A stretch of 36,079 nucleotides of DNA from an uncultured Rickettsiales bacterium (GTDB lineage Bacteria; Pseudomonadota; Alphaproteobacteria; Rickettsiales; UBA1997), in assembly GCA_905478245.1 (NCBI GenBank), contig CAJQHT010000018.1:1-36079 (forward strand), written 5' to 3'. Under the pieces are notes generated by a model that worked only from the letters and a program-made list of their open reading frames with translations, had not been told where the DNA came from and made no database searches. The position numbers and the translations under genes are program-made. Every line of letters starts with the position of its first letter. Position 1 is the stretch's first letter. Shown here piece after piece: positions 1 to 36,079 of this stretch.

Positions 1-738
1 GTAGGCTAGTGATTTTTTCTCTTTACCGTAAAAGGTTTTCTTTTGCAGTGTTTCTATGTCTTGTGTAGATAGTTTTTTGATGTTTCTCATATAATCATAT
101 GCCTCTACCAAGAAACCTGCAGAACCCACAGCACCATCATAGACTGTTTCTCCTATTTGTGGGTCAACTACTTTTACTATGGTTTTAATCAAAGGACGAG
201 GTGTGTAGTATTCTCCACCATTACGCCCTGCATTCCCCATATTTTTAATTTTCCCTTCATACAGGTGGCTCATCTCCAACTGTTCTGCATGGGTTCTAAA
301 GCGGAGTTCATCAATTAAGGCAACTACTTCCCGTAAATTATAACCAGACTGTATGCGATTCTTTAGCTCGCCAAAGATTTCCCCAATCTTATATTCTATG
401 GTATCTGCACTTGTAGCATTTGCTTTAAACTTCTTTAAATATAGGAAGAGTTCGTTATTTATAAAATCTAATAAATCATCTCCTGTTTGAGCATTGTGGT
501 CTATCTTACCGTCAGCTAATTTAGGTGCTGCCCAAGTAGTCCACTGAAACGCAGGTTCTATTAGTCTTGTATATTCTTTACCAGATAGCAACGCCGCATT
601 TTCTTTGTCCTTTTCTAAATCGTCTAAGTATTTCAAAAACAATACCCAAGAGGTTTGTTCTACATAATCCAATTCACTACCACACCCTGCATCTTTATGT
701 AGTATGTCATCTATATTCTTAAAACTTTGTTCAAACAT
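1..738 (-). CDS. hsdM: Type I restriction-modification DNA methyltransferase subunit HsdM, 5' part (3' end outside window)
   Basis: The reading frame is open from an ATG at 738 to the window edge (246 codons), about half of a usual HsdM of roughly 500 residues. Residues 1-130 look like the N-terminal helical HsdM domain. The segment GGEYYTPRPLI (174-184) is typical of these N6-adenine methylases just before the SAM-binding domain, and YDGAVGSAGFL (200-210) is the SAM-binding motif I. The catalytic NPPF-type motif should lie beyond the edge and is not seen. The protein would methylate adenine and work with HsdS and HsdR. The start lies only 12 bases after the cysE stop on the same strand, so it may be co-transcribed with the cys operon. 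Hand counts of three 60-base lines give about 35-42 % GC against about 30 % in the cys genes, which suggests recent acquisition. Family assignment is sure; whether the gene is intact cannot be seen. Confidence 0.9.
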   Translation of the reverse strand, partial: MFEQSFKNIDDILHKDAGCGSELDYVEQTSWVLFLKYLDDLEKDKENAALLSGKEYTRLIEPAFQWTTWAAPKLADGKIDHNAQTGDDLLDFINNELFLYLKKFKANATSADTIEYKIGEIFGELKNRIQSGYNLREVVALIDELRFRTHAEQLEMSHLYEGKIKNMGNAGRNGGEYYTPRPLIKTIVKVVDPQIGETVYDGAVGSAGFLVEAYDYMRNIKKLSTQDIETLQKKTFYGKEKKSLAY

Positions 739-750
739 ATTTTTTATAAT

Positions 751-1281
751 CTAAATAAAATATTCTATTTCATAATTCTTTTTGGTAATACCTTCACTTG
801 TAGGGGCAACTAAGATTTTTTTCTTTGCCATGTTTTTAACAATAATTGCATTAGGGCCAATTTTGGCCTCGTCTCCAATATTAATATCACCAATAACTTT
901 TGCTCCAGCGCCAATAATAACAGAATTGCCAATTGTTGGGTGACGCTTTTTATCACTAATTTTACCACTTCCACCAAGTGTGACACCATGATAAATGGTA
1001 ACATCGTCGCCAATAACAGAGGTTTCCCCAATTACAATTCCAGTGCCATGATCAATAAAAATTCTTTTACCAATTTTAGCACCAGGATGAATTTCAATAC
1101 CAGTTAAAATTGAAGCAATATTTGATAAAAAACGCGGCAATATCGGTATATTTAAGCGATAAAGTAAATTTGATATTCTGTAAAAAAACATTACATGTGC
1201 TCCAGGATAGCATAAAATTACTTCAAGTAAAGTTGGCTGAACAGGGTCTTTTTTCTTGATATTTGATAAAAAATCTAACAT
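751..1281 (-). CDS. cysE: Serine O-acetyltransferase (short form)
   Basis: Transfers acetyl from acetyl-CoA to L-serine, giving the O-acetylserine that CysK uses. The 176-residue protein is the short form lacking most of the N-terminal helical domain of enterobacterial CysE (about 270 residues). Signature stretches are HPGAKIGKRIFIDHGTG, GETSVIGDDVTIYHGVTLGG and KKRHPTIG, followed by left-handed beta-helix hexapeptide repeats (IIGAGAKVIGDI, IGDEAKIGPNA). The catalytic His of the IDHGTG motif is present. It lies 27 bases downstream of cysK and is the last biosynthetic gene of the operon. The C-terminal tail that inhibits or docks onto CysK in other bacteria ends in Ile in classic complexes; here it also ends in ...EYFI, so a cysteine synthase complex is possible (inference). 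Confidence 0.95.
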   Translation of the reverse strand: MLDFLSNIKKKDPVQPTLLEVILCYPGAHVMFFYRISNLLYRLNIPILPRFLSNIASILTGIEIHPGAKIGKRIFIDHGTGIVIGETSVIGDDVTIYHGVTLGGSGKISDKKRHPTIGNSVIIGAGAKVIGDINIGDEAKIGPNAIIVKNMAKKKILVAPTSEGITKKNYEIEYFI

Positions 1282-1308
1282 ATATTAATTTACAGAAATA
1301 TTATAATT

Positions 1309-2241
1309 CTAAACCTCGATATCTGCAAATAAAATAGAAGAAAGATATCTTTCGCCACATGACGCTAGAATAAATACTATTAATTTACCCTCATTTTCTG
1401 GTCTTTTTGCAACTTCTAAGGCAGCTTTAAAAGCAGCGCCAGAAGAAATTCCTGCCAAAATACCCTCTTTTAAGGCTAATTGTCTAGCATTAGAAACAGC
1501 ATCTTCGTTAGAAACCGTAATAATTTCATCAATTATGTCTTCATCTAAGATATCAGGAATAAAACCAGCGCCAATTCCTTGTATTTTATGTGGCCCCGGC
1601 TCTCCTCCTGATAAAACAGGACTGTCAGCTGGCTCAACTGCAATCATTTTAATATTAGGATTTCTTTGTTTTAGAATAGATCCAATTCCAGTTATTGTCC
1701 CTCCAGTTCCAATACCACTAACTACAATATCAACCTTGCCATCAGTATCTTTCCAGATTTCTTCTGCTGTAGTTTTTTGATGAATTTCAACATTAGCCTG
1801 ATTAGCGAATTGCTGCAACATCACAGAATTTTCTATTTGCGCATTTAATTCTTCAGCTTTTGCAATTGCACCTTTCATGCCTTTTGCCGCCTCCGTTAAC
1901 ACTAATTCAGCACCGTAAGCCTTTAATAATTTTCTTCTCTCCAGTGACATTGATTCTGGCATAGTTAAAATTAAACGATAACCTTTAATGGCAGCAACAA
2001 ATGCTAGCGCAATTCCAGTATTTCCAGAAGTTGGCTCAATTAAAGTATTTTTTCCAGGAATAATTTTTCCAGCCTTTTCAGCAGATTCAATCATGCTTGC
2101 TCCAATTCTATCCTTTACAGAATTAGATGGATTAAAATATTCTAATTTAGCAACAATAATTGCCTTACTTTCATTAAGTTTATTGATCTTAACTAATGGA
2201 GTATTTCCAATTAATTCAATAACATTATTTGCAATTTTCAT
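1309..2241 (-). CDS. cysK: Cysteine synthase (O-acetylserine sulfhydrylase)
   Basis: PLP enzyme that replaces the acetyl group of O-acetylserine with sulfide to make cysteine, the last step of the pathway encoded by this operon. At 310 residues it has normal family length. The PLP Schiff-base lysine is K43 in NPSNSVKDR, the substrate-binding loop TSGNTG is at 71-76, and the phosphate-binding glycine loop GTGGT follows SGI in the second half. These are the standard features of the CysK/CysM fold type II group; overall wording ([33 protein letters not shown]) favours CysK over CysM or cystathionine beta-synthase. The ATG start at 2241 is 13 bases after the cysN stop, in tight operon spacing. 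Confidence 0.96.
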
Positions 2242-2254
2242 TTCTATTTCTATA

Positions 2255-3586
2255 TTATTTTTTTATAAAGTATTTTTTAAAGAGAGAGGTTAGTTCAGTA
2301 AAAAATCCAACATTAGAAGATTTAGATTTCACTAAATCATTAGTGGCTTTATTGATAATACCGCAAGCGATAGTTTCATTAGTGCTTTTGTCTATCAGTA
2401 AAAAGGAGCCTGTTTTTCTATTTGTTGTAAAATCATCAAAAGCTAAGGCATCGGATAGTGAAATATCAATATTAGCAATCTGATTTTGCTCTATTTCCTC
2501 AATATTATTGTCTTTTTGTAAATTTTCAACATTTACATGATAATTCAGATTGTCAATTCTAGCTCTTGTATAATTATGGTTTAATTTTATAAAATATTCA
2601 CAAGCATTATCTTTGTTAAAACTTTCTTCACTAAACCATAGTAAATGACAATTGAATTGATTAGATAATTGTGGTTTATTGGCAAAATCAGATATTAAAC
2701 CACCGCGATCAAGATCAATATCTTTATCTAGCCTAATCAAAGCTGAATTATTGGAATTGGCTGTTTGTGTATCTTTAGAAGAATGAATAATTTCGACAAT
2801 AGTAGCATTTTTTTGCAAAGGATAAGCGCTAATACCATCACCAACATTTAAAATGCCACTAGAAAGAAAACCTTGATAATATCTTTTTCTGTCATCTTTA
2901 ATTACATTTTGAACTTGGAATCTAGTGACAGATTTATCTGAAATCTTTTCCTTAATAGTAAGTAGGTAATCTATAATTGATTTTCCCTCATACCATTTAA
3001 TATTATCACTTTTAACGACAATATTATCACCTGTTAGCGCAATAATTGGCACAAAATAAATATTATCAAAATCAAGATCTTTAACTTTTTGTAAATATTC
3101 TCTTTTAATTTTATCAAAAACTTTTTGGTCATTATTAACCAAATCCATCTTATTAATTGCAACTATTATATTTTTAATACCAAATAAATTAGAGATATAG
3201 CTATGTCTGATAGTTTGAGTTTTAATTCCCTTTAAAGCATCAATTAAAATTATAGCAATATTTGAGTTAGAGGCAGCAACTGCCATATTTCTGGTATATT
3301 GCTCATGTCCAGGGGCGTCAGCTATAATAAATTTCTGATTATTATGAGAAAAATAGCGATAAGCAGCATCAATGGTAATTCTTTGCGATCTCTCTGAAGT
3401 TAAGCCATCTAAAAAGAGTGAAAAATCTAAATCACCTCCCTTAAATGATGCTTCAGTAGATTTTGCTACCTCTTCAATTTGATCCTGATAAAGTGAATTT
3501 GTATCATATAAAAGCCTACCAATTAAAGTAGATTTACCATCATCAACATTACCAGCTGTTAAAAATTTTATTATTTCCTGTGTCAT
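2255..3586 (-). CDS. cysN: Sulfate adenylyltransferase large (GTPase) subunit
   Basis: EF-Tu-like GTPase subunit of ATP sulfurylase; with CysD it makes APS from sulfate and ATP, driven by GTP hydrolysis. The G1 P-loop GNVDDGKST is at 12-20, G3 DAPGHEQY at 90-97 and G4 NKMD at 145-148, followed by beta-barrel domains. The 443-residue length is close to stand-alone CysN, and there is no C-terminal APS kinase (CysC) fusion as seen in NodQ-type proteins. One oddity is the stretch ERSQRITID at 65-73, where homologues usually read EREQGITID, so a conserved glycine next to the switch threonine is arginine. It sits 20 bases downstream of cysD, which agrees with the obligate CysDN complex. Confidence 0.95.
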
Positions 3587-3606
3587 TATAATTTCTTATT
3601 AATTTA

Positions 3607-4506
3607 TTAAAAATATCCTTCTAATTTTTTCTTTTCCATCGACCCAGATTGATCAGAATCAATTAATCTACCCTGTCTTTCAGAAAATTTACTAGCCTCC
3701 ATTTCAGCAATTATTTTATCTAAATTATCAGCCTTTGATTCAATAGCTCCAGTTAATGGATAACAACCAAGAGTTCTAAAACGAACATCAAGCTTTTCAG
3801 GAGTCTCACCTTTTTCTAAAGGCAGGCGCTCGTCATCAACCATAATCTTAGTTCCAGCCCTATCAACAACTGGTCTTTTTTTAGAAAAATATAAAGGAAC
3901 AACTTCTATTTCTCTTTCTTTAATATATTGCCAAATATCAAGCTCTGTCCAATTTGAAAGAGGAAATACACGCATTGACTCACCCTTATTAATTTTGCAA
4001 TTAAAAATATTAAACATTTCTGGTCTTTGTGATTTTGGATCCCAACCATGAAATTTACTTCTAAAAGAAAAAATTCTTTCTTTAGCACGAGATTTTTCCT
4101 CATCTCTTCTGGCGCCACCAAGAGCAACATCAAATTGATATTTATCCAAGGCCTGTCTTAAACCTTCAGTCTTCATAATATCGGTATAAACCTTGCTTCC
4201 CTCACCAAAAGGGCTAGCTTTTTTCTTCACACCCTCTTGATTAGTATGAACTATTAAATCTAGACCAAATTTCTTTGCTTGCGCATCACGAAATTGGATC
4301 ATTTCTTTAAATTTCCAAGTTGTATCAATGTGTAATACCTTAACTGGTGGTTTTATTGGATAAAAAGCCTTTAAGACTAAATGTAAAAGTACCGAGGAAT
4401 CCTTTCCTATTGAATATAAAAAAACCGGATTATCAAATTCTGCAATTGCTTCGCGAATTATATAAATTGACTCATCTTCTAGAGCCTGTAAATGTTTACT
4501 AACCAT
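3607..4506 (-). CDS. cysD: Sulfate adenylyltransferase small subunit
   Basis: Catalytic ATP-pyrophosphatase-fold subunit of ATP sulfurylase, partner of CysN encoded next downstream. The 299-residue protein has normal length. The PP-loop-type motif [13 protein letters not shown] is near residue 31, and the family-typical stretches [32 protein letters not shown] and [15 protein letters not shown] are present. The C-terminus carries the usual [18 protein letters not shown]-like segment. Start ATG at 4506 lies 7 bases after the cysI stop. Confidence 0.96.
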
Positions 4507-4513
4507 TTTAATT

Positions 4514-6148
4514 TTAATTTTTAATTAACTTATAAGAAAAATCACCAAAAGTTTCATTTTCTTGTTTCTCACGCACATATTGTGCAAATAAAATATCAAG
4601 ATTCTCCAAAATATCATTTTCATTTAGATCTTCTTTATAAAGAGTATTTAGCCTTTCCCCAGTGGCACTGCCACCAATATACATATTATAAATACCCATG
4701 GCCTTACCAACAAAGCCTATTTCAGCCATAAACGGCCTAGCACAACCATTAGGACAGCCAGTCATGCGAATTGACACGGGATTATCAGCAATATCATGTT
4801 TTTTTAATAACAATTCAAATTTACTAATTAAATCTGGCAAATATCTTTGACCTTCAGCTAAGGCTAAAGGGCAAGTATTTAAAGCCACACAAGCCATTGC
4901 ATTTTTTCTAATATTAGAAATTCCATCATTACTAACATTATATTTTGCCAATATTTTTTCTACTTTTTCTTTATTTTTAGCTTCAATATTACTAATAATA
5001 ACATTCTGATTTGAGGTAAATCTGATATCTGATAAATTATTCTTAGTAATTTCAAGTAAAGCAGTTTTTAATTGCGCCTTTTCATCATCTAAAATACGAC
5101 CATTTTCGACAAATATTAAATTATGATATTTGCCAGCATAATCTTGATGCCAACCATAATAATCATTTCTGGTTTCAAATTGAAAATGCTTAGCAGCTTC
5201 TAATTTAACACTACGCTTCTCTATTTCCTCTCTAACAAAATCAACTCCAAGCCTAGCTACGGTATATTTAAAACGAGAAAGTTTACGATCTTCTCTGTTT
5301 CCATAATCTCTTTGAGTGGTAGCAATAGCTTCTGCTACCTTAATAATATTTTCTTTATCAGTATAGCCAATTAAATTACCAATTCTTGGATAGGTATTTT
5401 CATTACCATGAGTATTGCCCATACCACCACCAATAACAATATTAAAACCTTTCAATATTTTATTTTCAATAATAGCAATTAAACCAACATCATGAGCATA
5501 TAAATCCACATCATTATCAGGAGGAATAGCTATCACTATTTTAAATTTTCTTGGTAAATATGTTTCGCCATAAATTGGCTCTACTTCTTTTGTTGTTACC
5601 TTTTCTCCGTCCAGCCAGATTTCCTGATAAGCATTAGTTGATGGAAGCAAATGTTCACTAATTTTCTTTGAAAATTCATAAACTTCATCCTCCGCCTTAG
5701 ATCCAGCAATAGTAGATGTAGACATGATATTTCTATTAACATCACCACAAGCAGCAATTGAATCTAAATCATATTTGTCAAACCAAGAAACAGTAGGTTT
5801 TAAAGTTGATTTAATAACACCATGTAATTGTATAGTTTGACGAGTTGTAACCTTGATAATACCAGTCGAATATTGATCAGCAATCTCGTTAGATCCAACC
5901 CATTGCTTCGCAGAAATTTTTCCACCAGGAATTCTAAGTCTAATCATAAAAGAATAAAGAGGTTCAAGTTTCTTTTCCGCTCTTTCATCTCTACGATCTC
6001 TGTCGTCCTGCTGATAAATACCATGAAATTTAATAACAGTCTGATCATCCTCAAATAAAGATCCCGTTATTGGGTTTTCTAAACTTTCATCAAGAGTACC
6101 TCTTAATTTTTTACTTTTTACTTTTATTCCTTCCGCCTTATTACTCAT
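4514..6148 (-). CDS. cysI: Assimilatory sulfite reductase hemoprotein subunit (beta)
   Basis: Reduces sulfite to sulfide with six electrons passed from the CysJ flavoprotein to a siroheme-[4Fe-4S] centre. The four cluster ligands are C420, C426, C465 and C469, spaced C-x5-C-x38-C-x3-C exactly as in E. coli CysI. The siroheme-side motifs [10 protein letters not shown] (101-110), GDVNRNIM (135-142) and [10 protein letters not shown] (240-249) are intact, and the C-terminus GFGDF-like tail reads TFGDFSYK. Length (544) is close to the family. It lies 37 bases downstream of cysJ, so the holoenzyme subunits are adjacent. The siroheme should come from CysG in the same operon. Confidence 0.97.
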
Positions 6149-6185
6149 AATTTATTTAATTATATTTCAAAAAATAATTTAATTT

Positions 6186-7622
6186 TTAATATACATCAAG
6201 CAAATATCTATCTTGATTTTTCAATTCTTCAAGATACTGCAAAGCTTGATCGGTAGTTTTTTTACCACTGACCTCGATAATTTTTAATAATGCCACCTCT
6301 ACATCTTTTGACATTTTTTCTTTATCTCCACAAACATAAAAATAAGCACCATTTTCTAGCCATTTAAATAATTCTTCACCCTGCTCTATAATTTTATGCT
6401 GCACATAAATTTTTTCTTTTTGATCACGAGAAAAAGCAACATCAATTTTATTTAACAGTCCAGAATCAAGATAATCTTGCCATTCAGTCTGGTATAAAAA
6501 ATCTTTTAAGAAGTTACATTCACCAAAAAATAACCAATTTTTACCTGAGCTATTCTGAAAATTTCTTTCAGCCATAAAGGATCTAAAAGGTGCAATTCCA
6601 GTACCTGGCCCAACCATTATAATATCTTTTTCATCAGCAGGTAGTTTAAATTGACGATTTTTACTAACATAAAGATTAAGTTTATCACCCTCTTTCAAAG
6701 AAGCTAAATAATTAGAACATAAACCTTTTTGCTCCTTACCATTTTCATCATTATATTTTAAAACTGAAACAGTTAAATGCACCTCATTCTCCGTCTCATT
6801 AACACTTGAAGCAATTGAATAAAGTCTTGGGGTAATTTTTTTACCCTCATCGTCAAGTATAATAATTCCAATTGAATCACCTGGTTCATAATGAATATCA
6901 TCTTCAACAGCTATTTCAATATGTCTGGTTTCTTTAACTGAACCATTATCACTTAAAATAACATTAGTTAGAATTTCACCTTCATAATTTGCTTTATTGG
7001 TAGATTTTGTAGCCACAGCAGTAGATGCAGAAACCTGCGCCCCAAAAGCAGTAAATATTTTATTTTTAATATCTTCTAAATGATCTTCAAAATCTAAATT
7101 TAAGTCCATTCTTTGACCTAGATTATTAGCTCCAAGTTCGTTTAATCTAGATTCAAGGTCTTTTCCAGACTGGCAAAATAAAGGATAATTAGTATCACCC
7201 AAAGCAACAACAAAATAATTTAAATTATTAAGTTTTAAATCTTCACTTTTAACAAATTCCCAGAATTTTTTGCCAGGTTCAGGCATTTCACCCTCACCAT
7301 GAGTACTGATGATAAAAATAACATTCTTTTCTTTAGTTAAGTCATTAAATCTATATTGATTTGAAGCCTTAATTTTTACATTAACCGACTTATCTTTTAA
7401 AGATTTAGATAATTCAGCTGCTATAAATTTAGAATTACCAGTTTCAGTAACATAAATAATTGTTAATTTATCAACTAAACCAGAAGTATCAATTTTCGCC
7501 AAAGAATTAACAGAGCCACCCAGAGCAAGGGCAGAAAGATAGCCGCTAGACCATAGTAATTCCTCTTTGCTAGATTTACTAATAAATTGATCTAAAATTT
7601 TTTGCAATTCACTTTTTAACAT
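6186..7622 (-). CDS. cysJ: Sulfite reductase flavoprotein subunit (alpha), lacking the usual connecting domain
   Basis: Moves electrons from NADPH through FAD and FMN to CysI. The order is a flavodoxin-like FMN domain (TETGN at 59-63, STHGEGEMPEPG around 106-117, LGDTNYPLFC at 141-150), then an FNR-like part with YEPGDS at 245-250, RLYS FAD motif at 266-269, GPGTGIAPFR at 338-347 (nucleotide binding) and the C-terminal CGDKEKMSKDVE and final Tyr at 478. Length is 478 against about 600 in E. coli. The missing part is specific: between YEPGDSIG and TPRLYSIASS only about ten residues remain, where E. coli CysJ has roughly a hundred residues of helical connecting domain. Flanking motifs are well conserved, so this looks like a clean, functional deletion rather than decay (inference). 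It lies 11 bases downstream of cysH. Confidence 0.94.
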   Translation of the reverse strand: MLKSELQKILDQFISKSSKEELLWSSGYLSALALGGSVNSLAKIDTSGLVDKLTIIYVTETGNSKFIAAELSKSLKDKSVNVKIKASNQYRFNDLTKEKNVIFIISTHGEGEMPEPGKKFWEFVKSEDLKLNNLNYFVVALGDTNYPLFCQSGKDLESRLNELGANNLGQRMDLNLDFEDHLEDIKNKIFTAFGAQVSASTAVATKSTNKANYEGEILTNVILSDNGSVKETRHIEIAVEDDIHYEPGDSIGIIILDDEGKKITPRLYSIASSVNETENEVHLTVSVLKYNDENGKEQKGLCSNYLASLKEGDKLNLYVSKNRQFKLPADEKDIIMVGPGTGIAPFRSFMAERNFQNSSGKNWLFFGECNFLKDFLYQTEWQDYLDSGLLNKIDVAFSRDQKEKIYVQHKIIEQGEELFKWLENGAYFYVCGDKEKMSKDVEVALLKIIEVSGKKTTDQALQYLEELKNQDRYLLDVY

Positions 7623-7633
7623 TTTAATTTAAC

Positions 7634-8365
7634 TTAATTTTTTTTATTATTTGATTTTACAAATTTACCATTAACCATATGAATACCACATTCTTGTTTA
7701 TTATCACTTTCCCACCACCATCTACCAGAGCGAGCATCTTCACCATCTTTGACGGCTCTTGAGCAAGGGTCGCAACCAATTGATTTATAACCTTCATCAT
7801 ATAATTTATTATAAGGAATATTATTTTTTTTAATATATTTCCAGATTTCATCCTCATTTAAATCTAAAATAGGGTAAAATTTTATAATATTCAAAGATTT
7901 ATCAAATTCAAGTAGGTTTTTGCTCTCACGATTGATATTATGCTCTTTTCTGACACCTGAAATCCAAATTTCTTTACCATTAAGCGCTTTTTTCAATGGC
8001 TCAACCTTTCTAATATGGCAACATTCAAGTCTCAAATCTAAATTATTATAAAAAGAATTTATACCTTTATTTTTAACAAAATCAGCAATTTTATCAGCAT
8101 CAGGATAGAAAACATTAATTTTTTTCTGATATTTATCTAAAACCTCTTGCCATAATTCATAGGTTTCGCTAGGTAGGCGACCTGTATCAATAGCAAAAAC
8201 TTCAATATTTAACTCATTTTTAAAGATTTCATCACAAATAATCTGATCCTCAATACTAAAACTAGTAGAAAAAGTAATATTTTTATAATTTTTAGCAATA
8301 AAACCAAGTCTTTCCTGCCAAGTTAGATTTTCAACATTATTAATTATTTTACTTATATCTAACAT
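7634..8365 (-). CDS. cysH: Adenylyl-sulfate (APS) reductase, [4Fe-4S] type of CysH
   Basis: Reduces activated sulfate to sulfite with thioredoxin or glutaredoxin. The 243-residue protein has the PP-loop-type start (FSTSFSIEDQ, 32-41) and the C-terminal catalytic ECGIH (C226). It also has the two cysteine pairs ECCHIRK (C115, C116) and GCDPCSR (C198, C201), which in this family ligate a [4Fe-4S] cluster and mark enzymes using APS; PAPS-only reductases such as E. coli CysH lack them. This fits the operon, which has ATP sulfurylase but no APS kinase. The stop side is 11 bases from cysJ, and the start overlaps the cysG 3' end by 7 bases, suggesting translational coupling. Confidence 0.94.
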   Translation of the reverse strand: MLDISKIINNVENLTWQERLGFIAKNYKNITFSTSFSIEDQIICDEIFKNELNIEVFAIDTGRLPSETYELWQEVLDKYQKKINVFYPDADKIADFVKNKGINSFYNNLDLRLECCHIRKVEPLKKALNGKEIWISGVRKEHNINRESKNLLEFDKSLNIIKFYPILDLNEDEIWKYIKKNNIPYNKLYDEGYKSIGCDPCSRAVKDGEDARSGRWWWESDNKQECGIHMVNGKFVKSNNKKN

Positions 8366-9792
8366 TCTACCTCCTTTCTTTTTCTGGGATTTTTAAAATA
8401 AACACCATCTAAATTTTCTTCCTTCCATTTAAAATCATGATGCTGATTAACGATGTCGCCAATAATAGTAATTGATGGCGAAATAAATTCTTTTTCAGCA
8501 AAGTCATTGTCAAAATTCTCCAAACTACTTATGTAAGTTTTTTGATAAGGCGTAGAAGCCTGCTCAATTACGGCTAAGGCAGTTTTTTTATCCTTTCCAG
8601 CTCTAATTAAATTTCTACTAATAACAGAAAGATTATGCGAAGACATATAAAGCACCAGAGAATCATTGCTTTGAGCTAAATTATCAAAATATTTATTATC
8701 AAATAAATCCTTTTCATAGATAGTTAAAAATCTAACTGATTTATTAGAATCCCGAGATGTTAATGACATTCCAGACAATGCAGCGGCAGCACTTGCCGCG
8801 GTAACTCCAGGAACAATTTGGTAAGGAATATTAATATTTTTTACAACTGCAATTTCTTCACTTAAATGAGCAAAAATAGTAGCATCTCCACCTTTTAACC
8901 TAGCAACTATATTGCCCTCTTTCGCAAACTTAGCAATTAAATCATTAATTTCATTTTGCTTATAACGATGAGAATCTCTTTTCTTTCCAACATTAATTTT
9001 AATAGCGTCTCTACGGGCATAATCAAGAATATCTTCTCCTACCAAGCGATCATAAAGCACAATATCGGCTTTTGAAAGTAAATTAACTGCTTTTATTGTC
9101 ATTAATTCAGCATCACCAGGGCCAGCACCAATGAAATAAACCGCTCCCTGTTTTTTATTTTCAATATCAGCAAGTTTATCATCAAATAATTTTTGTGCTT
9201 TTTTAATATTTTTTATTGCAATTTCAGCGCCAATTACACCCTCTATAACATCTTGCCAAAAAATCCGACGAGCTTGTAAATCAGTTAATTTTTTACGCAC
9301 CTTACCCTTATTTAATAAAATAAACTCATTAAAACCATCAAGATTTTTAATTAGGCTTAAATTAATTTTTTTCTTCAATATTCGAGCCAAAACAGGAGAC
9401 ATTCCAGAGGTGCCAATGGAAATCATAATATTTTCCTTCTTAACACTAGCACCAAAAATAAAATCAGAATTTTTAGGGTCATCAACGATATTAATTAAAA
9501 TACCAAGTTCTTTAGCGTCATTTCTAATTTTTTGATTGATTAAATTATCATTTGTTGCAGCTATAACAATATCAAAACCCTTTAAATCAGCCTTTTCATA
9601 GCTTTTTTCAGTGTAATTTATGTTATTTTCAATTATTAAATCATGCATTTGATCTAATTTATCTTTAGACACAATTTTAACATCTGCTTTAAACTCAAGC
9701 AAAGATTCCAATTTAGCTAAAGCTATATTACCAGCCCCAACTATGAGAAATTTAATATTACCAATGTCTAAAAACAGTGGAAAATATGACAT
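8359..9792 (-). CDS. cysG: Siroheme synthase: precorrin-2 dehydrogenase/ferrochelatase fused to uroporphyrinogen-III C-methyltransferase
   Basis: Makes siroheme for CysI from uroporphyrinogen III. The first roughly 210 residues are the CysG_N dehydrogenase/chelatase part, with the Rossmann motif LIVGAGNIALAKLE near residue 16 and the SIGTSGMSPVLAR segment. The second part is the SAM-dependent methyltransferase, beginning YFIGAGPGDAELMTIKAV, with LYDRLV and VPGVTAASAAAA. Total length 477 is normal for the trifunctional protein. I chose the ATG at 9792; a TTG one codon upstream (9795) is possible. One oddity is RLKGGDATIFAHLSEE, where the family reads RLKGGDPFIFGRGGEE, so several normally invariant residues are changed. 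First structural gene of the cys operon, behind the poly-Cys leader. Confidence 0.93.
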   Translation of the reverse strand: MSYFPLFLDIGNIKFLIVGAGNIALAKLESLLEFKADVKIVSKDKLDQMHDLIIENNINYTEKSYEKADLKGFDIVIAATNDNLINQKIRNDAKELGILINIVDDPKNSDFIFGASVKKENIMISIGTSGMSPVLARILKKKINLSLIKNLDGFNEFILLNKGKVRKKLTDLQARRIFWQDVIEGVIGAEIAIKNIKKAQKLFDDKLADIENKKQGAVYFIGAGPGDAELMTIKAVNLLSKADIVLYDRLVGEDILDYARRDAIKINVGKKRDSHRYKQNEINDLIAKFAKEGNIVARLKGGDATIFAHLSEEIAVVKNINIPYQIVPGVTAASAAAALSGMSLTSRDSNKSVRFLTIYEKDLFDNKYFDNLAQSNDSLVLYMSSHNLSVISRNLIRAGKDKKTALAVIEQASTPYQKTYISSLENFDNDFAEKEFISPSITIIGDIVNQHHDFKWKEENLDGVYFKNPRKRKEVEC

Positions 9793-9810
9793 CAAAAAAT
9801 AAAATTAATT

Positions 9811-9905
9811 AAAAAAGAAATTGTCTTAAAAAAGACATGAATAATGTTCAAAGAACACAGCCAAATTATAAAATAAATGGCAAAGATATAAAGCTAGGAA
9901 CTAGC
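9811..9905 (-). promoter_or_regulatory. Candidate attenuator of the cys operon (hairpins and terminator-like stem between leader peptide and cysG)
   Basis: On the minus strand three small stems follow the poly-Cys codons. Stem 1 (9893-9905) is GCTAG-TTC-CTAGC and includes the last Cys codon and stop of the leader. Stem 2 (9845-9857) is TGTTC-TTT-GAACA. Stem 3 (9822-9837) is TGTCTT-TTTT-AAGACA, directly followed by the T-rich run ATTTCTTTTTT (9821-9811), as in an AT-rich intrinsic terminator. The 3' arm of stem 3 can alternatively pair with TGTTCTT of stem 2 with one bulged base, which would break stem 3. This is the layout expected for ribosome-controlled attenuation. Stems are short, so energies need computing. 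Confidence 0.5.
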
Positions 9906-10008
9906 AACAACAACGACAACAACAACAAAAAGAGGCAGGAGAGAAAGTTTTTACGATATTAGATTTTGTAAATCCATCAAAGGATTTGTTAGAATTTGAA
10001 TAATCCAT
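9901..10008 (-). CDS. Poly-cysteine leader peptide of the cys operon (35 codons)
   Basis: A short minus-strand ORF from ATG at 10008 to TAG at 9903-9901, which I found by reading the gap. It starts MDYSNSNKSFDGF and ends PASF-CCCC-R-CCC, so seven of the last eight codons are Cys (six TGT, one TGC). It lies about 110 bases upstream of cysG, the first gene of the cysteine biosynthesis operon, in the same orientation. Leader peptides rich in codons for the operon's end product are the classic sensing part of ribosome-mediated attenuation (trp, his, leu operons), and poly-Cys leaders before cysteine genes have been described in actinobacteria. No good Shine-Dalgarno is visible before the ATG; an in-frame TTG lies three codons upstream. 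The peptide itself probably has no other job (inference). Confidence 0.82.
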   Translation of the reverse strand: MDYSNSNKSFDGFTKSNIVKTFSPASFCCCCRCCC

Positions 10009-10101
10009 ATTTATCAAAATTTATTAAAAACTTAAAAAATAAAGGCATTAATTTATAAAATATTATACATTATTTAAACTAAAGAAACGCTTTGGTTGAA
10101 A

Positions 10102-10130
10102 ACACTATAAACAATTAATAATTAAGTCAA
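10102..10130 (-). promoter_or_regulatory. Possible sigma-70 promoter for the leader-cys operon
   Basis: On the minus strand TTGACT (10130-10125) is followed after 17 bases by TAGTGT (10107-10102), or after 15 bases by TATAGT. Transcription would start near 10096, about 90 bases before the leader ATG and about 300 before cysG. A perfect TATAAT also lies at 10067-10062 but has no clear -35 box. The -10 match is weak, so the exact promoter is uncertain. Confidence 0.35.
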
Positions 10131-10131
10131 G

Positions 10132-10258
10132 AAAAAATTATAAAACACGAACTATAACAATAGTCATATTTTAACAAGGCTTTTTGTAGATTTTTATCAA
10201 AAAATATGAAGTTAGATTATTTATTATTTTAACTTAATTTTAAAGATGGGATTTGGTC
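10132..10258. repeat. Dispersed repeat, copy A (at the 3' end of rnhA)
   Basis: About 127 bases that match 17849-17972 along their length with scattered substitutions. Shared blocks include ATATTTTAAC(A/G)AGGCTTTTT, TCAAAAAAT, an exact 40-odd-base stretch starting AGTTAGATTATTTATTATTTT, and the end GATGGGATTTGGT. It abuts the stop codon of rnhA (minus strand) at 10264. The left inverted-repeat end seen in copy B is not visible here, so this copy looks truncated. No ORF is seen in it. Confidence 0.75.
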
Positions 10259-10263
10259 TAATT

Positions 10264-10698
10264 TTATTTTTTTACAGCCTTAACAGCCAATTCATCGACC
10301 AAATCATTGTAAAAATCACCAGAATGCCCCTTCACCCAACGCCAATCTATCTCGTGACCTAATCTTAATTCATCTAATTCTTGCCATAATTCCATATTTT
10401 TCACTGGCTGTTTTTTTGAATTACGCCAATTATTCTTTTTCCAAGAAAAAATCCATTTAGTAATTCCATCTTTAACATAGGTGCTGTCAGTATAAACTAT
10501 AATATTAGAAGATTTTTTCAGAGTTTTTAAAGATTCAATCACTGCTTTTAACTCCATTTGATTATTTGTGGTATCACTTTGAGAGCCAAAAATTTCTTTT
10601 TTATGCTCTCTATAAAGCAAGATTGCAGCCCAGCCGCCAGGACCAGGATTACCAGAGCAAGCCCCGTCAGTATAGATTTTTACTATATTTTGGTCCAT
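10264..10698 (-). CDS. rnhA: Ribonuclease HI
   Basis: Cuts the RNA strand of RNA-DNA hybrids, for example Okazaki primers and R-loops. The 144-residue protein has the four carboxylate residues D11 (YTDGACSGNPGPGG), E49 (NNQMEL), D71 (YTDSTYV) and D135 (LVDELA), plus the flexible-loop His of KGHSGD (H125). The basic, Trp-rich handle region (WIFSWKKNNWRNSKKQPVKN) is present, as in E. coli RNase HI. Transcribed alone, divergently from glmS with 86 bases between the starts; a dispersed repeat lies directly after its stop. Confidence 0.97.
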   Translation of the reverse strand: MDQNIVKIYTDGACSGNPGPGGWAAILLYREHKKEIFGSQSDTTNNQMELKAVIESLKTLKKSSNIIVYTDSTYVKDGITKWIFSWKKNNWRNSKKQPVKNMELWQELDELRLGHEIDWRWVKGHSGDFYNDLVDELAVKAVKK

Positions 10699-10721
10699 AT
10701 AAATATTACAAAAGATTACTA

Positions 10722-10750
10722 TTTACTTAAAGCTAGGAAGATTCTATTAT
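10722..10750 (+). promoter_or_regulatory. Weak candidate promoter for glmS
   Basis: TTTACT (10722-10727), 17 bases, TATTAT (10745-10750), ending 35 bases before the glmS ATG, in the divergent rnhA-glmS gap. The -35 box has four of six consensus bases; the spacing is ideal. AT-rich sequence makes chance matches likely. Confidence 0.3.
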
Positions 10751-10784
10751 ATTAAAATTAAAAAATTAACAATTATTTTAAATT

Positions 10785-12620
10785 ATGTGCGGAATTATTA
10801 GTATTATCAGTGAAAATAACATAATGAATAAAACCTTAGAAGGTCTAAAAAAGCTTGAATATCGTGGCTATGATTCTTCTGGAATGTCAATTATTAGCAA
10901 TAATAATATAAAAACCCTTAAAAAAGAAGGGAAAATTGCTAATTTAGAGAAAATCATCAAGAAAAACAAAAATTTTGATGCGAATATTGCTATATCTCAT
11001 ACTCGCTGGTCAACACATGGTCAGCCCAATGAAAAAAACTCTCATCCTCATTCCAGTGACAACATATCCGTAGTTCATAATGGCATTATTGAAAATCACC
11101 AAGAAATTAGGGGTAAATTAATCAAATCTGGGATCAAATTTTTAAGCGAAACTGACAGCGAAGTCATACCACACTTAATTTCATTACATTTAAAAAAAAC
11201 CTCTAACATTAAACAAGCTATTTTTGAAACAATTTCAGAAATAAAAGGCTCTTTTGCTCTTGCTATTATATCAAAAGATAATCCTGATCTTATTATTGGC
11301 GCCAAAAGAGGTTCTCCTCTTATTATTGGCTATGGCAAGCAAGAAAATTACTTGGCATCAGATTATTTCGCATTAGAAGATTTTACCAATAAAATCTCTT
11401 ACCTAGAAGATGGAGATGTCGCTTTTGTCACTAAAGAAAAAATAGAAATTTTTAATTCTGAGGCTAAATTAATAAAAAGAGACATTGAAATAATAGAAAA
11501 TAAAGCAGAAAAAATAACCAAAGAAAATTACGAACATTTTATGCTAAAAGAAATCTTTGAACAACCAAAAGTGGTTCAAGACAGCATAAATCAATATTTA
11601 GACATTAAAAATAACAAAATAAATCTACCTAATTTTCCATTTGATTTAGCAAAATTCAAAGAAATTACCATTATTGCCTGCGGCACTTCCTATTATGCAG
11701 CCATGGCCGCTAAAAATTTAATAGAATCTCTTGCCAGAATAACTGTCAATATTGATATAGCTTCAGAATTTAGATATAGAGATGTCATTTTCAAAAAAGA
11801 TAATTTGATGATCTTTATCTCGCAATCAGGTGAAACTGCAGATACCATCGCAGCCCTTAAATTTGCTAAAGAAAATAAACAAACAATATTATCAATTGTT
11901 AATGTTGAGCAAAGCACCATGTCCCATTTAAGTGATGCCATCATCAGAACAGTGGCGGGAGTAGAAATAGGGGTCGCCTCAACGAAAGCTTTCACGGCTC
12001 AATTAATAATTTTAGCATTTTTAGCCATAAAAATCGCCATAATTAACAAAAATATCACTCAAGCAAGAAAAAAGGAGCTAATTCAAAGCTTTATTCCTAT
12101 TTCTAGCTATATCGAACAAATATTAAGCAAGGATTCAATCAAAAATATTAAATCAATAGCCAAATCATTAAATAAGGCAGAAAATATTCTATATATTGGC
12201 CGCGGAATATCTTATTCAGTTGCATTAGAGGGAGCATTAAAGTTAAAAGAACTTACTTATGTTCCAGCTAGCGGCATTGCTTCGGGCGAATTAAAGCACG
12301 GCACCATTGCCCTAATTGATAAAAATACTGCAATTATTGCCATCACCCCGTCAAATAAATTATTTGAAAAATCAGCCTCTAATATCGCTGAAATAGCCGC
12401 TCGTAATGGCAAAATCATCCTAATTAGCGATCAAAAGGGAATAAATCACCTCCAAAATACTATCCATAAATCTATAACTTTACCAAAAAGCGACGATATC
12501 ATCTCGGAATTACTCTTAAGTGCAATACCAACACAGCTTATTGCTTATTATTGCGCCTTATATAAAGGTCATGATGTTGATCAGCCCAGAAATTTAGCAA
12601 AATCAGTAACTGTAGAATAA
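10785..12620 (+). CDS. glmS: Glutamine-fructose-6-phosphate aminotransferase (isomerizing)
   Basis: Makes glucosamine-6-phosphate from fructose-6-phosphate and glutamine, the first step toward UDP-GlcNAc for peptidoglycan and lipid A. The N-terminal nucleophile glutaminase domain begins MCGIISII (Cys2 after Met removal), with SHTRWSTHGQP and the NEKNSHPH segment. Two SIS sugar-isomerase domains follow (about residues 290-420 and 460-590), with CGTSYYAA, SQSGETADT and GRGISYSVALEGALKLKE. The C-terminus DQPRNLAKSVTVE is the conserved end of the family. At 611 residues it is full length. Followed by dnaB after 101 bases carrying that gene's own promoter. Confidence 0.98.
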   Translation: MCGIISIISENNIMNKTLEGLKKLEYRGYDSSGMSIISNNNIKTLKKEGKIANLEKIIKKNKNFDANIAISHTRWSTHGQPNEKNSHPHSSDNISVVHNGIIENHQEIRGKLIKSGIKFLSETDSEVIPHLISLHLKKTSNIKQAIFETISEIKGSFALAIISKDNPDLIIGAKRGSPLIIGYGKQENYLASDYFALEDFTNKISYLEDGDVAFVTKEKIEIFNSEAKLIKRDIEIIENKAEKITKENYEHFMLKEIFEQPKVVQDSINQYLDIKNNKINLPNFPFDLAKFKEITIIACGTSYYAAMAAKNLIESLARITVNIDIASEFRYRDVIFKKDNLMIFISQSGETADTIAALKFAKENKQTILSIVNVEQSTMSHLSDAIIRTVAGVEIGVASTKAFTAQLIILAFLAIKIAIINKNITQARKKELIQSFIPISSYIEQILSKDSIKNIKSIAKSLNKAENILYIGRGISYSVALEGALKLKELTYVPASGIASGELKHGTIALIDKNTAIIAITPSNKLFEKSASNIAEIAARNGKIILISDQKGINHLQNTIHKSITLPKSDDIISELLLSAIPTQLIAYYCALYKGHDVDQPRNLAKSVTVE

Positions 12621-12622
12621 AA

Positions 12623-12650
12623 TTGACAAATATTTCTTAAATATTAGAAT
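12623..12650 (+). promoter_or_regulatory. Candidate sigma-70 promoter for dnaB
   Basis: A perfect TTGACA (12623-12628) three bases after the glmS stop, 16 bases, then TAGAAT (12645-12650). Transcription would start near 12657, leaving a leader of about 65 bases before the dnaB ATG at 12722. Good match in a short intergenic gap. Confidence 0.6.
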
Positions 12651-12721
12651 TTAAGTGAAATTCAAGAATTTAGCAAAATATGTAGTATTTTGATACATTT
12701 CTAAAAACCAGAAAAACTAAA

Positions 12722-14194
12722 ATGAAAACATTAGAAATCAGCAGCACTCAAGAAGAGGAAGTTATAGCTAGAGCCAATTTATCAAATATCGAAGCTGAGC
12801 AAATAATTTTAGGCAGTATTATTATCAATAATGAATATATTCATAAAATTTCTGAATTTCTATTAGACGAGCATTTCTGCGAACCGGCACATCAAATAAT
12901 TTATAATCAAATCCTACATAATGTTAATAAGGTAAATATCATCGCTAATGAAGTCACTTTAAAGCATTTTTTCGACAATGATGAAACTATCTCAGCTTTA
13001 GGCGGGGTTATGTATTTAAACAATCTTTTAGCAAAGGCTACAGGTATTATTGACATAATTGATTACGCAAATCTCATTTATGATTTCGCTTTAAAAAGAA
13101 ATTTAGTCATAATTGGTGAAAATATTGTCAATGACGCTTATAAGGTCAATAATATAGAAAGCGCAGAACAGCAAATTGAATTAGCAGAATCTAATCTTTT
13201 TAATTTAGCCTATAATGAATCAAATAGTAGTGATTTTCGTAATATTTCAGCCGCCCTTAAAGAAACATTGGATAAAACTTTAATTGCTAAAAATAGAGAT
13301 GGCAATATTAGCGGTATTTCCACTGGACTTAGAGATCTAGATAAAATTTTAGGCGGCATGCAAAATTCTGATTTAATAATTTTAGCCGGCAGGCCAAGTA
13401 TGGGTAAAACCGCTCTTGCCGTTAATATCGCCCTTAATGCTTGTAAATTTTTAAATAAAAACCTTGAAGATAAAAAATCAGTTGGTTTTTTCTCTTTAGA
13501 AATGCCGGCAGATCAACTATCTGCTCGTATTTTATCAATGGAAACCAGTATTAATGCCACAAAATTCAGAAATGGCGATATTGACGAGCAAGAATGGGAA
13601 GCGTTAACTAGAACTAGCGCCCAAATTGCTCAATTACCATTTTTTATTGATGACACCCCTGCTCTTTCCATCGCCGCTATTAGAACACGAGCCAGAAGAT
13701 TAATCAGAAAACATAATCTTGGCTTCTTACTTATCGATTATCTACAATTAATCAGAGGCTCCACCAAAAGATCAGAGCAAAATAGAGTTCAGGAGATATC
13801 AGAAATAACACAAGGCTTAAAAGCAATTGCTAAAGAATTTAATATCCCTGTAGTAGCACTCTCGCAGCTTTCTCGTGCTGTTGAAAATAGAGACGATAAA
13901 CGGCCGCAACTTTCAGATCTTAGGGAATCTGGCTCAATTGAGCAAGATGCTGATGTGGTTTCTTTCATATATCGTGAAAGCTATTATTATGAGAGAAAAC
14001 GACCAAGCGACGAAAATAGTGAAGAATTTAAAATTTGGCAAGAAAAAATGGAGGGCAATGGCGCCACCGAGAAAGGAATTCAAAATATTTCAGAAGTTAT
14101 AATAGCTAAGCAAAGAAACGGTCCAATTGGTAATATAAAATTATTCTTTGACGCCGAACATACCAGATTCACCGATCTAGATCAAAATCATTGA
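12722..14194 (+). CDS. dnaB: Replicative DNA helicase DnaB
   Basis: Hexameric 5'-3' helicase that opens the replication fork. The 490-residue protein has the N-terminal DnaB domain (NIEAEQIILGSII from about residue 20) and a RecA-like C-terminal domain with Walker A GRPSMGKT near 223-230, FFSLEMPADQL, the Walker B segment LLIDYLQLI, and SQLSRAVENRDDKRPQLSDLRESGSIEQDAD. No intein is present, although dnaB often carries one. Monocistronic, with its own promoter upstream and a strong palindrome downstream. Confidence 0.98.
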   Translation: MKTLEISSTQEEEVIARANLSNIEAEQIILGSIIINNEYIHKISEFLLDEHFCEPAHQIIYNQILHNVNKVNIIANEVTLKHFFDNDETISALGGVMYLNNLLAKATGIIDIIDYANLIYDFALKRNLVIIGENIVNDAYKVNNIESAEQQIELAESNLFNLAYNESNSSDFRNISAALKETLDKTLIAKNRDGNISGISTGLRDLDKILGGMQNSDLIILAGRPSMGKTALAVNIALNACKFLNKNLEDKKSVGFFSLEMPADQLSARILSMETSINATKFRNGDIDEQEWEALTRTSAQIAQLPFFIDDTPALSIAAIRTRARRLIRKHNLGFLLIDYLQLIRGSTKRSEQNRVQEISEITQGLKAIAKEFNIPVVALSQLSRAVENRDDKRPQLSDLRESGSIEQDADVVSFIYRESYYYERKRPSDENSEEFKIWQEKMEGNGATEKGIQNISEVIIAKQRNGPIGNIKLFFDAEHTRFTDLDQNH

Positions 14195-14252
14195 TAACTT
14201 AAAGTCTTACCTTTAATGGATTATGCAGGCAAAATATTTTTTGACATAAAAA

Positions 14253-14284
14253 AAACCCCTTCTTGAAATTTCAAGGAAGGGTTT
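14253..14284 (-). terminator. Intrinsic terminator after pilin-like gene 1 (hybrid arms)
   Basis: Inverted repeat centred at 14268/14269; left arm AAACCCCTTCTTGAAA, right arm TTTCAAGGAAGGGTTT, with two interior mismatches. On the minus strand it is followed by a run of T (plus-strand A run 14248-14255), so it should end transcription of the pilin gene; it may also stop dnaB transcripts from the other side. The left arm matches the terminator of copy 3 and the right arm that of copy 2. Confidence 0.85.
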
Positions 14285-14304
14285 AATTTAATTACAAAAA
14301 TTAA

Positions 14305-15033
14305 TTATAGATCAAATGTAATATTACATGATATTGTGTCATCAGCATCAATAACACTTTCGCAATCCACACCAGATATAGCACCTACTTCACTACCACC
14401 ATAGCTTGCTGGCGTTTTAGACCTAATGAGACCCGTGGAAACAACTCCATCATCCATTTTATTATCAATAGATATAGCCTGATTATAACTCATACCAGGT
14501 TCAATATGCCTATATTCATCATTAATATCAACTTCACCATATATTTCACTTTCAATTCCAGCTAAGAAAAGTACATTCTTAGCAATAGCTCTACTACCAA
14601 ATATCCAGCCAGCCGTTTTTATTTTAGCTGAAGGGAGTAAGGGACCTACATTGTTGTCATTATAATAATCCATACCACCTATGTCAGCTGCATATAAGCC
14701 TTGTAAAGCTTGGTCTCCTTCATAGACACCATCATAATAATTATCAATAGTACCATTAGCATTACCTTTTTTAGTTATCACCATCCCGCGAGTTAGAACA
14801 GCATCATAATCACCTGGTAAACTATCATATTTAACAAAAAAAGCATTAGCAGCAATTTTATAATCCCTGGCTTCAGCCATAACAGCACGAAGTTCAGCAG
14901 ATTTAATTAAAGAAGCACCACCAGTAATACCAGCGAGTAATAAACCAATAATGATTAATACAATTGAGAGTTCAATTAATGTAAAAGCACTTCTTTTTGA
15001 AGGGCTTTTGTTCGTTTTTTTATAATTTGACAT
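14305..15033 (-). CDS. Type IV pilin-like prepilin, tandem copy 1
   Basis: A 242-residue protein with a class III prepilin signal. A basic leader (K5 K6, K9, K13 R14) ends at S15-A16, then the mature N-terminus F17-T-L-I-E21 with the conserved Glu at +5 and a hydrophobic helix (LSIVLIIIGLLLAGITGGASLI). The residue before the cut is Ala, not the usual Gly. The soluble part contains GNANGTIDN, KIKTAGWIFGSR, KMDDG and, near the end, two cysteines (VDC...ISC) ahead of the final SFDL-like FDL, suggesting a disulfide loop as in pilin D-regions. Function would be as a pilus or pseudopilus subunit exported and assembled at the inner membrane; which machine is unknown, since no assembly genes lie in this window. 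Copies 2 and 3 upstream are paralogues. Confidence 0.85.
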   Translation of the reverse strand: MSNYKKTNKSPSKRSAFTLIELSIVLIIIGLLLAGITGGASLIKSAELRAVMAEARDYKIAANAFFVKYDSLPGDYDAVLTRGMVITKKGNANGTIDNYYDGVYEGDQALQGLYAADIGGMDYYNDNNVGPLLPSAKIKTAGWIFGSRAIAKNVLFLAGIESEIYGEVDINDEYRHIEPGMSYNQAISIDNKMDDGVVSTGLIRSKTPASYGGSEVGAISGVDCESVIDADDTISCNITFDL

Positions 15034-15108
15034 AATTTAATAATTAATAATTAATATAAGTTTTATTAGTAAAAAATACATAAATATTATATATTTCCCT
15101 CTAACCCC

Positions 15109-15137
15109 AGTATAACATATAAGACAAACAATGTCAA
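15109..15137 (-). promoter_or_regulatory. Sigma-70 promoter of pilin-like gene 1
   Basis: Minus strand TTGACA (15137-15132), 17 bases, TATACT (15114-15109). Same position relative to the start codon as the promoters of copies 2 and 3, with changed spacer sequence but kept boxes, which supports function. The 5' leader would be about 70 bases. Confidence 0.75.
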
Positions 15138-15445
15138 ATATGTTTTTATTTTTTTTAAGTAATTAACTGTTATTAAATAGCAAATATTATTCAAAAATCA
15201 TTTTTATAAAATAATAAAAAGTAAAATAATTTTATTTTATTTTTTAACACAAACTATCTATATTATCTATAGCACCTTATAAAATGACTTCAGGCCATTT
15301 TTATTAAATATTATAATATATTTTAAAACAAATTGACCTTTATTATTATCATTTTCTTTTAATTAAAAAAATATGTATAATTTTGACCCAATACCAAATC
15401 CCATCCCCAATAAACAAATATAACTAAATATTTTTTGACATAAAA

Positions 15446-15477
15446 AAACCCTTCCTTGAAATTTCAAGGAAGGGTTT
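15446..15477 (-). terminator. Intrinsic terminator after pilin-like gene 2
   Basis: Perfect 16-base inverted repeat, AAACCCTTCCTTGAAA with its exact complement, followed on the minus strand by a T run (plus-strand A run 15442-15448). Lies 37 bases beyond the stop codon of copy 2. Confidence 0.9.
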
Positions 15478-15514
15478 AATTAATTAAGAATAATTTAAAT
15501 TATCCTTAAATTAA

Positions 15515-16195
15515 TTATAGATCAAATGAAACACTACAGTGTATATAATCACTACCATTAGCATTAGTATCTGCGCACACTGTAGAAAGTGACATGTAGG
15601 ATCTAATACGACCTGTATCAAGAACTCCATCATCCATTTTTCTATCCATAGAGTCAGCTTGATGGAAACTTACACCATTATTAGGGGCTATGGAAAAAAT
15701 GTTTTGACCAGTTAAAGCAGGAGTACTAATACCGCCAGAACCAGTTAATAAAATTACATTCTTAGCAATATCTCTACTACCAAATATCCAACCAGCCGTT
15801 TTTATTTTAGCATTAGGGATAATGGCACTAGTTGCCGTCTCCAAACCACCCATATCAGCTCCATATAATGCCTCTAAAGCTTCTGATCCCTCAAGAACAG
15901 AATCACTAGAAAAATTATCAATAGTACCATCAGCATTACCTGCAGAAGCATTACCTACAACTACATCATGATCACCTGGTAAATTATCATATTTAACCAA
16001 GAAAGCATTAGCAGCAATTTTATAATCCCTAGCTTCAGCCATAACAGCACGAAGTTCAGCGGCTTTAATTAAAGAAGCACCACCAGTAATACCAGCGACC
16101 AATAAACCAATAATAATTAATACAATTGAAAGTTCAATTAATGTAAAAGCACTTCTTTTTGAAGAGCTTTTGTTAGTTTTTTTATAATTTAACAT
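15515..16195 (-). CDS. Type IV pilin-like prepilin, tandem copy 2
   Basis: A 226-residue paralogue of its neighbours. Basic leader, cut site RSA-FTLIE (Ala before Phe17), hydrophobic helix through IIGLLVAGITGGASLI, then the conserved stretch ELRAVMAEARDYKIAANAF. The rest diverges from copies 1 and 3 but keeps GNADGTIDN, LYGADMGGL, KIKTAGWIFGSRDIAKNV, SMDRKMDDGVLDTGRIRS, and a C-terminal cysteine pair (TVC...IHC) before SFDL. The DNA for the first 60 or so codons and the whole upstream region is almost the same as in copy 3, which points to recent duplication or gene conversion. Has its own promoter and terminator. Pilus or pseudopilus subunit; specific system unknown. Confidence 0.85.
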   Translation of the reverse strand: MLNYKKTNKSSSKRSAFTLIELSIVLIIIGLLVAGITGGASLIKAAELRAVMAEARDYKIAANAFLVKYDNLPGDHDVVVGNASAGNADGTIDNFSSDSVLEGSEALEALYGADMGGLETATSAIIPNAKIKTAGWIFGSRDIAKNVILLTGSGGISTPALTGQNIFSIAPNNGVSFHQADSMDRKMDDGVLDTGRIRSYMSLSTVCADTNANGSDYIHCSVSFDL

Positions 16196-16282
16196 AATTT
16201 AAAGTTTTAAAGTTTTAAAGTTAATAAAAATAAAGTTTTATAGTTAGAAATCCACAAACATTATAAATTTCTCCCTAACCAT

Positions 16283-16311
16283 ATTGTAACACATAAAATG
16301 AACTATGTCAA
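16283..16311 (-). promoter_or_regulatory. Sigma-70 promoter of pilin-like gene 2
   Basis: Minus strand TTGACA (16311-16306), 17 bases, TACAAT (16288-16283). Near-consensus boxes and spacing; leader of about 80 bases containing the octamer repeats. Confidence 0.8.
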
Positions 16312-16620
16312 ATATGTTTTTATTTTTTTAAGTAATTAACTGTTATTAAATAGCAAATATTATTCAAAAATCATTTTTATAAAAAAATAAAAAGTAAAAT
16401 AATTTTATTTTATTTTTTAACATAAATTATCTATAACACCTTATAAACTGGCTTTAGGCCATTTTTATTAAATATTATAATAGATTTTCAAAAAAATTGA
16501 CCTTTATTATTATCATTTTCTTTTAATTTAAGAAATATGTATAATTTTGACCTAATATTATTTATAGATAATACTTAATAAAACTAAGGCAAATCGAAAA
16601 CCACTTATTTTAATATAAAA

Positions 16621-16650
16621 AACCCCTTCTTGAAATTTCAAGAAGGGGTT
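16621..16650 (-). terminator. Intrinsic terminator after pilin-like gene 3
   Basis: Perfect 15-base inverted repeat AACCCCTTCTTGAAA and its complement, with a T run following on the minus strand. Differs from the copy 2 terminator by paired changes that keep the stem perfect. Confidence 0.9.
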
Positions 16651-16670
16651 AATTTAATTAAAAAAATTAA

Positions 16671-17396
16671 TTATAGATCAAATGTAACACTACAGTTTAT
16701 ATAGTCATCACCATTGATATGAGTTTCACAAATATCAGCAGTAACATTACCTCTTCTTCCAGCAACAACACTTTTGGTAGATCTAACACGACCTTTATCA
16801 AGAACTCCATCATCCATTTTTCTATCAATAGAGCCAGCCTGCTGATAACTTACACCAGGATTACTAGCTTTTGAAGTAATATTAACCTTGTTATTCTGGC
16901 GTTTCAAAACTCTTTCGATGCCTTCTGCCCCAGTTAAGAATACAACATTCTTACCAATATCTCTACTGCCAAATATCCAGCCAGCTGTATCTATTTTAGC
17001 TTTAGGGATATTATTGTAATCTGCACCATCTAAGCCACCCATATCAGCTTCAAATAATGCCTGTAAAGCTTCCGATCCTTCTCGAACATTGGCGGTATCA
17101 CCAATCTCAACAGTTTGATTAATAGTACCATCATTATTACCAGCAACGACAGTACCAATAATTACATCATAATCACCTGGTAAAGCATCATATTTAGTAA
17201 AGAAAGCATTAGCAGCAATTTTATAATCCCTAGCTTCAGCCATAACAGCACGAAGTTCAGCGGCTTTAATTAAAGAAGCACCACCAGTAATACCAGCGAC
17301 CAATAAACCAATAATAATTAATACAATTGAAAGTTCAATTAATGTAAAAGCACTTCTTTTTGAAGAGCTTTTGTTAGTTTTTTTATAATTTAACAT
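16671..17396 (-). CDS. Type IV pilin-like prepilin, tandem copy 3
   Basis: A 241-residue paralogue, first in transcription order of the three but with its own promoter. The same prepilin leader and cut site (RSA-FTLIE), hydrophobic helix and AEARDYKIAANAF stretch occur at the N-terminus. The variable part keeps GNNDGTIN, LFEADMGGLD, KIDTAGWIFGSRDIGKNVV, SIDRKMDDGVLDKGRVRS and a C-terminal cysteine pair (DIC...INC) before VTFDL. The N(A/N)DGTI element, shared in some form by all three copies, resembles a small Asp/Asn-rich calcium-type loop, but this is only a likeness. Upstream lies the repeat at 17797-17973 and then lgt on the same strand. Confidence 0.85.
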   Translation of the reverse strand: MLNYKKTNKSSSKRSAFTLIELSIVLIIIGLLVAGITGGASLIKAAELRAVMAEARDYKIAANAFFTKYDALPGDYDVIIGTVVAGNNDGTINQTVEIGDTANVREGSEALQALFEADMGGLDGADYNNIPKAKIDTAGWIFGSRDIGKNVVFLTGAEGIERVLKRQNNKVNITSKASNPGVSYQQAGSIDRKMDDGVLDKGRVRSTKSVVAGRRGNVTADICETHINGDDYINCSVTFDL

Positions 17397-17953
17397 AATT
17401 TAAAGTTTTAAAGTTTTAAAGTTAATAAAAATAAAGTTTTATAGTTAGAAATCCACAAACATTATAAATTTCTCCCTAACCATATTGTAACACATAAAAT
17501 GAACTATGTCAAATATGTTTTTATTTTTTTAAGTAATTAACTGTTATTAAATAGCAAATATTATTCAAAAATCATTTTTATAAAAAAATAAAAAGTAAAA
17601 TAATTTTATTTTATTTTTTAACATAAATTATCTATAACACCTTATAAACTGGCTTTAGGCCATTTTTATTAAATATTATAATAGATTTTCAAAAAAATTG
17701 ACCTTTATTATTATCATTTTCTTTTAATTGAAAAAATATGTATAATTTTGACCTAATATTATTTATATAATGTTTTTAAGAATGGTTTTTAACATTATAC
17801 CAATTCCCATTCTTTGATGAATGATGCAGGCAAAAAATTTTTTGTAAGAAAAATTATAAAAGAGAGTCGTCAGTATGCTCATATTTTAACGAGGCTTTTT
17901 ATGATTTTAATCAAAAAATGTAAAGTTAGATTATTTATTATTTTAACTTAATT
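17397..17953. other. Intergenic region between pilin copy 3 and lgt
   Basis: No gene seen. The first 370 bases (17397-17768) nearly duplicate the region upstream of copy 2, including octamers and promoter. The rest is a dispersed repeat with inverted ends (17797-17973) that runs into the lgt stop codon. Confidence 0.75.
17484..17512 (-). promoter_or_regulatory. Sigma-70 promoter of pilin-like gene 3
   Basis: Minus strand TTGACA (17512-17507), 17 bases, TACAAT (17489-17484); identical to the copy 2 promoter and its surroundings. Confidence 0.8.
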
Positions 17954-17973
17954 TTAAAGATGGGATTTGGTAT
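17797..17973. repeat. Dispersed repeat copy B with imperfect terminal inverted repeats (MITE-like)
   Basis: The left end ATACCAATTCCCATTCTTT (17797-17815) is an inverted match to the right end AAAGATGGGATTTGGTAT (17956-17973) with one mismatch and one extra base. The element is about 177 bases, has no ORF, and both ends are flanked by TA, as for insertions by mariner/IS630-type transposases. The right 125 bases recur at 10132-10258. The piece ATGCAGGCAAAA near the left end recurs at 14223-14234 and a solo end at 15391-15405. Confidence 0.7.
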
Positions 17974-18730
17974 TACTTGCAACGTAAAAAACCCACAAAC
18001 CTAAAAACAATATCGGCAAAGATAATAATTGACCCATAGTAAAATAATTAAAAATAAAGCCAATATGCTGGTCTGGTTCCCTGAATTGTTCAACAAAAAT
18101 ACGCGAAGAAGCGTAAATAATCAAGAATAAGCCAGATAATGAACCTCTTTTTTCCTTAATTTTAGTAAATTTTGCCAAAAGATTTAAGATAATAAAGCAT
18201 AAGATGCCCTCAAGAAATGCTTCATAAAGCTGGCTTGGATGGCGTTTTTGATCAGAAATAAGGGGGAAAACAACGCCAAAAGCAGAATCAGTAACTCTAC
18301 CGTAAAGTTCCATATTGATAAAATTAGCAATACGACCAAAAAACAAACCAATTGGAGCTGCTATTGATAAAATATCAGTTAATTCTAAAAAGTTTATCTT
18401 ATATTTTTTAGCAAAAAGAAACATTGAAATAATAGCACCCAGTAAACCACCATGAAAAGACATGCCTCCATGCCAGACATATAAAGCCTCCAATGGATTT
18501 TGTAAGTAAAATGTAAAATTATAAAAGAAAACATAACCCAACCTACCACCTAAAATAATGCCAATAATTGACCAATTTAGCCAAGAATCCATTTTTTTTG
18601 TATCTAAAATTTTTGATCTCTTTAAGATGTAATAGGTAAAAACTATCCCTAAAATATAAGCTAGAGAATACCAGCGAACTGCCAAAGGGCCAATTGAGAA
18701 TATTACTGGATCAAAAATTGGTAAAATCAT
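17954..18730 (-). CDS. lgt: Phosphatidylglycerol-prolipoprotein diacylglyceryl transferase
   Basis: Inner-membrane enzyme that adds diacylglycerol to the lipobox cysteine of prolipoproteins. The 258-residue protein has several membrane segments and the family motifs HGGMSFHGG (87-95) and GRIANFINMELYGR (132-145), plus RHPSQLYEA in the third quarter. The start is the ATG at 18730, two bases after the queF stop, so the two are probably one transcript. The last six residues (NTKSHL) and the stop codon are encoded by the end of the dispersed repeat at 17797-17973, so the C-terminus seems to have been replaced or extended by that insertion; the active-site regions are untouched. Confidence 0.96.
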   Translation of the reverse strand: MILPIFDPVIFSIGPLAVRWYSLAYILGIVFTYYILKRSKILDTKKMDSWLNWSIIGIILGGRLGYVFFYNFTFYLQNPLEALYVWHGGMSFHGGLLGAIISMFLFAKKYKINFLELTDILSIAAPIGLFFGRIANFINMELYGRVTDSAFGVVFPLISDQKRHPSQLYEAFLEGILCFIILNLLAKFTKIKEKRGSLSGLFLIIYASSRIFVEQFREPDQHIGFIFNYFTMGQLLSLPILFLGLWVFYVASNTKSHL

Positions 18731-18732
18731 AA

Positions 18733-19194
18733 TTAACCCCTGCCCTTATAATTTGGCACATTTTGCTCTGAAATATTGCAATTTTCTGGCCTTTTGCCGG
18801 TTTCGAAGAAAATATCTATTGGGATACCTCCTCTTGGATACCAATATCCACCAATTCTTAGCCATTTTGGCTTTAATAATTTAATTAAGTCCTTAGCAAT
18901 GCTTACAGTACAATCTTCATGAAAAGCACCGTGATTTCTAAAGCTGGTAAGATAAAGTTTAAGAGCTTTACTTTCCACTATATATTTATCAGCAACATAA
19001 TCTATAATAATATGAGCAAAATCCGGCTGTGAAGTTACAGGGCAAATTGAAGTAAATTCAGGACAGGTAAAACGAATGGCATAATCAACATCTTGATGCG
19101 GATTGTCTATTTTTTCTAAAATATCTATATTGGGCTCATTATAATTAACATTAGAATTATTGCCTAAATTATTTAAATTATATTTTTTTGTCAT
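18733..19194 (-). CDS. queF: NADPH-dependent 7-cyano-7-deazaguanine reductase
   Basis: Reduces preQ0 to preQ1, the free-base step of queuosine synthesis for tRNA wobble positions. The 153-residue protein is the short, single-domain (YkvM-type) form. Catalytic Cys51 and Asp58 lie in [12 protein letters not shown], and the QueF signature ESKALKLY is at 74-81, followed by [11 protein letters not shown]. Coupled to lgt downstream. Upstream is a repeat-rich non-coding region and then tRNA-Gln(UUG); tRNA-Gln is not itself a queuosine target, so that proximity has no clear meaning. Confidence 0.96.
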
Positions 19195-19419
19195 TTGTTA
19201 TTTTTTTAAGAAAGTAAAAGATTTACAGTAGATTTTTCTGCTAAGTTGATTGCAGTAGTAGGATAGTGAATAATTTCTTTATTTATCATCAAGCCTGTCA
19301 GCAGGTTTCTTATTATGGCTGGGACGGCAGGATGGCGAATAATTTCTTTATTTATTTAAAGTAATTCGCGTAAATTACTCAAAAAAAATTGTAAAACAAT
19401 TTTTTTCTGCGTCATGTTT

Positions 19420-19477
19420 GACGAAATTTAAGCTATACCTAACAAAATATTTAAGTTAACATAGTTTAAATTTCGTC
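19420..19477. repeat. 17-bp inverted repeat (large hairpin)
   Basis: GACGAAATTTAAGCTAT (19420-19436) and ATAGTTTAAATTTCGTC (19461-19477) pair along all 17 positions, with one G-T pair, around a 24-base loop. A second nested hairpin follows directly: CAAAAATC (19478-19485) with GATTTTTG (19527-19534), and inside it TAACTCT (19488-19494) with AGAGTTA (19516-19522). Confidence 0.75.
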
Positions 19478-19601
19478 CAAAAATCTGTAACTCTAAAGAT
19501 TCGCTATGCTCATCAAGAGTTAAGACGATTTTTGTCAAACCTGCTAGTTGTCAAACCTGCTAGCAGGTTCTAATCTCTTTGTCCCTATAAGCCATACCAA
19601 A

Positions 19602-19617
19602 AAACCCTAGCGGGTTT
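19602..19617 (-). terminator. Terminator of tRNA-Gln
   Basis: On the minus strand AAACCC-GCTA-GGGTTT followed by TTT, starting 7 bases after the tRNA CCA end. A six-base perfect stem with a four-base loop. Confidence 0.7.
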
Positions 19618-19624
19618 CTTACTA

Positions 19625-19699
19625 TGGCTGGGACGGCAGGATTCGAACCTGCGCATGACGAGATCAAAACCCGTTGCCTTACCGCTTGGCCACGTCCCA
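19625..19699 (-). tRNA. tRNA-Gln (anticodon UUG)
   Basis: 75 bases on the minus strand including an encoded CCA end. The acceptor stem TGGGACG pairs with CGTCCCA, discriminator base G. D-arm GCCAAGCGGTAAGGC, anticodon stem ACGGG/CTCGT with the loop TTTTGAT placing TTG at positions 34-36, and T-arm GCAGG-TTCGAAT-CCTGC. The layout matches bacterial tRNA-Gln(UUG). The last 18 bases are duplicated 309 bases downstream at 19316-19333. Confidence 0.96.
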
Positions 19700-19744
19700 A
19701 CATAATAAAAGATTGGTCAAATCATAAATAAAGCTCTGTAAAAG

Positions 19745-20518
19745 TCAAGAATTTTTAGAGAAAAAGAACCAATTATAATCATCTGATTTATCTGATTGAA
19801 AAATATAACCAGCATCTTTAAATGACTTAAGGTCATTAATGTCATCTATTTGATTTTCAATAATAAAATTAGACATCATACCTCTAGCCCTCTTAGCGAA
19901 GATTCCAATATTTTTATAAATATCATTTTTCTTATTCATAAAAGTAATATTTAATAATTTCCCCTTTAATATTTTAGGATCTATTGCTTTTGAATATTCA
20001 TTTGAAGCTAAATTTACAATTATCTTACTATTTCTTGATTCTAGCTCTTTATTAAAATTATTAGTAACAATATCACTCCAAAATTTATATAAATTATTAC
20101 CTTGATTATTTTGTAATTTAGTTCCCATTTCCAGCCGATATGGCGGCATTAGGTCTAAGGGACGCAGAATTCCATATAAGCCAGATAAAATTCTAAGATT
20201 ATTTTGAGCAAAATTTAATTGATCTACATTATATTCTTCTTCTTTTATAGAATTATATACATCACCATTAAAAATAAATAAAGCCGGATAAGAATTTTCC
20301 GAATTAAATGGAGTTTGAAAATTTTGATATCTCTCGTGATTAAGAATTGCTAATTTTTGACTAATATTCATTAATTCAGCTATTTCCTCCAAAGAAAATT
20401 GTTTTAAAATTTTAATTAATTCATTGCTTTTATTTAAAAAAATAGGAATTGAAGTTTTTTTAGGATAATTGCTTATATTAAAATCTAACGATTTTGCCGG
20501 AGAGATAATGAATAGCAT
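19745..20518 (-). CDS. yaaA: Peroxide stress protein YaaA (DUF328 family)
   Basis: Cytosolic protein that in E. coli lowers free iron during peroxide stress and has a DNA-binding fold. The 257-residue protein begins with the diagnostic MLFIISPAKSLDF and keeps YNGDVY-like FNGDVY, LRILSGLYGILRPLDLMPPYRLEMG, NLASNEYSKAID and KRARGMMSNFII in order, all typical of the family. Full length. It stands alone between tRNA-Gln downstream and the divergent trcR upstream. Confidence 0.95.
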   Translation of the reverse strand: MLFIISPAKSLDFNISNYPKKTSIPIFLNKSNELIKILKQFSLEEIAELMNISQKLAILNHERYQNFQTPFNSENSYPALFIFNGDVYNSIKEEEYNVDQLNFAQNNLRILSGLYGILRPLDLMPPYRLEMGTKLQNNQGNNLYKFWSDIVTNNFNKELESRNSKIIVNLASNEYSKAIDPKILKGKLLNITFMNKKNDIYKNIGIFAKRARGMMSNFIIENQIDDINDLKSFKDAGYIFQSDKSDDYNWFFFSKNS

Positions 20519-20605
20519 ATTTATTTATTATAATTGAATCATTTAGTTGACTTATACCAAAACTTATTTAATATCAGGAACATACCAATTGAACCTTATA
20601 CTTAC

Positions 20606-20653
20606 TGCTAAAAATCTTATAAAATATACATTATTTATAGTTCATTTTTAGCA
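20606..20653. repeat. 10-bp inverted repeat upstream of trcR
   Basis: TGCTAAAAAT (20606-20615) and ATTTTTAGCA (20644-20653) form a perfect dyad with a 28-base spacer, ending 34 bases before the trcR -10 box. Could be an operator or part of an RNA hairpin; no known motif recognised. Confidence 0.5.
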
Positions 20654-20687
20654 ATGTTAACGATTAAGTTGTTAAAGGCTAGGTTCT

Positions 20688-20695
20688 GATACAAT
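20688..20695 (+). promoter_or_regulatory. Extended -10 promoter of trcR
   Basis: TACAAT at 20690-20695 preceded by TGA gives an extended -10 (TGnTACAAT); a TTGTTA lies 15 bases upstream. Transcription would start near 20702, 20 bases before the ATG. Confidence 0.5.
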
Positions 20696-20721
20696 TAAGA
20701 TAATAATTTTTCTAAATAAAA

Positions 20722-21279
20722 ATGCAAATAAATAAAGATCTACCACTAATGAGAAAAGCAACCGTAGTATGGCTGCTAGAAAATACATCATTAACTTTCA
20801 AGCAAATTGCTGTTTTCTGCGGCTTTCATGAACTTGAAATACAAGGAATAGCAGATGGCGATGTTGCAGCTGGCATAGTTGGACAAAATCCTGTAACCTC
20901 AGGACAATTATCAACCGAAGAAATTACAAGATGCCAAGATGATCCAGAAGCTTCTTTAGTGTTAAATACCAGCGTTGCTAAAGCTATTAAAATTGCTAAA
21001 AAAACATCAAAATATACCCCTATCGCCAGAAGAGGAGATAAGCCAGATGGCATACAATATTTACTTAAATATTATCCAGATATATCAAATGCGCAGATTA
21101 AAAAATTAGTTGGCACAACAAATAACATGATTGAATCCATCAGGGATAAAACTCACTGGAATATGAAAAATCTTAAGCCAAAAGATGTCGTTTTACTTGG
21201 TCTTTGTAGTCAATCTCAACTTAATGAAGTTGTTAGCAGCATAAAACCTGCCCCTGAACCAAAAAAGGCAAAAAAATAA
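20722..21279 (+). CDS. trcR: TrcR / DUF1013 family cell-cycle transcriptional regulator
   Basis: A 185-residue protein of the DUF1013 family, found in alphaproteobacteria and named TrcR in current annotation. Family-typical stretches are LPLMRKATVVWLLENTSLTF, IAVFCGFHELEIQGIADGDVA, ARRGDKPDGIQYLLKYYPDI and IKKLVGTTNNMIESIRD, with THWN and DPVLLGLCSQ-like KDVVLLGLCSQ near the end. The N-terminal part looks like a helix-turn-helix. The tail is Lys/Pro rich. It is useful here mainly as a taxonomic marker; direct targets are not known to me. Preceded by an extended -10 promoter and a dyad. Confidence 0.92.
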   Translation: MQINKDLPLMRKATVVWLLENTSLTFKQIAVFCGFHELEIQGIADGDVAAGIVGQNPVTSGQLSTEEITRCQDDPEASLVLNTSVAKAIKIAKKTSKYTPIARRGDKPDGIQYLLKYYPDISNAQIKKLVGTTNNMIESIRDKTHWNMKNLKPKDVVLLGLCSQSQLNEVVSSIKPAPEPKKAKK

Positions 21280-21281
21280 AA

Positions 21282-22241
21282 CTAAATTAAGCCACCAAAA
21301 ACACCAAGATAATCCTGAAGAGTTACATTATTGTGAGTAGAGATGCTTAATTTTTTACCAAAGAAATCTTCTATCTCTATTCCCATGGCATGTAAATAAA
21401 GCCTGTGATGTAATTTTAAAGTGCCAAAATCAGTATTACTGCTACCATACTTAAAATCACCTATTATTGGATGACCAATTTCTTTCAAATGCACTCTTAT
21501 CTGATGAGTTCTACCTGTAATTGGATTAACTTTTAAAATTGAAACATCTCTATCCGGATAATATTTCAATAATTCATAATATGTTACGGCATTTTTACCC
21601 ATAATATTATCCCTATAAACTTTCTCATTTTTACCTTGATATTTTTTTATTAAAGGAATATCAATTTTGTCTTTTTTGTTTTTAACGCAGCCTTTAACAA
21701 GTGCATAATAAGTTTTTTTAATTTGTCTATTTTTAAAATAGCTTGTCAATAAGGTGGAAGAAGCTCTATTACGAGCTATCAGCAATATTCCGCTTGTATC
21801 TTTATCTAAACGATGAACTAATTTTGGCTTTTCTATATTTTCAAATTTTAAATATGGCAACATGTCATCAACAGATAAATTAATACCACTTCCACCCTGC
21901 ACCGCCAATCCAGCTTTTTTATTTAGAATGATAATATTTTTATCCTGAAATATAATTGACCCTTTAATTTCTTGAATAATATTTGAACTTACAAATTTGG
22001 TAGGTTTGGGCGCCTTTAAGCTAAAATCAATTCCTGCCAGTATTTCTATTAAATCTTTTTCTTGTAAATTATAAGATATTTGTGTTTTCTCTTGGTTTAC
22101 CCTTATAAGCTTTTTTCTAATTAATTTATTTATTAGAGCAAAATTTAAACCCTTGCTAATCAAAAATTTATCAAGCCTTAGGTCTACATCCCCCAATTGT
22201 ATAATAAATTTTTTACCAGAGAAATTATTATTATTTTTCAC
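21282..22241 (-). CDS. rluC: 23S rRNA pseudouridine synthase, RluC-type
   Basis: RluA-family pseudouridine synthase, most likely acting on 23S rRNA. The N-terminal S4 RNA-binding domain spans about residues 20-70 (LRLDKFLISKG...). The catalytic domain has HRLDKDTSGILLIARN with catalytic Asp146, and later PITGRTHQIRVHLKEIGHPIIGD. At 319 residues it is normal for RluC. The frame begins with GTG at 22241, since no ATG lies near the N-terminus before the S4 domain; it overlaps the 3' end of corC by 11 bases, suggesting coupling. RluD is an alternative, but the neighbouring wording favours RluC. Confidence 0.88.
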   Translation of the reverse strand: MKNNNNFSGKKFIIQLGDVDLRLDKFLISKGLNFALINKLIRKKLIRVNQEKTQISYNLQEKDLIEILAGIDFSLKAPKPTKFVSSNIIQEIKGSIIFQDKNIIILNKKAGLAVQGGSGINLSVDDMLPYLKFENIEKPKLVHRLDKDTSGILLIARNRASSTLLTSYFKNRQIKKTYYALVKGCVKNKKDKIDIPLIKKYQGKNEKVYRDNIMGKNAVTYYELLKYYPDRDVSILKVNPITGRTHQIRVHLKEIGHPIIGDFKYGSSNTDFGTLKLHHRLYLHAMGIEIEDFFGKKLSISTHNNVTLQDYLGVFGGLI

Positions 22242-23496
22242 TTTCTGTTATTTTGCGAATTTTTAATAAAATAATTCTATTTTGTACCATTTTAATAATT
22301 TCAATTGAAAAGCCGTTAATCTCAAAATCATCACCCTCTTCTGGTATTTTTTGTAATTCCTCAATTACAAATCCAGCTATAGTAGAAAATCTATCATCAT
22401 CATCAGGCAAATTCCAATTTAACTTTCTGTTAATATCTCTGATTGGAAATTCACCAGGAATTTGCCAATGACCATCTTTCAAATTAACAATTTTAACTTT
22501 TTTTCTTATCTCCTCTCTCTCATTAATACTTCCAACTATTTCTTCCAATATATCTTCCAAAGTAATAATTCCCGCCAAATCACCATATTCATCCACAGCA
22601 ATGGCAAATTTTCTTTCTTTTGCTTTAAAATTTGCCAATTGGTCTCTTAAATTATTAGTAACTGGTACAAACCAAGGTCTAAAAGTAATAGAGCTTAATT
22701 TTATTTTCGAAAAATCATTATTATTTTTATTCAAATCTTTAATTAATTGCTTAATATTAAGTATTGAAACAATATTATCTTTATCCTTTCTCCATAATGG
22801 TATTTTGGTATGATTAATTTTAAAAGCCTGTTTAATTATATTTTGTACATCTTGATCTATATTTATTGATTTTATATTTTTTCTATGAATTATAACATCA
22901 GCAATAGAAACTTCATTTAAATCAAGAATACCGCTAATCATGTCTTTATCATATTTAACCATAGACCCCTCTTTATGTTTTAAAGCTATAGTTCCCCTGA
23001 TCTCCTCAAGACTGGAAATAGTAATATTTTTACCCTTTTTATTAGATGTTTTGGTTAGCAATCCAACTATGCCATTAATTGCTTTAGTAATAGGGTAAAA
23101 TAATTTTACAAAAATTACCAAAGGCCAGATTGTTAATAAAGCTACTTTTTCAGAATTTTTTAAAGCATATGTTTTAGGAGCTATTTCACTAAAAATTAAT
23201 AATAATATTGTCATAGTGAAGGTGGCATACACAACACCCACCGCACCAAAATAATCAATAAAGAAACTTGTCGCAATAGCAGAAGCAAAAATATTAACAA
23301 CATTATTCCCAAGTAAAATAGTGGCAATTAAATTATCCTTATCTTTTAGTAATAATTCGATCATTTTAGCACTTTTATTTCCATCCAAAGACATTCGATG
23401 AATTTTTCCCTTAGAAGAAGCTGTAATACCAGTTTCAGCGCCAGAAAAGAATGCTGAAATAATTATTAAAATTAATATTGAAATTATGTAAATCAT
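22231..23496 (-). CDS. Hemolysin C / CorC family membrane protein (CNNM-CBS-CorC_HlyC)
   Basis: A 421-residue inner-membrane protein. It has an N-terminal CNNM (DUF21) domain with about four hydrophobic segments (residues 1-140, starting MIYIISILILIIISAFFSG), two CBS domains (about 190-320, with DVIIHRKNIKSINID and FAIAVDEYGDLAGIITLEDILEEIVG), and a C-terminal CorC_HlyC domain (WQIPGEFPIRDINRKLNW...TIAGFVIEELQKIPEEGD). Such proteins take part in magnesium or cobalt ion efflux; the hemolysin name is historical. It is 5 bases from yejB and overlaps rluC, inside the five-gene operon. Confidence 0.92.
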   Translation of the reverse strand: MIYIISILILIIISAFFSGAETGITASSKGKIHRMSLDGNKSAKMIELLLKDKDNLIATILLGNNVVNIFASAIATSFFIDYFGAVGVVYATFTMTILLLIFSEIAPKTYALKNSEKVALLTIWPLVIFVKLFYPITKAINGIVGLLTKTSNKKGKNITISSLEEIRGTIALKHKEGSMVKYDKDMISGILDLNEVSIADVIIHRKNIKSINIDQDVQNIIKQAFKINHTKIPLWRKDKDNIVSILNIKQLIKDLNKNNNDFSKIKLSSITFRPWFVPVTNNLRDQLANFKAKERKFAIAVDEYGDLAGIITLEDILEEIVGSINEREEIRKKVKIVNLKDGHWQIPGEFPIRDINRKLNWNLPDDDDRFSTIAGFVIEELQKIPEEGDDFEINGFSIEIIKMVQNRIILLKIRKITESEK

Positions 23497-23501
23497 ATTA
23501 T

Positions 23502-24602
23502 TTATATTTTTCTATTTTCGAAATCTATCCTAGGATCAATTAATTTATAAGTTAAATCTCCTATAATTGAGGTAATTAAACCAAGTAAAGTAAAAAAGTA
23601 CAAAGTACCAAACATCACGGGATAATCTCGTGAAATTGCCGCTTCAAAACCAAGTAAACCAAGACCGTCCAAAGAGAAAATTATTTCAATTAACATTGAG
23701 CCGGTAAATAATATTCCAATTAATGCCGCCGGGAAACCAGCTACAACGATTAACATAGCATTACGAAAAATATGACCATAAAGCACTCTATTGTTTTTTA
23801 AACCCTTAGCTCTTGCTGTTATTACATATTGTTTATTAATTTCTTCCAAAAAAGAATTTTTACAAAGAAAAGTAAGGCTGGCAAAACCACCAATTACCAT
23901 AGATAAGATTGGTAAACACATATGCCATAAATAATCTAATATTTTCTTATGCCAAGATAAATCGTCAAAATTACTAGAAACAAGGCCACGTAAAGGAAAG
24001 ATATCAAAAAAGTTACCGCCAGCAAACATAATAATTAATAAAATAGCAAAAAGAAATGAAGGTATTGCATAACCTATAATAACCATAAGACTAGTTGTTA
24101 TATCAAACTTGCTACCATTTAGAAGTGCTTTTTTAATACCAAGAGGTATCGATATTAAATAAACCAGTAAAGTTGTCCAGAGGCCAAGAGATATTGATAC
24201 TGGCATCTTTTCTATAACTAAATCAATTACCTTTTTATCCTGATAAAAACTATCACCAAAATCAAAAAATAAATATCTTTTTAACATTACAACAAAACGC
24301 TGCCACAAACTTTGATCAAAACCATAGATTTTCTCTATCTTCTTAATTAAATCCTGGTCTATACCCTGAGAACCTCTATATTTAATATTATTTGTTGCAA
24401 TATTTTGATTATTTAATGAAATTTTAGAAGTTAAATTCATTTTAACTGATTCCTCGCTAGCACTGGAAGAAGAATTTAAGCTGGCAATCAATCTTTCAAC
24501 CGGACCACCAGGTGCCGTCTGAACAATAAGAAAATTAATCAACATTATAAAAAATAATGTTGGAATAATTAATAAAAATCTTTTTAAACTATAGATATAC
24601 AT
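23502..24602 (-). CDS. yejB: ABC transporter permease, YejB-like (oligopeptide / microcin C type)
   Basis: A 366-residue inner-membrane permease of the DppB/OppB family. It starts with a membrane segment (RFLLIIPTLFFIMLINFLIV), has the family's APGGPVE segment followed by the long periplasmic insert typical of YejB, and the permease loop EEINKQYVITARAKGLKNNRVLYGHIFRNA with FTGSMLIEIIFSLDGLGLLGFEA near the end. The ATG at 24602 is 8 bases after tolB. The usual partners yejA, yejE and yejF are not next to it, which is unusual; they may be elsewhere in the genome. Confidence 0.85.
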   Translation of the reverse strand: MYIYSLKRFLLIIPTLFFIMLINFLIVQTAPGGPVERLIASLNSSSSASEESVKMNLTSKISLNNQNIATNNIKYRGSQGIDQDLIKKIEKIYGFDQSLWQRFVVMLKRYLFFDFGDSFYQDKKVIDLVIEKMPVSISLGLWTTLLVYLISIPLGIKKALLNGSKFDITTSLMVIIGYAIPSFLFAILLIIMFAGGNFFDIFPLRGLVSSNFDDLSWHKKILDYLWHMCLPILSMVIGGFASLTFLCKNSFLEEINKQYVITARAKGLKNNRVLYGHIFRNAMLIVVAGFPAALIGILFTGSMLIEIIFSLDGLGLLGFEAAISRDYPVMFGTLYFFTLLGLITSIIGDLTYKLIDPRIDFENRKI

Positions 24603-24610
24603 TTATTAAT

Positions 24611-25993
24611 TTAATCTTGCCAATTTAAACCCCAATCAGGATCGGTCGCTCCCTCACTTGCTGGAGTTGGTAATTTTCTTTCATAGCCAGTAACAATATC
24701 ACTAACATAAAGTTTTGGAATACTAGATTTACCATAAGAGCTAGTTTTTTTAGAATATATTAAATAGCGACTATTTGGTGACCATTTTGCCCCCTCAACC
24801 AAATATCCAGAAGAAATTAATCTCTCACTAGAGCCATCAGGAGCCATAACACCAACAGAAAAACGATTATTATGTATCTTGGTGAAAGCAATTAAAGATC
24901 CATCCGGTGCCCAAATTGGTTTTGAATAGGTACCTCTTCCTTTACTGATTTTTTTCACATCACTACCATCATAATTCATTAAATATATTTTTTCAGACCC
25001 AGATCTATCAGAAGAAAAGGCTATTTTACTACCGTCGGGAGAATAGGATGGTGTCGTATTAATACCTCTTCTGCTTGTAAGCTTAGTTATTCTTTCATTA
25101 TATCTATTCATTTCAAAAATATTAGCATTACCATTTTCAATAACAGAAAATAATAGCAAATCAGGATTTGCAGGATGAATAGCTGGAGCAAAAGTTGTTT
25201 TTTTCATTTTATTTAATTTAGCAATAAACTTATTAGCTATATCTAGATAAAATATTTGTGGACTATCTTCGAAATATCTTAAAAATATTATTTCTTTTTC
25301 TTTTTTAGAAAATATTGGAGTTAAAACCAAATCCTTACCATCTGTTAAATAATAATGATTCTTACCGTCAAAATCCATAACAGCAATTCTTTTCATTCTG
25401 TCTCTAGGATCTCCACTTTCGGCAATATATAGAATTTGAGTATCAAAATGTCCTAATTTCTCACCCGTTATTGATTTAAAGATCTCATCCGAGATCATAT
25501 TTGACATTTTTTTATACCTATCATGGGTAGAGGTGTAATATTTTCCAAATAATTGCCTTTCATCTAAAATATCCCATAGTCGTATTTTTATTTCCATCCT
25601 AGATTCCGCTTCATTAAACCTAAAATCACCAATTAATATAGCATCGATATTAGAAGAAATATATTTATCAAAATCTGGGATTTTATCAATTGAAAGCATT
25701 AAATCGTCAGGATTAACAGGATTTTGCTGCTTATATTTAAAATATTTTAAGTAATTATTGCTATCTATTGCTTCAAATAGATCTGTGCTGCTTAGGTTTT
25801 CTTTAATTTGCAATAATATCTGATTTATATCTTTTTTAATTCTAATATCGTCACTCTCAAAACCATATAACAATATCTTACTTTTAGGAGGCGCATCATT
25901 GTTAATGTTAAAGCTAATAGCAGAAAAGCCCGAAGAATGGCTTGAAAAAAACCAGGAAGCAGAAATTAAAAAATAAATTAAAAAATTTTTCAT
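24611..25993 (-). CDS. tolB: Tol-Pal system beta-propeller protein TolB
   Basis: Periplasmic protein of the Tol-Pal system that links inner membrane, Pal and outer membrane during division. The 460-residue protein begins with a signal peptide (MKNFLIYFLISASWFF...GFSA), then the N-terminal TolB domain (DINQILLQIKENLSSTDLFEAID). From about residue 190 there are WD40-like propeller repeats, each with PSYSPDGSKIAFSSDRSG- or WAPDGSLIAFT-like wording. It lies between hslV (start and stop adjoining) and yejB rather than with tolA and pal as in most genomes. Confidence 0.93.
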   Translation of the reverse strand: MKNFLIYFLISASWFFSSHSSGFSAISFNINNDAPPKSKILLYGFESDDIRIKKDINQILLQIKENLSSTDLFEAIDSNNYLKYFKYKQQNPVNPDDLMLSIDKIPDFDKYISSNIDAILIGDFRFNEAESRMEIKIRLWDILDERQLFGKYYTSTHDRYKKMSNMISDEIFKSITGEKLGHFDTQILYIAESGDPRDRMKRIAVMDFDGKNHYYLTDGKDLVLTPIFSKKEKEIIFLRYFEDSPQIFYLDIANKFIAKLNKMKKTTFAPAIHPANPDLLLFSVIENGNANIFEMNRYNERITKLTSRRGINTTPSYSPDGSKIAFSSDRSGSEKIYLMNYDGSDVKKISKGRGTYSKPIWAPDGSLIAFTKIHNNRFSVGVMAPDGSSERLISSGYLVEGAKWSPNSRYLIYSKKTSSYGKSSIPKLYVSDIVTGYERKLPTPASEGATDPDWGLNWQD

Positions 25994-26551
25994 TTATTTA
26001 TTTTTTAATGTTTCAATAACAAGGTTATTATTGGTAAATACACATAGATCTGAAGCAATTTTCATTGATTTTCTAACAATATCTTCAGCATCCATTCCTT
26101 TAATATCAATTAAAGCTTTAGCTGCAGATAAAGCATAATTTCCACCAGATCCAATACCAACAACACCATCTTCTGGCTCCAAGACATCACCAGTGCCAGT
26201 TAAAACAAGAGAGATATCTTTATCAATAACAATCATCATAGCTTCTAATTTACGTAAATATTTATCAGTACGCCAATCTTTAGCTAATTCCACGCAAGCT
26301 CTTGTTAATTGATTTGGATATTGATCTAATTTACCCTCCAACCTCTCAAATAAAGTAAAGGCATCAGCGGTAGCTCCAGCAAAGCCAACTATAACTTTAC
26401 CATCATTTAATTTTCTAATTTTCTTTGCCGTAGCTTTTAGAACTGTATTACCAAGTGATACTTGGCCATCCCCAGCAATTGCAACTTTACCATTTTTTCT
26501 AACTGCTAAAATGGTAGTGCCATAAATTGTGTCACTTTTGTGATTAATCAT
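25994..26551 (-). CDS. hslV: ATP-dependent protease subunit HslV (ClpQ)
   Basis: Peptidase subunit of the HslUV protease, a proteasome-like double hexamer. The 185-residue protein has the catalytic N-terminal threonine after a short propeptide ([26 protein letters not shown]; Thr12 would be exposed after processing), the conserved [29 protein letters not shown], and [18 protein letters not shown]. The first gene of the operon hslV-tolB-yejB-corC-rluC. HslU, its ATPase partner, is normally the next gene but is not in this window. Confidence 0.96.
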
Positions 26552-26650
26552 AGAATCATTAATAATTTTAATTAAAAGAACATAAATATTAATCTAGACA
26601 ATTTAATAAATCTATACTAAATTAAAATCATTAATATTTTTATCAAATAA

Positions 26651-27919
26651 ATGCATATTATTAAAAATTACCTCACAAAACCTATCTTAGTAATGCTATT
26701 TTTAGGATTTGCTAGTGGCATACCTTTAGCTCTGATTCTTTCAACAGTAAAAGCATTCTTGGTTGACAGAAATATCGATATAGTAACAATAGGATTTTTT
26801 GCCCTTGTTACCCTACCTTATAGTATAAAATTCCTCTGGGCTCCCTTAATTGATTCAATCAAGATACCCTTTCTGCACAAATTAGGAAAAAGAAGATCTT
26901 GGATTATATTAACACAAATAATTTTAATAATATTAATTGCCACTCTTGGCCTATTTAGTGACACAAATGATATTTCAAATATAGTTTTAATAGCTTTATT
27001 AATTTCTATAACTTCCGCAAGTCACGATATTGCAGTTGATGCATATAGAATTGAATCTATTAAAATAGAAAATCAAGCAATTGCTGCTAGCATGTATATT
27101 TACGGCTATAGAGTTGGAATGTTAATATCTGGAGCATTTGCTTTAATATTATCAGATCAATTTTCCTGGAATATAGTTTATTATTTCGTATCATTAGCAA
27201 TGTTTGCGGGAATAATAACTACCCTTATTGCCAATGAAGAACCCAAGAAAGAAACTAAAGAAGAATTTAATTTTTTTAATTGGATGAAAAAATCCGTTAT
27301 AAATCCATTCACTGATTTTGCCAATAGACCAAAATGGTATATAATCTTTTTATTTATAATTTGTTTCAAGATTACCGATGCTTTTGCCGGCAATTTACTT
27401 TTACCATTTTTACTAAAGATTGGTTTTAGCAAAACTCAATATGCAGCAATAGTGAAAACATTTGGCCTATTTGCAACTCTACTTGGAGCTTTACTTGGCG
27501 GCATTATTGTTAAAAAAATTGGATTAATGAAGGGATTATGGATTGCAGCAATATTACAAATATTATCAAATTTTGGTTTCTATTATCTTTCACTAATTGG
27601 CAATGACATTAATTCTTTATATACTGTAATTTTCATAGAAAATCTTAGCGGAGGTATTGGTGATGTAATATTTGTTGCCTATCTTAGCAGCTTATGTAAT
27701 ATTAAATTTACCGCTACTCAATACTCACTCTTGGCATCACTAGCATCAATAGCGCGAAGCTTTCTTTCTAGTCCGGCTGGAATATTAGTAAATTACTTTA
27801 GTTGGAGCGGATTCTTCTTATCATCCATGGTTCTTGGATTGCCAAGTTTAATATTTTTATATTTACTACAAAACAACAATAATCAACAGCAAAATAACAC
27901 AAAAATACTTGCGAAATAG
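26651..27919 (+). CDS. AmpG-like MFS permease (muropeptide transporter family)
   Basis: A 422-residue major facilitator protein with about 12 hydrophobic segments. The N-terminal part (LGFASGIPLALILSTVKAFLVD), KFLWAPLID, LGKRRSWI and SASHDIAVDAYRIESI are typical of the AmpG family, which imports anhydro-muropeptides in E. coli and is present in several diverged copies in Rickettsiales. The true substrate here cannot be told. Start ATG at 26651, divergent from hslV with 99 bases between. A weak hairpin follows, then virB4. Confidence 0.87.
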   Translation: MHIIKNYLTKPILVMLFLGFASGIPLALILSTVKAFLVDRNIDIVTIGFFALVTLPYSIKFLWAPLIDSIKIPFLHKLGKRRSWIILTQIILIILIATLGLFSDTNDISNIVLIALLISITSASHDIAVDAYRIESIKIENQAIAASMYIYGYRVGMLISGAFALILSDQFSWNIVYYFVSLAMFAGIITTLIANEEPKKETKEEFNFFNWMKKSVINPFTDFANRPKWYIIFLFIICFKITDAFAGNLLLPFLLKIGFSKTQYAAIVKTFGLFATLLGALLGGIIVKKIGLMKGLWIAAILQILSNFGFYYLSLIGNDINSLYTVIFIENLSGGIGDVIFVAYLSSLCNIKFTATQYSLLASLASIARSFLSSPAGILVNYFSWSGFFLSSMVLGLPSLIFLYLLQNNNNQQQNNTKILAK

Positions 27920-27938
27920 CTTTAATTAAATTAAAATA

Positions 27939-27962
27939 AAATTCTTGAAGAATTGATTTTTT
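27939..27962 (+). terminator. Weak hairpin between ampG-like gene and virB4
   Basis: AATTC-TTGAA-GAATT (27939-27953; up to seven pairs if the loop closes) followed by GATTTTTTATT. A possible weak terminator for the upstream gene; it ends ten bases before the virB4 ATG, so it may not fully separate them. Confidence 0.3.
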
Positions 27963-27972
27963 ATTATAAATA

Positions 27973-30363
27973 ATGAAATTTACAACAACAAAATCTAAAA
28001 AAGAAAAGATAATTAAATATGAGGTATCTTCATCAAGATTCATACCTTATAGATGTCACTGGAATGAAGACACCATCATCACTAAAGATGAAGAATTAAT
28101 GCGCGTTATAAGAATAAAAGGATTTGCTTTCGAAACAGCTGACGATGAAGATATAGACTTAAGAAAAATAGCTAGAAACAATCTTTTTAAAGGTATGGCT
28201 GTAGGTAATTTTTCTATGTATTTCCATACTATTAGACGAAATGAAAAAGGCTTTCCTGACGGAGAAATGCCAGATCTATTCTCTCACAGGTTAAATGAGG
28301 CTTGGTCAGCAAAACATAGTGACGGCAAAACATTTATTAATGAACATTATTTAACAATCATCAGAGGTAAAGAATCATCAGGAATTGGTGCAATTACAAA
28401 TTTTATCAAACAATTACAATATAAAACAGATAGACTATCTTGGGAAAACGATATAAGAGAAGCTTTTGAAGAATTAGAAGAAATGACATCAAGAGTTATA
28501 AATGGATTTTCTTCTTATAGAGCAGAATTATTAACCCTCAAAGAAACAGAAAATGGTATATTTTCTGAATTATTAGAATTTCTTGGAAGATTAGTTAATG
28601 CAAATTATTCTCAACCAATGTCAGTTCCAACAATGGAATTATGCAATTATCTACCAATTAGCAGAATGTTTTTTGGCTCAAAATCAATTGAAATTAATCA
28701 TCCTGACAAAAAAAAATATGCAGGTGTTGTATCAATAAAAGAATATAGACCATCTACTCATGCCGGTGTTTTTGATAGTTTCATGCAATTACCATTTGAA
28801 CTTATAATTAGTCAATCCTTTTCATTTATCGATAGAATGGTGGCAATTAGTTCAATGCAATTACAACAAAGAAGATTGGTACAGTCAGAAGATGTTGCTA
28901 CGTCACAAGTCAGAGAAATAGATGAAGCCCTTGATTCAGCAATGAGTGGAGAATTTGCCTTCGGACATCATCATATGAGTATTCTATGCATAGCAGATAA
29001 TCTAAAATCACTTGAAAGTTACCTGTCAATGGCTGTAGTACAATTATCAAATTCAGGCATTACAGGGGTTAGAGAAAAAATGATATTAGAGCCGTGTTTT
29101 TGGGCGCAATTACCATGTAACAACAAATATATAGTTAGAAAATCAACCGTTAATACATTAAACATAGCTAGCTTTGCTTCTTTTCACAATTACCCATCAG
29201 GAAAAAGGAAAGGTAATCACTGGGGTGATGCTGTAACTGTTTTTAACACAGTGTCAGGAACACCATATTTTTTCAGTTTTCACGTTAGAGATGTTGGTCA
29301 CACTATGGTAATTGGCCCAACTGGTGCCGGTAAAACAGTTTTATTAAACTTTCTTTGTGCTCAAGCACAAAAATTCTTTCCCAAATTATTCTTTTTCGAT
29401 AAAGATCGTGGCGCTGAAATATTTATTCGCGCACTTGGCGGCTCTTATATGACACCAAGCGCAGCAAGGCCATCTGGCTTTAACCCATTTCAAGAATTAG
29501 AAGATAATAGCTCTAATATTAATTTCTTAGTAGATTTGCTAAAAGTTTTAGTATGCTCCAATGGTGAAATGTTAACAGCTGAAGATATTGAAAAAATACA
29601 AGAAGCAGTTCGTGGTAATTACAAATTACCAAAAGATCAAAGAAGATTAAGAAATCTTGCTCCTTTTATGGGAATTGGCGGACCTGGATCTTTATCTGGA
29701 AGACTTTCAATGTGGCATGAAAGAGGATCTCACGCTAAATTATTCGATAATGAAACCAATACTATAGATTTTAATTCTAACAGAGTATTTGGCATTGAAA
29801 TGGGCCATATTTTACAAGATAAATTTAGCTTAGGACCAGTTCTATTATATTTATTTAACAGGATTGATGCTGCTCTTGATGGTAGACCAACCATGATAGT
29901 GCTGGATGAAGCCTGGGCATTAATAGATAACCCAGTATTTGCACCAAGAATTAAAGATTGGCTTAAAGTATTAAGAAAAAAGAATACCTTTGTAATTTTT
30001 GCTACTCAATCAGTTGAAGATGCTTCAAAAAGTGATATTTCCGATACTTTGGTACAACAAACATCAACTCAAATATTTTTACCAAATTTAAAAGCAACTG
30101 ATCCTTATAAATCAGTATTCATGCTCAGTGAAAGAGAGTTCACTCTAGTAAAAACCACTGATCCAGGCAGTAGATTCTTTTTGGTAAAACAGGATAATGA
30201 CGGGGTAATTGCCAGAATAAATCTTAGTGGAATGGATGATTTAATATCAGTTTTATCAGCCAGAACAGAAACTGTTGCCGTATTAGATGAGGTAATAAAA
30301 GAAGTAGGAGAAGATCCAAATGATTGGCTAGATATATTTATTGAAAGAGCAAATGATTTATAA
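27973..30363 (+). CDS. virB4: Type IV secretion system ATPase VirB4
   Basis: Cytoplasmic ATPase that powers assembly and transport by the P-type T4SS. The 796-residue protein has the VirB4 N-terminal domain (SSSRFIPYRCHWNEDTI, FYFHTIRR-like MYFHTIRRNEKGFPDG) and the C-terminal motor with Walker A GPTGAGKT at about 447-454, Walker B MIVLDEAW at about 641-648, and the FATQSVEDASKS segment. Length is normal. It resembles the Rickettsiales RvhB4a form. No virB3 lies directly upstream (only 53 bases to the previous gene), although rvhB3 usually does. The 3' end overlaps virB6 by 11 bases. Confidence 0.96.
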   Translation: MKFTTTKSKKEKIIKYEVSSSRFIPYRCHWNEDTIITKDEELMRVIRIKGFAFETADDEDIDLRKIARNNLFKGMAVGNFSMYFHTIRRNEKGFPDGEMPDLFSHRLNEAWSAKHSDGKTFINEHYLTIIRGKESSGIGAITNFIKQLQYKTDRLSWENDIREAFEELEEMTSRVINGFSSYRAELLTLKETENGIFSELLEFLGRLVNANYSQPMSVPTMELCNYLPISRMFFGSKSIEINHPDKKKYAGVVSIKEYRPSTHAGVFDSFMQLPFELIISQSFSFIDRMVAISSMQLQQRRLVQSEDVATSQVREIDEALDSAMSGEFAFGHHHMSILCIADNLKSLESYLSMAVVQLSNSGITGVREKMILEPCFWAQLPCNNKYIVRKSTVNTLNIASFASFHNYPSGKRKGNHWGDAVTVFNTVSGTPYFFSFHVRDVGHTMVIGPTGAGKTVLLNFLCAQAQKFFPKLFFFDKDRGAEIFIRALGGSYMTPSAARPSGFNPFQELEDNSSNINFLVDLLKVLVCSNGEMLTAEDIEKIQEAVRGNYKLPKDQRRLRNLAPFMGIGGPGSLSGRLSMWHERGSHAKLFDNETNTIDFNSNRVFGIEMGHILQDKFSLGPVLLYLFNRIDAALDGRPTMIVLDEAWALIDNPVFAPRIKDWLKVLRKKNTFVIFATQSVEDASKSDISDTLVQQTSTQIFLPNLKATDPYKSVFMLSEREFTLVKTTDPGSRFFLVKQDNDGVIARINLSGMDDLISVLSARTETVAVLDEVIKEVGEDPNDWLDIFIERANDL

Positions 30364-33300
30364 AAGAACAATAAATAATTTAGTAAAATTATTAATATTT
30401 ACTATATTAATATTATTTTTTTTCAATAACAGATCTTACGCCGATACAGACTGCTCCACATTAACTCAAGCTAATTATGTAGAATGCTATTATGATACAA
30501 TTTCTGATTCCGCTAGAAATAGATATAGAGAGTGTATCGACGGTAAACCAAAGGGAATAGCACAGCCTGTTTTAATAATGTCAAAAACAGATTATGATTT
30601 AGAAGTAGACCTGACAAATCCAGTATGTATAGCTCATATAGCTGCTTTATATGCAACATTTAAAGGCGCGCTTCTTGGGGCAGCTATAGCTTGTAAGACA
30701 GCATGGCCATCACCATTTCCAGATCCACTTGGAGATGCAAGATTCTTGTTCAACATACATTACCAGGCAGGCGCTCAAGCAGCAGCAGCTATAGGAAATC
30801 CCGCACTTGCTACAAGTGCAGCATGGTGTGGTGTTGCAACAGCAGCTGCAGATCTTGCTCTAACAGCATTTGCAATTGATGCTGTAGTAACAAGAGCAGT
30901 AGCTGCTGGTTATTTTAATCAATATCGCGTTTGTGGCAGTAATTGGAAAAAATACGACGAAGAGAGCTGGGAAAAAACAACATTTGACTTGGCAAATAAA
31001 GCGCTCACTGCATGGGATAATTCCATAACAGCTGGAGCAAGTGCTGAAGATAATATAAAATGGCGAGAATGGGTTTACCAAGGAATAGAGAGGGAATCAC
31101 ATACTTGCAAAGATATCAATGGAGATCCTTTAAAATATTATTTTAGAGGATTTTTAATGGCATCTCATAATTGTCATTCATACATAGATGACACAGAATT
31201 ATATAATTGTTGCCTAGAAGATCAAAAAAAAATTTGCATTGAAAAATATAATGATGACGATAAAAGCTATATAACTCATGGTTTTTGCAAGGCAAATTCA
31301 GGAATATGCTATTTAAGCGCAGAAGAAAATTTAGAAACATATACAATAGCAGGAGGAGCGACAGGAGCGACAGTAGGAGGCGGGGTTGGAGCAGCAGTGG
31401 GATCGGCAGTGGGAGCAGCTGTAATGACACTTGAACATCCAGAATTCAGTATAGAAACCCTTTATAATGGTTCAGTTTTATGCGCTTCCACCTACGATCT
31501 CTGTCCCTATAATTTCAATGTAGGAGGCGGAACTGAACATTGTGCCTTAAAAACAGAAAATTGCGATCCAAATAGTGATAGCTACAATAATGACGATAAT
31601 AAATGTAATAAATGTTTAAATTACTGCCAAATGTTTGAACATTGCGTTACTATTGACAATGGCAGCTATGTATATCAAAACTCAATATCCTCACCATACT
31701 TCTCACAAGCATGCATCAACATGAAAGGAGATTCGAAAAATTCCGACATGTTTCAATTATCATCACTAACAGGAACAGAATTATCCAGTACATCACAAAG
31801 AAACTTTTCAGCACCAATAGCACAATGCATCAAGGAAACCTTGGAAAATGTTTTTTATGGAAAAGCAGGACATACAAAATGTGATTATGGGGTAGTTGAC
31901 AAGGACGGTAATTGTACTGAAGGCACAATGTTATACAAAGAAGGGGATGGCGTTGAAGGGGGTAGTTTTTTTTCCAAATTACAAGATAAATTAAGAACAA
32001 CTATTACAATGGCTATAGTATTTTCAATGATGTTTGTAGGATTTAAAATATTCTTAGGAGATAAGAAAGTTCTTACCAAAACAGAATTGATCCATTATAT
32101 AGTTAAAATAGGCCTAATATTATACTTTACCACAGGGCAAGGTTGGCAAAGTGGATTTTTTGACGGCGTCTATAATGCCTCATCATCAATCTCAGGAATA
32201 TTTACAGAATTAGGAACCAGTACAAGTCCAGAAAAACAAGATGGCTGTCAATTCGATCATGATTCATTAACCACTAAATTTCAAGGAACAGAACATAGTC
32301 CAAATTATCCTGCCGGAAAAAGCTATTTAGCAATTTGGGATACAATGGATTGCAAAATTGCCAAACAGCTAGGAGACACAGGAAATGGTGATTTTAGCGC
32401 AATTGGCTGGATAATTTTATCACACTTCTTAATTGGACCATGGGGAATTATCATGGCAGTATTTTTATCAATATTTGCCATATTGTTAATTGTTACAACC
32501 ATAAAAATGCTTCACGTCTTTTTAGCTTCAGCATTTTCAATTATAATATTGGTATATATTTCTATTATCATAATACCACTAACCTTATTTAAAAAGACTC
32601 AAAATTTATTTAAACAATGGAGTGCCAATTTACTTGGATTATCTTTACAGCCAATATTATTATTTGCTTATATTGGAATATTTATCTCAATATTTGATAA
32701 TGTAATGCTTGGTAGTTCTTCGTATAATTTAGATGAAAATGGAATGAGTAACGGGCAGCAGAATTGTGAAATGTATTGCTATGGCAGTGATGGTAAAAGA
32801 TTTTATTTTCAAAATGAAATAGATTCAGAAGATGCTACAAGTCAAACTTGTGGCGATGATGCTCAAATATTTGACCCAGAAACAGATTCTATCGCTTGTA
32901 TCATAAAAAGTAAAACAGGCCTTACAGAAAATACACCAACTGGTCTTGAAATATTTGGCATTGGATTTTCTCTTATAGGAGATTTAATCAGCAATCCAAC
33001 TAAAGTATTTAATCAAGCCATTGCCCTTCTAAAAGGCTGTTTGATCCTGTTTATTTTATCAAAATTTATTACAGACATACCAACAATAGCTGCTCAATTA
33101 ATAGGGGGATCTGCCATGAAAACACCTGATCTAGATACATTTACTACTACTGTTAAAGATAAAGATACTATTGTTAAAAAAGCATTTAAAACCGCAAATG
33201 CCATTGGCAAGAGAGGGGCTGGAGCTATAGATAAGGCGGGAGGAAGAAAGGTAAAGGACGCGATGTCAAAAGGCGGCAAAAAAGCAGTGGAAGGCGGAAT

Positions 33301-33400
33301 AAGAAAGATAAAAGACAAGCTTACAGGAGGGAAAAAAGACGGAGCAAGTAAAACCAAAGAGGCAGCAAAGCCAGCTAGCGATGGAGATAGAGCGAGCTAA
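30353..33400 (+). CDS. virB6: Type IV secretion system VirB6-family inner-membrane protein with large Cys-rich extracytoplasmic domain
   Basis: A 1015-residue TrbL/VirB6 channel component, far larger than Agrobacterium VirB6 (about 300) and like the extended RvhB6 proteins of Rickettsiales. I chose the ATG at 30353, which overlaps the virB4 stop by 11 bases behind GAAAGAG; a TTG at 30341 is a poorer start. Order: signal-like segment (residues 5-31), a domain of about 510 residues with some 26 cysteines and a glycine-zipper stretch (GGATGATVGGGVGAAVG, near 333), then membrane segments at about 548-569, 575-595, 679-750, 760-783 and 893-919, with a second Cys-containing loop between, and a Lys/Gly-rich tail that should be cytoplasmic. 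The paired cysteines suggest disulfide bonding outside the inner membrane. Confidence 0.9.
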   Translation: MIYKRTINNLVKLLIFTILILFFFNNRSYADTDCSTLTQANYVECYYDTISDSARNRYRECIDGKPKGIAQPVLIMSKTDYDLEVDLTNPVCIAHIAALYATFKGALLGAAIACKTAWPSPFPDPLGDARFLFNIHYQAGAQAAAAIGNPALATSAAWCGVATAAADLALTAFAIDAVVTRAVAAGYFNQYRVCGSNWKKYDEESWEKTTFDLANKALTAWDNSITAGASAEDNIKWREWVYQGIERESHTCKDINGDPLKYYFRGFLMASHNCHSYIDDTELYNCCLEDQKKICIEKYNDDDKSYITHGFCKANSGICYLSAEENLETYTIAGGATGATVGGGVGAAVGSAVGAAVMTLEHPEFSIETLYNGSVLCASTYDLCPYNFNVGGGTEHCALKTENCDPNSDSYNNDDNKCNKCLNYCQMFEHCVTIDNGSYVYQNSISSPYFSQACINMKGDSKNSDMFQLSSLTGTELSSTSQRNFSAPIAQCIKETLENVFYGKAGHTKCDYGVVDKDGNCTEGTMLYKEGDGVEGGSFFSKLQDKLRTTITMAIVFSMMFVGFKIFLGDKKVLTKTELIHYIVKIGLILYFTTGQGWQSGFFDGVYNASSSISGIFTELGTSTSPEKQDGCQFDHDSLTTKFQGTEHSPNYPAGKSYLAIWDTMDCKIAKQLGDTGNGDFSAIGWIILSHFLIGPWGIIMAVFLSIFAILLIVTTIKMLHVFLASAFSIIILVYISIIIIPLTLFKKTQNLFKQWSANLLGLSLQPILLFAYIGIFISIFDNVMLGSSSYNLDENGMSNGQQNCEMYCYGSDGKRFYFQNEIDSEDATSQTCGDDAQIFDPETDSIACIIKSKTGLTENTPTGLEIFGIGFSLIGDLISNPTKVFNQAIALLKGCLILFILSKFITDIPTIAAQLIGGSAMKTPDLDTFTTTVKDKDTIVKKAFKTANAIGKRGAGAIDKAGGRKVKDAMSKGGKKAVEGGIRKIKDKLTGGKKDGASKTKEAAKPASDGDRAS

Positions 33401-33452
33401 CAAATAATTTAACAAAATATTTTAGCAAAAACAAGAAAGGCACAATACTTAC

Positions 33453-33481
33453 TTGACATGCTAATTTTCAAGATTTATAAT
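33453..33481 (+). promoter_or_regulatory. Consensus sigma-70 promoter of rplM-rpsI
   Basis: Perfect TTGACA (33453-33458), 17 bases, perfect TATAAT (33476-33481). Start expected near 33488, leaving a leader of about 115 bases before rplM. Confidence 0.9.
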
Positions 33482-33519
33482 AAGCCTTCAAAACTTTATC
33501 AAGACCTACTTATAACTTA

Positions 33520-33571
33520 AGTCTTTTTACAGTTAGACTAGTTAAATTATATAAATAAATAATCAACTAGT
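33520..33571 (+). promoter_or_regulatory. Structured 5' leader of rplM with two overlapping stems
   Basis: AGTCT (33520-33524) can pair with AGACT (33535-33539), and ACTAGTT (33537-33543) with AACTAGT (33565-33571). The two stems share bases 33537-33539 and so are mutually exclusive. L13 represses its own operon through the leader in E. coli, so this may be a regulatory site (inference). Confidence 0.35.
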
Positions 33572-33603
33572 AATTAAGATTATTATAAGCATTAAATAAC
33601 AAA

Positions 33604-34071
33604 ATGAGCAACATAACTTACAGCGCCAAACCATCAGAAGTTGAACAAAAATGGCATTTAATTGATGCAAAAGACTTAGTTCTGGGTAGATTAGCTTCTA
33701 TAGTGGCAAAAATTTTAAGAGGTAAACATAAGCCTATATTCACAAAACACATTGATTGCGGTGATAATGTCGTCATAATAAATGCTGAAAAAATACATTT
33801 AACAGGTAAAAAAATATCAGACAAAAACTACTATTGGCATACAGGATATCCTGGCGGAATCAAAAACAGAACAGCAAAAGATATTATTGAAGGACAATTT
33901 CCTGAAAGAATTCTAAAAAAAGCCATAGAAAGAATGATCGCCAGAACTCCTCTTGGTAGAGACCAATTAAGAAAATTATATATCTATAAGGGAGAAACCC
34001 ATCCTCATCATGGTCAAACACCTGAAACCCTAGATATAGCAAAAATGAATCCAAAAAACTCTAAAAGATAA
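33604..34071 (+). CDS. rplM: 50S ribosomal protein L13
   Basis: Large-subunit ribosomal protein, 155 residues. Recognised by [58 protein letters not shown] and [21 protein letters not shown], in the family's order and spacing. Preceded by a consensus promoter and followed after six bases by rpsI, the conserved bacterial pair. Confidence 0.98.
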
Positions 34072-34077
34072 TTAAAC

Positions 34078-34531
34078 ATGACAGCAATATCAAAAGAATC
34101 AATAATAGAAATAAATAACAACCTTAGAGAATCAAAAATTGATAATCTTGGCAGGTCTTATGCTACCGGAAAAAGAAAAAATTCTATTGCTAGAGTGTGG
34201 ATCAAAAAAGGAAAAGGTAAAATAACCATCAATAATAAAGATATTCAAAAATATTTTGGCAGAGAAATACTTTCTGTAATTGCTAAACAACCCTTAGTTG
34301 CAACTAAAAATGACAATAAATTCGATATAGTAGCAACCGCAACAGGCGGTGGATTAAGTGGTCAAGCTGGAGCAATACTCCTTGGAATAAGTAAAGCCTT
34401 AGTTCTTTTTGACCCTTCAAATCACAGCATTTTAAGAAAGAGGCTTTTTAACGCGTGACTCAAGAATTGTTGAAAGAAAGAAATATGGCTTAAAGAAAGC
34501 TCGTAAAGCTCAAACTTATAGAAAAAGATAG
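34078..34531 (+). CDS. rpsI: 30S ribosomal protein S9, with an apparent frameshift near 34440
   Basis: Small-subunit protein whose basic C-terminal tail touches P-site tRNA. The frame from ATG 34078 reads normally ([23 protein letters not shown]...[17 protein letters not shown]...HSILRK) to codon 121 at 34440, then runs to an early TGA at 34456. The missing tail, [16 protein letters not shown]...QTYRKR and stop at 34529-34531, is intact in another frame from 34442. Reading AAG-AGG-C, the family expects one residue between LRK and GFLTRD, so loss of two bases from an AGAGAG-type run explains it. The perfect downstream tail argues for a sequencing or assembly error or a recoding event rather than a decayed gene, since S9 is needed for normal ribosomes. 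Confidence 0.9.
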
Positions 34532-34598
34532 ATATATTATTTATATCAAAATTATTTATCTTAAATTACTATAAAAATAAGCTTTTCTACGATATTTA

Positions 34599-34618
34599 TT
34601 CTTAACATCTCTTAAGAA
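34599..34618 (+). terminator. Possible terminator after rpsI
   Basis: TTCTTAA-CATCTC-TTAAGAA, a perfect seven-base stem, followed by CAATTCCTTTATTTT. The T run is imperfect. It lies 68 bases after the rpsI stop and 27 before the dxs start. Confidence 0.45.
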
Positions 34619-34645
34619 CAATTCCTTTATTTTAAATAATTACAC

Positions 34646-36079
34646 ATGAATAAAGATATTGTCAACGTTACATCAACATCCCTATTAGACAAAATCAACT
34701 ACCCTAAAGATTTAAAAAAGATCAATTCAGATCAATTAACAAATTTAGCAAAGGAATTACGATATAAAACCATTCAAGCAGTATCAAAAACAGGGGGTCA
34801 TCTGGGAGCTGGCCTTGGAGTTATTGAGCTAACAATCGCCCTGCACTACACATTTAACACGCCAAAAGATAAAATTATTTGGGATGTTGGGCATCAGGCC
34901 TATCCACACAAAATATTAACCGGTAGAAAAGACAAAATTCATACAATCAGGCAAGAAAATGGCCTTAGTGGCTTTACCAAAAGAAAAGAAAGTGAATATG
35001 ATCCATTTGGAACTGGACATAGCTCAACCTCAATATCAAGCGGTCTTGGCTTTGCGGCAGGAAGGGATATAAAAAAAGAAAAAACAGATATTATAGCGGT
35101 AATTGGTGATGGCGCCATGAGTGCCGGCATGGCATATGAAGCTCTAAATAATGCCGGAGCTATGCATAATAGATTAATTGTTATTCTAAATGACAATGAT
35201 ATGTCAATAGCTCCACCAGTTGGAGCAATGTCAAATTACCTCTCTAAACTTGCTACCTCTAAATCATATCTTAAATTACGCAAAATATTAAAGAAATTAC
35301 CAAAATCAATCTCTAAATATCCTAAAAAATTTGAAAAATTAATCAAAGATTGTTTTATGGGAGGGAATATTTTTGAAGAGATGGGTTTTTACTATATAGG
35401 ACCAATTGACGGGCATGATCTTAAAATATTACTACCTATATTAAAAAATATTAAAAATGACAATAGTAATACACCAATATTAATTCACTGCGTTACGCAA
35501 AAGGGTAAAGGCTATAATGAAACAATGAACTCCAATGACAAGCTTCATGCTGTTAAAAAATTTAATTTAAAAACCGGAATTCAAGAAAAGTCAAACAGTA
35601 AGAAATTAAGCTATAGCAAAATATTTGGACAGGTATTAACCAATCTAGCTAAAAAAGATAAAAATATATTAGCAATAACAGCAGCAATGCCAGATGGAAC
35701 TGGTCTTGATATCTTTGCTAAAGAATTTAACAGTAAAGAAGCAAAAAAGAGGCGCTTCTTTGACGTTGGAATAGCTGAACAGCACGCAGTTACCTTTGCT
35801 GCTGGACTTTCTTGTTGTAAAGGCTTAAAACCATATGTTGCTATATATTCAACATTTTTACAAAGAGCCTATGATCAAATAATACATGATGTTGCTATAC
35901 AAAATTTACCAGTTCGCTTTATAATTGATCGCGCTGGGTTTGTTGGGGCAGACGGAGCAACACATGCAGGATCATTCGACATAGCATTTCTAGCCAATAT
36001 TCCAAACTTTATTCTCATGGCACCAGCAAATGGAGAGGAATTAATAAAAATGATTAAATTATCAACAAAAATTAACAAT
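34646..36079 (+). CDS. dxs: 1-deoxy-D-xylulose-5-phosphate synthase, 5' part (3' end outside window)
   Basis: TPP enzyme that joins pyruvate and glyceraldehyde-3-phosphate in the first step of the MEP isoprenoid pathway. The frame is open from ATG 34646 to the window edge, 478 codons of a usual 620-640. It has the transketolase-like start ([29 protein letters not shown]), [16 protein letters not shown], the TPP/Mg motif [18 protein letters not shown], and in the second domain [17 protein letters not shown] with the catalytic Glu and [15 protein letters not shown]. All key residues in the visible part are present. The transketolase C-terminal domain lies beyond the edge. Confidence 0.96.

What the first reader, a model, noticed from the sequence alone, without database searches (positions are those of the whole stretch)
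9901..10008. Unannotated poly-cysteine leader peptide in front of a complete cysteine operon
The 35-codon minus-strand ORF ends with seven Cys codons in its last eight (CCCC-R-CCC-stop) and sits directly upstream of cysG-cysH-cysJ-cysI-cysD-cysN-cysK-cysE in the same orientation. Cys is normally a rare residue, so this run at this site is very unlikely by chance. Translation speed over these codons would report charged tRNA-Cys and so set operon expression. Poly-Cys leaders are described in actinobacteria; I know of none in Rickettsiales-like bacteria.
Basis: partly seen in the sequence, partly recalled or inferred. Interest (0 to 1): 0.88.

Follow-up and report, generated by a model that had tools for sequence, protein, structure and literature searches.

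The report
Cysteine-run leader peptide before cysteine operon
A tiny gene ending in a run of cysteine codons sits in front of the cysteine-making genes of a Rickettsiales-type bacterium and is kept in every close relative that has those genes, so it very probably lets the ribosome sense cysteine shortage and switch the genes on; this was known before only in quite different bacteria.

Summary
Window 9904-10008(-) encodes MDYSNSNKSFDGFTKSNIVKTFSPASFCCCCRCCC, with seven Cys in the last eight codons. It ends 108 nt before the ATG of cysG in a cysG-H-J-I-D-N-K-E operon.

It is not chance. Of 344 Rickettsiales genomes, 15 carry this cysG type. All nine that form one CysG clade (three families) have a uORF ending in a Cys run directly upstream; the other six do not, nor do 73 more distant siroheme-synthase loci. 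The rest of the peptide drifts: in one pair CysG is 96% identical while the uORF N-termini differ and the Cys tract stays.

Five genomes lacking the operon have a Cys-run uORF before another, uncharacterised small exported protein.

Best reading: ribosome-mediated, cysteine-responsive attenuation. How a stalled ribosome raises expression is unsettled. No hairpin or Shine-Dalgarno masking is conserved; a pyrimidine-rich, G-poor spacer is, which would suit Rho-dependent attenuation of the tnaC kind, suggested for mycobacteria in 2005. Translation, cysteine response and Rho dependence are untested.

Poly-Cys leaders are known in actinobacteria; I found no report in Rickettsiales. Of the actinobacterial traits, a leaderless uORF is not met and RBS masking is inconclusive.

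The parts
9901..10008 (-). uORF (leader peptide), 35 aa, MDYSNSNKSFDGFTKSNIVKTFSPASFCCCCRCCC*; possible TTG start at 10017
   Evidence: counterparts in eight other genomes
9904..9927 (-). Cys-codon run (TGT)4 CGT (TGT)2 TGC immediately before the TAG stop; inferred ribosome stall site under cysteine limitation
   Evidence: a Cys-rich end is kept in nine of nine operon-bearing relatives of the clade
9793..9900 (-). Spacer between leader stop and cysG ATG: pyrimidine-rich (69%), 9% G, no Shine-Dalgarno; candidate Rho-loading or stall-masked region
   Evidence: leaders average 70% pyrimidine, controls 48%
9811..9837 (-). AU-rich hairpin TGTCTTTTTTAAGACA followed by ATTTCTTTTTT: weak intrinsic-terminator-like site, not conserved in relatives
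9893..9905 (-). Small hairpin GCTAGTTCCTAGC overlapping the leader stop codon; flagged terminator-like; not conserved
10102..10130 (-). Candidate promoter TTGACT-17-TAGTGT, 93 nt from the leader ATG; the other eight cysG leaders have a TTGAC/TTGAT-type box 27-42 nt from the leader start
8359..9792 (-). cysG, siroheme synthase (ATG at 9792; TTG at 9795 also possible), first structural gene
7634..8365 (-). cysH, thioredoxin-dependent APS reductase type (TIGR02055 above cut-off)
6186..7622 (-). cysJ, sulfite reductase flavoprotein
4514..6148 (-). cysI, sulfite reductase hemoprotein
3607..4506 (-). cysD, sulfate adenylyltransferase small subunit
2255..3586 (-). cysN, sulfate adenylyltransferase large subunit
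1309..2241 (-). cysK, cysteine synthase A
751..1281 (-). cysE, serine O-acetyltransferase

Best explanation
The ORF is the leader peptide of a ribosome-mediated, cysteine-responsive attenuator of the sulfate-assimilation and cysteine operon. When Cys-tRNA is scarce, the ribosome stalls on the Cys codons just before the leader stop and covers the stop and the first part of the spacer; expression of cysG-cysE goes up. When cysteine is plentiful, the ribosome finishes the leader and leaves, the spacer is exposed, and expression is shut down. Most likely the OFF step is Rho acting on the naked pyrimidine-rich, G-poor spacer, as at tnaC. Shown: the uORF, its position, its conservation, the drift of the rest, the pyrimidine-rich spacer, and the presence of rho. 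Inferred: translation, the cysteine response, its sign, and the Rho step. The score below is for the general claim (Cys-codon attenuator of this operon); the Rho step alone I put near 0.4.
For: Nine of nine operon-bearing genomes in one CysG clade (three Rickettsiales families) have a uORF with a Cys-rich end 42-108 nt before cysG; the last codon before the stop is Cys in all nine. The operon order is the same. No Cys-run uORF precedes any of 73 more distant siroheme-synthase loci, and none is seen in the six other Rickettsiales with this gene. G063 and G060 have CysG 96% identical, yet the N-terminal half of the uORF differs while the Cys tract stays. In G174/G175 a Leu inside the Cys tract differs as TTA/CTG, which is synonymous (sequences). 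Shuffle and control tests exclude chance. Predicted promoters make the uORF the first cistron in eight of nine. The leader-gene spacer is 70% pyrimidine against 48% in 52 controls, Mann-Whitney p = 1e-8. A full-length rho is in all 13 genomes tested. The same arrangement precedes a second gene family in five genomes.
Against: No transcript, ribosome-profiling or reporter data were available for these bacteria. The spacer is U-rich rather than C-rich in G000, G067 and G151 (C about equal to G), which fits a classical rut site poorly, and 42-60 nt is short for one. Modelled opening energies of the cysG start do not change consistently with a stalled ribosome. Three leaders (G151, G008, G000) do have significant structure, so the downstream element may differ between genomes.
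Confidence: 0.85

Rival explanations
1. A different downstream step of the same sensor: translational attenuation as described for mycobacteria. The leader RNA folds back on the cysG start region, and a ribosome stalled in the Cys tract prevents that pairing.
For: In G174 and G175 the leader segment TGTCATCT, just before the Cys codons, is a perfect complement of AGATGACA spanning the cysG start codon; leader-start duplexes score z = -2.2, -1.6, -1.6 and -2.6 in G174, G175, G063 and G071.
Against: Mean duplex z over 14 leaders is only -0.6 and several are positive. The modelled cost of opening the start does not fall consistently when a ribosome is placed on the Cys codons. Twelve of 14 downstream genes have no Shine-Dalgarno to mask, though SD-like sites are also rare in controls (5 of 52).
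Confidence: 0.25
2. A different downstream step of the same sensor: classical attenuation with an intrinsic terminator between leader and cysG, relieved by a stalled ribosome.
For: G000 has TGTCTTTTTTAAGACA followed by ATTTCTTTTTT (9811-9837); G151 has a strong hairpin (z = -4.4), G008 z = -3.1, G000 z = -2.1.
Against: The other 11 leaders fold little or no better than shuffles, the best of them at z = -0.7; the hairpins are in different places and the G151 one lacks a clean U-run. No Rfam family matches.
Confidence: 0.2
3. The peptide itself is a functional small Cys-rich (for example metal-binding) protein and the position before cysG is incidental.
For: Runs of Cys could bind metals; family f1 peptides share a short PASF/ARSF/PSF-like motif next to the Cys run.
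Against: Only the Cys end is kept; length (23-45 aa) and the rest drift even between genomes with 96% identical CysG. The Cys run abuts the stop, and the ORF always sits 42-108 nt before the operon.
Confidence: 0.05
4. Chance: a TGY trinucleotide repeat that happens to be open in this frame.
For: TGY repeats followed by a stop-like triplet are common in these genomes.
Against: Present in 9 of 9 relatives at one site against about 0.5% or less in shuffles, with mixed TGT/TGC codons, always in frame with a start and an immediate stop.
Confidence: 0.02

Closest known systems
Polycysteine leader ORFs before cys operons in Mycobacterium, Propionibacterium acnes and Bifidobacterium (Seliverstov 2005, PMC1262725; Canestrari 2020, cited in PMC9031893 and PMC13236596)
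   Same: Short uORF with a run of Cys codons next to the stop, in front of cysteine/sulfur genes; no conserved terminator; pyrimidine-rich stretches downstream.
   Different: Other phylum; uORF predicted to have a 5' UTR rather than to be leaderless; no conserved structure over the downstream start; the pyrimidine-rich spacer is found in all 14 leaders, whereas the polyY motifs were reported as not conserved in mycobacteria.
uORFC-8-2 motif before cysS (PMC8632094)
   Same: uORF with Cys codons as presumed sensor of charged tRNA-Cys.
   Different: Two tandem Cys codons inside a conserved two-stem RNA with an intrinsic terminator; gene is cysS. No such RNA fold here and no Rfam hit.
tnaC leader of the E. 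coli tryptophanase operon (own knowledge)
   Same: Proposed logic: a ribosome held at the leader's end shields a Rho site next to the stop codon.
   Different: TnaC stalls on a nascent peptide with free Trp, signalling excess; here stalling would be from lack of Cys-tRNA. Rho involvement here is inferred.
Hairpin-based amino-acid attenuators of proteobacteria (trp, his, ilv, thr)
   Same: Regulatory codons of the operon's own end product.
   Different: No conserved antiterminator/terminator pair in the spacers.

Membership tests
Ribosome-mediated amino-acid attenuators (general) | Short uORF rich in codons of the pathway's end product, directly upstream in the same orientation | tested here: met
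Ribosome-mediated amino-acid attenuators (general) | Regulatory codons kept in relatives while the rest of the peptide drifts | tested here: met
Ribosome-mediated amino-acid attenuators (general) | uORF translated; expression responds to the amino acid through uORF codons | not testable with these tools
   no expression data available for these bacteria
Hairpin (terminator/antiterminator) attenuators | Conserved intrinsic terminator between leader and first gene | tested here: not met
   structure significant in 3 of 14 leaders, at different places
Mycobacterial polycysteine attenuators | Run of Cys codons at the end of a short uORF before a cysteine operon | tested here: met
   PMC1262725 section read
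Mycobacterial polycysteine attenuators | Leaderless uORF (start codon at the transcript 5' end) | tested here: not met
   predicted -10 box 27-42 nt before the uORF start in 8 of 9, 93 nt in the window; prediction only
Mycobacterial polycysteine attenuators | RNA structure that masks the ribosome-binding site of the next gene (from memory of the 2020 abstract) | tested here: inconclusive
   no consistent pairing; suggestive only in f22
Rho-dependent leader attenuation (tnaC-like) | C-rich, G-poor unstructured RNA next to the leader stop | tested here: inconclusive
   pyrimidine-rich in all 14, C clearly above G in most but U-rich in G000, G067, G151
Rho-dependent leader attenuation (tnaC-like) | rho gene present | tested here: met
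   above cut-off in 13 of 13 genomes
uORFC-8-2 / cysS motif | Conserved two-stem RNA with terminator before cysS | tested here: not met
   (no Rfam match at E up to 1); the gene here is cysG

The most novel reading that the evidence does not exclude
Members of this Rickettsiales clade use a hairpin-free, cysteine-sensing leader module (Cys run abutting the stop, then a pyrimidine-rich spacer that Rho or another factor reads) not only for the cys operon but, in genomes that lack the operon, for a second unit encoding uncharacterised small exported proteins: a regulon co-ordinated by ribosome stalling alone, separate from the actinobacterial one.
Probability: 0.35. Interest if true: 0.72.

Novelty: new variant of a known kind. 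Interest (0 to 1): 0.6.

Why it matters
Published RNA-level cysteine control, as far as I could find, rests on actinobacterial polycysteine leaders and a cysS motif. A comparatively conserved poly-Cys leader in Rickettsiales adds a case in Gram-negative bacteria. It appears only on the operon type that forms one CysG clade among the genomes tested, so it bears on how the pathway was kept or regained in that order. It also gives 14 natural variants in which the hairpin-free downstream element can be tested. The second target may lead to the function of an unknown exported protein pair in lineages without the operon.

Tried and rejected
A match to the peptide elsewhere in the same genome (C20, E 0.06) showed no Cys-run ORF on inspection. 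Pattern scans for TGY runs plus stop over the class, the order and the leader genomes were dominated by repeats read in other frames; the candidate loci inspected gave no Cys-run leader before cys genes outside this clade, but that scan needs five uninterrupted Cys codons and listed only part of the matches. A Cys-run ORF before an MNIO enzyme (G059, L261) lies inside another coding sequence in a different frame. A Cys-run uORF 52 nt before a 741-aa protein of unknown family in G001 (MKSSSFHKLLFLSLSRTSSFTCCNCCCCC) is not kept before its homologues, so left open. Start-region opening with a modelled stalled ribosome gave no consistent sign. I first took lack of a Shine-Dalgarno at cysG as special; controls lack it too, so it carries no weight. 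The 2020 mycobacterial paper itself is not held; its content is taken from citing papers and memory.

Full report
OBSERVATION. The 108-nt stretch 9901-10008 on the minus strand is an open frame of 35 codons ending CCCCRCCC-stop (codons). It lies 108 nt before the ATG of cysG (105 nt before an alternative TTG) and 255 nt after the end of an rnhA-like ORF. The downstream genes were checked against Pfam and NCBIfam: cysG, cysH (of the APS-reductase type, which would need no APS kinase), cysJ, cysI, cysD, cysN, cysK, cysE. Nothing in Rfam matches the region. Cys is 0.9% of residues in the window's long ORFs.

COMPARATIVE TEST. The genome (1.41 Mb, 67 contigs) belongs to an order of which several public records are titled Rickettsiales. 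Among 344 genomes of the order, 15 carry a CysG homologue of this type. Nine have a short ORF with a Cys-rich end directly upstream. The tails are: G000 SPASFCCCCRCCC*; G063 AARSFFAAACCCCRC*; G060 AARSFSSSACCCCCC*; G067 FMPSFAACCCCC*; G055 MMPSKNCCCCC*; G008 VSACCCPASFSCC*; G151 ICTLPCCVACCC*; G175 AMSSVYCCLCCCC*; G174 AMSSACCCLCCC*. The six without one belong to other families. In a CysG tree the nine leader-bearing sequences form one clade (support 88/94), sister to five of those six, all well apart from eight outgroups (the sixth, G314, is partial and was left out). The operon order is the same in the seven loci held with long flanks. None of 73 other siroheme-synthase loci from many phyla has such a uORF.

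WHAT IS KEPT AND WHAT DRIFTS. G063 and G060 have CysG proteins 96% identical; the first half of their uORFs is dissimilar in sequence, but a central block and the Cys tract are kept. In G174/G175 a Leu codon inside the Cys tract differs as TTA/CTG, a synonymous double change. Both Cys codons are used, and the tract runs into the stop codon. Shuffles that keep dinucleotides give an ORF with five or more Cys in the last ten codons in 1 of 4200 trials against 12 of 14 leaders. One control gene of 52 scored, and it proved to be an out-of-frame ORF inside a coding sequence. Eight of nine cysG leaders have a TTGAC/TTGAT-type -35 box with a -10 box 27-42 nt before the uORF start; in the window the spacing is 93 nt. 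So the uORF is probably the first cistron but not leaderless. These are consensus matches, not mapped starts.

SECOND TARGET. In family genomes without the operon I found Cys-run uORFs 56-66 nt before another gene: a 108-118 aa protein with a signal-like N-terminus and, in four of the five, a conserved RL..FGCC-like end (FGC in G011). A small Cys-containing, lipoprotein-like ORF follows it in at least four of the five. There are five genomes in two genera: G062, G070, G071, G059, G011. Neither protein has a Pfam match. The six family genomes with the cys operon have no homologue of it, and the five lack cysG, though several of these assemblies are incomplete.

THE DOWNSTREAM ELEMENT. Fourteen leader-to-gene spacers were compared. 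Folding is little or no better than shuffles in most: significant structure appears only in G151 (z -4.4), G008 (-3.1) and G000 (-2.1), in different places. Placing a ribosome on the Cys codons does not consistently free the cysG start in the model. The exception worth keeping is f22, where TGTCATCT in the leader is the exact complement of the cysG start region AGATGACA. What all leaders share is a pyrimidine-rich, G-poor spacer: mean 70%, minimum 60%, against 48% (maximum 68%) in 52 control genes of the same loci, p = 1e-8. Absence of a Shine-Dalgarno is not special, since only 5 of 52 controls have an SD-like site. All 13 genomes tested have rho.

MECHANISM. Position, codon choice and conservation fit a ribosome-mediated sensor of charged tRNA-Cys. 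A ribosome stalled on the Cys run covers the stop codon and the first 10-15 nt of the spacer (established ribosome footprint). With cysteine present the spacer is naked. Rho loading on the naked pyrimidine tract would give the sign expected for a biosynthetic operon; Seliverstov and colleagues suggested the same, weakly, for mycobacteria (PMC1262725, read). The U-rich character of three spacers and their shortness speak against a textbook rut site, so I give the Rho step about 0.4, RNA pairing over the start 0.25 and an intrinsic terminator 0.2; these are alternatives for the downstream step within one and the same sensor, and may differ between genomes.

COMPARISON WITH THE KNOWN. Polycysteine uORFs before cys operons are known in actinobacteria, and a Cys-codon uORF with a terminator before cysS is described. 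My searches found no report in Rickettsiales and none in the top results for other proteobacteria, within an open-access library only. Two Rickettsiales genome papers discuss these cysteine genes without mentioning a leader in the passages I searched; one notes that crown and basal Rickettsiales cysteine genes have different phylogenetic positions. The leader here works like the actinobacterial one in outline but lacks its leaderless start and any conserved masking structure, hence 'new variant of a known kind'.

Noticed in passing
L256 981-1479, L258 2000-2557, L257 minus strand, L265 1340-1842, L267 1342-1848: Cys-run uORFs precede a family of small exported proteins (often ending RLMLFGCC or similar) followed by a small Cys-containing lipoprotein-like ORF, in the longer loci next to a carboxylesterase-like gene and ccmA (and a divergent proS in two), in Rickettsiales genomes that lack the cys operon.
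   Followed up: partly
L259 155-244 (G001): uORF MKSSSFHKLLFLSLSRTSSFTCCNCCCCC ends 52 nt before a 741-aa protein with no Pfam or NCBIfam match; the uORF is not present before homologues.
   Followed up: yes
L261 about 13700-16700, minus strand (G059): MbnB/TglH/ChrH-family (MNIO) enzyme gene next to a small exported protein with several Cys, a bufferin-like arrangement in a Rickettsiales genome.
   Followed up: no
window 14305-17396, minus strand: Three tandem, closely similar prepilin-like genes (about 226-242 aa, shared N-terminus KRSAFTLIELSIVLIIIGLL).
   Followed up: no
window 560-740, minus strand: Just downstream of cysE an ORF starts MFEQSFKNIDDILHKDAGCGSELDYVEQTSWVLFLKYLDDLE, which looks like a type I restriction HsdM N-terminus.
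   Followed up: no
CysG tree: CysG of G008 (family f1) groups with G151 (family f19) with strong support, against the family assignment; the operon with its leader may have moved between families.
   Followed up: no
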